Positions 1 to 64,000 of a stretch of 64,000 nt of DNA are shown here, in pieces (positions within the stretch are counted from its first letter, which is position 1; every line of letters begins with the position of its first letter). This stretch comes from Buxus sempervirens (lineage: Eukaryota > Streptophyta > Magnoliopsida > Buxales > Buxaceae). The notes beneath the pieces are model-generated. The model did no database searches, had not been told where the DNA came from, and was given only the letters and a program-made list of their open reading frames with translations. The stretch is taken from the NCBI GenBank assembly GCA_947561395.2, contig OX387188.1, positions 12,364,061-12,428,060 of the forward strand. Direction: 5' to 3'. Made by a program: the position numbers and the translations under genes.

Positions 1-49
1 CTGCGGTTACAACTTGAAGTGGAGAGCCATCTTCAAGAACAGCTAAAGG
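1..49 (+). pseudogene. PHR1-like MYB-CC coiled-coil exon fragment
   Basis: Frame 1 reads LRLQLEVESHLQEQLK and then meets GT (position 50), a plausible splice donor. The heptad pattern and the LxLQLEV...LQEQL wording match the coiled-coil (MYB-CC, LHEQLE) segment that follows the MYB domain in PHR1-like phosphate-starvation transcription factors, where it mediates dimer formation. It is cut by the window edge, so the upstream exon is unseen. It lies upstream of a MYB domain on the same strand, which is the wrong order for one gene. It is therefore either the end of a second copy or a rearranged piece. I see no further coiled-coil exon downstream. Confidence 0.55.
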
Positions 50-331
50 TACCTCCAGGGAGAAACACTTGCCGGACTTTCTTCTAGTACTGTTCGAACT
101 CATGCCTTAATTTTTCCCTCTTGATTTTCTTTTTGTCATTTCTCCCATCTCCACCAATGGCACTTTCACATTTCCCTTCTCCGGTTCAGATTCGTTCCCG
201 TTGAGGGTATCAAAATTTTGGATTGAAGTTTTCTTTATTTCCCCTAAAATTATATATATTCCTATGCATTTTATGAAGCTTCTTACAAATTACAAATTTT
301 TTTTATTTTATTTCTTATTCTTGCTTTACAG
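50..331. other. Intron-like spacer between MYB-CC pieces
   Basis: This AT-rich stretch starts with a GT after the coiled-coil exon and ends with a pyrimidine-rich run and AG at 330-331. It fits an intron or joined intron pieces. I see no other gene in it. Confidence 0.35.
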
Positions 332-522
332 GCCAATTTCAATCCAGTCATCCCTTCAACTACACAACCAAGTTTCCATACTCAGCTAGATAAGCAGTGT
401 GAGAGACTTGCTAGAGTTGCTATTTCTGGTAAAACTCTTTCAACTCAACCACGGAAAATATGGACTCAGGAACTTCATAAGCATTTTGTTGAATGTGTAA
501 ACCGTCTCGGAGGTGTTAATTC
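332..522 (+). pseudogene. PHR1-like MYB-CC gene, exon with first half of MYB domain
   Basis: After the AG at 330-331 an open frame reads ANFNPVIPSTTQPSFHTQL, then RKIWTQELHKHFVECVNRLGG. The last part is the first half of the single GARP-type MYB repeat of PHR1-like factors, which normally reads like RMRWTPELHEAFVEAVNSLGG. The family has an intron shortly after LGG, and the second half of the domain is found at 9018. Here the frame passes into LINE-like coding sequence after about 522. The 8.5 kb between the two halves is filled with a LINE and pieces of two other genes. I read it as a broken gene. The assignment to MYB-CC rests on the domain wording alone. Confidence 0.7.
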
Positions 523-1736
523 AATTTCTGTACTTTTTAAGGAAACTACTGGCATTGAATTGGTTCTTGTTTCAGGACTATATGGTCCGAATTGCAATTC
601 TAAATCTGGGGTGATATGGGAGGAGCTGACGGCAACTAGTGGGAATGGTAGGATATCATGGGCCATAGGAGTTGACTTTAATGTCATTAGATTTCATCAA
701 TTTGTATTGGCTGTAGATATCTATCCAATGTGATGAGAGATTTCTTGGCCTTTATAGATCAATATGTATTACTCGATGTTATGCTTACAGGCACTAAGTT
801 TACTTGGTCAAAGAATCAACAATCCCTGGCATTTTTTATGTTGGATCACTTCTTGTTATCCTTGGAATGGTAGGAAAGATTCCTTAAATTTGGAGTTACA
901 GCCTAGCCTTGGCCCTCGAACCCTATCTGATCATTCGCCTATACTTTTATCTTGTGAGAATGAATTAAGGGAAGCATCACCTTTCAGATTTGAGGATGTT
1001 GGTAGAGGATGATTCATTTGTTAATCTAGTAGGGGAATAGTGGAAGGAGCTAGAGTTTCAAGGTTCACATTTGTTTGTTTTTTGTAGAAAACTTTGTGCC
1101 TTGAAAATGAATATTAGAAGTGGGATAGAGAGGTGTTTGAAAGAGTGGATGAGAAGCTAGTAGATTTGCTGGACAGAATAAAAGTGTTGGATCAACTTGA
1201 AGAAGATGAATCATTGCATTTCAATGACTGGGTTGAAAGGTAGAAATTGAGAGTTGACTATAAAAATTCAGTCTATTTGTTGAAGATCAGTTGGAGACAA
1301 TCCCAAGCTTTATGGCTCAAGTTGGGTGCTAAAACATCAGTTTCTTCCACTAATCTGCTTTTAAAGGTTGATGGTAGAATTCTTTTGAGGGAGAGGATAT
1401 CAAGAAGGTCACATCTGATCTCTATTGTGATCTCTTTTATGAGCAGAGGGAGGTGAGACCTTTCTTGGTGGGCTAGATTTTAATACTTTGACCGATGAGG
1501 AAAAAGATATGTTGGAAGGTCTACAATCCGAGGAAGAAGTATTAATGACTTTGGGTTAGTTGGCAGGTGATAATTCACCCATTCTTGATGGATTTAGTAT
1601 AGCATTTTAGAAAAGGTGCTGCAGATATATTCTGGATGATTATATGAGAGCAAACCATGAGCCTTTTTGTTACAAACATCTTGAGATAAGTTTGAGTGCT
1701 ACATTTATTTCTCGTATTTCTAAGAAAGAAGGTGCG
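523..1736 (+). mobile_element. L1-type LINE remnant (endonuclease to start of RT)
   Basis: Conceptual translation in several frames gives a plant L1 pattern. Around 560-690 it reads VLVSGLYGPNC...WAIGVDFNVIR, matching the endonuclease YGPN and GDFN blocks, here with V for the usual G in GDFN. Around 750-950 it reads LLDVMLTGTKFTWS and LSDHSPI, matching the later endonuclease motifs including SDH. Around 1285-1320 it reads SWRQSQALWLKLG, matching SWRQKSRxxWLKEGD. At 1480-1735 it has GGLDFN, PxLDGFSIAF and ISKKEGA, the opening of reverse transcriptase. It stops there, so most of RT is absent. Stop codons and frame changes are frequent and it cannot be active. It lies directly against the MYB-CC exon, probably as an insertion. 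Confidence 0.8.
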
Positions 1737-3326
1737 GCATACTTATTTATACTGGTCGGTCTAAATCAGTTCAGGTTGGTATGGACCAGTACATTTTTGC
1801 CATTTCTTTTAAGATAAAAAAACCTAAGTCTACCAGGAGAGAGACGAAGGAAGAAGGTGAATGGGAGAGAGGGAGAGTCAAGAGGGAGACAGAGAGTGGG
1901 AGAAAGAGATAGGATCAATTTCCTTCTTTATCTTGTTGTTTTCATCTTCTCTTTGTTCCCTCTATCTGTCCTTCTTTCTTCTGTTTCTCCTTTCTTCTGC
2001 ATTTTGTCTACTTCTCTAGGTCTTTGAACTTTATAGACACCACCCTCACCCCCTTTTTTCGCAGGGGGTGGGACTGACTTAAGGACCAATCCAGTACCAA
2101 ATTCAGGTATAAAATTTCCCTCAACTGGATATTCAAATAATCAATTGGAAGATGTTAACATCAATGATCAGAGGTATTGATATCCTATTTTTGATAATTT
2201 ATATACTATATCTTATTTATCTGTTTTAGTTAATTTTCCATTAAATATGCCTTTGCATACATTTTCATGAATTATTACCCGTGCATATGTATCAATCTCA
2301 TTGGATTTCCTTTTCTTTGGTAATGCAATGACATATAGCATTCAGTGTTAGATGGGCTTTAGAAGCATTTATTTGAGACTTAATGAATGTTATTGCTGAA
2401 AGGCTTACTTACGTATTTATTTTGGATTACTCACTCATGTAACTTAGATATATGATATATCTGTATGGTGTATCTATGCAGACTAGTTCCACACATGTTT
2501 AAAAGGAAGTATTTACTTTAATAAAAATAAATTGATAGCTATGTAACATTATATGTATTATGACATCAAGAGAAGTGATCTTACTTTTATGGGTATCAAC
2601 TTCTCATGAGGCCTAATAATTTGACATTACCATGACCCTCTGTAGGCACTTCACCAAAACTAACCTAATTACATTACGGTGTAGTGTAATTATGTACTTT
2701 TGTTTTAGCTTTCAGCAAAAGAAGCAGTTCTCTTTTATTAATGGGGAAAAATTTTCTATGAAAGTTTTCAAAAGCTAATATCTTCTAAACGATAAAACAG
2801 CTTGCAATACAATTGGGTCAATCATAAAACTCTTGTCCAGATCTTTCTTGTGATATCCAATTTATGTTCAACCATTGGTTTACTAATTTAATTGAAGTAT
2901 CTTTGAAATTTACTTTTATAATTGTATAGAGTAATATAAATGGATACCAAGCTTGATCATGTATTTGCCCTCTGCCAATATTTTAATAAATCAGGATCGA
3001 AAAAAATGTCTATTCAATTGATGAATGATATCTAGGATTGCAAACAGTCTGAATGTCACAGTGATTGGGTTGCATGTGCCATCTGCCAATATTTAATAAA
3101 TCAATGTCTATTCAACTGATGAACCATATCCTGGTTTGGAAACAGTCCAAATGTCACAGTGATTAGGTGTCCTTACCATTCATTCAAGGCCTGCCCATTG
3201 AAAGGCCAGTAATGCCATGGTCAAGGATTATAAGTCCAGTTAAAGAAGACTTGCATATGAATTTATAAACTACATATATGTTAGTTAATGTTCTTAAAGG
3301 ATGCAATGATTTTTATTTTTATGCAG
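1737..3326. other. Unassigned non-coding stretch
   Basis: There is a purine-rich then pyrimidine-rich segment at 1835-2060, a possible splice acceptor at about 2063, and a short open stretch to about 2172 whose translation (TNPVPNSGIKFPS) I cannot assign. From 2180 on it is AT-rich and intron-like. An imperfect tandem duplication lies at 2966-3171. It probably includes introns of the RRM gene whose exons follow. Confidence 0.4.
2966..3171. repeat. Imperfect tandem duplication, about 105 bp x 2
   Basis: Two adjacent units both carry a CTGCCAATATTT(T)AATAAATCA block, then TGTCTATTCAA(T/C)TGATGAA, then CAAATGTCACAGTGATT or a close variant. The first unit is about 2966-3070 and the second about 3077-3171. 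Several substitutions and a small gap separate them, so the duplication is not recent. Confidence 0.75.
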
Positions 3327-3732
3327 GTATACGACATATGGACCTGAATACGTCTACCCACAGGTCAAAGTTCCAAGTCATTAACATCATTGGAAATTCA
3401 ATTTTTGTGAGGGATAGATTGTGCATGAAGATATTGGATTAGTATCACAGATCTGGCTCTCTAACACTTTCCTGTGTTTTCATCTATTTCTCAGGGTGTA
3501 TACAGTCCTTATTTGGGTCAGCAATACTTTCAGATATATGGGGTTCCAGGAACAGTTAACCCAGCTGTTTATCCATACGGGCAGTTGGGTCAGACTCTTC
3601 CTGGCGGTCATGGATATGCGGCTGTTCAGGGTTATGCATTGCCAGGTCATCATGTTGTGCAATTTAGCGGGCCCAATGTGAATGGAGTAACCACAGCAAC
3701 CATTTCCACAATTCCAGCGCCCTATCCAACAG
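3327..3732 (+). pseudogene. RRM RNA-binding protein (ARP1/RBM24-like), two exons of the C-terminal region
   Basis: Exon one (3327-3363) follows an AG and ends at a GT, and reads YTTYGPEYVYPQ. Exon two (3495-3732) reads GVYSPYLGQQYFQIYGVPGT, then NPAVYPYGQLGQ, GGHGYAAVQGYALPGH and ending PYPTG. This Tyr/Gly/Pro/Gln-rich tail is typical of plant single-RRM proteins of the ARP1 / RBM24-38 type, whose RRM lies N-terminal to it. No RRM exon is present in the window. Exon two ends at GC rather than GT, which could be a GC-AG intron or decay. The final exon lies at 8684, displaced by the eIF2B insertion. Both visible exons are open, so the fragment may be young or was under constraint until recently. 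Confidence 0.75.
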
Positions 3733-4611
3733 GCAAAAACATTTTCTTTGGAACCTTTTTTTTTTTAAATTGATATAATTTCTTTTAGAATATGGGGTGA
3801 AAAACATCAAATCTTGACCAAGTCCAATACAGTGACAAAAAGGAAGCATGTTCTCGTCCATTGGAGACCCAATATAGACATTCAATGGATTCATAATTTT
3901 TACAATTGGATGTCTGCATTCATTAGGAGTGGAGTCAGGAATTTTTGTTGGGTTGGTAAATATTTAAAGCAAAGTCAAACGTTTTATATAACAGAGGCAA
4001 GATTCAGCTTTTTATGTATTTTTTGGCATGCATGTACCACTTGATTTATCACTTATTTTGACCCAAAGATGATCTGTATGTAGGATTTGATTGATTGATC
4101 ATTCTTTTTATCAGAACATGAGTTTTGGCTTTGCTATATAAAGTGTTGCTTTTTCAACATCAGCTCCCTCTGTGTGTCTGTGGTAAGCTGACATGATGAA
4201 CTCACTTGTAGCGTGTGTATTTTCATGTGGTCCCACATCTCATTTTAATGTTGAAGTCCAAACAATTTTATTGCATGGCAAAGAAACCTCCCATGAGTGT
4301 AAACTGCTGTCCATATCTAAGTACTGACCTCTTTCACATGCTTAAGTTTAAAGTCCAAACAGATATATTAATAGTGAAAAAGCTTCCTCAAATCTAGCCT
4401 CTCTTAGAAAACTAACAAACTTATTATTATTATTATTATTATTATTATTTTGAAGGGATGCTGCTATATCTCTGTTATATGTATATGTAATTATACATCA
4501 AAAGATTAAAAAAGTAATAATAAAAATAAAAGTATGAATGTGGCTTTATTTGGGTTGAAGTGTAGTCATAATTGCCTATCTAAAGTGTCATTTCTTAGTT
4601 TCTAAAATTTT
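3733..4611 (+). other. Intron of the RRM gene, left part
   Basis: AT-rich sequence between the second visible RRM exon and the left copy of the 103-bp direct repeat. It holds a (TTA)n run at 4421-4450. I see no gene. Together with 8604-8683 it would make a normal intron of about 1.06 kb if the insertion were absent. Confidence 0.6.
4421..4450. repeat. (TTA)n microsatellite
   Basis: About ten TTA units in the RRM intron. Confidence 0.95.
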
Positions 4612-4714
4612 TTTGTGCTTCGTGTTTCAGAATTGTTGGTACTTTTGATATATATGTGCATATTCATATGGTTGTATTAATATATGATAAAAATGATGAA
4701 AGTAAGAAAGGTTA
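4612..4714. repeat. 103-bp direct repeat, left copy
   Basis: Starts TTTGTGCTTCGTGTTT and ends AGTAAGAAAGGTTA. It matches 8501-8603 over the whole length, with a single difference that I can see (TTTCAG against TTTTAG). The two copies bracket the eIF2B delta piece. It behaves like a very long target-site duplication. Confidence 0.95.
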
Positions 4715-5988
4715 TTGTCAGTGAAAACTAAAATTGGAACATTCGGCCCAAAAATATTATTGCCTTAGATTGATGCTGAATACCTATAGGAAATATCAAC
4801 ATAGCTGAAACACATTCAAGTGTCTTAGGGTTGCCTTTCAGCTTAATAGTCACAATCAATTTTAGGCGTTGCCTCTACACTGGATTAGCAGCAGTGGTGA
4901 AGTTTGTATCGCGACATTGTTTAATTCCTAGTTGTTTGGAATGACTCAGGTCATTTTGTGTTCTAAAGCTGAATTGTGTTGTCTCTGCTAGTTTTATTCA
5001 TTGTCTGTATGGTTAATTAATGTATAGAGGAGGCCATTATGGGTATGAATGATTTCTTGCATTGGTCCTATTTATATCTGTTAGTGTACTGAAACAAACT
5101 TCATAGGTAAAGTGGTGAATGAAACTGACCTGTGATAGTTTGTCATCAAAAGATATGAAATAAGTAGATGGCAGCATCAGTCCACATTATGTCTCGGTGA
5201 TTGCATGCCTCCTGGCAATATGCTAAAACAAACTACCTGATTAAAGTGGTGTACGGAAAATACCCCTTTGATATTCCCATTAATAGAAAGGAAATACATA
5301 GATGGATTCTAAAAATCATTATAAGTTGCTGGTTAAAAGATATGCTGGAAATAGCCTTGATAGTCGCTTGTATCCTAATGATGGGCTAATATTGGCAATT
5401 GCAAGCTGAGATCTGTAATGGATGATCTGGATTCCAAAGAATTAATGAAAGGCTAATTTATGTAAGATATCACATAGCATTGAAATAGTCTTAATTTTCA
5501 AAATGGTTTCTGCAGCTTGCAACCTGAAAGACAAATTATTACTAAGCAAAAAATAAATGTAATTCTCAAAATTCACTAACACACATGAGCAATTATTCTC
5601 TGTTAGTTATTGCAATGACCCAGAGTCTAGAATATGTACTTTTAACTGACTTCAAATATTAGACTTACTTGCTTCTCATGTTATGTGGCATCTGTAGAGA
5701 AGCTTATCACTATATGGTCCTTGAATTGTGCGCTTGCTACTCCCAATATTCAACATGCTAATTGTTCAAAGCAGTTCCATCTCTTTTGATGCATTTATCA
5801 GAAGTAATTTGTAGATGAATTTGCTTATCTATTTCGAAAGTAATTTGCTAATAATGATATGTTTGAACCATATTCCATGTTGTCTTCTGAAATTTAGGAA
5901 TCCATATGGGTGTATTTTCTTTGACTTCTATTATTTTTCCAAATGAAGTACAGCATTTTATGATAAATGGGGAAACAAAAACTTGCAG
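4715..5988 (+). other. Left part of the inserted block, probably eIF2B intron
   Basis: AT-rich, no coding similarity recognised. It lies inside the 103-bp repeats and ends with a splice acceptor (AG at 5987-5988) in front of the first recognisable eIF2B delta exon. It most likely travelled with that exon as intron DNA. Confidence 0.45.
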
Positions 5989-8500
5989 AAAATGTTGAAG
6001 GATCATTGGTGAAAGTGCAAAAGAAAAGGTTGCAAGCTCAAGGCCAATGAAAGAAAAAACATCAAAAGCTGAAAGGCGTGCCCTTCAAGAGTCACAGAGA
6101 GCTGCAAAAGCTGCTGCAAAATGCATATTTTCCACCTGTTTTTTTTTGTAAATAGTAAAATAAGTTCTACACTTTTTTTTGGCATTCTTGGCCTTTAATG
6201 ACATATCTGCTTTTATATTTGTTTTTCTTTCTTTTCAAAAAGTCCGGGGATGCTTCTAAGAGCCATATCACCATTTGAACTATTTATATCTTTGTTCTTT
6301 TATGTTTTGTTAGCTCTGATTTATGTATATTTGCATGCTATTTCTTTACAGAATATTCTATAACGTCTATCTTTTATATTGGGATGAAAGTCATATTGCC
6401 ATGCTTAAACATGTAAGATTTTTCATCTAGGCAAAAGTTTCAATACTTTTTCTTTTCCAGGTCATTCTATAATTCTGATTTCTGAATAATTACGGCCTTT
6501 CCATGCAAAATCTATATTAAGGTCCCAGCTTGGCTTTGGAAGTTCCATAACATTCAAACACCATGAAAAGACAAGGATTTAAATAAGGGAAACAGAGTGG
6601 AATAGTAAGATGAAGAAATAATCTGTTCTTTACATGCAGTATAGCATGGGTGTGTGGAACTCCTGGGGATTCATCCTATTATAGATTAGGTATGAAAATC
6701 CCATCAGTTGTATTATAAACTTGCAAAGCATGTGTGATTAGTTGGTAATTGTAACCAAAATAAATTTGTAAAAACCAAGCCTACTGGGTCCATGGTTCTC
6801 AAATGAGTTTTAAAAGTACGGCTTAGAATGGGTTTGAGAGATTGACGGGGTGTTTGGTTCCATTTGGGGACTTTTTCTCAAATGAGTTTTAAAAAATACA
6901 CCACAAAGAGGAATTGGATGAGGACACCTAGGTCCCAAGAAAACTGCCTTTAACAACTTTGTTTTATTGTTATTGATGCTAGCATGAAAACATCAGATGC
7001 TGCTTCTTTTGAAGAGCTTTTGTGGGATTGATGCAACCCTTTTGTTGAAATGATTTCATAGGATCTAGTTCAACTCATCATCTCTATTTATCAAATAATT
7101 TCTAGTTCAAGTGTCGTAATGGTTGCTTAGTCCACCTTAATCTTTCAATCATGGTTTTTATGTTATCAAGTACCTCCTCTAATACCTAAATGCAAATTGT
7201 AGTTTGCAATTTGTTTATTGTGATCTCTTAATATAATCCTTTTTATTACCAATAAAAAAAAATTTTGTTTATTGTGATCTTTGATGTAATATGTGGTTGC
7301 CGTTTATTATTATTGTTATATACTAACACTAACCACTGTTTGATAGATTTCCATGTGCTCGATTTATTATCATTGTGTGTCCTAATCTTTTTATGATGGA
7401 TGATGTAGCTGAAGCAAGTAAGGCGGTTGGTGCTACTCCCTCTGGGGGTGCAACTTCAGTGAATGCCAAGCCGGCTAAAGCTGTGAAGCTAGCTTCGCAA
7501 AAGAAAGATAGTGCTCCTGCTACAAGTTGTGTTGCACCTTCTGAAAAAGGAGGTGATCAATTACCAGAAAAGGAAAGGAAAAAAGGTGTCCCTCAGCCAC
7601 GCATGCAATTTGATGATAAGTCCCGGGTTGAAAAGGCTAAAAAGCGGGCAGTAAAACAAACTGAAGCTAAAAATAGAGTTGAATTGTTTAGGCATTTGCC
7701 TCAATATGAACGTAGAACTCAGCTTCCTGACCTCGAGTCAAGGTTTTTACACCTTTATCCAGTATGCTGTTTACAAGATACTTGTTCCAGAACTTGGTCA
7801 ACTGTTGACACTCCAACTGGGGTCTGTATATAACCATAATATCAAAGCCAGTAAATTGAACTGAGTGGTTAGTCCCCTAGAGATTATCTTTTCTTCTTTA
7901 CTTTTTCTCTCACCTTAAAAGTACCCTATTTACTGTTATATTTCCAGTTCATGCCATGATATCAGAATATCTATATTTATTGAAAAAAAAAACAAATATT
8001 AGATGTACTGGTGGTTTTATTACCTTATGTTGAGATTGTTATTTTGTTAGATTCTGGAAATATACTAACCAGCTGCCTGTCTCAGGTTGGATTACAATAT
8101 TTGGCAGGAGATGTAACTGGTGGTAATGCTCGTTGTATTGCAATGCTTCAAGCGTTCCAAGAGGCAATTAAAGACTATTCCACACCACCAGAAAAAACTC
8201 TAATTAGAGATTTGACTTCAAAAATCAGTAGCTATGTTTCATTTCTGATTGAATGTAGGCCTCTTTCTATCAGCATGGGGAATGCAATCAGGTTTTTGAA
8301 AAGCCATATTGCAAAGTTACCTTTAACTCTTTCGGAATCTGAAGCAAAAGCAACTCTTCGATCAGATATCGATCGTTTTATAAATGAGAAGATAATTCTT
8401 GCAGACAAGGTGATAGTAAGGCATGCTGTAACAAAGATTAGGGATGGGGATGTTCTTGCAGACAAGGTGATAGTAAGGCATGATAGTAAGGTGATAGAAT
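5989..8500 (+). pseudogene. eIF2B delta subunit fragment (three exon pieces with introns)
   Basis: eIF2B is the nucleotide-exchange factor for eIF2; delta is one of its regulatory subunits. Three pieces are visible. 5989-6121 reads ESAKEKVASSRPMKEKTSKA then ERRALQESQRAAKAAAK. 7396-7779 reads QPRMQFDDKSRVEKAKKRA and RVELFRHLPQYERR...LPDLES. 8084-8480 reads VGLQYLAGDVTGGNARCIAM, DYSTPPEKTLIRDLTSKISS and ESEAKATLRSDIDRFINEKI. The last is the start of the conserved eIF2B alpha/beta/delta fold. The copy stops at VTKIRDGDVL, so the C-terminal catalytic-complex half is missing, as is the N-terminus. There is a stop near the start of the first piece and a frame change near 7745. Retained introns exclude a processed copy. 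The end is scrambled by a 28-bp duplication. Confidence 0.85.
8398..8482. repeat. 28-bp duplication at the eIF2B break end
   Basis: CTTGCAGACAAGGTGATAGT...GGCATG occurs at 8398-8425 and again at 8455-8482, followed by a partial third piece (GATAGTAAGGTGATAG). The second copy is directly fused to the right 103-bp repeat. This is the kind of local re-copying seen at repaired breaks. Confidence 0.9.
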
Positions 8501-8603
8501 TTTGTGCTTCGTGTTTTAGAATTGTTGGTACTTTTGATATATATGTGCATATTCATATGGTTGTATTAATATATGATAAAAATGATGAAAGTAAGAAAGG
8601 TTA
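8501..8603. repeat. 103-bp direct repeat, right copy
   Basis: Partner of 4612-4714. It restores the RRM intron on the right of the inserted eIF2B block. Confidence 0.95.
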
Positions 8604-8683
8604 GACTAAGATTTCCTTGTTAATTGTTTCAATATAGTAAATATCCAGTTCCAAGTAAGGCAAGTTAATTAGTTTTATCCGGT

Positions 8684-8779
8684 ATGGCAGCAGCAGGTCC
8701 AGCACAGCCACAATTTATAGTTCCTGCTCATTCTCCTCAGTTTACACAGGGTAGCGGTTCTGACCAAACGGCAGGTTGA
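8684..8779 (+). pseudogene. RRM protein (ARP1/RBM24-like), last exon
   Basis: The frame reads AAAGPAQPQFIVPAHSPQF, then TQGSGSDQTAG and a stop at 8777-8779. This is the expected C-terminus of the protein whose earlier exons lie at 3327-3732. It is 4.9 kb away only because of the inserted eIF2B block. An acceptor may lie within 8680-8695. The reading frame is open. The 3' untranslated region probably runs into 8780-8900. Confidence 0.7.
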
Positions 8780-9017
8780 GGGGTAGATTGAGATGAGTCA
8801 TATCTTGAGGTATAATACTGTTCAATGTACAAAATTTGCCCAACCTGACAATAGTTATGATTGAAGATTGTCATTGTTATTTTATTTGCAGGTCTCCTTA
8901 GATTGCAGCAGGACTAAGAGCAGCAGTACTGCTAATAGTAAGTAATCTTTGTATAGCTCTCACAACATAGCTGAGCATTTCTAAGTTCTGATAATCTTGT
9001 TCATTGCTCGAATTCAG
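8780..9017 (+). other. Spacer, probable RRM 3' UTR then MYB-CC intron
   Basis: AT-rich. Splice-like AG/GT pairs occur near 8892-8940. No protein similarity recognised. It ends with AATTCAG in front of the MYB-CC exon. Confidence 0.35.
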
Positions 9018-9288
9018 GGGCAACTCCAAAGAGTATTCTAAAGCTTATGGACACTGAAGGATTGACCATCTTTCATGTTAAACGCCATTTGCAGGTATTT
9101 ATGGCATATTAAACAACCTCCGATACCGTCTAACTATGAATCTTGGTCTTCCTTTAGTTTAATGAGACAATAATGGAACCTGTTCATGTGATTTGTAGAC
9201 ACATCGATTAGCTATGCATAGAGCAGAGCAGGATTCGAAGAATGTAAATTCATACCACTTAGTCGATTATGATGGTTCGAACGAGTGA
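9018..9288 (+). pseudogene. PHR1-like MYB-CC gene, second half of MYB domain (two exons)
   Basis: Exon 9018-9094 reads ATPKSILKLMDTEGLTIFHV then KRHLQ and ends at a GT. It matches the recognition-helix half of PHR1-like MYB domains (ATPKxILKLMxxEGLTIxHVKSHLQ). The next exon begins at 9199 after an AG and reads THRLAMHRAEQDSK, running to a stop at 9286-9288. In the family SHLQ is followed by KYR; here the serine of SHLQ is R and KYR is replaced by THR. No coiled coil follows. It pairs with the first-half exon at 332-522, and together they look like one colinear but interrupted pseudogene. Confidence 0.75.
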
Positions 9289-9507
9289 ATTGCACTTTAT
9301 TAGTATTTTGCTTAGCCGCTTAAACTCTCAGAAATCCAGCCTCTGGAAATATGTAGTAGTCTACCGCTGGGTTTACTTCAGAAAGTGGAGTGTTGATCCC
9401 AATCACAAACTCTTCTTGGGTGAGAGTCTCCATGCAAACTTTTTAATGTTTCTGTAATGATGTTCTAACTTTTGGAACAAGGATGCTTCTCGGGTATGTT
9501 TGATAAG

Positions 9508-9620
9508 TGTGTTCCACTTATATTAAAGGGTAAGTTTTATAAGGCAGCAATTAGACCAGCCGTGTTGAATGCATTCAGGATAAAATGGAAGAGAGTAAGT
9601 TGAGGTGGTTTGAACATATA
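9508..9620 (+). mobile_element. RTE-type LINE scrap (C-terminal RT region)
   Basis: Reads VPLILKGKFYKAAIRPAVLN, then after a shortened middle a block like ESKLRWFEHI. This is the wording of the C-terminal part of a common plant RTE-clade LINE (LKGKFYRTxxRPAMLYG...ENRLRWFGHV). About 50 residues between the two blocks are missing and the rest of the element is absent. Confidence 0.65.
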
Positions 9621-9657
9621 AATAGTGTATTTAGCTTTGATTGATTAACTAAACAAG

Positions 9658-9679
9658 ATAATCATCATCATCATCATCA
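9658..9679. repeat. (ATC)n microsatellite
   Basis: About seven ATC/TCA units. Confidence 0.9.
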
Positions 9680-9749
9680 AAAAGCCCACCAAAGGGGGTT
9701 CAGTGACACTAATATTGCAAATAGGTACAACACCATTGTAGTTTATTGC

Positions 9750-9934
9750 AGGTTATTTGATTTTAGGACCTATTTGGGCGTGGTCACCCCTTCCATTTTA
9801 GGGGAAGTGCTGTTGAAATTTAGGTTCATCTTTATTGATTCCAGGTTATTTGATTTTAGGACCTATTTGGGCGTGGTCACCCCTTCCATTTTAGGGGAGG
9901 TACTGCCGAAATTTAGGTTTATCTTTATTGATTG
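9750..9934. repeat. 93-bp tandem duplication
   Basis: Two adjacent near-identical units, each starting GGTTATTTGATTTTAGGACC and ending CTTTATTGATT, at about 9750-9840 and 9843-9934. Only a handful of differences, so it is fairly recent. Confidence 0.95.
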
Positions 9935-10200
9935 AGACTTAGAATTTTATTATTAAGAAATAGCTGGCATTTTTAATGTATTTTGGGCTATTTATTATTA
10001 TTAATTTATTTCCTTAGGGATTTTAAAATAAATCTAACTTGAAATTAATTAATCACTTTTAATTTAGTGTATAGGAAAACTCAATTTGAGTAATTGCAAA
10101 TGTTTGTTATAATTGAAAGTTTCATGTATGTCTTTTATACTGTTTATTTGTCATATAACATTCATGTTAAACTTATCAATTTTTTTATTTTTATTTTTTG

Positions 10201-10305
10201 CAGGAAGCAGGATGAATCAACTTGTGCATTATTGGAAGGCGCACCAGCAAGCGACGACTATAGCTGAAGAGCTATTGAATTTTTTTATTTTAATTACATG
10301 TATTT
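10201..10305 (+). pseudogene. Possible CACTA transposase tail fragment
   Basis: After an AG, a short open stretch reads SRMNQLVHYWKAHQQATTIA then EELL. It faintly resembles the region of plant Ptta/En/Spm transposase proteins where a YWKSxEA-like block precedes the C-terminus. It lies just inside a clear CACTA 3' terminus, which is where such an exon would be expected. The similarity is short and weak, so it could be chance. Confidence 0.2.
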
Positions 10306-10569
10306 GACACAATTATTAAATATTTTAATGACCATATCTTTTTAAATTAATTATTAGAGTGTACGTATGTTTTATGGGAATATAATGTATTAGCACTTTT
10401 ATTAATTGTTAAGGTTTTATTTATGTTAATTTGATCTTTCTTGTGGCAATTGAAAAGATTTGGCTGTAATTATAAGATGTTTCTACACGTGTATATATAT
10501 AGGTTAAGGACAAATTTACAGGTTAAAAAAATTTGGAATACAGGAAGGGCATCCAAATGTTTGGGCTTT

Positions 10570-11260
10570 AAAAACCGCCAGTAATACGTTTTACCGGCGG
10601 TTTTTATGGCCGCCGGAAAATAAGTACTCTTTAACCCATGTGCCGGCGGTCATAATAACCGCCGGTATATAGAATCTCCGGCGGTTTTCTAAGCCGCCGG
10701 CGAATGGGTTAGAAAAGTCGAACACATATGCCGACGGCCCTTATAACCGCCGGGATATCGAATTGCCGGCGGTTGTATAAGCCGCCGGCGAATGGGTTAG
10801 GAAGATCTAACCCATATGCCGGCGGCCACATTCACCGCCGGCGTATCAAATGGCCAGCGGGTTTCTAAGCCGCCGGCGAATGGGTAAGGAAAGTCTAACC
10901 CATATACCGGCGGCCACATTAACCGCTGGTAAATCGGTGAGACGTGTCCTAAAGATATGCCGGCGCGCACTATAGCCGTCGGTGTATATAATCTCCGGCG
11001 GTGTTTATGACCGCCGGCAAATGTGTGACAGAACTAGAACCCATTCGCCGGCGGCCATACTAACCGCTGGGCAACATGTTAGCCGGCGGTTAGTCTATCT
11101 ACTGGCTATTATTTGATTTGCTGGCGGGGATAATAGCCGCCGGGAAAACCGCCGGCAAAAACATTTGCCGGCGAGAGGGACCCTCGGCGTCCCTTTAAAG
11201 CGCCGGCAAATCATTTGCCAGCGGTTTTGATGATTTACCGGCGGTTTTACGGCCGTCGGT
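10570..11260. repeat. CACTA subterminal repeats, 86-bp period
   Basis: The word GCCGGCGG or its complement CCGCCGGC occurs every 20-40 bases. In 10640-10960 the array has an 86-bp higher-order period marked by AATGGGTTAG followed by AACCCAT (near 10706, 10792 and 10878). Each unit contains two opposed GC-rich words and can fold into hairpins. The remainder is more degenerate. Confidence 0.9.
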
Positions 11261-11282
11261 AAAAATGAATAATTTTGTAGTG

Positions 11283-12947
11283 TAAGTTCAATGTTCACTT
11301 TGCCACCTCACGTCTTATGTGCAAAGTTGAGTACATAGTCATCATCTTATTGCAGAGAACCCAACCAATACAATATTGGGTTGGCAAGTACAAACCAGTC
11401 ATAGTCCGAGTACATGATAAAATGAGGGAATGTCGCAGCCAATCAGTATAGAGACCTCATCGGGTACACAGTGGAAAGCGTATGTGAACAAAGAATTACA
11501 CCTAATAAAGTACAATCTTTCTCTCTACCTAGCTCATATATAGATCCATGTAGAGCTATGCCCACTAGACAATAAAACCAAAATCAACGTCAAAGTCCAG
11601 CGAGTACAACTCATCACAATCATCAATCTCATCATCTAATGTACATGGGGCATCCCCGAGTACACAGAAACAATATCATCTCAAGTGCATGGGGCATCCC
11701 CAAGTACATGGATGAAAAACATTTACCCAAGTATGTGGGAATCACAACCAACACTCCAAGTACATGGAGGTAATCCAAAACCAAGTGCAAATCTCGACAA
11801 TCTTTCAAATACTAAATCTGTATAAACATCTCGTAATTATCAAAATCAATGCAAGTTTCCAAATAAGATCAATATAACACAAAACAGTCCAAAATGGTAT
11901 CCAAATGCACCCAATCCTCAAATCTGCCCAGAAATGCAATCTCTTTACAAAAACATGACTATATACATCTGTAACACAAGTGGAAAACCTTTAATAATCT
12001 TCGTAATCAAATATGGAACATCAAAACCCTTCTTTATCATAAAATAGGCTAATTTTTGGGGATAAGTGGCTAAATCTTTTGACTAATTTCAAAAATACAA
12101 TTGGCCATTGAAAACATCTTAAAATCACTTTTATAAAGTTGTTACAAAAGTTTAAACCATTGAAAAATCATTTTGAAGTAATTTGGAACCACAACTCTCT
12201 TTTATATCAATACATGAACTATCTTAGTAGAATGTGCCCAAATTTTAAGATAAAATGTATTTAAATATTCGCTCAGTGAAAACACCTTAATAACACCCCA
12301 ATACTTTTTTCACATGAGTTGGATTTGAATAAAAATCATTTTATTGTTGAAAAGTACACAAAATTATGAAAATTAGAAATTCTGTGCTAAGCGCTCGATA
12401 TGGCGCTCGAGCATTAACATATTGGGCATTGGAAAGTCTAGATTTCAACATTGGGTGCTTGATATAGAGCTCAAGCCTATATCGGTTGTTTAGTTTAATT
12501 CTGAAATTCGGCTCTCAGGTTTCTGAAATTTTAATAAAAAACATAGGTGAGGTTCCCAAGTGAGAGCTCGAATGACGTCGGGTTTCCAATAGAAAACAAT
12601 AGAGCGCTCGAACCACATCCAAAGCGGCAAGCCAAATTCCCATAACGCAAATATTTTCGGAAATGTTTTAAGTTTTTCAAAATTAATAACTTCAAATCAT
12701 GATTCAATCATTCTAAAACACTCGTATAACCTCCTAAATTATTAAATAAACATAATCAATTGATTCAAACAACAATTCAACATAATTATGGATTAGATCA
12801 AAGGATTTCAACAATTCCAACTCAAAATTCATAAAACTATCGAAACATGAAAATTTCAATCTATCATGTGATTAATCCGAAATTTAGATGTAATTTGATT
12901 TGAAAAGGTACTACTTACATGAATCGACCATCAATTCAATCTCCAAT
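11283..12947 (-). mobile_element. Z0: reverse-oriented Z-family LTR, visible part
   Basis: The complement shares landmark blocks with the other Z LTRs: GTGAGGTGGCA (11295-11330), tandem GATGCCCC(A/G)TGTACTTGG words (11640-11720), GCTCGAGC words (12385-12640) and an AAGTAGTACC block near 12910. Its left part is cut by the CACTA terminus and it hosts Z1 at 12948, so its right part is outside the window. It is the outermost and hence oldest layer seen. Probably Ty3/gypsy by LTR length and ends; no coding part is visible. Confidence 0.65.
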
Positions 12948-13251
12948 TGTAAAATCCTGAAGTTTAATATTATTAAAAGTTGGAATTTTATAAAGTTTTT
13001 TTTATTGATCAAGTGGTGTTGTGCAGGGAATGAGGTTTAGAGGTGGTTTGGAAAATTTCAGATTAACTAAAACATGGAAAAAGGTGTTTATATTAGGAAG
13101 AAATTAAATTTTATCTTAAATATATTGAGTGGCATTGTATTATGTTATAGTTTACTTTAAACTAGAAGTATTAATGTAGATTGGATAGGTGGACGGGCAC
13201 AAAACAGATAGTTGTGTTTAAGTGGAATATTGGCGGCAACTATAAAAATGA

Positions 13252-15891
13252 TGTAAAACCCCAAATTTAATAAATATTATTAAAGTCAATTATTTAATAA
13301 GTTTAAATAATCTTATTGGGTGGAATTTCAAATATTCGAGGAGCAGGGATAATTGTGGACTTTCACAAGCTTAAAGTATAGAGACGATAAATTAAGGTGA
13401 GTAGTAGCAAGTAATTGTTAAAGGTTTTAATAATAGTGGGTTCAAATTGACTATGAATTAAATTGTTGACGTAGGAAAAATATAGGTGAGCAAACCAGTG
13501 GATCATGAAGGTGGTTATGAGCGCCAATAGGAATTATAAAAAGCCAAAATGCTCATGGTATTGGGTTTCACACAAATCTGATCGAAGAAGGTTCCTTGCT
13601 GGCAGAAACTGAACCAGAGCATTGGAGAATAGAAAAGGATTCTCTGATTCTGTTTGATTGGGAATTGAAGTGGAAGAAGAGCTGATCAAAGCTAAGTGGA
13701 AGCTGTTGGACTCAGTGACATTCAAAGGATTCGTTTAGATCAACTGCAGATCATCGAGTGTTCAGGTGAGTACGAATTTGATCTTAAGTTGTGTGCAAGT
13801 ATGGGGGAAATGAGATTGTGAGCAGATCTAATTAGATCTGGTATTATTTGAGTGTTTGGTGATCAATCAGAGGAGAAATTAGGAAGAGAATCGAGATCAA
13901 AGGTGTCTACGGTTGCCAGAGTTGAGGTCTTATTAATTGGAGCAGATCTCAAGTAAGTAGCACTCTTTAGAAGGTTTAGCATTGATTTACAAGCTCAAGT
14001 TGTAGAGAATTCAAAGTATCAAGTGTGAGATTCAGAATTGGGAGTTTTCGATTTTATTGAAGAACATAAGTATGATTTTGGGAAATTACAAGTCCAAGTG
14101 TTAAAGAATGGACTAGAAAGTATTCCTACAGGATTTAAGAATTATTCCCCCAAAGTTTAGAAGTGTTTAATTAGGTTTTGGTAGTGGAAATTATGAAATA
14201 ATCACAAATAGGGAGTTGCTACTCGTAACCTGGAGATTTGTCTGAGTTTAAGCTCAGTCGCTCGAAGGAAGGCTCGAGCGGCCAAGCTTAAAGCCAAAAC
14301 CTGGTTTCTGTAAGCTCAGTCGCTTGACGCAGGCTTGAGCGCCCTATCGAGCGGTTGTGTTATTTTCCAAAACCTGAAACCAAACTATTTGAAACTGTTG
14401 GCCGCTCGAAGCAGGCTCGAGCGCTGGTTCGAGCTACCATACCAGTAAACCCAGATTCTTCCAACTTGAGTTGATTTCGACTTTGAAATTATTTTTAACC
14501 ACATCCGTCTTATGTACAAGTAAGGTTTAGGTAATTAGAAAGTGCTTGCACAGGAAGTAGATTAAAATTCCATAAAATGAAGAGTTTTTGCATGTTTCCC
14601 TAAAATAGTTCCTTGAGACACTTTTGTACCCAAATCCTTATAAAACAAGATTTTGTTGATTCCACCACTTGTAACACTTCAATTCTCTAAGATCATCCTT
14701 AAGATGTTTTTGAAAGCCAAGTTTAGTAAAGAGTTTAAATTAATTAGATGTCCACCTTATCCATAAGCTAGTAGTTCTTTGATACTTTAAATGATTGTTT
14801 TGGGTTGTAAAGTAATTGTTTGCATCCGATTGATTGTTTTCTCGTATGAGTTTGGTTTTATGGTGAATCCTCTTACTCGGAAATAGAAAGAGTTTTACTT
14901 AACATGAATGAGTTATCTTGCAAACTATTTTGAGAAAGTAAATTTCCTTGAAAGGTTTAAATGGTGAATCTCCTTGATGGAGTGCATTTGGTCATGAGTG
15001 ACCCATGGATTGTATTGAACTATGTTGAATAATTGCTGTTTTGTTTACAAGATTTTGGTCTAGCTTGTTTTGGATCCATGTCTAAGCTTAGTAATGATAT
15101 GTGTTTGCTTCCTTGGTGTAATTGCATGGCCTTGTGTGTTGCCACGACCGGTGTATAGCAGCCAGAAACCCTGCGTAGGCCTGGTTGTCAATGCCGAAAC
15201 CCGGGGAGTAGGCCGGCATTAGATGACGAAACCCTGAGTAGGCCATCATTTCAGAGTTCAGAAACCCTGAGTAGGCCGGAACTGTGTACATGGAGGTGTG
15301 GATGTTGCCTTGGCATGTCTATTACCGAATATAAACAAAATACATAGCATTGACCATGTTGTGAAGTATTAATTGTTGTTGTTGGGTTACTTGAGTGACT
15401 TTATCACTGAGATTATGCGGATGTTAGTTTCTATCATATTTATATGGATTATTCGCTTTCGGATATTATGCGTAGCATGTTTTACTAAATGATATAACTG
15501 TTTTGGCATGCATGTGCTACTTGCTGGGATATTCGTATCTCATTATTTGTTTTGGTTTTGTTTTCAGATACTCGCGGTGGGGCGACCATTGGGGTATATC
15601 CTTCCAGCACATATGGGGAGGAGGATTACTTTTATACCTCTTAGACTAGTAGGTTAAATTCTTGCATGAGGATCTTGATTTGATTTTGGAATGTAATAAT
15701 TGGTATCAGATGTTGTTGTTGGTGGAAATGTTGAATCGAATATATTCCCGCGCTTCCATAGTGAGTATTGTTGCACTCTGATTGTAAATTCATATGATTT
15801 CATCCAGCAATCATATGAGTCGTGGGCCCGTACCTAACCTCCGTGAGACATGTTATATCTTTATTGAACAACATGGATCCAAGGCGTTACA
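13252..15891 (+). mobile_element. Z2: solo LTR, 2.64 kb, TSD AATGA
   Basis: Begins TGTAAAACCCCAAATTT and ends GGATCCAAGGCGTTACA. Flanked by perfect 5-bp duplications AATGA (13247-13251 and 15892-15896). A TATAAAAA box lies at 13535-13542. GCTCGAG-type words lie at 14255-14440 and an array of GAAACCCTGAGTAGGCC-like words at 15165-15285. No internal region, so it is a solo LTR left by recombination. It lies a few bases downstream of the TATA-like site of its host Z1. Confidence 0.9.
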
Positions 15892-17549
15892 AATGAGTAG
15901 TTAGGTTCGTTCATTTCGTTTGCATAGTTGGAGACTCCAGAAGATTCTAAGTGGAGCAAGGGTTATTGTGAGGAAGGTCAAGAGCAAATCGATCAAGAAA
16001 GAAGAAGGAATGAGTGGTTGTGGTTTCTAAACTAAACTAAGGAAAAGAGGAAGTGAAGATCAGTATTAGTACGGGTGAATTTGGTGAGAATTTAGAAGAA
16101 TTTTTATTTCAAATCTAATTCAGGTTAGAAGTTTAGGAATTCGAATTCTCATTGAATTAAAGTGAATTTGGTGTGAATTTAGAAGAATTTTTATTTCAAA
16201 TCTAATTCAGGTTAGTATTTTAGGAATTCAAATTCTCATAGAATTAAAGCAAATTTATAAGAGTTCTATTCAGATTAGAATAGATCTGGGAAAAATTTAG
16301 TGATGAATATGTGAAATTTTCAGTTGCAAAAAATTTCTATCATAGATATCAGATATGAAGAATTTTTTGTGGTTTGGAGTTCGAATTTGGTGTTTAAAAT
16401 GTAAGTAGTACATTTCTAACTCAAAGTGTAAGCACCTCATTTTTGCACCCCTCTAAATTCCAGAAATGAAAAGATATGTCAAACCTTGAGGAGTAGAAAT
16501 TGACTTTCTGATTAAGCTCGAATTGATCGCCATACCTTGTCCCAATGGATAGGAAATCCTGACATGGTTTCAACGTAACTGAGTTTGCTAGAATCGGAGT
16601 CTGGATAAAGAAGATATGAGCAGAACAACCCTAAAAGCAAAATTATAAATAAATGTAGAAAGTTTGTCCACGTGGCAAATGTGCAAGCCACATTAGCCAA
16701 GTAGAAAATTAAAGGGGAAAAGGAAAAAATAGGATGTAAGACAAAACATAAAAGAAAATATCTTAAATTATAATAATAATATTTCTTAAAATATCTTAAT
16801 TTAATTAATTAATTAATTCATAAAATTAAATTTTGGATTTCTCTCATTATTGAAAATTAAGATAAAATCTAACATCACTTCAGCCAAAGAGGAAAGAGAA
16901 AATGAAAATATAAAAAGATTCGTAAATAACTAAAATTAAATTTTGGGTATATACAAATTCATGTATAACCGAAATTCAGTTTCGGGTTCAAAAATCTTTT
17001 TCCTGGATTCTTGTGTCTGACTGATCATCGAAAATCTCTAACAAAATCCGATTGAAATGACCTTAATGTGATCCAAATTATATTTCGGTCATGAAGAAAA
17101 ACATGTATGACCGAAATTGTATTTCGGTCATACACAAAAAAAGAAGAAGCTATAATTGAAATTGAATTTTGGTTATTTATGTTTGAATATATAAGCTAAA
17201 ACTCAGCTCATTTGTAGGGCTGTTCAGCTCATTTTCTCTCCTCTAAACTCTCTCCCACGACCCATTCTCTCTCCCAACCCCACTCTCTCACACCCTAGGC
17301 CTTCTAATCTCTCTCAAACTCCTTCAAACCTTCCTTACTCTTCACCTCAACTAAGAAAAACACCAAAAGTTAGCTTGGAGGAAGAAGGGGAGAATCAGGT
17401 GGGTGTTAGGACTTCTTGGGAAGTTCTCCACACTTTCAAGTGAGCTCACCTCTCTCTTTTCATAACTTATGCAACATAAATGAAATTTATGCCTTTGTAA
17501 GCATGTTTTGGGCACTTTATTTAGTTTCTAAGTCATTTGGCTATACCTC

Positions 17550-20500
17550 TGTAAGACCCCGAATTTTTGGAAAATAATTAAGGCATAAATAAATGAAAGA
17601 AAATAGGGGTATGGATAAAGTAGAAATTTAGAGGATTAATAATTTAAAGAAATAAGAATTTTAAAATAAAAGAGAATTTTAAAAGGAAATCAATTTAGGA
17701 GGATAAAAAGATATTTTCATAAATTCCAAATGAACCAATTTATAAATTAATAGAATTGGAAAATAGAAATTAAAATTTAGTGTGGTTAGGTTGAAGTTAA
17801 ATAGAAATGTTTATGGCTTAAAAGAAGGAAAAAGGGCTATTTGGTATTTATAATTAATTAAAGGCCTTAATTTGGAGAAAAAGTGACTTAACGAGGTGTT
17901 TAGGTAATATTTAGAAATAGGTATTAAAATATGGACGAAATTCATTAAAATTTAGAAGTTTCTTTTATAAGGGATTTAAGAGACAAGATTCTAAAGGGAG
18001 AATTAGAATGGGAGAAACAAGTAGATTAATTAGAAAGTTTCCAAATCCTAATTGGATATCTATTTGGTTAACCTATTTAAGTAAGATATTAGAGAAGAAT
18101 TAGGATTTCTTTTAAATTGAGATTGAATTAAAAGGAGAGAAAAGTAGTGAAAACGTGGGGAGAAAAATAGAGAAGATAGAGAGAGAGAGAAAAGGGAGAA
18201 AACAAAAGACTTTTAGAAAGAGAAGCTGTTGCAGAAATTTCTGACCAATGTTCATCAAAGTTCGATCGGGATAGATTCAACTGTTGGATAGGTCTCAAAT
18301 TTGGAGGTTTTGTTCACAACTGGTTGGGCTACAATCTAAAAGGTGAAGATCTTGTTTGGCGAACCCTAGGATGATGTGATAATAGCAGAAACTTGGATAC
18401 ATCTTCGAATTCAGTGAGAAGATGGATTTCGCGTATTGAGGCAAGTATCAATCACTTGAAAACTGGAGGAACTGCATGACTTTCGTGATTTCAGATGATT
18501 TTTGATTGTTTTGATTTAGATTAAATCATGTTTTATGGATTGAATCGTTTTCCCCGACAAGTTTTCGTGTTCTTGAAAGAAAAATAAAAGAGTATTGATT
18601 TGAGTAGATTTGATCTCTGATGATACTCATAAATCTATAATTAATTGGTGAAAAAAAGGTTTGGAATGTTTTAGAGAAGATTTAGATTAAATAGAAACAA
18701 ATTTAGAACAACTAAAATCAAAGAAATATCACAAAATTCGAAAAAATTGAAAAACTAGAAAATCTGTCGGAATTGGGCGAGCGCTCAACAAACCGCTCAA
18801 GTGCCCATGTCGAGCACCCTCTACCAGAATTTGTATTTTGGGATTTTGAGCCCAGTTTAAATATTAATGAATTTTCTAGCAATTTAATCATTGCAACACC
18901 TATATAAGGGTTAATTTGAGGTGTAGGAATTGATGGATTAAAATTTGGAATTAAGACTAATAATTTGGAATGATGAATGTAAAAAAGTGCTTAAAAGGAC
19001 AATGTAGTGGAATTTGTGGATTAGATATAATTAAATATAAATTTGGAGAATAGAACTTGGTCCTAAACTTGAATATGGATCTGTGTGAACTACTAGAAGT
19101 GATAAATAATAGAGATTGCAAAATTTGACACCTTAGGTTTTAATTGAGGAAATATGGACATTATTGGGTAGTTTAATTAGGAAAGTTTTAGTTAAGACCT
19201 AGGAACTTAATTACTACTTTTTTAATATGAATTACCAATTTGTCTATAACTTAAATAGGTATGATTTAAGTATGATAACATTTATAAAATTTGATTTGGA
19301 GATTTAATCATGGTTTTGGGGTGTGTTTTCTTTAATGGGTTTAATTTTAGGTTAATAATGAATTTCTTGCTTCTCCTCCTACGGTTGAGTGATATTGCTT
19401 CCTGTGGTTGAGTTGATATTAAATTTTATGGCAGAGATGTGTAATCCTCTGTGGTAGAGATGTGTAATCCTTTACGGTAAAGATGGGTAATCCTTAACAA
19501 TAAAGGTGTGTATTCCTCCTGCAGTAGAAGTGTGTATTCTCCCGTGCTAGAGATGCATTACCATGTATCTGTATTATTGTGATTGAGACATGTTCATCAC
19601 TTAAGGGTGCATTAAAATTATTATTTTGAATTATCACTTATGATATTGTGGATTATGGAACTATGCATATGGATTGGCAATATAATTGTAAACAAGATAA
19701 TATTGTGATGCGTGTAAGTTGTGTCTAGCGGGCATAGCTGTGTATGGATCCATAGGCTAAGCTAGATGGTGAAGAGTTATTTACTTTGGTTAGTTACTTT
19801 GACTCCATGATACGCACTTCCTTTCGCAAGTTAGTTAGTTTGCATTGGGGGGGGGGGGGGGGGGGGGGGGGGTTCTCATATACAAACGGGACTCATTTCA
19901 GATTTAGCTTGCTAGTGAGGCTCACGTCAGTGAGGTTATCTTTGTATGTGGTGATAATGTGGCTACCCCCATGATTGTGATTTATGGTGCTGCATGCATG
20001 GTAGTACATGCCAAAACTCCATATTTCTAGATTTATGGTGCTGGTATGTGAGTTTTTTGCACAATAAGCCGATGGCCAGACCCCATATTTCGAGATTTAG
20101 CTTTGCCAATATGGTGGGATTTACGGTTTACTGGCATTCCAATAAATCGTAAGGTGGCATAGTAGTGACTTAGTTACTTTTCAAAGATTTATCTTTCTTC
20201 ATGAGTCATGTGATGTCACATGTTGTGTATTTGTGTATGTTTTAATCGTTTGTTCTAGAATTGTTAATGTGGAACTAATCTTATTTATTTTTTATTGATT
20301 TATCGTTATACCTCATGACTATTTCAAAAAATGGACTGTTTTCTTACATGCACCTTGCTACTTGTTGAGATTTATGTCTCACTCCGGTTTTCCCCATTTT
20401 TCATGTATGCTTGGAGAGATCGTCAAGAATGGGGTAGTGTGCACATTGGTAGACATATGATCATGAACCTGTAATTAATTCAGATTAGAGAATCTTTATT

Positions 20501-20658
20501 TGTAAATTAATTTGTTTAAATTGAAATAATTATGCTATGCTTCCAGTTGTACTTTGATATAAACATAATTTTAAATTCCTCATAAATTCTTGATTGTTCT
20601 GTCCCATTTTCACTAACACTTCGGGTTTGGTTATCTGAACTGGATCCGGGGCGTTACA
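17550..20658 (+). mobile_element. Z3: solo LTR, 3.11 kb, TSD ACCTC
   Basis: Begins TGTAAGACCCCGAATTTTTGG, ends GGATCCGGGGCGTTACA, with perfect duplications ACCTC (17545-17549 and 20659-20663). It carries a short GCGCTCAACAAACCGCTCAAG segment (near 18780), an array of GTAGAGATGTGTAATCC-like words (19380-19560) and a G26 run. Inserted in X1. Solo LTR. Confidence 0.92.
19847..19872. repeat. G26 homopolymer
   Basis: Twenty-six consecutive G within Z3. Such a run can form G-quadruplex DNA; its exact length is also the sort of thing assemblies get wrong. Confidence 0.9.
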
Positions 20659-22296
20659 ACCTCTCCTCTTCTTCTTCTTTGAGTTGGTACTTGAGTTCTT
20701 TAAGAAGTGCCATGGTAAGCTACCTCATAATGGAAGTAACATAAGGGAGGATGAGGGAGTATAAAAGTGTCATCTAAAACCTCATTTTAGTATATTTCAA
20801 TATCTATTTAAAGAAGAGAAGCTTGTTCTTCTCTTTCTTACTCCGGACCCAATGTAACCCTCAATCCCTCATTTCCCTTCTTCTATTTGTTCTTTCTTTA
20901 TGTTTTAAGCATGTGAATTTCCTCCATTAGTTTGATATGTGCATGGTTGAATGTAATCATTAGTCTTAACATGTGCATAATGCTATTAACAATATACACA
21001 TACCACTGTTTTAGCTTTTCATAAGGAGTTATAAGTGGTCCTTAACATGCCTTGTTAATTCCTGTGCACACTGTATGCCTACTCCTACATGTCATTGTTA
21101 TTATGTATTTTATACATGTCTTGCTTATTTTAGTCTCATGCTTTATTGATTGAGTGGGTATGTACATGGTTTGGCCAAATTAGACCATGACAAAGGCTAA
21201 TCAGGCCATCTCTTTTTCTTTTCTTATGAAGAGAGAAGGGATGTCATTAACACCAAAAATAGGGACACCTAAGGTCCCTGTTTTGCCACTTGAGTTTCAT
21301 CTCAAGGTGGGGGAAGCAAGGCCCCAAGCCTTGGTCGTCCTTTTCTTTGGCTTAAAATAAAATTTGAGTAGTTTAAATAGGTTCCAACCCCATTTGCAGG
21401 CCATTGCGGGCCCATCGAGGAGCCCACACATCCCCTGGTCATCCCAAGAGATTAGAGAACCAAGCCCCATGACCAAAATTATACCTCTGAAATTACAGTG
21501 TTCGACCAAAATCTCAGGTCAGTCAAACACTGTATTGTGTGTAACTAAAAATAAATTTCGGCTACGTTGTATATACAGCATGAACGGAATCCAATTCGGG
21601 TTACGCAGTATATACTCCATAACCGAAATCTAATTTCGGTCACCCACAAATTCAAGGTTGATCGAACTATGCTTTCGATCAACCCAGAAAAATTCTAGAA
21701 TTACAGTTTTGGAATTTTAAATTGTATCTTAATTTTTAATTAAGTTAAGCTAATATAATAGGGTTTTAGGGTCATTCCATAACCCAAAATGGGCCTTATG
21801 CCAAGTGGACCCAAATTGAATACCGGCGGGCCTTCCAACGGGACCCATCCTTTCAGACTAACTCACTTGATTAAAATAAACAAGATAAAAATTAATAAAA
21901 GGCCATACCACATGAGGCCCAAACCAAAGCCTAATTGGTAAGCATGTTGGTATGCTAGGTGGTTTCCCAAGGTGGGGGCCTATCGAGTCTCACTCTTCTT
22001 TCTTCTTTCGAAAAGAGAGAAAGAACACCAAATAAACCAAAGTAAGGAGCTTTACCCCTTATGTGCGCGGGGTCGCACGGCGGGGCGCACATGAACGTGG
22101 TGCCTCCTTTTGGGGTAAATCAGGAAATATGAGTCACCACTGCCTGATGGGGTGCAGGTAGACACTTGGGTGCCTAAGTTGGTCTAATTTGATGGTCTAC
22201 GGCTTGAGCTTCTGACTAAGGTCTCGGTTACGGTCTGAGAAAGTCTGAAGACACCCCGGTCCGCCCCACCGATTCAACGGGTCCCTCGGGTCTTCC

Positions 22297-24686
22297 TGTA
22301 ACCCCCCAGATCTGCCCCAGATCCGAGTCATGTAAAAACACCGTAACACGTCTCCAAAGGTTAATATGTAACATAGGATCGCAATATCAGAGTGAAGGAA
22401 AAACATGAATAAAACAATAACTATATAGCAGAGTGCGCTATAATAAACCCAAAATGAAATAAACTCACATGACCAAGTAACTACCAGCAAGTATCGTCCT
22501 CTCCAGGAGCAACTGAAAACAAAACAAAACAATACGGAATGAGATAGGAATATCCCAGTGAGCAGCACATGCATGCACAAATACATTTAGTTCAGTTCTA
22601 AGACATGCCACCATTACAAAACATATACAGTGACGATAACACATAAAATTCGAGTAATCCGTCAACATCCTAACAATCCAATCGATATAAATGCAGAAAT
22701 CCATCATGTAACCCAAATTAATAACCTCGGTATCAAATCTCGAATACAGCCATGAAATCAAGTATAACCAGGTAACCATACATCGATGAAATCATAATTT
22801 CAAATAACTTAGGTTTTTGAAATATTGGAGTGTTTATCATGGGCCACTCCGCACCAATAGAGTATTTTATCATGAGCTACTCTGCATCAATAGACCAGTG
22901 AATAAAACATATCATGTCAAACAAAATCAAATACCAACATTGGTCAATGTCATGTAGTTGCTTAAATTGGTTAATTGACATGCCAAGGCAACATCCACCC
23001 CTCCATGTACACAGTTCTGGCCAACTCAGGGTTTCGAATACTCTGAAATGATGGCCTACTCAGGGTTTCGACATTGACAACCAGGCCTACTCAGGGTTTC
23101 TGGCTGCACCGGTAATGGCAACACTCAAGGCCATGCAATTACACCAATGAAGCAATAACATCACATTACTAAGCTTAGACATGGATCCAAGGGAAGCTAA
23201 ACCAAAACAGAAAACAATTGCATAAACTCACAATGTCAAGACATTAAACCAACCATGTCATCATCATGTATAACCCAAAACAATTTCATCACAAGTCACT
23301 CCGGACCAGCATAGTATCTCATGAAAAACCCAATAGGTGCTCTGACCCCAAAACACAAGTCCATTCGGCAAAAAAATCCCCATTACTCACACAAAACAAT
23401 AGTCATAAAACCAACTCAACACTTTGATAAAATCACATAAACTCAACTTAAACATGTTCACAACTAGAAACGATATTAAATCATAGATAAGATTTAAAAT
23501 ACTAACCCAAGGTATCAAGAATAGTAATTTGCTTAACTACTGTCCTCCAAATATCTCTTCCGGAAACTCCTAAAATTCACCCGTAATCGACCCAATACTC
23601 TCCAAAGGTTTTGAACAGATTAAATTATTTCTAACATCCTAATCTAGTTAGTGGGTAAAATATTTAAACCTTACAGTACCAAAAATATGCTCAAAAATAG
23701 TAAATCACACATCTATGGAAAATCATGAGGGTGCGCTGACCTCGGCCCTTGGTGCTAGGTCGGCGCCAACTTAGCGGACACCAAAAACCCCTTGCGCTGA
23801 GTTGCCGCTGAGAGGAATGAGGTTGGCGGCAGCCCGGCGAACACGCGCTGTGATTCGCGACTCACTGTTAACTCCAAAACTCCATGACTGACCTAATTTC
23901 AGACCTCTGTAACAATTTCCCTATACTTCTACCACCTTAAATAGATGATTAAACATGATTCGAAATTAATCTACGAACATTGATATTACGTCTCTAAAAT
24001 TCTTCCCAAAAACTATGTTCGAAACTATATTTCTCGAAATCATGCATTACGGCTAACCTTAGAGATTAAAAACCAAACACAGATTAAAACGATGCTACTC
24101 ACTTGTTATACACTCAAAACCTTGCAACTGCAACTCCTAGAACCGAAAGTTCAATGTCGATCTTCCGCCCAGTTCCTTCTCTGATCGCAAGATGGTTTCT
24201 CTGAACACTCGCTGATCGGCAGTAAACCTCACGTCTGCTCTTCTCCCCAAAGCCCTAGAACTCCAGCCGCAATTTCCCTCGGATTCAAAGTGTGCCAAAT
24301 TGACGCTCCGAAATACACTAAGTATTTATACTCGCCCTACCCAATTCAAAGTGTGCCAAATTGATGCTCCGAAATACACTAAGTATTTATACTCGCCCTA
24401 CCCAACTCATGGTTCGTTGCATGTTCGCCCACTCAAAGATTCCTACCTATTCAACTCATTTAAGTGTGCAATCAGGTACTTGCCACTCCACCGATAACCT
24501 ACGCCAGCATCTTCCCCAAATAAATAAATTTTTCCCATTTTAAATTATTCATCCCATTTAGATTTTTAAATTTAACTCTAATTAATTTCCTTTTCTCAAA
24601 ATTTTTTTTTAAAATTTTCCATTAATTAAACTAATTAACAACAAAATCTAATATTTTTAATGTTATTAAAAATTCGGGATTTTACA
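22297..24686 (-). mobile_element. Z4: solo LTR, 2.39 kb, TSD CTTCC/CTTCT
   Basis: On the + strand it begins TGTAACCCCCCAGATCTG and ends AAATTCGGGATTTTACA. Flanking pentamers CTTCC (22292-22296) and CTTCT (24687-24691) match at four of five. It carries a GC-rich word cassette at 23728-23870 and the same AAACCCTGAGTAGGCC words as Z2 (on the complement, 23015-23110). Inserted in X2; related X copies at 46970 and 55930 show an uninterrupted GGGTxTCCCTGGTTCT at this place. Confidence 0.88.
24292..24405. repeat. Tandem duplication of about 58 bp in Z4
   Basis: The stretch with GTGTGCCAAATTGA(C/T)GCTCCG, an AAATACACTAAGTATTTA block and CTCGCCCTACCCAA occurs twice in a row at about 24290-24347 and 24350-24405. 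Confidence 0.85.
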
Positions 24687-24732
24687 CTTCTTGGTTTGAG
24701 TCAACTCGGTCTAACTCACCCTATTCCTAAGT

Positions 24733-27545
24733 TGTAACGCCCCGAATCCGGGTCATTTTTTTTTTCATTTTGACTCGGATCAAGGCATTAACTTGTGGTA
24801 CATTACAGTCAGTTCAAATATAAGGAAATAAAGAACTAAGATTTATCAGAGTACTAGGAAGCTTAAATCATTTATTAGAAGCTGAATCATCCGATTACAT
24901 TCACTAATTAAATGAAAGGCAACTACAAATTTAACTAACTCTTAATATCCTACACAATCGTCTATTTCGATTCCAATAAAATAAATACAGCTATATAAAA
25001 TCATCCTACTCTTTTCATATGAAATTTCTAGACTTCAACCCACTATCTGTCTAACCCGTGGCGTCCTCTCCAAGATGACCTGAAAAGTAGAATATGAAGT
25101 AGGGGTGAGATACAACTATCTCAGTAGGTAACACATGCATGCTAGAAACAGTTTATATATAAAAGTAATCATTCATGCACGATAAAATAATCAGGTAGTC
25201 ACGGTCAATAATAAGAACGATTAATCACCATATGAAACCAAAATCTAATCAGTGTTCGGAATAAAGAGAGTTTATTTTGTAACCTTCGTTTCAATTAGAA
25301 AGGCAATGTAATATAAATCAAACTCTTCTGATTCAAATGTAGATCATGTCATTCATAATTAATAATAAGTCTCAATCTGATAACAACATTCTCCCATGTA
25401 GGATGCAATCACGCAGTAATCACATCTACCCTACATGAGGTCTCTCCCGCAGGAGTCATCAATCTCACCCGCAGGTGGTCACATCTCACCCGCAGGTGGT
25501 AATCACATCTATCTCCCTTGTGGGATGCAATCACATCGTGATTACATCTCCCCCACAAGAGGTCACATCTCTCCCGCAGGAGGTCACATATCTCCCCTGT
25601 GGGATGCAATCCAATCAGGATCACATCTTCCCCAACAGGAGGTCTCATCTCACCCGCAGGTGGTCTCTCCCCTGTGGGATGCAATCCAATCAGGATCACA
25701 TCTCCCCCAACAGGAGGTCTCATCTCTCCCGCAGGAGGTCATCTCACCCGCAGGTGGTCTCTCCCCTGTGGGATGCAATCCAATCAGGATCACATCTCCC
25801 CCAACAGGAGGTCTCATCTCTCCCGCAGGAGGTCTCTCCCCTGTGGGATGCAATCCACTCAGGATCACATCTCCCCCAACAGGAGGTCTCATCTCACCCG
25901 CAGGTGGTCTCTCCCCTGTGGGATGCAATCCAATCAGGATCACATCTCCCCCAACAGGAGGTCTCATCTCTCCCGCAGGAGGTCATCTCACCCGCAGGTG
26001 GTCACATATCTCATCCGCAGATGGTACAATCTCTTATAGCCATCATGGCATTCGGTCAACGGTCCAATTATATTTTCAGAAGGAAATTACCTATATAGAA
26101 TCCTTGTAACCATTTCAAGTGAATTTGATCCTCTTTAAACCCCAAATTGTACTAAATCATAAAACAAGGTAGTTAAATATCTAGTATAAACTTTTTAGTG
26201 TAATTGGACTTCAGGGACACCTTAAGAATAATCTTAGAGAAGTGTTACAAGGGGTGGAAATCCAAATATCCTATTTTATAAGGATTTGGGACTAAGAATG
26301 TCATAAAGTTCTCAAAATACATTTTGGATTAGTGAAATAGTCTTAGGGTCCCTAATAAGGTCACCATACCAATAATCAATCAATTCTAAGACAAAAAGTT
26401 TCGGACCCCAAAAATATTCTAAGTCTAGTTAAAAACGCTGACTTTTGGTATATAATTTTTCTAGACAAATCGACAAGGAGTTTCGAGCTCAAATTTTGGT
26501 TGTAGTCTATTGAAGGGTAAACACATCTCCTACAATTTTATGGGCTCCTGAATCACTCGTCTGGGTATTAAACCCAAACCGGGCTTTTTGATAAAAACCG
26601 GGATTTAGGCATGAACTGGAAAGTTGACTTTTTATTGGCTGGGAATTAGACCTTGGAAGTATTTTTATTGATTCCAAATGGGGGGTAAAACCTTATTTAC
26701 ATGTAAAGACTTAAGTAAAGGGGATGAAAAGGGGATGAAAAACTGTCGAAATTGCATTTTTTTGCTAGAGCGCCTAGGATCGCTCAGGTTCGCCTAGGCG
26801 GTCAAAGGTCGGCGGTAGTACAAAATAGGTCGCCCGCGGTCCGTCTTCTCGCGATCTCCGGCGTCCTAAATTTTATAACTAGCGCCGAGGATCGCTGAGG
26901 ATCGCCGAGCGCAGAGAGGTAGGCGGTCTCCCAAAAACGAACATAAAATGTTTAGAAATCTGATTTTTCATGTCCAGGATGATTCTAACATAATTATATG
27001 AATGATATCAAGCTAAATACATGTATATATAACACTAAAACATGCAATACGATCGATTAACCTCCAAAACACAAAACGAAACGGAAATCGGTGCTACCTA
27101 CCTCTTGAACGTGTGCTCTCCTCTTCCTTCTTTAAACAGCAACACTCAGACTCAAAAGCACTCCTTTGGGATGAAGAAAACCAGAGCAACCTCTTCCTCC
27201 TTCTTCTTTGGTCGTTCTTACCGTCGCTCTCCGTCGTGCGGCTAACAAATACGAGCAAGTCTTCCCAACCTATTCGTTTAGGTCATTTTAGTGTATTTAT
27301 ATACCTACGATTCCATGCAATGCATGTGTATCAAACTCCACACATTGCCCAATCAAAATACTTTAGCTTTAAAATATTAATCTTACCGCGATAACTCGCG
27401 ATCAGACGCTCCGATCTGCGCCAAACTCCTGATCTTCACTAATAATGCTATTCTCTACAATAATAAATTATTTCCATCCATAATAATCCTAAAGAATATT
27501 AATTGTTATTTTATTTTAATATTTGGGAAAATTCGGGGTTTTACA
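24733..27545 (-). mobile_element. Z5: solo LTR, 2.81 kb, TSD TAAGT
   Basis: On the + strand it begins TGTAACGCCCCGAATCCGG and ends AAAATTCGGGGTTTTACA. Perfect duplications TAAGT (24728-24732 and 27546-27550). It holds a minisatellite (25430-26030) and a GC-rich cassette (26762-26932). Inserted in X2: the X3 LTR at 47005-47020 shows the equivalent join CCTATTCCAACATGCAC without insertion. Confidence 0.93.
25430..26030. repeat. Minisatellite of CCCGCAGGTGGTC words in Z5
   Basis: Higher-order units of about 75 or 93 bp contain CTCCCCTGTGGGATGCAATCC, a short stretch, then CCCCCAACAGGAGGTCTC and one or two CCCGCAGG(A/T)GGTC pieces. About five full units start near 25596, 25669, 25762, 25836 and 25911, with more degenerate units to the left. 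The long reading frames across it on both strands are a by-product of unit lengths divisible by three. Confidence 0.92.
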
Positions 27546-29137
27546 TAAGTCAACATGCACACTTTGTTAAGTCTGGGTGGGGACCACCAAAGTGGTGTGG
27601 GTCCCCTTAATTTGATTTTATCTGATTTATTTAAGTGACTTGGGTCTGATTGGGTGGGCCCCGTTGGAAGGTCCACGGATCCTCTGGTGGGCTAGGTTTA
27701 GCCCACATGTCCCTCTAATGTGCCTTGATATAATCCTAGAAGGCCCTTTAGGGTTTTGGTGAATTGGATCCATTTTATTTAGGGTTTAAGCGAGGAATTG
27801 ATTTTCAGCTTATTTTTGGTGGGCCTGAAAGATTTGTGGGCCCATGGGGTGGGCCCCACAGTGGTTGTCATATGACTTAATTGATCTTTGTTCAATTAAC
27901 TCCAAAAGGGCTAGGCATGGTTTGGGGCCTGTAGCCTTGGCTTGGGCTTGAAGAGCCAAGACTTCCTGGGTTAGGGCTTTGGGACCCTACCCTTGTTTGG
28001 TTCAATGGGCTAAATGGGCCCGATAGGCCCGAGCCCACAGTCACGGCCAAACCAAGGCTAAACTAGCAAGCATGATCCAAGTTGGGCTTTTGTTGAGCGT
28101 CAAATGGTGTGACCCACTTAATTAGCTTGGTTGTCTTATTTAAGTCCAAGTGAGTTGTTTGGGCTTGGTGGGCCCCGTTGGAAGGCCCACAATTAACCGA
28201 GTTGGGCCAGATGAGTCCAAGGCCCTCATTGGGTTTCCGGTTGACCTGGAAAGCCTACTGGCTTTGTATGGTTTAATTGAAATGGGTTGTAAAATGGGCA
28301 AAGGTCTGAAAATCTGTATTTTCGGAAATTACTGTATATATCCGAAATATATTTTCGGATACAAACAGTATAGGGCTTATCCGACCTAAGTTTTGGGATA
28401 AGCCCTAAAAACCCTAATTTTTGACCTTTTCGGGGGGAATTGATTTCTGGGCTTCTTGGGGTATTCTAGCAACTGTGTGGGCCTACAGTGGTTTGGGTTG
28501 AAGGCGGATGGCCTCATTTGGCCATCCTTGGGTCTTTTGGAATCAAAGTGAAGGGGGGTGAGGCTAGGGGCCTCCCCCCTTCTTCTTGAGTTTACAACTC
28601 AAAGATAACAGGGACCATTGGGGTCCCTATTATGTCATTCAAGGCATCTCTCCTCCTTTTATGAAGGGAAAGAAGAGAGTGGCCCGATCGGCCTTTACCT
28701 TGGGTCCACGGCCAAACCAAATACAAACCATCACTAAACAGCAAGTTAGTCATGCTGAAAAGACCACATAGAACATAACAAAACATGAAGAAACAGTGGG
28801 TGATGACAAAGTGAATATGAGCACATGTTCAAGTGCATGTGCTTCCTATGGGATCAGCAATGAAAAGAGGTGACATGCTCCCTAACATGGCATGCATGGG
28901 CTGGAATGGAGGTGTTTGGGGGTGTGGGAGCATGCTGAAAAATAGTGGTTATTAGAGGGGAAAGAGGGAATGCTAGGGATACAAGATAGTAACTAAATGA
29001 GATATAAAAAAAAGGAGGGGATCATGGCAAGAAGGCATAGAACAGTAAAAAATAGAGGAGCAAGGATCCTGGCATATGGGCTTTCATACATGGACATGCT
29101 TGGAGTATATGAGCATGGGATCAAAGCGGAAAGAGGT

Positions 29138-30949
29138 TGTAGACACCCCAAATTGCACTAAAAATGAGAAAATAATTGAAAATATTAATTGGGATTTGAA
29201 ACAGGTCAAAAAAGTGTAAAATCTGGCCAAACTGGTCATGACCGTATTTTGTTTACGGTCTGGTCATGCCCGCAGTTGATATACAGGCACGACGTGCCCG
29301 TATTAATAATACGGGCAGGGCACAACCATAATATATATACGGGCACGGGGGTCTTTCTGTGAATTTTACCTTTTTCGATTTTGGAGCCTTATCTGCACCC
29401 AAATATCTCTCTGAGAGATTCGAATTCTCTCATTTATCCCTTCGAAATCTCTTATTTATCCTATTTGGCAATGGATTGGCATTATCCCTGTTTTCAACCC
29501 AATCTGGTGGGATCCTGGTATATCCCTTTGGACCAACCATGCCCCTGAGTTTGCCTATAAATAGAGGACTTTTCCTCAAGCAAAAGGCCACAAAAATTTG
29601 AAGTCCAAGGAGCTCCAAGAGAAGAGAGAAATTCCTGCTGCTCTGCCTGCTCAATCCAGGTAAGTCCCTTTTCCCTTTTTATTTTCTGTTTTCAATTCTA
29701 GAGATAATAGGATCTTCTCCATTACTGTAGAATAAGGCCATCTTTTATTCTGTATTCCTAAACTTGTCTCTAAGTACCTCAAGAGTCTCTCTAGCCATAA
29801 AACGTGAAGAGAGAGCAAGGGGAAAGGGGAGCGTGGATCCCTAGAGTAGAACCCTATATCTGTCTTTTTCCTTTTTCTAGAATAAAGCCTTTGATTGTGA
29901 TTGTATACCCAAACCTATCTCTAAGTACCTCAAGAGTCTCTCTAGCCGTAAAATGTGAAGAAAGAGCTAGGAGAAAAGAGAACAGGTGGATCCGTAGGGT
30001 AGACCCCCATGTGCTCTAAACTGTGAGATGTGGTTGCTTTGAATATCTTGTTCATGTTTTAATTGTTTTTATGGTGAATCTGAATGAATCATATGAATCC
30101 ATGATGTTTATAGCATGAAATCCTCCTTTTTTCTAAAAATTTGGATTTTCACCACTTTTGCACCTACAGCACTGTTTTCGTGATTTTTGTGATATTAGAC
30201 TAAAATCCTGGATCTATCATGATGTATATGATATATCTGAATTCAAAATCCTGAAAGTAAATTCTAGGGTTTCATGATGTGGTTTTTGAGTTGTTTTTCA
30301 TGTTTGAGAGAAAACCCTACGGTCTAAGTTCTCTCCTTTTGTTGTTCTTCATCAACGTGGGTATTTTTGGTTTTGATTTCTTGATCTAATGTGAAATACG
30401 GGCTATATCTATGTCCTCGACTGTTCAAGTTCAATTATGCAATATTTCATAAAAATCATATTTTTCTAGATTTCTAGAATTTAACTTGAAGCCAGGTTTT
30501 TGAAGTTTTCACTTTAGATTGGTTTTATTTGATTTTATCTCAATTTTGTTTTAATCATGAAACCCTAGGAATGGTATGATCATATTTGAAAGTTCTAGAT
30601 CAATCAGGCTATTCGTATGAAAAAACCATACACTTTTGTCTTTTTTGTGATTTTTCATGATTTTTATAGCAAGCCTTTTTCCTTGATTTTAACATGAACA
30701 ATACCTAGCAACCACCTTGTGTGGATGAATAGGGGTGCCTAACACCTTCCCCTGTTCATAACCTAATCCCCTTACCCATCTCTAGTTGTTTTTTTAATAG
30801 GGTTATTTTTATCCTAAATTTGCCTTTTGTGCTTATTTGATATTTTGGTGTCCATTCACACCTAAACAGAATTGTGGCGACTCTATGTTTTTAACCAATC
30901 CCGTGTGATGATCAGGAAGTCATTGAATTGATTTTTCCCATGTCTCACA
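29138..30949 (+). repeat. T1 5' LTR (1.81 kb)
   Basis: Begins TGTAGACACCCCAAATTGCA and ends CCCATGTCTCACA. U3 carries CCCGTATTA/TAATACGGG palindromes (29250-29345) just upstream of the TATA box. Confidence 0.93.
29556..29563 (+). promoter_or_regulatory. TATA box of T1 5' LTR
   Basis: TATAAATA in the context TTTGCCTATAAATAGAG, conserved at the same place in the T1 3' LTR (41935-41942) and the T2 LTR (54057-54064). Confidence 0.75.
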
Positions 30950-30952
30950 ACT

Positions 30953-30970
30953 GGTGACTCTGCTGGGGAT
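30953..30970 (+). other. Primer-binding site of T1
   Basis: TGGTGACTCTGCTGGGGA begins three bases after the LTR end, as expected for the tRNA-primed start of minus-strand synthesis. The T2 version is TGGCAACTCTGCTGGGGA. I do not assign the tRNA. Confidence 0.7.
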
Positions 30971-32480
30971 TTGAGGATTTCAGCCTTTTAGTGTTTTTGT
31001 TCATGTTTTGATGATTTGGTTTTGCTTGCTATTTTGTGTTTTTAGCATGTTTGACTTGTTTTATTGTTTTGCCTACTATTTGGTGTTCTTAAGCATGCTT
31101 GGTATGTTTTAAATATGAATTATTGCTTAAGAATTCATGGGGGTAGAAACATGTTCAATTCTGATCTATAGGATTGTTTCTAGAAACATGCGTAGGGGAG
31201 GTTCGTTTTGCTAAACCATGCTGATTTCTTGCTGTATTTTTATAATAGCATGTTTTTAATTTTCAGCATGATCTCCATGATGTGTTCCTGGGTTGTATAA
31301 CATGATCATATGTTTGCATGTTTGGGTGATTTTTGTGAGCATGTTTAGGTGCTATAGGATTGTTTTGTATATTTGTTTACTTTAAATATGCTTTCCTATT
31401 ATGCATTGGTTTGTATATGCATGGCTACAAAAAGAGTGGCAAGGGTTTGGGACGTTGTGATTGCACCCAATTTTTACAATGCACTGTGCACATTTTATTT
31501 TTTACACAACCTACCCATAACTTATAGGAATTTGAACCTAAATGTGTGTAGCTTGGTGCAACGAGGTCGATACTTCGGAAAGCGAAAGTGAAAACATTCA
31601 CCTTAGAACCCTGGGCTAATGATGTGATGATAACGTCGATCTATGATTCGATCATGGTCATCACTAGGCTTGAGTTCTAAGTTGCCATTAAGCCAAAACC
31701 CGAAGCCCTACGCTTGAAGGTGGAGATACACGTTTTTGGCTAAAAAACACAATTACGTGGGATATGGGTTTGTAATTGTGGGAAGGCCGTTTGCATGGTT
31801 CCCAAGCCAAGGCATAATGCGGATGCCATATTGAAGGTAAACAAGGTAACAAGGTAACCCTAACTTTTGCATTATTTTCATGTTATAGGGGTGTCATGGT
31901 GTCCATCGATTTGGGATAAAATTGGTCCCAAATAGGCATGTTTCCTAAAATTGGTGTAGCCCATAGGAAGGGTTTTTAACTCTGTTCAGAATCAATCCTA
32001 CCCAATGTTCATACAAGAGCCAACCAAAGGATACCATACCCTTGAATATGGTGTCAATTTGGAGGGAGCATGTGCCCTCCTAAGCAAGTATTTTTGCAAA
32101 TAGGTCAAAGTCCACTTTGGGATAGTTTAGAAGCCTAGCAAGGGTGAACCGTATGTTTGGATGAACAATCAAAGTGATCAAACCATGTAAAAACTGAAAA
32201 AAAACAGAAAAGAGCTCCGTAAACCGCATTTATTACACGGTCTAGGCTCACCCATATTGGTTATAAGGGCTGGGCTCACCCGTGTTGATTATACTGTCAC
32301 GGCTCGCTCGCAATTTAAATGCGGGCAAGGCCGGACCGTACTGTATATACGGTTTTCACGGATAATTCAATTTTAATCAGTTTTTCCCACTAAATCCTAT
32401 TCCTTTAACCTTTAAACGATGATAAAGGGAAATGAGTTTGAATAAAATGCTTCAAAGAAAATAAATAAATAAATAAATAA
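30971..32480 (+). other. T1 leader (non-coding)
   Basis: Matches the T2 leader in the same order (for example GGTCGATACTTCGGAAAGCG at 31566 and 58447). It has ACGG/CCGT words at 32215-32345. No reading frame worth calling. Confidence 0.7.
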
Positions 32481-32484
32481 AATG

Positions 32485-32694
32485 TGAAAGAAAATCCTTT
32501 GGGCATCTGAAAGCCTTTGAATTTCAGACTTTTTCAAAAAAAATCTTTGGGCTTCTGAAAGCCTTTGAATTTCAGACTTTTTCTTAAAATTCCCTGGGCC
32601 TCCGAAAGCCTTTGGAATTTCAGGCTTTTTTTCAAAAATCCCTGGGCCTCTAAAAGCCTTTGAATTTCAGACTTTTTCTCAAAAAAAATCTTTG
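32485..32694. repeat. T leader minisatellite, about 4 units (T1)
   Basis: Four units of about 48 bp built on GAAAGCCTTTGAATTTCAG followed by ACTTTTTC and CTGGGCCTC or CTTTGGGC. The same repeat in T2 has about fourteen units. It stops where Z6 begins. Confidence 0.9.
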
Positions 32695-35600
32695 TGTAAA
32701 ATCCCTAATTTTTAATTAAATTAAAAATTATTAATTTGGTAATTAATTTAATGCTAATTAGTAATTTATAGAGGAAGGAGACCAAGGAGTTAAACCGGGG
32801 ACTTTTGGTCGAACCGGATGGGATAATTGCAAATAAATAGTTATGAGAAATTTGTAGGAAATTTATTACTGGCTAGTTATGGTGGAGTGTCGCAAGGGAA
32901 AGTTGGGAATTCCAACAAATCAGAGGTTATGATAATTTGGAAAGTAGTGGTTATATTATATTATAATAATTAAATAAACTATGTAAGGAAATTTTAAATA
33001 GCGCAATTAAGTAATAATATGTATGCGAGTAGTCTAATAGGGTGGCGAATCAGTGAATTGAAGGCTAATAGGGTGATGGTGTAAAATTATTGGCGAAGAG
33101 GCGCTTCAGCGGATCATGAGAAGTCAAAGAGACTTGGGCGGCAACTATAAATGGGATCTGAATTTCGTGCATCAGGTTATTTTGTGGTTGCTGGAGTGAT
33201 CTGGAATGCAGAGAGTCGAGAGAAGAAGTTAGGGCCGAGAGGAGATCTGAAAGAGGAGAAGAAGAATTCTCCATATTAATGAAGCCTGAATTGAAGATGT
33301 TGGAAGATGTGTTTGGAGGTGTTTGGAGACTATTGAATGAAGTAAGCGACTGAGTTGCTGTGAGGGCTAATGCAAATTGGCGGCAGATCAGAGAATTCAG
33401 GTGAGAGTGAAATCTATGCCAATTTCGTGATTAGATGCAGCAGAAATTAGCATTCGATCAAATCTAATCAGATTTGGTAAATCTCTGTAGATTTCAGCTA
33501 TCAATAGAAGTAGATATGGGAGTTTCAAAGTTTTGAGATTTTTGCATCAAAGGTGTTAGAGATTGAGGCATCTTTAAGGTAAGTAGCACGAATCTGGTTT
33601 GATTTGAATGGCTTTTAACCTTTAGAATTTCATATTATTATGAGCATGCGGCAGCCCTGTTTTGCTGTATTTTGTTACCAGATTTACTCATAGATGATAA
33701 ATGTTTGCAATTATAGTTCCAAGTTAGATCTGTAATTTAGAAGGACGATTACTATTATGTTGAAGTGAGAAATTAATGTTGTTGTAGCTGAGTTTCATAT
33801 TGGAGAAATTGCAGGTGCATTTAATGTAAGTAGCATTTCTGGTTTCATTATAAGTTGAGTTAAATTGAAGGAATGAAGTGAGCATAATTTGAGTTGCTAG
33901 AAATGGACGAAAAAGTGGGAATGGTAGATCAGTAGGCATTAGGAATTTGAGGAACTGAACCAGATGCAAACCAAGGTTAATACATGTGTTAGAATTCTAA
34001 GTTTAATCTGGAATTGGTTTGAATGCAAGACAGGAGTTTAGTCTAAGTGATAAGATCTATATATCCATTCGACCATGAAGATTTTCTGCTGGTGCCGAGT
34101 GTATAAGCTTGGTGCCAACCTTTTCCAAGGTCAGCACCAAGTGCTGCCAAATAGATATGGGATAAGGCTTTGTGTGCATGGGTGGAATGGTTACAATGAA
34201 TCTAAATTTGATAATGGAAGGGCTAAGGGGTGAACTAAAATCTGGTTGATTGCTAGGGACTCCAAAGACTAAGATGCCTGGCACCTACCTCTCCTAGAGG
34301 TCAGCGCCCAATAGAATTTGGTTATTAAAGAAAGGTATTTCAGTCTTAGGTTAAAGTTACTTTATGGTATTGAGTATGGGATTTAATCATGGGTAAATCA
34401 AGGTCTTTAGGGTAAAACCCATAGGTAGAGTGAATCAGGTTTTGGTTATGGAATCTATGCTAAAAGAATGATAGAAGTGGCTAAGGTAAATGGCTTTACA
34501 ATAGGGATTTAATTAAATTCAATTGATTTATAAAGGTATGTTTAGGGGGCTAGAGTCTTACTTGAAATAGTTTAAATACTAAATAATAGGTCAGTCCTAG
34601 GCAATTCTTTACAGCTGTAATTGAACTTGAGAAATCTGCAAGGGCGCCCAGGATTGCTGGGGATCGCCCACCTCTCCAGAGGTTGGCGCCCAGCTTAAAC
34701 TTCATCCTATATTCCAACTAAAGTGTACATAGTATTAAATTATACTTTGTGGTTTCTTGGAGAATTAAATGGTAGTAAACTAGGGGTTATACCAGGTTGT
34801 TTAAGTTCTGAAAAATGCAGAAGGTCTTATTAAGAACAAATAGAGGATTCTTATAAAGACTAAGGTCTGTCCAGCTTTATACATTGGGTTATAAGATCTT
34901 GCCCAGGCTGGTTTGTAAAGTTCAATTAGGTAAAATACCTAAGTGATAACTGAGGAAGTATAAATGTAAAAGAGAGAGATAATGGAAACTTGAATGAGTG
35001 TAAAGAAAAAAAAGGGAATAAGTCAATAAGATTAGTGTAGTTTAGATTTTAGTATAAGTAAATTTTGGGCATTAAAACTCCAAGGTAAAGATCATTATAA
35101 AGTTACTTAAAATTCAGGTTACATATGAGGTATGGGAAACACATTTAAAGAAGAAGAGTATATCTTAAGTGAACCAAAAGTAGGAAAACAAGACTTACAT
35201 AAGTTGGAGTTATATGAGTTAATATTTGATTTCTTGGGTTATGTTAAAGAGAGGAAGAAAGGGAAATACTTATAGAAAATTTTCTATTTAAGTATAATCA
35301 AGTGTTCCAAGTTTGAATTTAACAATACTACTACAATGTGGTATCTATACGCCGATTTGCCGGTTTAACCGAGTTTTGACAGTTTTACCAAATTTGACTA
35401 TAAAAGAGGATTTTAAGCACTATTTTGGAAAGGACTTTTTAAACTAATTTGTTATGGACAAATCTCATCTTTGGAAACTTTCATACACTTGGAGGATGTT
35501 CTTGTGAAGTTAGATGGCTGGATGGTTACCTTACCTCCGTGTACTCGGGGATGCCCCGTGTATCTCGGGATGTTGTTACCTCCGTGTATCTCGGGGATGC

Positions 35601-36187
35601 CCCGTGTAGCTCGGGATGATATGATTGAGATTGAGATGAGTTGTGCTTACTGGATTTCTCTGTTGGTTTTGGTTTTAGAGTCTAGTGGGCATAGCTCGAT
35701 ATGGATCCATGTTAGGAGCTAGATAGTGGGAAGGATTGCTCTTTGCTAGTCGTAACACTTTGTTCACGCACGCGTTTCCATCTTGTATCTCGATGAGGCC
35801 TTCTCTGTATCTGGTTGGCTACGGCTATGATCGGATAGTACATGCCAACTCATTACTGTATCTGGATGGGTTCTCCCGCAATAAGTCGATGACCGTGTAG
35901 CTCGGCTTCGCTCATAAGCCGGGAGGTGGCATAGTGAGCATGGTCTTACACTAGTTAAAGGCAGTCTTATTTCATAAGTCCTACTGTGATTTATCAATTG
36001 CTGTTTTGATGTTACATATATGACTATTAAAATGGAATTTTCTTGTATCTCATATTGATCGATGGATTACTATTGGATCACTCGGATTATTCAGAACTGA
36101 TGTGTTATCGCTACTGTTGCATGATTTACAACTGTTTCATATTTTAGAACTGATAAACTGTATTTTAGCATGCATGTGCTGCTTTCC
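32695..36187 (+). mobile_element. Z6: Z-family LTR fragment inside T1
   Basis: Begins TGTAAAATCCCTAATTTTT directly after the T1 minisatellite and shows Z landmarks in order: CAACTATAAATGGG (33142), GGTAAGTAG (33578), GCGCC-type words (34085-34690), CTCCGTGTACTCGGGGATG words (35530-35620), CTAGTGGGCATAGCTCG and GCATGCATGTGCTGCTT. The usual GGCGTTACA end is not seen and T1 gag leader follows at about 36188, so only part of the LTR is present and the boundary is approximate. Confidence 0.75.
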
Positions 36188-36242
36188 AGGTACCAATACA
36201 CTTGCAACCATAGCTCCTATAACCAAATCAAGAGCTCGCAAC

Positions 36243-38235
36243 ATGAATCCCATTGAGAATGAAGCTGATGCTTCTCACCCAGATATTGTCTTGCTACAGG
36301 AGCAAGTGGCAGGACTAGCCCGAATGCTAGAGAACATACTGTCGGTGCAGGCCCAACAAGTGCAAGCCCAGAACCAAGCATCCACTTCCAACCTAGCACC
36401 TCCACCCCAAATCAATATTACACCTTCGATTCAACCTATTTATGAACCCACCCCTGAACCTATACTGATCAGGGACGAGACAGTGGAATCAGAAAAAGCA
36501 AAGGAAAAGGAGAGAATGAGGGAGGAAGTTGAAAGAAAGTTCATGCACCGACTGGAAATGATCCAAGACGAACTGAGAGAAGTAAAAGGGGTGAACAACT
36601 TTGGGGGCACCAACTTTGAGGACTTATGCCTGTACCCAAATGTTAACCTGCTGGCCAAGTTCAAGTGCCCAGACTTGGACAAATATGATGGCACTGGCTG
36701 TCCCATGAGCCATCTAAAGTTGTACTGCGGTGCCCTATGCCAGTTCGGTTGGGATAAGGGCGTCTTGATTCAGCTCTTCCAAAGGAGCTTAACTGGAACT
36801 GCGTTGAGGTGGTTTGCCACCTTGGACCATGGAAAGATCAGAAGATGGAAGGACTTAGCAGATGCCTTCTTAGCTCAATACAGGATCAATTCAGAAATTG
36901 TGCCAGATAGGTACGATGTAATGAGAATGAGCAAAGGAAGGGATGAATCCGTAAGGCAGTATGCCAAGAGATGGAGGGAGACGGCCTCTCAGGTTAGGCC
37001 ACCCATGCTAGAGCAGGAGATAATTTCCACTTTCATCAGTACATTGGGTCAACCATTCTATAGCCACCTGGTGGGTCAGACCACTACTAATTTTGCTTTC
37101 CTGGTACAAGTGGCAGACAAAATTGAAGATGGGATCAAGTCTGGGAAAATAGCTGATTACTCTTCAGTGTTGAACCACTACACAGAAAAAGGAGAATGGT
37201 AATGGAAGAATAAAGAATGAAGAAGGGAGAGAAGCAGAAGTGAATATGGTGCAACTTCCTAGGGATCCCTTTCAAATCAATGCCCATCCACCTCCTATCA
37301 AGCCAACCCATCAATTTCCTTTACTGCCTATTCAAATTAATGTCCCTTCTGCACAGCCTGTGAAGGAGGAAACAGAAGTAAGGAAGAGAAGGGAATTTTC
37401 TAAACTGCCTATGAGACCATCTGAACTTTTGCCTACCTTACTTCAGAAGGGTTATGTGACTTTGAGGTTGTCAAATCCTCATGCAAGCAAGGGGAAGAAT
37501 TATGATTCATCTGCAATGTGTGATTATCATATGAGCACTCCAGGGCATACCACAGATCGTTGCTTGGCCCTAAAGCATGCAATCCAGGATTTGTTGGATA
37601 ATAATTCCTTATCATTCAATTCAGTCACACCCATCCCACCTACCGATAACAATGGGGCAGGTAGCTCAAATGCAATAGGGTCAATTTTTTCAGGAAAAAA
37701 AAGATTTGACCCTTCTCAACTTATTGCTCCAATTGGTACCATAGTCCGGGTTTATTTTGAAAAGGAAGATGAATGGGGCCATGTGGAGAAAGAGACTCAC
37801 ACAGGGGCAGATTTTAATATCAAGGAAAGGAAGGAAGAGGAAGAAGAAAAGCTAAAATTGAAAGGAAATAAAATGATGGGTGAAAAGGCAAAAAAGTGGC
37901 AAACAGAAGCATCAAAGCAGTGTAAGCTACATGCCAATGAAAATGAGGCAAATGTGAAAGAAGGGTGTCAGAGAAAGAAGGAAGGGGCAATAAAAGAAGA
38001 GAATGAAGCCAAGGTTGAACCTCCTTTCATTGATTGGGCGGTTATCCAAATTCTAGATAATGTGATGTTAACTCCTTCAAGAGCAAAGGAGATCATCCCA
38101 AATCATGAAAAGAGATGCTTACCTCACTCAGCAGGAGAAAGAAGTTTTCTGAAAAAGAAAGAAAAATCAGCTTTTGATTTGGAGAACTGGGGCAATTCTC
38201 AAATTCCCTTGTTCTCTGAAAAGAAACTCGCATAA
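36243..38235 (+). pseudogene. T1 gag (broken)
   Basis: The start is chosen at MNPIENEADA, which aligns with T2 MNPIEDETDA. A coiled-coil-prone N-terminus with QAQQVQAQNQ is followed by the Ty3/gypsy gag core (LIQLFQRSLTGTALRWFATL, DAFLAQYRINSE, YAKRWRE) ending near 37190. A second frame (37240-38235) carries a CCHC-like knuckle, CDYHMSTPGHTTDRC, near 37518-37562. The match to T2 gag is close. It is a fossil, broken about once. No protease domain is recognisable after it. Confidence 0.85.
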
Positions 38236-41200
38236 AAAGAATGCACATTTCCTGAGGATCCTAAAGAGCCTTGTTCTTAGGAAGTGATTTCAATAAAGGC
38301 TCTTCAAAAAAAAAAAAAATTTTTCCCTTTAACATTTTTCTAAAAAAAAAAAGTTTTCAGCAAGGTCCTTTTACTTATGAATCATATCTCTTATTGAATT
38401 TCATTGAGTTGAATATGACTTTGACATTGGGCTCAATTTTGAGACCAAAATCGAAGAAAAAGACATTTTAGATGAAAATTCAAATCTTTTTAAGTGTCAT
38501 GAGACGAATATTCTACAAAATTATGAAGTGACCAATTTTATGGCCTTTGGAACCAAAGATGACCCACAGTCTTCAACAGAAAAGATAGAAGAAGATTTGA
38601 ATTTCCTTCATTATAATTTAGAAAAGGATCGCACCACTTGCTGATTCGTTCAAAGGGAGGTTGATAATATTGTTTGAAGAAATTTTGGGGCTTTGCACTT
38701 GAAAATATGGGAGAAGATCTGACCTTTTCGTTGGAAATAGAATTGAGCATCATTTCATGGAAAGAATCCAAATTCATAAGATTGATCAAAAGGTGAAGAA
38801 CTTGTTCATAACAGAAGTTCTATTTAAAGAGGCTTTCATGTTGACAGAAGGTGATTAAGAAGAAAAAAAAAAGAGAAGAAAAAATCCTGAGCCAATCATG
38901 TAGTGCAACTCTACCAAGTCTAAAATTCAAATTTTTCTTAAAATGATAAGAGGCCTTTCTTTCTTATATCCCTAAGAATTTTGAAATCCCTAGTTAGACC
39001 CTTTGAGCTTGATACATTTTTCCAAGTAACCTAAACTGAGAATTATAACCCCACACTGGGGCAAATTTATTAAGGCATAAAAAAAAGGAATGAAGGGACA
39101 ATTATTGAAGTTCAAAAGGGATTTTGAATATGTTTTCAGAAAATGGGGCAAAGAAATAAAAAAAAAAGAAAAAAAGAAAGAAAAAAAGAGAAAGAAAAAT
39201 AGATAATCAAATGCTATTTGGAGAATGTCTTCAAAATTGTGAAGAAAAGAATGGAAAAAAGAAGTTCAATACTGGAGAATAAGTTTCAAATGAAGAAATC
39301 AAATTGAGGGAAGAACTTCATTACTAGGGCAATTTTGTATTCATTCCAAGGGAAGAAATGCCTTAAAAATTACAATTTCAGTTAACCCATTTGATCATAG
39401 GGTATTTGAGCCTTTTATTCCTTTTCTTTCTAAACTAACACCAAGCCTTCGTTTCGTCCCATTCATAAGTCCTTTTTGATTAAGAAATTTTGAATTAAGG
39501 CAGTTTTGACTACATGGTTGCTGGTGATGAAGGATAAAAAAAAAAAGAAAAGAAAAAAAGAAAAAAGAAGAAAAAAAAAAGAAAAAGGAAAAAATGGAGA
39601 AAATGTAATGAAAACCCGGAAGGGCGCTACACGGCAAATAATCAGCTATCTACAAGAAGGAAATCGTTAGAGAGGAAAGTCCAGAATTGGCATAGATCCA
39701 GGTGAAGTCCTCATGTTGGTGGTTATTTTGAGATACAGTCACTCTTCAAGTGATTGAGGAAAATTCTCTTTTCAAGACTGAAGCAACATAATCAGAACTA
39801 TGATATGAATCATCTGTGAACAAGTCGATGGCCATCAAAATTGCCATTAGGAAATTATTGCTAAAGTTGAAGTCATAAATTCTCATATCATGGATACAAT
39901 GGAGAAACAATTGCTCTTCAATTAGATGAAGGAAAATGTCTTTCTAGACTGGGGCAAAATAGTCAGATTGAAAGAGTCGTCATATCTGGAGCATCAATTG
40001 ACAAGCCGATGGTCATGGGAATGATTCTAAAGGTTCCGCAGGCTTATTTTGGTCTTTCTTCATTTTCTGAAATAATCTTCTCATTATTCAACTTGATTTT
40101 AATTCTTTTGGACTATATGCTAATAAGTGATTGGATCATTTTTTCAAAAAAAAAAAAAAAAGAGCACAAAATAGAAAAAACTATATTTTTGGCCTATGAT
40201 GAGAATCTATATCTTTTCATAAAACATTGGTTTTGCAAGAATTAGAGAATTCTGAGGCCACTAGTATAAAACATATTTTCTAATTTTTGCATTTGCATTC
40301 TTCTATTAGGGTTTCTTTTTGGCAAAGGTTAAAAAAAAGAAAAAAAAAGAGAAAAAGGAAAAAAGAGGATCATCTCTACTGAGGGGCAAATACTTCTTCA
40401 AACAATCAAAACCGGGGCATGCTCAGTGTCTTTCCTTCTGGGTTTTCATTGGAATGAATTCCAACATCTGGAAGAAGCAATCAAGCTTTAGTCTTCGAAT
40501 TTGAAAGAAAAAAAAGGCTTCGAAGCAATGGCATGTTTTCTTCGTTAAACAAGGGTTCCCAATTCTTCAATCATGAAGAAGGATTTTACTAGGGCAGTAA
40601 GAAGGCATGAAAGATAGATCATGGGTTGTAAAGGCATGAGGTTAGATCAACAGATCATGATCCATCAATCAAGATGAGGGCATTCACTTGGGCAATTAAA
40701 AAGCATGAAGACGGGTTATGGGCAATAAGGGCACATACATCGTTATTGAGATAGCAAGAAGATAAAGAAGCAAAAGCAAGTTGCAAAATATTCAAGCACA
40801 GGTTTGGGCATCAAATGGCACCCAAGTATATCAAATAAGAAAATCAATCAGGAAAATTCAAAAAAGTGAAAAACATCAAAATCAATTGAGTTTGCAGTGG
40901 TCAATTTTAAATCCACATTCTTTTCAAAATTTGCTTGTCTCATATTTCTTTAATAGCCACAAGAGCTCCAAGAAATCTGAGATAAGGAAGAGACGCCACC
41001 CCATCAGACTTCAAGCAAGGGTTTCATTGGTTATCTTCGAATCCATGTTTTTATCATTTCTTTGTTTAACCAAAGCAAGTTCAATTAATGAGATGTTTTT
41101 CAAATGTGTAATTTTGAGTTGTGTCTGTTCTTTACTGTTCATTGTGCTACAACTGCAAGCCACCCAGAAAATTGTCTTTTTCATCATTTTCTCCACACTT

Positions 41201-41492
41201 TTCAAGAGATTAATGTTTATATTAGTTGTAAATTGCAAGGATTGCCACCTTACCCACTTTTGTTTAAAAATTTTGTCTCAAATCTCACTTCATAGCCACG
41301 AGTGCTCAGTGAGACTAGAGAGGAGGATCTGCCCCTTAAGGTTAGGGACTTTTCAGAAAATCTTCCACACAAATTCTTTTTCCAAAATTATCGACTTAAT
41401 CCTTGCAAAATGCAATTAGTTAGACAAAATCTGAAAAAGTGCAATGGGTGGGTCTTTTTGCTCGCTGCTCGTAATTGGTTCCAATTACCAGC
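38236..41492 (+). other. T1 internal 3' region, A/G-rich, no pol
   Basis: Starts like the T2 sequence after 63833 (shared AAGGTCC...ACTTATGAA(T/C)CATAT). Long A and AAAG/AAAAAG tracts occur at 38303-38350, 38865-38882, 39155-39200, 39535-39597, 40145-40162 and 40328-40365. No RT or integrase motif found in any frame. The open frame 40781-41419 has no recognisable domain. Confidence 0.65.
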
Positions 41493-41502
41493 AAAGAGGG
41501 GG
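41493..41502 (+). other. Polypurine tract of T1
   Basis: AAAGAGGGGG ends four bases before the 3' LTR, the normal place for plus-strand priming. Confidence 0.75.
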
Positions 41503-41506
41503 CAGC

Positions 41507-43474
41507 TATAGACACCCCAAATTGCACTAAAAATGAGAAAATAATTGAAAATATTAATTGGGATTTGAAACAGGTCAAAAAAGTGTAAAATCTGGCCAAA
41601 CTGGTCATGACCGTATTTTGTTTACGGTCTGGTCATGCCCGCAGTTGATATACAGGCACGGCGTGCCCGTATTAATAATACGGGCAGGGCGCGACCATAA
41701 TATATATACGGGCACGGGGGTCTTTGTGCGAATTTTACCTTTTTCGATTTTGAAGCCTTATCTGCACCCAAATATCTCTCTGAGAGATTCGAATTCTCTC
41801 ATTTACCCCTTCGAAATCTCTTATTTATCCTATTTGGCAATGGATTGGCATTATCCCTGTTTTCAACCCAATCTGGTGGGATCCTGGTATATCCCTTTGG
41901 ACCAACCATGCCCTTGAGTTTGCCTATAAATAGAAGGCTTTTCCTCAAGCAAAAGGCCATGAAAATTTGAAGTCCAAGGAGCTCCAAGAGAAGAGAGGAA
42001 TCCCTGCTGCTTTGCCTGCTTAATCCAGGTAAGTCCCTTTTCCCTTTTTATTTTCTGTCTTCAATTCTAGAGATAATAGGATCTTCTCCATTGCTGTAGA
42101 ATAAGGCCATCTTTTATTCTGTATTCTTAAACTTGTCTCTAAGTACCTTAAGAGTCTCTCTAGCCGTAAAACATGAAGAGAGAGCTAGGGGAAAGGGGAA
42201 CAGGTGGATCCCTAGAGTAGAACCCCATATCTGCTTTTCTCCTTTTTCTAGAATAAAGCCTTTGATTGTGATTGTATACCCAAACCTATCTCTAAGTACC
42301 TCAAGAGTCTCTCTAGTCGTAAAACGTGAAGAGAGAACTAAAGGAAAAGAGAACAGGTGGATCCGTAGAGTAGACCCCCATGTGCTCTAAACTGTGAGAT
42401 ATGGCTGTTTTTTATATCCTGATCATGTTTTAATGATTTTATGTTGAATCTGGATTAATCCTATGAGTCTATGATGTTTATAGCATGAAATCCTCTTTTT
42501 CTCCTAAAATTGGGATTTTTCACCACTTTTGCACCTACAGCACTATTTTCGTGATTTTTGTGATATTAGGCTAAGATCTTAGATCTATCATGATCTATAT
42601 GATAGATCTGAATTCATAAGCCTGAAAGTAAATTCTAGGGTTTCATGATGTGGTTTTTGAGTTGTTTTTCATGTTTGAGAGAAGACCCTACGGTCTAAGT
42701 TCTCCCCTTTTGATGTTCTTCATCAACGTGGGTATTTTTGGTTTTGATTTCATGATAGATCTGAATTCATAAGCCTGAAAGTAAATTCTAGGGTTTCATG
42801 ATGTGGTTTTTGAGTTGTTTTTCATGTTTGAAAGAAGACCCTACGGTCTAAGTTCTCCCCTTTTGATGTTCTTCATCAACGTGGGTATTTTTGGTTTTGA
42901 TTTCTTGATCTAATGTGAAATATGGGCTATATCTATGTCCTGGACTATTCAAGTTCAATTATACAATATTTCATAAAAATCATATTTTTCTAGATTTCTA
43001 GAATTTAACTTGAAGCCAGATTTTTGAAGTTTTCACTTTAGATTGGTTTTATTTGATTTTATCTCAATTTTATTTTAATCATGAAACCCTAGGAATGGTA
43101 TGATCATATTTGAAAGTTCTGGATCAATCAGACTATTCGTATGAAAAAACCATACACTTTTGTCTTTTTTTGTGATTTTTCATTATTTTTATAGCAAGCC
43201 TTTTTCCTTTATTTTAACATGAACAATACCTGGCAACCACCTTGTGTGGATGAATAGGGGTGCCTAACACTTTCCCCTGTTCATAACCTAATTCCCTTAC
43301 TCATCTTTGGTTGTTTTTTTAATAGGGTTATTTTTACCCTAAATTTGCCTTTTGTGCTTATTTGATATTTTGGTATCCATTTACACCTAAACAGAATGGT
43401 GGCGACTTTGTGTTTTTAACCAATCCCGTGTGATGATCAGGAAGTCATTGAATTAATTTTTCCCATGTCTCACA
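41507..43474 (+). repeat. T1 3' LTR (1.97 kb)
   Basis: Nearly identical to the 5' LTR but about 156 bp longer, because a segment is duplicated in tandem (42601-42753 and 42754-42903). Ends CCCATGTCTCACA. Confidence 0.93.
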
Positions 43475-44330
43475 GAGGTATGCATGCTATCTCCAACAGC
43501 AACTAAAAGGGCACCAAAACAAGGATATGGGGAGGGGAGCATGCACTTCAAAGCATACACATGCCACTTAGCCTTAACAAGCATGCCCTATAATCAATAT
43601 CATGTCCAAAACAAGCATACGGTTATCTAAATGAAATCATTTAAAGAAGGGAAGGAGGGGGGTTTAAAGTGGGGGTACAAAAGAGTGAAAAAGAAGGGGA
43701 ACATGCTTCCCATTTGAATGGAAAAGAAAATAACAAACAGCACCTTTAAAGACCACTAAACCATGTGGACATGATTTCTTATCCTCTCTTGGAGCCATCT
43801 GTATACTCTCCCCTTACCATGGGAGCTTAAACACTTGAAGGGAGAGGGAAAAAGGGGAGGAAAGGAAAACAAACAACAAGGGAAGAAACAACATGGCATG
43901 TGAAGAGTAAAAGTAACTCAATATGCTCCAATCACATTCATCTTCATATATGTCAAATAAAAAGTGGTGGGGATGCTTACCTTGAGGTGTAAAATCCTTT
44001 TGGAGATGTGCTTGAGCTCTCTTGAGGCAAAACAGCACCTTGACACCTTTTCCAAGCTCCACCAAGTCCTCCAAACCTTCACCAAAGTCTTTAATGGAAG
44101 GGGGAAGAAGAAAGGTAGGAGGGTGATGGGGTTTAGAAGGGTTTTAACATGCTTAGAAGGGAATGGGAGGGAGGAGAAGAAGGGTTTTGGGAGGAGATGA
44201 ATGGGAGAGCCATGAGAGAGTTGGGAGAAAATGAGCAACAATGAGGTTGCTCCATACGTATGTATTTAAAATGGGGGGATGCACATGGATTCATGGTGGA
44301 GAGACACATGGAGGGTGATGATGCATGGGG

Positions 44331-44354
44331 GAGAAAGAGAGAGAGAGAGAGAGG
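44331..44354. repeat. (GA)n microsatellite
   Basis: GAGAAAGAGAGAGAGAGAGA followed by GAGGG within X2. Confidence 0.9.
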
Positions 44355-46250
44355 GAGTTACATGTGATGATCATGCATGGGAAAATAACACACGGGGAAA
44401 AGAGGGGGGCTAGATGTCACATGGAGGATGATCATATGGGAAATGTGCTTAGGGGAGAGGGGGTGAGGTGTCCCCTAGGGAAATAGGCTCATGGGGGACA
44501 TGTGGTGGGGGATTATTTATAGGTTTTTTATTTATTTTAAATAAGATAAAATATTACTTTTTTCAAGATCTTTTTAATATATTAATATTATATTCTAGAT
44601 ATTTTCTTTTGTTGTCCTTTCCGTCCATTTTTCGCCACGTGGCGGATTTATGCATTTTTACCATGTGAGCAGTTATTTGCAATTCTGCCTGAGAGTTTGA
44701 ACTGCTCATAACTCTCTCATCCGAGCTCTGATTTTGGCAAACTCAATTGCGCTAGAACTAGGTCGAGATCCTCTGTCCACTGGGATAGAGTTTTGTAGAA
44801 AATTCAAAATTTTAGCAGAAAACTGAAGTCGCGTCCGGAATATTAATTTGCTCATATCTCCTTGATTCGGACCCCGATTCTGGCAAATTCAATTGCATCG
44901 GAATCGTGTCGAGATTTTCTTTCTTTTAGGACAAAAATAGCAGCTGATCGTGGCTTGAGTAGAAAGTCAATTTCTACCCCCTGGGTTTGACCAGCTCATA
45001 ACTTCTTCATTCGGACTCCGATTTGGGTAAACTTAGTTGCGTTAGAACCGTATCAGAATCCTCTATCAATGGGGTAGAAGCATGGTGGCTTATTAGCACC
45101 TGATCAAAAATGAGGTGCTTACACCTTATTCACGAAAAGACTTAGGTTTTCCTAAACCCAAGCCTAAGGGTGGCTCCAAGCTAACCCTTAGAAAACACTT
45201 TTGAAACAAACTTAATCAAGATTAATAAAATCAAAGACAAACCATTGTGGGAACCATCTATTGGTCCACAAAACCATCCAGACTCATTTAGTAACCTTAA
45301 TCCTATGATTAGGAATTAAACAAACTTAACCAAATCCTATTAGGCTCTAAGGATTAGATTGAGTCTAAACAGGACATGTAGGCTATACTTAACTTACCCT
45401 GGCTTCTGTGGGCCTCCTAACAGGGCCCATATCTCAGGCAAAGATCACTCTAAACTAAAAAGATAAAATCAAATAAAGGGCCCTACACCACGTATGTGAT
45501 CCTCACATAGACCTAGTCAAATGAGTGCATATTTGTTTAGGACGGGTGAGACAATGCAAGTTGACTCATAACCAGGATGACCCGTGGGACCCGTCACCTA
45601 ACGGAGCGGACTCAGGTGTCTACAGACTTCCCCAAATAGTAACCCAGAATTTAACCAAAATCTCAAACCGCAGACCACCTAATAGACAAACATCAGGCAC
45701 CCGGGTGTTTGCCTACGCCCCATAAGGCAGTGGTGACTCTCCACTCCCCATTTCCCTTTCCCAATCCCGGAAGCATGCGATTCTTCGTGCTTTTGCTAGA
45801 TAACACACCAGGACAAATCTCTAAAGGAGGCATGCACAACGTGCACCTCCCAGCATCAAAGAGTGAGGACCATGGATCAACATGCGCACACAAACTAAGT
45901 ATGAATTTTGGTTTAAACAAATGAGAATTTGGAAGTTTACATACTAATCAAGCGAATTATGTGTTTAATATTGAATTTAAGTAGGATTTGTTGATTGACT
46001 TTGAATTATCTTAAAATGTTGATTGAATTCGTAGGATCATATTTCTTATTGTTTGAAAAGGTTAATTTAGTGTTCTAGAATAGTTAGCACATGATTCAAT
46101 GATTTATGAACTCTCAGAAGAAGTTGTGATCTGGAGAAATAGATGGCACCTAAAACACAAGCACCTAGGTCTAGTGCCCCTTTAATTTAAAAGAACTGCT
46201 AAGGCCTCTTCAGCGCGACCTTAAGCATCCTTCCGGTGTTCTTAGTTTTA

Positions 46251-46253
46251 ATA

Positions 46254-46288
<35 letters not shown>

Positions 46289-46296
46289 TAATAAAG
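46251..46296. repeat. (AAT)n microsatellite
   Basis: About fifteen AAT/ATA units, one interrupted by C, within Z1. Confidence 0.93.
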
Positions 46297-46748
46297 ATAT
46301 AAATAAGTAATAAAATAAACAGTGAAAATTCTGATTGTAACTCGGCGCTCAACATGGACGCTCGAGCGCCCAGTCCAGAAAATATGAATTTTGCCTTTTT
46401 GTGTAGATTTCAATTATGGAATGATTTTTAATAAAATTCAACTTATGTACAAATAAGATTTAGGTGCTTAGAAAGTGTTTCTACTGAATATTTTAAAATT
46501 CAATTTATTAAAGAGTTTGGGCACATTCTACTGAAATAGGTTTTTGAGAGACTTTTGGTTCCAACAATAGAATGAGTATTTATTGATTCCATCACCTATA
46601 ACATTCTCTTGAGATGATCATTTCTAAAATGTTTTCAAAGGCCAAAAGTAATATTGAACTCATATCAAAGATTTTATCATCTATTTCATCAAACTAGCCT
46701 ATTTTTGTGTTTAAAAGAGCCTAGAATGTTCTATTTTTGATTTCAGTG

Positions 46749-49689
46749 TGTGCGCATCGTCGCACCAATGGGGCGTGCCTCCTAAAGGGTAAAAGGATAA
46801 TTTGGAGTTGCCACTGCCTGATGAGTACAGGCAGACACCTGGGTGCCTATGTTTTTCTATTAGGTTAGTCTGCGGCTTGAGATTCTAAGCAAGGTCTCAG
46901 TTACGGTCCGGGGAAGTCTGTAGACATCCCGGTCCGCCCCGTCAAATGACGGGTCCCATGGGTTTCCCTGGTTCTGAGTCAACTCGGTCTGTCTATTCAC
47001 CCAATTCCTATTCCAACATGCACAGTTTGGTTAAGTCTGGTGGGACCACTTGAGTGGTGTGGGTCCCTTTACTTGATTTTATCTTTGTTGATTAAGTGAT
47101 CTCAGTCTTGCTGGGTGGGCCCCGTTGGAAGGTCCACTGGAAATCAAATTAGACTGGCTTGGTCCATGGCCCATCTTGGGTTTCCGGTTGACCCAGAAAC
47201 CCTTCTGGTTCGCTTGGTTTGATCAAACAAGGCACAAGAATTGCACAATATCACAAAATATAGAAACCAGCATTTTAACAGTGTAGTCAACCTTAGTTGT
47301 CGGCTACAAATAAAATCACTTGTATCCGACCATGATGGTCGGCTACAAGGGAACTCTGCTAATCCGCCCTGAGTTGTCGAATCAGCTTAGAAAGGGTCTT
47401 TTAGGATTTTTGCCAATGGGCTTGGGTTACTGGGTCTCTTGGGGTGTCTTAGCAATTGTGTGGGCCCCTGTGTGGGCCCAAAATGGGTCAAATGGAATCA
47501 AATGAGGCTCCTTTTGAGGGAAACCCAAGGGAATAGGAGAAGGCTAGGGTTTGCCTTCTCCTTTGAACTGAGTTCAGCTAGGGAACCGGGACATGAGTGT
47601 CCCTACTTGGCCTCTTTTACCTCAAAAATCAGCAATGAAGATAACCAACAAAAAAAGGAACCGACCACATAGCCTCCCTAAGCATATTTCATGTCACAAC
47701 ATATGTGTGGGTGCCAAGCCCAATAGTGAAGGATGGATCCATCTACATGCAAAGCTAAACTAAAAGTGGAATACATAAAAAAAACATCTGAAAACTACCA
47801 ATCAATTTGAGCTTGGAATCCACAAAAGATACAAGCATGCATGTGGAGTGTGCACTAAGCAAGGTGGCATTGACTTCATATGAGCAAAACAGTAATTAAA
47901 ATGAAACAAAGTCCTAGTAAAAGAGCTCACCAAAACAGCAAATAAGATGATACTCATGCCATCCTAAGGTAGTAGCACATATGCCTTAAATTGGAGTTAG
48001 ATTATGAGGAATCTTATTCATTCTAAGCAATCCAACCCTATCATGCATGGATAACACACGGAGATAGAAAAAAAAACAAAATTCCACAGACCTAGTAACA
48101 TGTTCATGCTTACACAAAACCATTTATCTATCTTAGAGGGAAAACTACAAAAGAAAGGGATAAAGGGGATTATTCAAAAGGGTACATGAGATAAGATTAA
48201 AGGGGAACACCCTCCCCTATCAAATGAAAAAAAAACAGTAATCAGCTATATAGGACGAAAACAGTGATTTTTGAGCTCTTAAGAGCCAACTCAAAAGTCA
48301 CCCCTCTCCTCCCTATGGTTCAACTGAAATGTCCACCTCAACGTGGAAGGATTACACCCTTGTAGTGGTGTGGAAAAAGTGAAGAAAATGGAGAAGAAAA
48401 TAGTAGAAATCGTCCCCCAACAGCAAGTATACAATATACAAGGGAATCTCACATGCTTCAAATCTTGCTATAATCACATATGTTAAATAAAATGGTACAA
48501 AGAAGCTTACCTTGGGTTTAAAAGTATGTTTAGGATGTGCTTCACCCTCTTTTGGACTGAGACGGCACTTGGACAGCACCTCCTTCATTCCACGAGATCT
48601 CCTAGGCCTCCTTCTTGAGCAAAGATGGGGAAAGAGGAGAGTGGGAAAGGTTTAGAAGGCTTGGAATGGGGTTTGGGGAGTGTAGGGAGCAAGGAAGGGT
48701 GGAGAAGGGAGGATTCTCACCAGCAAAAGGGGGGAGAGACAAGGGGGTGAGCTTTCCTTTTCCCTGGAGCATCCCTCCCCCTCCCCTTTTATAGGGGACA
48801 TTGCTTAAGGGTTAAGAAAGACCAATGTTTAAATATTTTTATCAAAAGTGACTTTTTTATTGTTATTTCTTACTTGTGACTTATTACTTTTTACTTAATG
48901 GTTAAGAAAGACTCTTTTGTTAATATTTCTTACTTAGAGTAAAGAAAGACCCTTTTTGTTAATATTTTTGTTTACTTAAGGGTTAAGAAAGGGGGGACGT
49001 CCACGTGGCGCAGTTTGCCACATGGACAGGTTATTTTTGATCCAGTATTGCTCATAACTCTCTCATTTGAGCTCTGATTCTAGCAAACTCAATTGTGTTG
49101 GAATCGGGTCGGCATCCTCTATCCACTGAGCTAGAGTTTAGCAGCAAATTTGGGTTTTTTAATAGAATCGCCGAGTCGCGTCCCAGAGCCAATTTTGCTC
49201 ATATCTCCTTATCCGGGACTCCAATTCCAGCAAACTCAATTGCATTGGAATCATGTCGAGATGCTATTTCTGCTAGTATCAAAGCTGATCTCGGGTTTAG
49301 CAGAAAGTCAATTTCTGCTTTTCTCAGATTTGACCAATCCATAACTTCCTCATTTGGACTCCGATTTGAGCAAACTCAATTGCGTTAGAACCGTATTGGA
49401 GCCCTCTATCCATTGGAATAGGGTTAAGCACCTGGTTTTGGGTTTTGCAGAAAGTCAACTTTCGGCTCCCCCTCAAGTTTGACCGGCTCATAGATCCTTC
49501 ATCCAGACTCCGATTCTAGCAAACGTAGTTGCGTTGGAACTATGTTAGGATTCTTTATCCAATGAGATAAAGCAAGGTGGTCAATTGTCACTTAATCAAA
49601 AATCCAATTTTTGCCCCCTCAGGGTTTGACTCTTTAGCTAGGGTTTTTATTTTCAGCATTTCCGAGGGTGCAAAAATGAGGTGCTGACA
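46749..49689 (-). mobile_element. X3: solo LTR, 2.94 kb, TSD CAGTG
   Basis: On the + strand it begins TGTGCGCATCGTCGCACC and ends AATGAGGTGCTGACA. Perfect duplications CAGTG (46744-46748 and 49690-49694). Complement-strand TATA-like CCTATAAAAGG near 48786-48796. Four tandem copies of the CTCATA...AACTCAATTGxxTTxGAA module lie at 49040-49560. Inserted in Z1. Confidence 0.92.
49040..49575. repeat. About 145-bp module, four copies in X3
   Basis: Units start near 49047, 49196, 49338 and 49487. Each reads roughly CTCATA-x-CTC/CTT...GACTCCGATT...AGCAAACTCAATTGC, then G(T/A)TxGAA and ATCC-like ends. The same module occurs three times in X2, twice in X4 and about once (inverted) in X1. Confidence 0.85.
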
Positions 49690-49711
49690 CAGTGAATATC
49701 ATGAGTTTATT

Positions 49712-52545
49712 TGTAGAACCCTGGATTTTCCCAATATGAAATAAAATAAATAATTAATTAGTGAATAAATTAGAAGAGACTTGGAAGTATAAATAAAGCT
49801 AGAAAGGAAAATAGGAACTAAGTATAGGGATTTAAAATTATATTATAAGTGAGAATCTATCGAATTAATATTTAGGATTTAAATTTCAAATTATGATAAG
49901 AAATAATAAGAAGAATAGAATTTGGAGAATTATGGAGAAATTCAACGATTAAGTGTGGAAATTAAAGAAATGGTATTTTAGTCATTTTCTAAATAGTTAA
50001 ATCCACAAAGGAATAAAATAATTAATTATTAGATTTGGAAACTTAATTAGACTAAATTTGGGTTTAGTTGGATTTAAATAATAAGTTTAATGGTTAAAAA
50101 AAGGAAAAGGGCCTAATTGTAATTATGTTTATTTAGGGGCCTTAATTTTAGTAATATGGGAGATAATAGAGTGTTTTGCTAATATTTAAAAATAGGGTTG
50201 ATAAATAGCACGGAAATTAATAAAATTAGGGGTTTCTAATTCTAGAGGATTTAGGAGATAAGGTTATAAGGGAGAATTAAGGAAAGGTATGCAAGTAGGA
50301 AAGTTAGGTGTTATCCAAATCTAACATAGAAGGATTTGGGTTTCTTAATATCCTAGATGTATGGAGAATGGAAGGGAGAAATAAGTGCCTGGGTGACTAT
50401 AAAATATAGCAAAAGAGATAGAGAGAAGAAAAATACACTTAATGAAGAAGGAGTGCTGCAGAATTCCGACCAGCAGTCGTCAAATTATGATCTTGATATT
50501 TTCAACCATTGGATCCGCCTCAAATTTTGAGGTTATGTTCATAACTCTTAGGGTTTCAATTTGAACGGTGGAAATTTAATTTGGAGTTGCCTAAAGTGGT
50601 GCGAAAATTTCAGAAAAATTGGTGAACATTCGGGTTTCTTAGAAAGAAGGATTTCATATGTTGAGGCAAGTAGCACATTTGTTTTCATTTAATCATTACA
50701 TGATTTTCGTTTATTTATTAAGGATGATTTAGAAACATATTATGAGATGTTTTATAAGCAAAACCATGATAGTTTACACAAGAATTTTCATAGGTTGTAT
50801 GTTTATATTTTTGTTTTTATGAAACTGTTAAAGTATGCATATATGTTTGATTTTGATTTGATTTGATTTATAAACAAAGTTTTATTGTGTTTAAATTTAT
50901 CTAACATGTCTAGAGGATGTTTATGAATGTTTTCGAAGTGGTTTGAGGTGTTGGTTTGGTGTTATTTGATTTTAGTGTGAAAATTCGCAAAGTTACGCAA
51001 AACTCAGATTTTTATGACTTTCTATGGATGCCTGTAATCACGCTTGAGCGCCATGCTAGGTGTTGAGGTGAATTCCAAGACGCTCAACAATGCTTGAGTG
51101 CCATTTAAGACACCCCCGCCTGTGTTTTTCTAATTTTTCAAAACCCGAAAGTTGACAATTTTTTGTAAACCAAGCGCTCGGGAGAACGCTCAAGCGCGAT
51201 CTCGAGTGGTCAATTTCTGTTAAATTTGTTTTACACGAGTACCTACAATAGCACTCAACGGTGCTCAAGCACCCATGACAGAAAAATTTATATTTTTGAA
51301 ATATACCTAGTTTTTTATTATAAAATTGTTTTTATTGAATTTCAAATCATGCACCAATAAGATTAGAGTGTTTTGAGAATGTTTGCATTAGCCGTTAATT
51401 AAATTGAATTTTTATAAAGATTTTAGGTCCGTTCTACTGAAATAGCTTTTATTCGAGTTTATCGTTCCAAACTCTTTTCTTTTTAACTTGGTTTGAATTT
51501 ATTGATTCCTACACTCGTATCTAACGCATCTAAATATTTTTCTAGGGTTGTTTTGAAAGAATTACGAATATTTTCCTCCGTGTACCTCGGAGTGGTTATT
51601 TCCCCACTTATGTAGCTTGATTTTGAGTATTGTTTTCCTCCATGTATCTTAGGGATGATTTGAGAATGGATTATAAATGTTGTGGATTGTTTTTGATTAT
51701 CAAAGATCGTATGATTTCAGTATTTTGTTTTTGCGTGTCTAATGGGCATAGCTTGGTATGGATCCATAATTTAGCTAGGAGTGAAAATAGTATTTTCTTT
51801 GTTTAATTAACCCTGTTTCATATATGCTCCCGTTGTGTATCTCAACGAGGCCTTCCTATATCTTGTCATGTTATAGCAATCCCACCCGTTGTGTATCTCG
51901 ATGTGGTTATTTTGGGCTACCCACCATGTATCTTGGTCTGGTATTCCAACATTGTTGTAGTTGATTGGATTGTACATGCTAGCCCTCCGCGTATCTCAAT
52001 TAGGTGATCAGCGATTAGTCAATGACTATGTATCTCAACTTCGCACCTAAGCCGTGAGGTGGCAACCCTTGACTCAGGCATTTAGCTTTTCAAAGATGTA
52101 TTGTTCTCATGAGTCCTGTGATGTCACACATGCGTGGTTTGGTTTGATCAATGCTTTTGTTTTTATTATCGTCATTTTGGTTTTATCGTTATACCTTATG
52201 AATTTTTTTTTATATATAAATTGGACTGTTTTATTTCATGCCGTTTGCTACTTGATGAGATTTATATCTCACTCTGATTTTCACTATTTTTCAAGTACTC
52301 TTGGTGAGGTCGACAAGCATTGGGATATTATGTAAAGGGTAGTAAATAGTTATGAACCAGTTATGAGATTTCAAAGTACTTGTAAATATTAAGTCGACTG
52401 AAATTGAATTTTATTTTATGTTTCCGCATAATAACTCTGATAAAGACATGAATAAAAGTTTTAAATTAGTCTGGATTTAGTTGCTTTGGCTCACTTACAC
52501 TAACACTTAGGGGTTGGACAATTGATCCAAAACTGGGGCGTTACA
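49712..52545 (+). mobile_element. Z7: solo LTR, 2.83 kb, TSD TTATT
   Basis: Begins TGTAGAACCCTGGATTTTCCC, ends AAACTGGGGCGTTACA, perfect duplications TTATT (49707-49711 and 52546-52550). TATA-like ACTATAAAATA at 50395-50405. GCTCAA/CTCGAG-type words at 51035-51275; GTGTATCTCG-type words at 51570-51660 and 51830-52035. It sits only 17 bases from the right duplication of X3. Confidence 0.92.
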
Positions 52546-52997
52546 TTATTAGTTGTGTTACAAATTGCAATCGATTATATTTTAGTAATTAAATCCCTAT
52601 ATTTGTATTTTTGAACAAATTAGAGATATTGGTGTATTTGAGCACTATATTGGATTGTTTTGGACTAGTTGGCCCTTGTTTTGGAAAACTTGCATTGATT
52701 TTGATTATCAATAATTAATTCCATAGATTTGAGATTCTTATGATTGCTGAGATTGAGATTTCATTTGAGATTGGTTTTGGATTACCTCTATGTACTTGGA
52801 GAGATAGATTGTGATGCCTATGTATTTGGGTAGATGTTATACCTCCGTGTACTCGAGGATGCCCCATGTACTTGGGATGATGATATCTCTGTGTACTTAG
52901 AGATGCCCCGTGTACTCGGAATGAGATGATTGTGATAGAGATGAGTTGTACTTGCTGAACATTGTACTTTGTTTTTTTTTAGGGTCTAGTGGGCATA

Positions 52998-53648
52998 TGT
53001 AAAACCCTGAGATTATATCCTAATTATTAAGTTTATTGATTTAAAGTGGGCTTATAAGACTAATTAAGTACTAGTGCTATAAAGATGAGGTGGATGTAGA
53101 TCATCCCAGAGAATTGAGAGAAATAAATTGAAGTAAGTTGAAGGTTTTACTAAGGTAAGCTTAATTAAGGTTATGTTTAGATTTCAATTGGCTAAGGTAC
53201 CCGCCAAGTAGTTCTAGTGAAGTAGGAATCAAATTCTGAAATTTGAAGTTAAGTGTGAAAAATTAGCTTTAACGCGCGGATCTCAAATCGTTCGTTCATC
53301 AAGCATTGAGCAAAAGCTCGAACAGAATCTTTGTCACGTGCAACTCACGTGCATATGTTGAGTTAATTTTGTGGAACCTATTTGATAAAAGTTCAACGCC
53401 TGAACATCCAAACCTTAACGTTCGCGCGTTTCAGTACAAAATTTCCAAATTTATTATTTTGTGCCCAGATTCGAATTACAACACACATAGATCTTTCTTA
53501 AACCTTCATTAACACCAATTTGGGCCAAGCATACCTAAGGCACACCCTCCATATATACCTAAGGTACCCCCTTGTAAACCTAAGGTATCCTCCCAAGTAT
53601 ACCTAAGGTACCCTCATTGTATACCTAAAGCACACTCACAAGTATACC
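52998..53648 (+). mobile_element. Z8: Z-like LTR, left part
   Basis: Begins TGTAAAACCCTGAGATTATA after GCATA (possible TSD 52993-52997) and interrupts Z1 at CTAGTGGGCATA. Its beginning resembles the other Z starts, but the rest shows few Z landmarks before T2 is inserted at 53649. The remainder lies beyond the window. Confidence 0.6.
53528..53648. repeat. About 23-bp tandem repeat in Z8
   Basis: Five to six units of TATACCTAAGG(C/T)A(C/T)CC-type sequence separated by short variable spacers. T2 inserted into the last unit. Confidence 0.88.
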
Positions 53649-55447
53649 TGTAGACACCCCAAATTGCACTACAGAATGAGAAAATAGTAAAAACATGTAA
53701 TTAGAATTTAAAACAGGTCAAAAATGCATAAAAACTGACAAAGCAGGCTTTGCCCGTATTTGATTCACGGGCCGGTCGCGCCCGAGATCGCTCTACGGTC
53801 AGGCGCGCCCGTATTGAAAATACGGTCACCGTTGGACTGTAATTCATTTACGATCACTAAAGACTCGTGCGAGTTTTATTCTTTTCTCGATTTCCGAGCT
53901 TTATCTTTAGTCCAATATATCTCTAAATGAGCGAATTACGTCTTTTATTCGCTGAAGCCACCTTGGTTGGCTATGGATGGGCATTATCTCTGTATTTCAC
54001 TCTATCTTAAGGATCAGGATATATCCTTCTGGACCAACCTTGCCCCTGTGCTTGCCTATAAATAGAGGTGAGATTCTCAAGCTGAGGGCCACGAAATTTT
54101 GAAGAATCAAGAGCTCCAAGAGAAGAAGAGGAACCCCTGCTGCCTTACTTGCTCAATCCAAGTAAGTCCCTTTTCCCTTTTTATTTCATATTTCAATTCT
54201 AGATGTAATAGGATCTTCTCTATTGCTGTAGAATAAGGCCATCTTTTGTATCTTGTATTCCTAAACTTGCCTCTAAGTACCTCAAGAGTCTCTCTAGCCG
54301 TAAAACGTGAAGAGAGAGCTATGGGAAAAGAGAACAGGTGGATCTCTAGAATAGAACCCCATATCTGTTTTCTCCTTTTTTCTTAGAATAAGGCCTTTGA
54401 TTGTGTTTGTATAACCAAACCTATCTCCAAGTACCTCAAGAATCCTCTCTAGCCGTAAAACGTGAAGAGAGAGCTAGGGGAAAAGAGAACAGGTGGATCC
54501 GTAGGGTAGACCCCCATGTGCTCTAATCTGTGAGATGTGGCTGTTTTAAATATCCTGATCATGTTTTAATGCTTTTTATGTTGAATATGAATGAATCACA
54601 TGAATCCATGATGTTTATAGCATGAGATCCCCACTTTTTTATAAAATTTGGATTTTTGCCACTTTTGCACCTACAACACTGTTTTCGTGATTTTTGTGGT
54701 TTTAGGCTAAGATCTTGGACTTATCATGATCAATATAGTAGATCTGGATCCAGAAGCCTGAAAATAAATTTTAGGGTTTCATGATGTTGTTTTTGAGTCC
54801 TTTTTCATTATTGAGAGAAGACCTTACGGTCTAAATTCTCCCCTTTTGATGTTCTCCACCAACGTGGGTATTTTTGGTTTTAATTTCTTGATTTAATGTG
54901 AAATTTGGGCAATATCTATGTCCTGGACTATTCAAGTTCAATTTTGAAATATTTTATAAAAATCATATTTTTCTAGATTTCTAGAATTTAACTTGAAGCC
55001 ATCTTTTTGATTTTTCACTTTAAATTGATTTTATCTCAATTTTATTTTGATCATGAAACCCTAGGAATGGTATGATCATATTTGAGAGTTCTGGATCAAT
55101 CAGACTATTCGTATGACAAAACCATACAATTTTGTCTTTTTTGTGATTTTTCATGAATTTTATAGCAAGCTTTCTTCTTTGAAAAACATGAACAATACCT
55201 GGCAACCACCTTGTGTGGATGAATAGAGGTGCTTAACACCTTCCCCTGTTCATAACCTAATCCCCTTACCCATTTCTGGTTGTTTTTTTAGGAGGGTTAT
55301 TTTTACCCTAAATTTGCCTTTTGTGCTTATTTAATATTTTGGTGTCCATTTACACCTAAATTGAATGGTGGCGACTCTTTGTTTTATTTAAATCCCGTGT
55401 GATGATTGAGGAAGTCAAAGGAATTTGATGATTTTCCATGTCTCACA
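53649..55447 (+). repeat. T2 5' LTR (1.80 kb)
   Basis: Same ends, TATA context and landmark order as the T1 LTRs. ACGG/CCGT words in U3 at 53750-53865. Confidence 0.9.
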
Positions 55448-55449
55448 AC

Positions 55450-55467
55450 TGGCAACTCTGCTGGGGA
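55450..55467 (+). other. Primer-binding site of T2
   Basis: TGGCAACTCTGCTGGGGA three bases after the LTR end, matching T1 at all but two positions. Confidence 0.7.
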
Positions 55468-55701
55468 CTTGAGGATTTCAGCCTTTTGGTGTTTGTTCAT
55501 GTTTTGATTTTTTGATTTGCTTGCTATTTTGTGTTCTTAAGCATGTGGGGTATGTTTTAAATCTGAATTATTGCTTAAGAATTTAGGGGGGGTAGAAACT
55601 TGCTTAATTTTGATTTATAGGATTGTTTCTACAAACATGCGTAGGGGAGGTCCGTTTTGCTAAACCATGTTTATTTCTTGCTATATTTTTATGATAGCAT
55701 G

Positions 55702-58124
55702 TGTGCGCACCTAAACCTGGCCTAGATCGCACACCGGGCGCATCTTTCGTGCGTGCCTCAGGACATTCGGAGTCGCCACTGCCTGAGAGTGCAGGCAGAC
55801 ACGGTTTTGCCCTAACCGGGTCTAAGTCTGGTCTGCGGCTTATTAGAGATCTAGCTAAGTCCTCGGTTACGTCCGGGGAAGCCCTAAGGCACCCCGGCCC
55901 GCCCCGTCGGTTTGACGGGTCCCTCGGGTCTCCCTGGTTCTTGAGTCAAATTCACCCTTTTCCTAGACCAGCATGCTGATTTGTTAGGTCTGGCGGGGCC
56001 CGCTGGAGGTGTGGGTCCCTTTTTATTTGATTTTATCTTTTTATTTATTCAAGTGATCTGGGTCGGACCCGGGTCCCGTTGGAAGATCCGTGGGCTGCCA
56101 TGGTTGGGCCTTGGGCCCAGTAGGGTTATTGGGTAACCCTTTTTTGGTCATCTTATTTATCTATACATTCCATGGGCTTAATGGGTTTGGATTTGGCCCA
56201 TTAGCCAAGAGTCAAGCGGCCTTGGACCTGTTTATTGAAAATAGGCCTGGTATGGGCCAGTCAAAAGTGGGCCCCACTAGTGGGCCAAAGGGGTCTTGAT
56301 GGGCCTATCTAGGCCCAAAGTCCAAAAATGGGCTTAAAATAGCCCAAATGGTTTAAGGGAATGGTTCAAGCCGGCTTAGACCGGATCAGGTCCAACCGAA
56401 CCAAGAAATTACAATTTTTACATTATTTTACAAGTGCCCGTATTTTCTTTACGGTCTCGCTTGCCCGTGAAGGGATTCCGGTCCCTCTTGTCCGTGATTC
56501 AAACACGGTCCAGGCTGGACCGGCCTGAGTTTACGGACGCGGTCTGTTTTGCATGTTTGCTGCCGATTTCAATCTGGATCAGTTCCGTGGCTTTTCTGGG
56601 TCTTCTGGTAACATCCACCGAGCTTCTGCTTTCCTTCTAGGTTCCACATTTCTTTCAGTTGGCTTATAAAACCATTTCTTCCGTCTTCTGTTCTTCTTAA
56701 AGCAACTAGCCCCCCTCTTGGTTATTAGTAACCAAATTCCAGCATGAAAAAGGGAGTTTACAGGGGAAAGTTTAAGGAGAACAAACTCCTTTTTTTGTAT
56801 TTGCAAACACCATTAATCAAAATATTAGATTTTTAGTGTTCTTTGAATCCGTCCTTTATTTCATGGAATATGGCTCATTGGTGTAGAGGATTCCATCAAA
56901 ACAAAACGAGTTGATTAGTAATCAGGTATTAAAAAAAGTAATTCAAAATCACTTAAATGAAGGAATTCACATGTACATTTAAAGAAAAGAGTTATTAAGA
57001 TCATTACCACACTATTAAGCCTAGATTTGTGATGTCTGGATTCTCCGAGAAATCCGGCAGCGCTTCCGCGTCCTTCAAGGTTTGTTGGGATGAATTGGGA
57101 AGGGTTTGGTTAGACTTGATTAAATGGCTTTGATCAATGAGGGGTAAACAGGATACTTGGGCATGGTTTTGGGGTAGTCTTATAACATAAGGGTAATTTG
57201 GGTATGAAAAAGAGTTTAGGTTAGGAGTAATGGTGGTTGGGCAGCATTTGGGCGTGGAGAACACCAGGAGGGAGAGGGGGTAGGCCAGAGAGGGATGGCT
57301 TTTTCAAATGAGGGGGGGTGGCCTCTCTATTTATAGGCAAAATTTCCGTGCCCGTACTTGAAATACGGGCATGCATTGCCCGTTCTTCAAGTACGGGCGT
57401 GCCTTGCCCGTAATTCAAATACAGGCGAAATACGCACATGTGCGAATCTCGCGAATCGGCCGTACGGGACGCCTGTCCCGCAGTACAACGACGCGTGTCT
57501 GCTTAAAGAATCTTTCCCGTATTTGAAATACGGGCATGCCCTGCCCGTAATTCAAATACGGTCCAGCACGTTTTTAAAATGTTTGGATTTCAAACCTTTA
57601 TTCAATTTAGTTTTTTGCAAGATTCTTATTCGATTTTTCGATTATTTTATTAAAAAAGAGAGATTCTCTTTATTAAAATATTATTAAACACATTTATCTT
57701 ATTTATTTTATTGGTTTATTCCATTTTTGTTGCCTTTTTTGCCACATGGGCAGTTTTTCTGAAACTTCAACTGCTCATAACTTCTTCATCCGGTGTCCGA
57801 TTTCAGCAAACTTAGTGTCGTTGGAACCGGCTCGGAACCACCTGTCCACTGGGGTCAAGTTTGGCAGCTGAATTGGGGTCGAGCAAAAAGTCAACTTTTC
57901 TCTCCCCAAAAGTTTGACCAGCTCATATCTTTTCCATCTGGACTCCGATTCCAGCAAATTCGGTTGCGTTAGAATCGTGTCGAAATGCTCTTTTCAATGA
58001 GATGAAGTTTGATGGCCAAATTCACTTGAATCAAAAAGTCAATTTTTGATCCCCTCAGGGTTTGACTTTTAGTTTGACTTTTCATTTTTCTTTATTTTGG
58101 GGGTGCAAAAATCAGGTGCTAACA
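55702..58124 (-). mobile_element. X4: solo LTR, 2.42 kb, TSD GCATG
   Basis: On the + strand it begins TGTGCGCACCTAAACC and ends ATCAGGTGCTAACA. Perfect duplications GCATG (55697-55701 and 58125-58129). The T1 leader at 31245-31260 shows the uninterrupted AATAGCATGTTTTTAATT. Complement-strand TATA-like TATAAATAG near 57325. GCCCGTA/TACGGGC words at 56435-56540 and 57345-57560. Inserted in T2. Confidence 0.93.
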
Positions 58125-58129
58125 GCATG

Positions 58130-59340
58130 TTTTAATTTTCAGCATGATCTCCATGATGATTTTTGGTGTATAGCATGATCATATGTTTGCATGATTAGAT
58201 GAGTTTTTTTTATGAGCATGTTTTAGGTGCTATAGGATTGCTGTATTTAGTTGTTTATTTTTAATGTGCTTTCCTCTTATGCCTTGGTTTGTTTATGCAT
58301 GGTTACGAAAAGAGTGGCAAGGGTTTGGGACGTTGTGAATGCACCCTATTTTTACAATGCACTGTGCACCTTTTATGTTTTTTACACAGCCTACCCTTAA
58401 CCTATAGGAAGTTGAACCCGAATGTGTGTAGCTTGGCTCAACGAGGTCGATACTTCGGAAAGCGAAAGTGAAAACATTCACCTTAGAACTTTGAGCTAAT
58501 GATGTGATGATAACGTGGATCTGGGATTCTGGTCATCACTAGGCTTGAGTGCTAAGTTGCCATTAAGCCAAACCCAAAACCCCTACGATTGAAGGTGGAG
58601 TTACACGTTTTTGGCTAAAGTACACAATTACGAGGGGATATGGGTTTGTATGATTGTGGGAAGGCCGTGTGCATGGCTTACAAATCAGGGCATAATGCGG
58701 ATTCCATATTGAAGGTAAACAAGGTAACAAGGTAATCCTATTGTTTTACATTATTTTCATGTCATAGGGGTGTCATGGTGCCCATTGGTTCGGGATAAAA
58801 TTGGTCCCAAAATATGCATGTTTTCTGAAATTGGTGCAGCCCATAGGAAGAGTTTCTAACTCTGTTTAGAATCAATCCTATCCAATGTTCATGCAAGAGT
58901 CAACAAAAGGGTACCAAATTCTTGAGTATGGTGTCAATTTGGAGGGTACATGTGCCCTCCCAGACATGTGTTTTTGCAAATAGGTCAAAGTCCACTTTGG
59001 GACAGCTTAGAAGCCCTGCATTGGGTGAACTGTACGTCTGGATGAGCAATTAAAGTGATCAAACCATAAAAAAAACTGAGAAAACATAAAAGAGTTCCGT
59101 AAAATCGTGTTTAATTACCGGGCTGGGCTCGTCCGTATTAGTTATACGGGCGGCTCGTAATTTGAATACGGGAAGGGCTGGATCGTACTGTGTATACGGT
59201 TTCCACCGAAAATTCAATTTTAATCAGTCTTTCCCATTAAATCTTATTCCTTTAACCATTAAATAATGATAAAGGGAAATAGGTTTGAATAAAATGCTTC
59301 AAAAAAATAATAATAAATAAATAAATAAGTGTAAAGAAAA
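58130..59340 (+). other. T2 leader (non-coding)
   Basis: Colinear with the T1 leader, including the CAACGAGGTCGATACTTCGG block at 58440. ACGG/CCGT words at 59098-59210. No gene. Confidence 0.7.
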
Positions 59341-59945
59341 TCCTTTGGGCTTCTAAAAGCCTTTGAATTTCAGACTTTTTCCCAAAAAATCCTTTGGGCC
59401 TCTGAAAGCCTTTGAATTTCAGACTTTTTCTCAAAAACTCCTTGGGCCTCTGAAAGCCTTTGAATTTCAGACTTTTTCTCAAAAACTCCTTGGGCCTCTG
59501 AAAGCCTTTGAATTTCAGACTTTTTCTCAAAAACTCCTTGGGCCTCTGAATGCCTTTGAATTTCAGACTTTTTCAAAAACTCCTTGGGCCTCTGAATGCC
59601 TTTGAATTTCAGACTTTTTCTCAAAAACTCCTTAGGGCCTCTGAAAGCCTTTGAATTTCAGATCTTTTAGGCCTCTGAAAGCCTTTGAATTTCAGACCTT
59701 TTTCTTTTGGGCCTCTGAAAGCCTTTGAATTTCAGATCTTTTGGGCCTCTGAAAGCCTTTGAATTTCAGATCTTTTGGGCCTCTGAAAGCCTTTGAATTT
59801 CAGATCTTTGGGCCTCTGAAAGCCTTTGAATTTCAGACCTTTTCTAAAAATATCCCTGGGCCTTTGAAAGCCTTTGAATTTCAGACCTTTTCCAAAAATA
59901 TCCCTGGGCCTCTGAAAGCCTTTGAATTTCAGGTCATTTTCTCTC
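59341..59945. repeat. T leader minisatellite, about 14 units (T2)
   Basis: Units of 33-48 bp on the core GAAAGCCTTTGAATTTCAG. Long units (with TTTTTCTCAAAAACTCCTT) come first, then short units (ATCTTTTGGGCCTCT), then long units with AAAAATATCCC. Reading frames on both strands here are artefacts of the repeat. Confidence 0.93.
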
Positions 59946-60206
59946 TATTATGGGACCTGTTGGAAGCCCTAGAATATTCCAACAATTCAATTCAAAAAAA
60001 CAAAAAAAAACAAAAAAAACAAAAAAAACAAAAAATAGAAGCAAATAAAGAAAAAATCCAAACTCGTGTTCACCCAGCTTGCACATAGGCATTCTTAGGC
60101 ATGTGAATGAGATTAATTGGGCACTGATACTTTTTCCTTTATTTTGTAACCAGGTACTAATACACTTGCAATCATAGCTCCTGTAACCAGATCAAGAGCT
60201 CGCGCC

Positions 60207-62357
60207 ATGAATCCCATTGAAGACGAAACTGATGCTCCTCATCTAGATGTTGTCCTACTCCAAGAACAAATAGCAAGACTAGCCCGAATGCTAGAGAATG
60301 TATTGTCCGTACAGGCCCAACAAGTGCAGGCCCAACAAATGCAGGCCCAGAACCAAGCATCCACTTCCAACCCTGCACCTCCACCCCAAATCAATATTCC
60401 ACCTCCAGTGCTACCAACTCCTGAACCCGTCTATGAACCCACCCCTGAACCTATACTGATCAGGGATGAGACAGCTGAGTCAAATAAGGCTAAGGAAAAG
60501 GAAAGAATAAGGGAAGAGGTTGAAAGAAAGTTCCTGCACAAACTGGAAATGATCCAAGATGAACTTAGAGAAGTAAAAGGGGTAAGCAACTTTGGGGGCA
60601 CCGACATTGAGGACTTATGCCTATACCCCAATGTTAACCTGCTGGCTAAGTTCAAGTGCCCAGACCTAGATAAATATGATGGCACTGGTTGCCCCATGAG
60701 CCATCTAAAGTTGTACTGCGGTGCCCTATGCCAGTTTGGGCGGGATGAGGGTGTTCTGATCCAACTCTTCCAAAGAAGTCTGACTGGAACCGCATTAAGG
60801 TGGTTCGCTACTCTAGACCATGGAAAGATTAGAAGATGGAAGGACCTAGCAGATGCCTTCCTAGCTCAGTACCGGTTCAATTCAGAGATCGTGCCAGATA
60901 GGTACGACGTAATGAGAATGAGCAAGGGAAGGAACGAATCTGTGAGACAGTATGCCAAGAGATGGAGGGAGACGGCCTCTCAGGTTAGACCACCTATGCT
61001 AGAACAGGAGATGATTTCCACCTTCATCAGTACATTGGGTCAACCATTCTACAGCCACCTGGTGGGTCAGACCACCACTAATTTTGCGGCTTTAGTACAA
61101 GTGGCCGACCGAATCGAAGACGGAATCAGGTCGGGTAAAATAATTGACAACTCTGCTATGGTCAATAAGCAAGACCCCAATGTGAAGAAAGGAAGCGGGA
61201 TGAAGAAGAATGGAAACAAGAAAGAAGGGGAAGTAAACATGGTGCAGCCACCATCAGGCCCTAACAAGCCTATACAAATCAACATATCTGCTCATTTTCC
61301 TACTCCATCTCCATCTACCCAGGCCCCTATGAGGGTTAATGTTCCAGCAGCACCTTCAGACCAAAAAAGGGTTTTTACTAAAGAGGAAAATGATGCTTAT
61401 TTTGCAGCAAGGAGAAATAGGGTTTTCACCCCTATTCTAATGATTCCTTCTCAGTTGCTGCCCAGCTTATTGCAAGCAGGGTATATCACTTTAAGAGAAC
61501 CCAATCCAAATGCACCCAAGGGGAGAAATTTTGATCCCTCCACCACTTGCGATTACCACATGGGTGCACCTGGGCACCCTACTGACAAGTGCTGGCCTTT
61601 GAAACATGCCATTCAGGATTTACTGGACCAGAATACCCTGTCTTTCAATACAGGGGCTCCCAATCCTCCTAGAACAGATATTGGACAGAACCCTCTGCCC
61701 CAGCATCATGGGGCAGGCCCATCTAATGTTATAGGTGTCGTCTCTTCTGATAAAATAACCTTTGACTCATCCCAGTTAATTGCTCCAATAGGGACAACGG
61801 TCAAAGTTTATTTTAACAAAATAGTCAAGGAAAAAGAAATAAATGTCATTTCAAAGGGAAATGATAGTGCTGCAAAGAACATTAGCTCATCTCTGGACCG
61901 GGTCTCGTCCCTCATGGCCCAAATGAACATTGCAAAACCACCATTGGTCATCAATTGCAGTCCATCCACCTTTACTTCACCCATTCAGTCAAAACCACCA
62001 TTGGTCATAAACTGTGACCCTCTTAATGCATCAGTCACTTCTGTGACCCCTCAACCAAAACAACTCCCACCATTAGTCGTTGATATCCCTCTCACTCAAA
62101 TTTCAACATCCAAGTCTAAACTTCCACCCTTGGTGATAAATGTCCCCAAGCCTTCCTACTCTGAATCGGCTGTACCATGGAACTACAGTGAAGCTTTTAC
62201 CACTACATGCCCTGCAGCTGAAAGCAAGGAAGAAGTGAACCTCATGATGAGGTCAGGAAAATGTGTAGGGGTGGAAGAAAAACAAAAGGAAACAGAGAAG
62301 GAGAAGGAAGAAGAAAAAAATAAAGGAAAGGCCAAGATAGGGGAAGATGCCCCTTAG
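60207..62357 (+). CDS. T2 gag polyprotein (716 residues)
   Basis: Start at MNPIEDETDA. Residues 25-55 are Gln-rich and coiled-coil-prone. The Ty3/gypsy gag core spans about 160-300 (LYCGALCQFGRDEGVLIQLF, LTGTALRWFATLDHGKIRRW, YAKRWRETASQVRPP, TLGQPFYSHLVG). A CCHC-like knuckle, CDYHMGAPGHPTDKC, lies near residue 447. From about 575 to 650 four PPLVI(N/D) or PPLVVD motifs recur, then AVPWNYSEAF, a conserved segment of Tat-lineage polyproteins. The C-terminus is Lys/Glu-rich. Gag forms the particle and binds element RNA. Reading frame open from start to end. Confidence 0.88.
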   Translation: MNPIEDETDAPHLDVVLLQEQIARLARMLENVLSVQAQQVQAQQMQAQNQASTSNPAPPPQINIPPPVLPTPEPVYEPTPEPILIRDETAESNKAKEKERIREEVERKFLHKLEMIQDELREVKGVSNFGGTDIEDLCLYPNVNLLAKFKCPDLDKYDGTGCPMSHLKLYCGALCQFGRDEGVLIQLFQRSLTGTALRWFATLDHGKIRRWKDLADAFLAQYRFNSEIVPDRYDVMRMSKGRNESVRQYAKRWRETASQVRPPMLEQEMISTFISTLGQPFYSHLVGQTTTNFAALVQVADRIEDGIRSGKIIDNSAMVNKQDPNVKKGSGMKKNGNKKEGEVNMVQPPSGPNKPIQINISAHFPTPSPSTQAPMRVNVPAAPSDQKRVFTKEENDAYFAARRNRVFTPILMIPSQLLPSLLQAGYITLREPNPNAPKGRNFDPSTTCDYHMGAPGHPTDKCWPLKHAIQDLLDQNTLSFNTGAPNPPRTDIGQNPLPQHHGAGPSNVIGVVSSDKITFDSSQLIAPIGTTVKVYFNKIVKEKEINVISKGNDSAAKNISSSLDRVSSLMAQMNIAKPPLVINCSPSTFTSPIQSKPPLVINCDPLNASVTSVTPQPKQLPPLVVDIPLTQISTSKSKLPPLVINVPKPSYSESAVPWNYSEAFTTTCPAAESKEEVNLMMRSGKCVGVEEKQKETEKEKEEEKNKGKAKIGEDAP

Positions 62358-62426
62358 GTAACTAATAGTGAGGCTGCTGGCCTCATTAAAATAATAAAAA
62401 AGAGTGAGTTCAATGTTGTCGAGCAG

Positions 62427-63833
62427 TTGAGCAAAGTCCCTACCCAGATCTCAATACTGGGCCTATTGTTAAATTCTGAAAAGCATAGGGACTCCTTGTT
62501 AAGGATACTCCAGGGGGCCCATGTGCCTAAAAACATTGAACCAGACCAACTAGGCCGGATGGTTGGGCAAATTTTATCCCATAATGTTATAACCTTTTCA
62601 GAGACTGAGATCAGCCCAGCAGGGTACCATCATGTAGACCCATTGCACATAGCTGTACTCAGTAAGGGTTGCATGATAGCCCGGGTCTTGATTGATAATG
62701 GGTCGGTTCTCAATGTCTACCCATTAATAACCTTTGTTAAGCTCGGTCTGGAGCAAAACAAAATCAAACAGAATGGAAGAATCATAAGAGCATTTGACAG
62801 CTCTAAAACACACTCCCTAGGGGAGGTTGAACTGCCAGTCACAATTGGACCGTATATTTTCAACATCACATTTGAAGTGATGGATATACCTCCAGCCTTC
62901 AACCTACTCCTAGGAAGGCCGTGGATTCATACGGCTAGGGCTATACCATCCACCCTCCACCAAAGAGTCAAATATATCAGAGGGCAAAAGGTGATTACCG
63001 TCCTAGCCGAAAATTTGGTTCCTCCCATGTGGTCCCCTGATGTACCCTATATAAACATGGAAATGACTTCTGACAAGATGGCCTTTCACTCTTTCCAATT
63101 TGAAACTGTTAATTTCATACCTGGGGGGTATCAGGAAAAGGAAGGAAAATTGACCTGTGCTGAGAAAATGGTCAAGAATGTGCTAGAAAAATATAACTTT
63201 CACCCTGGAAAAGGTCTGGGGGTTAACCTGCAAGGAAGGATAGAACCGATAAAGGTTAAGAAGATGGTCCACAGAGCAGGATTGGGGTCCAAGCCAAGGA
63301 AGTTGAGAAGTCAGAAGGAAATGGAAAACATGAAATTCCCTCACATCAGGGAAACTTTTCCTAAGCTTTCTCACATGATTCAGCTGTCTCCTCCTGAGGA
63401 TCGGTCCAAACCCCCATACTATAACATCAATCCATTCCAAAAACCCAAATCCTCAACCGTTCAACCATATGTTCCACCTCCACCTCCACAAGCATTGGGT
63501 GGGCCTGGGCCACATACAGGACAGAAGCATGATTTCTCAGAGGACGTGGGAGCCTTTTTTGCCATGACAGAAGAAGAAGGAGCAGAGGAGCTACCTTTTA
63601 TTGACTGGGCTGCAGTAGAAGTTCCATCTGGGACTGGCCCTACAGAAGAAACAGGCGATGCAACTCACCCAGTATTGGTGATTTTGGATGCGGACCCTGA
63701 GCTTGAGGAGCAGGCTTGTATCCCTGTCCCAGATTCTTTTATTTTGAACAATTGGGAGGAAACTCCCCTTACTTTTGAAGCCGCGTTTGTTTGGCAAACA
63801 GGCATGGCTTCCAAAAAAAAAAAACTCAATTAG
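62427..63833 (+). CDS. T2 aspartic protease with G-patch-like segment (468-residue frame)
   Basis: Begins shortly after gag in the same orientation. Residues about 80-100 read IARVLIDNGSVLNVYP, the retropepsin active-site block (Asp in IDNGS). Residues about 150-170 read FNLLLGRPWIHTARAI, the second conserved protease block. Near residue 260 comes YNFHPGKGLGVNLQGR, a G-patch-like segment known after the protease of Tat/Ogre-like elements. A proline-rich stretch (VPPPPPQALGGPG) follows. RT is not reached in this window. The MSKVPTQISI start is only the first methionine in the frame; the protein may instead be made as part of a larger polyprotein. Confidence 0.85.
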   Translation: MSKVPTQISILGLLLNSEKHRDSLLRILQGAHVPKNIEPDQLGRMVGQILSHNVITFSETEISPAGYHHVDPLHIAVLSKGCMIARVLIDNGSVLNVYPLITFVKLGLEQNKIKQNGRIIRAFDSSKTHSLGEVELPVTIGPYIFNITFEVMDIPPAFNLLLGRPWIHTARAIPSTLHQRVKYIRGQKVITVLAENLVPPMWSPDVPYINMEMTSDKMAFHSFQFETVNFIPGGYQEKEGKLTCAEKMVKNVLEKYNFHPGKGLGVNLQGRIEPIKVKKMVHRAGLGSKPRKLRSQKEMENMKFPHIRETFPKLSHMIQLSPPEDRSKPPYYNINPFQKPKSSTVQPYVPPPPPQALGGPGPHTGQKHDFSEDVGAFFAMTEEEGAEELPFIDWAAVEVPSGTGPTEETGDATHPVLVILDADPELEEQACIPVPDSFILNNWEETPLTFEAAFVWQTGMASKKKKLN

Positions 63834-64000
63834 TGGAATGCCCTTTTCCTGAAGGTTTTAATGGGCCTTCGTCTTCAGGGAAAGATTTTGTAGAAGGCTC
63901 TCAAAAAACACAAAAAGATTTTCCAATTTTTTATAGAAAAGATAAATTTTTCAAAAAGGTCCAAACCACTTATGAACCATATAAGCAAACGGAATTGGAT
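63834..64000 (+). other. T2 region after the protease frame
   Basis: Homologous to T1 at about 38236-38410 and equally A-rich. No coding signal in the 167 bases left. Confidence 0.5.

Follow-up and report, generated by a model that had tools for sequence, protein, structure and literature searches.

The stretch analyzed here (the window) comprises 64,000 nucleotides of the Buxus sempervirens genome (contig OX387188.1, positions 12,364,061 to 12,428,060 of the forward strand), and the part of it described below contains gene fragments nested within one another. A fragment of an eIF2B-delta gene lies between the two copies of a 104-bp direct repeat, inside an intron of a fragment of an ARP1-like RRM gene, which itself divides a MYB-CC-like fragment, and all of these appear to be carried by a CACTA element. 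The features are as follows:

303..515, + strand: MYB-CC-like (PHR1-like) fragment, left half, divided by the RRM capture
516..8934, + strand: 3′ part of an ARP1-like RRM gene (apparent parent on C12), hosting the eIF2B insert, with an internal deletion at approximately 1739–1744
4611..4714, + strand: repeat copy 1 (target duplication), retaining the ancestral base at 4628
4715..8457, + strand: eIF2B-delta fragment, truncated at both ends, introns kept, from C6:46657082-46660844 (−)
8458..8499, + strand: filler, donor sequence re-copied stepwise from 8396–8425, 8411–8421, and 8407–8416, then AA of no assigned source
8500..8603, + strand: repeat copy 2 (target duplication), carrying a single private substitution of C to T
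8930..9451, + strand: MYB-CC-like fragment, right half, 73% similar to −2197..−1681 of the same element
10564..11282, − strand: CACTA right subterminal repeats and terminus, CACTACAAAA at 11273–11282

Judging from its sequence, the host of the insert is a multicopy, dispersed CACTA (En/Spm) transposon, with the terminus evidence coming from the right end. The right terminus, CACTACAAAATT, ends at 11282 and recurs in all six of the other element copies, each with different flanks; one mismatch is present in copy c4. The window and these six loci (c1 and c3–c7) have sequence in common from more than 5.4 kb upstream of the window to approximately position 9754, where the similarity is interrupted before it resumes and continues to 11282. 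Additional places in the genome share the upstream part, yet they are not among the matches to the 103-mer of the direct repeat. The sister copies c1, c3, and c5 are identical across 3,258 bp; relative to c1, there are 2 differences in c4 and c7, 21 in c6, and 33 in 3,254 bases of the window copy. A left terminus with a 3-bp target duplication was not found within 17 kb upstream of the window, and TAACACTACAAAATT, which has 27 matches in the genome, has none immediately upstream of it. Coding domains were found in copy c4, two reading frames having been searched in the 17 kb upstream of the window copy: the upstream part of c4 encodes DUF4216 (E=9.8e-27) and a Transposase_24 match that falls below its cut-off (25.4 versus 28.7 bits) in a protein that scores above the cut-off for FAM76. 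We take DUF4216 and Transposase_24 to be domains that accompany CACTA elements.

The RRM segment, and no other part of the element, matches a locus on C12 (c8) at 98–99% in the blocks 519–1744, 1739–4714, and 8500–8934. Approximately 5.6 kb of C12 is absent from the window at 1739–1744, and the segment includes a stretch of the C12 intron that is LINE-like, as named by eye from its reading frames. Given that RRM exons (RRM_1, E=4.3e-14) sit upstream of the matching segment, the C12 locus is the apparent parental RRM gene. The preliminary description had placed the eIF2B block within an intron of the RRM gene. The intron position holds: with splice sites assigned by eye, the intron extends from 3733 to 8690 (4,958 bp), and subtraction of the 3,889-bp repeat unit leaves 1,069 bp, in agreement with the ordinary intron of about 1.06 kb that was anticipated upon removal of the block and one repeat; from the reading frame alone, this would be a GC–AG intron. 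The RRM gene is not resident, being instead a captured 3′ fragment in a CACTA element. The MYB-CC-like halves on either side of the RRM segment are recognized because the element has a second copy at −2375..−1681 that is 73–85% similar, with 303–400 and 470–515 matching −2375..−2278 and −2241..−2196 at 80–85%. The MYB-CC family name depends on one 24-residue piece (9023–9094), which matches PHR1 chains (E=5.4e-07) and scores 27.2 bits against myb_SHAQKYF, below the cut-off of 29.3; the piece has zero Pfam matches.

The insert is composed of a 3.74-kb eIF2B-delta fragment and 42 bp of filler. The donor on C6 retains its own copy, and its IF-2B exons extend past both ends of the copied part. The product of the donor gene is eIF2B delta, both by its domain (Pfam IF-2B, E=1.5e-66) and by comparison with solved structures, where eIF2B delta takes the first eight places among 42 matches; a piece of the same domain is found in the insert (PF01008, E=2e-20 for 8086–8457). 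A 249-residue donor query has the donor as its sole full match in the genome, the window fragment covering residues 1–125 and an additional weak match, at 31% identity, being located on C15. Alignment to the donor retains the introns, as expected from the intron-retaining, DNA-level copy that had been proposed, and stops at 8457, where the donor sequence ends within an open exon frame. The aligned sequences differ by 49 substitutions in 3,743 bases (1.31%) and by six gaps of 1, 2, 2, 3, 5, and 7 bases, every one of which is a deletion in the window copy. Two of these gaps, of 1 bp at 6022 and of 5 bp at 7764, are in exon-derived sequence when the donor frames are compared by eye, so the eIF2B copy is frameshifted. 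Given that the host is a CACTA element and that the eIF2B copy lacks both ends and an intact frame, the event is not the movement of a working gene; the gene movement originally suggested is better described as the capture of a truncated, frameshifted fragment by a transposon, one of several captures in this element.

The direct repeat (4611–4714 and 8500–8603) was identified with a repeat finder at 99% identity; its 104 bp and its single mismatch at 4628, where copy 1 has C and copy 2 has T, confirm a repeat first described as 103 bp long with one base different. The longest exact direct repeat in 4000–9500 is 86 bp, compared with a maximum of 18 and a mean of 12.6 in 100 dinucleotide shuffles, and 4000–9000 is without any N. 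The genome to which the window belongs (676 Mb, 247 contigs) was searched for the repeat, the donor, and the sister loci. The 103-mer 4612–4714 has at least nine matches: two lie in the window, and of the seven at other loci, six are identical to copy 1 and one is at 99%. In all seven of the other loci, the repeat is present once and the left flank runs directly into the sequence that starts at 8604 in the window. These empty sites, which consist of the six CACTA family copies and the locus of the apparent RRM parent on C12, are paralogous and parental loci within one genome and not orthologous sites. The preliminary description had pointed to a single-repeat site and to same-genome parents as what to look for, and both are present, the latter as the eIF2B-delta donor on C6 and the apparent RRM parent on C12. 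Having the repeat once is apparently ancestral, because the C12 RRM gene, which is outside the transposon, also has one copy. Alternatively, the insert may have been lost secondarily from the sister copies, or from their ancestor, through recombination between the repeats, which would also give one copy; this explanation is less probable given the same single copy on C12, outside the element. No 14-mer of the repeat, on either strand, is shared with the 30 kb around the C6 donor. Given that the empty sites have one copy and the donor surroundings have none, the target sequence was duplicated during capture, and transposition, like retroposition and circle re-integration, is a poor fit.

The two joins differ in structure. 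At the left join, the target ends with GGTTA and similarity to the donor starts with ATTG, with one A (1 bp) in common. At the right join, the filler is a sequence not present in the donor at the corresponding place, and longest-match segmentation resolves it into pieces of 30, 11, and 10 bp that are joined through overlaps of 5, 2, and 4 bp, with all three switches going backward (57, 13, and 11 bp). The repeat finder reports the local duplication as 30 bp (8396–8425 and 8453–8482), slightly longer than the 28-bp re-copying noted at the break end in the preliminary description. The T run at the right join has 4 bases in copy 2, compared with 7 in copy 1 and at the empty sites, and the final return to the target, with its two unassigned bases and shorter T run, has no clear microhomology. 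Both the single common base at the left join and this return are awkward for break repair. Inverted ends at the insert borders do not exceed chance, the best 15-base matches for three border choices scoring 6, 7, and 8 and being equalled by 497, 459, and 332 of 500 random pairs, which agrees with the earlier statement that transposon ends are lacking at 4715 and 8500. An A/T run of 8 is absent from 8440–8520, as is an A/T run of 6 from 4700–4740. In Arabidopsis, repeated switching at short homologies is described as typical of polymerase theta and usually goes with a deletion (PMC10923293); in the Buxus insert, target sequence was gained instead. The right join, with its three short-homology back-switches, has the form of polymerase-theta-like filler.

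We posit that the eIF2B-delta fragment was very probably acquired by a repair-type capture, in either a fill-in or a template-switch form. A break would have occurred inside the RRM fragment already carried by a copy of the CACTA element, and 3.74 kb would have been copied into it from the eIF2B-delta gene of another chromosome. The 104-bp duplication would most simply have come from the fill-in of two complementary overhangs of approximately 104 nt, left by nicks approximately 104 nt apart, and the break would have been closed by a last join after synthesis had slipped three times at short homologies in the end of the insert itself, in the style of polymerase theta; the break, the overhangs, and the polymerase are what we infer, whereas the donor, the empty sites, the lack of the repeat around the donor, the order of the captures, and the templates of the filler are observed. 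Of the break repair with filled staggered ends that was suggested previously, the copying and the target duplication are borne out, and fill-in of staggered ends by itself is a form to which we assign about even chances. Fill-in of paired-nick overhangs by Pol alpha-primase is described for overhangs of 43 bp (PMC8355091), a length that the 104 bp in Buxus exceeds.

The remainder of our confidence in repair-type capture goes to replicative template switching (MMBIR/FoSTeS or SDSA), a possibility that we entertain tentatively, in which copying would leave the target at 4714, proceed through eIF2B, slip three times, and re-enter the target 104 bp upstream. This form needs no staggered break because the duplication is the last backward jump, and an upstream return alone generates a direct repeat; all three switches within the filler are also backward, and animal Pack-TIR elements are ascribed to gap filling together with fork switching (PMC8277862). 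However, the return to the target lacks clear microhomology for such a switch, and 3.7 kb of unbroken copying followed by very short slips is a poorer fit. A similar scar would be expected had a free piece of DNA been joined in rather than the sequence copied in place. The small probability outside these two repair forms falls to other routes. In circle re-integration, described for Arabidopsis by Woodhouse and colleagues, a gene exits as a circle via flanking repeats and enters a target with the same repeat, and many of the moved genes studied there are flanked by long direct repeats that often match the target site (PMC2869330). This route is highly improbable here, since it requires the repeat or something similar at the donor; with no shared 14-mer within 30 kb of the donor and none of the at least nine genome matches near it, circle re-integration is refuted in this genome. 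We place equally little belief in the idea that a LINE retroposed unspliced eIF2B RNA and left a target duplication of unusual length: the insert does lie between direct repeats, and the RRM segment does contain the LINE-like fragment recognized by eye, but the introns are kept, neither end has an A/T run, and the filler is templated by the insert's own end. A target duplication of 104 bp is very long for retroposition. Neither intron loss nor a poly-A tail marks the insert as a retroposed copy. Fusion of two neighboring CACTA elements around the eIF2B gene (the Catoni model), although favored for Pack-TYPE elements in two plant sources (PMC8903248 and PMC13317346), is the least credible, as the insert is inside an RRM intron fragment, its borders are without CACTA ends, and a terminus search of the 30 kb around the donor (at most 2 mismatches in 14 bases) returned one poor match only.

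The nesting of the fragments establishes that the RRM capture preceded the eIF2B capture. Clock dating does not order the events, the distances between repeat copies (1/104), between insert and donor, and between the element and its relatives (34/3,284 for the window versus the RRM parent and 33/3,254 for the window versus a sister) being too close. Although the insert is the youngest component by nesting, its distance from the donor is not smaller than the sister or RRM-parent distance; the insert–donor and window–sister distances do not differ significantly (Fisher p=0.27), and differences among donor alleles or chance could explain the large insert–donor value.

Five of the six sister copies (c1, c3, c4, c5, and c7) have an extra piece of approximately 4.6 kb that is absent from c6 and from the window copy. 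This piece corresponds, in two parts, to C10:38906830-38911478 at 97–98% and encodes parts of CCT6 (T-complex zeta), with matches to CCT zeta chains (E=8e-06). Its scores are below curated cut-offs (NCBIfam E=5.1e-08 and Pfam E=0.00016), as is expected given that the pieces are single exons. The CCT6-like piece replaces approximately 206 bp of the element that are present in c6, so element sequence was deleted in this capture, whereas it was duplicated in the eIF2B capture. Related copies therefore captured different genes at different internal points. Based on these loci, we hypothesize that the CACTA family acquires host genes mainly through repair of internal breaks, capture after capture, although we are cautious about this generalization, which has as much chance of proving wrong as right. 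The order of acquisition would then be the MYB-CC-like fragment, the RRM fragment from C12, and finally either eIF2B-delta or, in the sister lineage, the CCT6-like piece, with element sequence at the breaks that may be duplicated, conserved, or deleted.

Wicker et al. are said to have described break-repair "patching" with filler genes in grasses in 2010, Vaughn and Bennetzen reportedly proposed patch-mediated tandem duplication at paired nicks in 2014, and abortive gap repair and a neighbor-fusion model for Pack-CACTA elements are attributed to Rubin and Levy in 1997 and Catoni et al. in 2019, respectively. Grass patching, as cited in PMC4423477 and PMC3445842 (Wicker et al. 2010), resembles the Buxus event in that a gene fragment from elsewhere serves as break filler; in Buxus, the break is inside a transposon, and one genome displays the scar together with the donor and seven empty sites. 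The patch-mediated model likewise duplicates the overhangs of a break whose ends are complementary, but in Buxus 3.8 kb of foreign sequence lies between the two copies. Animal Pack-TIR elements have internal breaks filled from external sequence with microhomology at the joins (PMC8277862), whereas the Buxus element is a plant CACTA with a 104-bp gain rather than a gap and with a donor on another chromosome. Abortive gap repair shares template-switch copying inside a DNA transposon and is cited, without a resolved scar, as a likely mechanism of CACTA capture in a Chenopodium paper (PMC8978399); in Buxus, the scar is read. Soybean Tgm-Express1 is also a CACTA with several intron-bearing gene fragments, for which the authors call the route of acquisition little known (PMC1947982), in contrast to the one capture resolved to the base in Buxus. 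The neighbor-fusion model, as relayed in PMC8903248 and PMC13317346, similarly has CACTA elements gaining genes, but the Buxus locus is without a terminal fusion structure.

Capture of gene fragments by CACTA elements is well known from Tgm-Express1 (PMC1947982) and Chenopodium (PMC8978399), and 140 CACTA gene-capture events are reported for wheat chromosome 3B (PMC4290129). For wheat, break repair is invoked either when a CACTA element inserts or with filler genes (PMC4290129, PMC3445842), and filler has been counted at transposon excision sites in rice (PMC4423477). Events of this kind are thus already known; it is unusual for a single genome to preserve the donor, the empty sites, and the scar of a plant CACTA capture in legible form, and among the passages of open-licence literature searched we found no description of a capture by a plant CACTA that is flanked by a long duplication. 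The acquisition of genes by plant TIR elements is disputed in these sources between fusion (PMC8903248, PMC13317346) and gap or break repair (PMC8978399, PMC3445842, PMC4290129). If our reading of repeated internal break repair is true, plant CACTA elements have a capture route separate from neighbor fusion, with intermediates preserved in one genome. Because donor, target, empty sites, and scar are all legible, the break-repair route in a plant CACTA is directly testable, and a family-wide count of capture scars is feasible. The locus shows one way for transposons to acquire pieces of host genes.

The left edge of the insert coincides with another boundary. The first 137–138 or so bases of the insert are a dispersed-repeat fragment of the donor intron with many genomic matches, and the edge of this fragment in the donor intron agrees with the insert edge within a base, a position that break repair does not predict and that is awkward for it. 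Thirteen family copies of the dispersed repeat were inspected, seven beginning at the insert edge and six beginning 11 bases inside it; an AT-rich tract lies at the edge in the seven, of which at least four, judged by eye, share sequence past it. Because several genomic copies share sequence beyond this edge, it is not a terminus of the insert, and the coincidence may reflect chance or entry into the template at a fragile tract.

Six sister copies of the window's CACTA element occur elsewhere in the genome, three of which (c1 on C10, c3 on C9, and c5 on C6) lie on different chromosomes and show no differences across 3258 bp; this identity points to a very recent burst of the CACTA family. Copies c1, c3, c4, c5, and c7 have in common an ~4.6-kb piece of the CCT6 (T-complex zeta) gene, which is located at positions 1214–5790 of the c1 sequence (L030), has its source at 38.91 Mb on C10, and replaces ~206 bp of the element. 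The CCT6 piece represents an independent capture event. Copy c4 also contains a minus-strand fragment (L048:2704–3570), named by eye as TAF15-like, that is located upstream of the portion corresponding to the window and includes a partial RRM domain (Pfam: PF00076, E = 3.9e-06). This fragment is perhaps a further gene capture.

The gene-carrying portion of the window element is flanked on either side by ~0.9-kb direct repeats (92%) at positions −3520 to −2632, upstream of the window in L043, and 9716–10573, both of which contain ~93-bp tandem units. The donor intron (locus L044) contains part of a dispersed repeat, corresponding to window 4715–4851, one edge of which coincides to within one base with the left edge of the eIF2B-delta insert; an AT-rich tract is present at that repeat edge in 7 of the 13 family copies examined. 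Also upstream of the window, a 2.3-kb high-copy repeat (L047:4422–6770) is found in at least 38 other genomic places with 98–99% identity and looks like a piece of a recently active retroelement.
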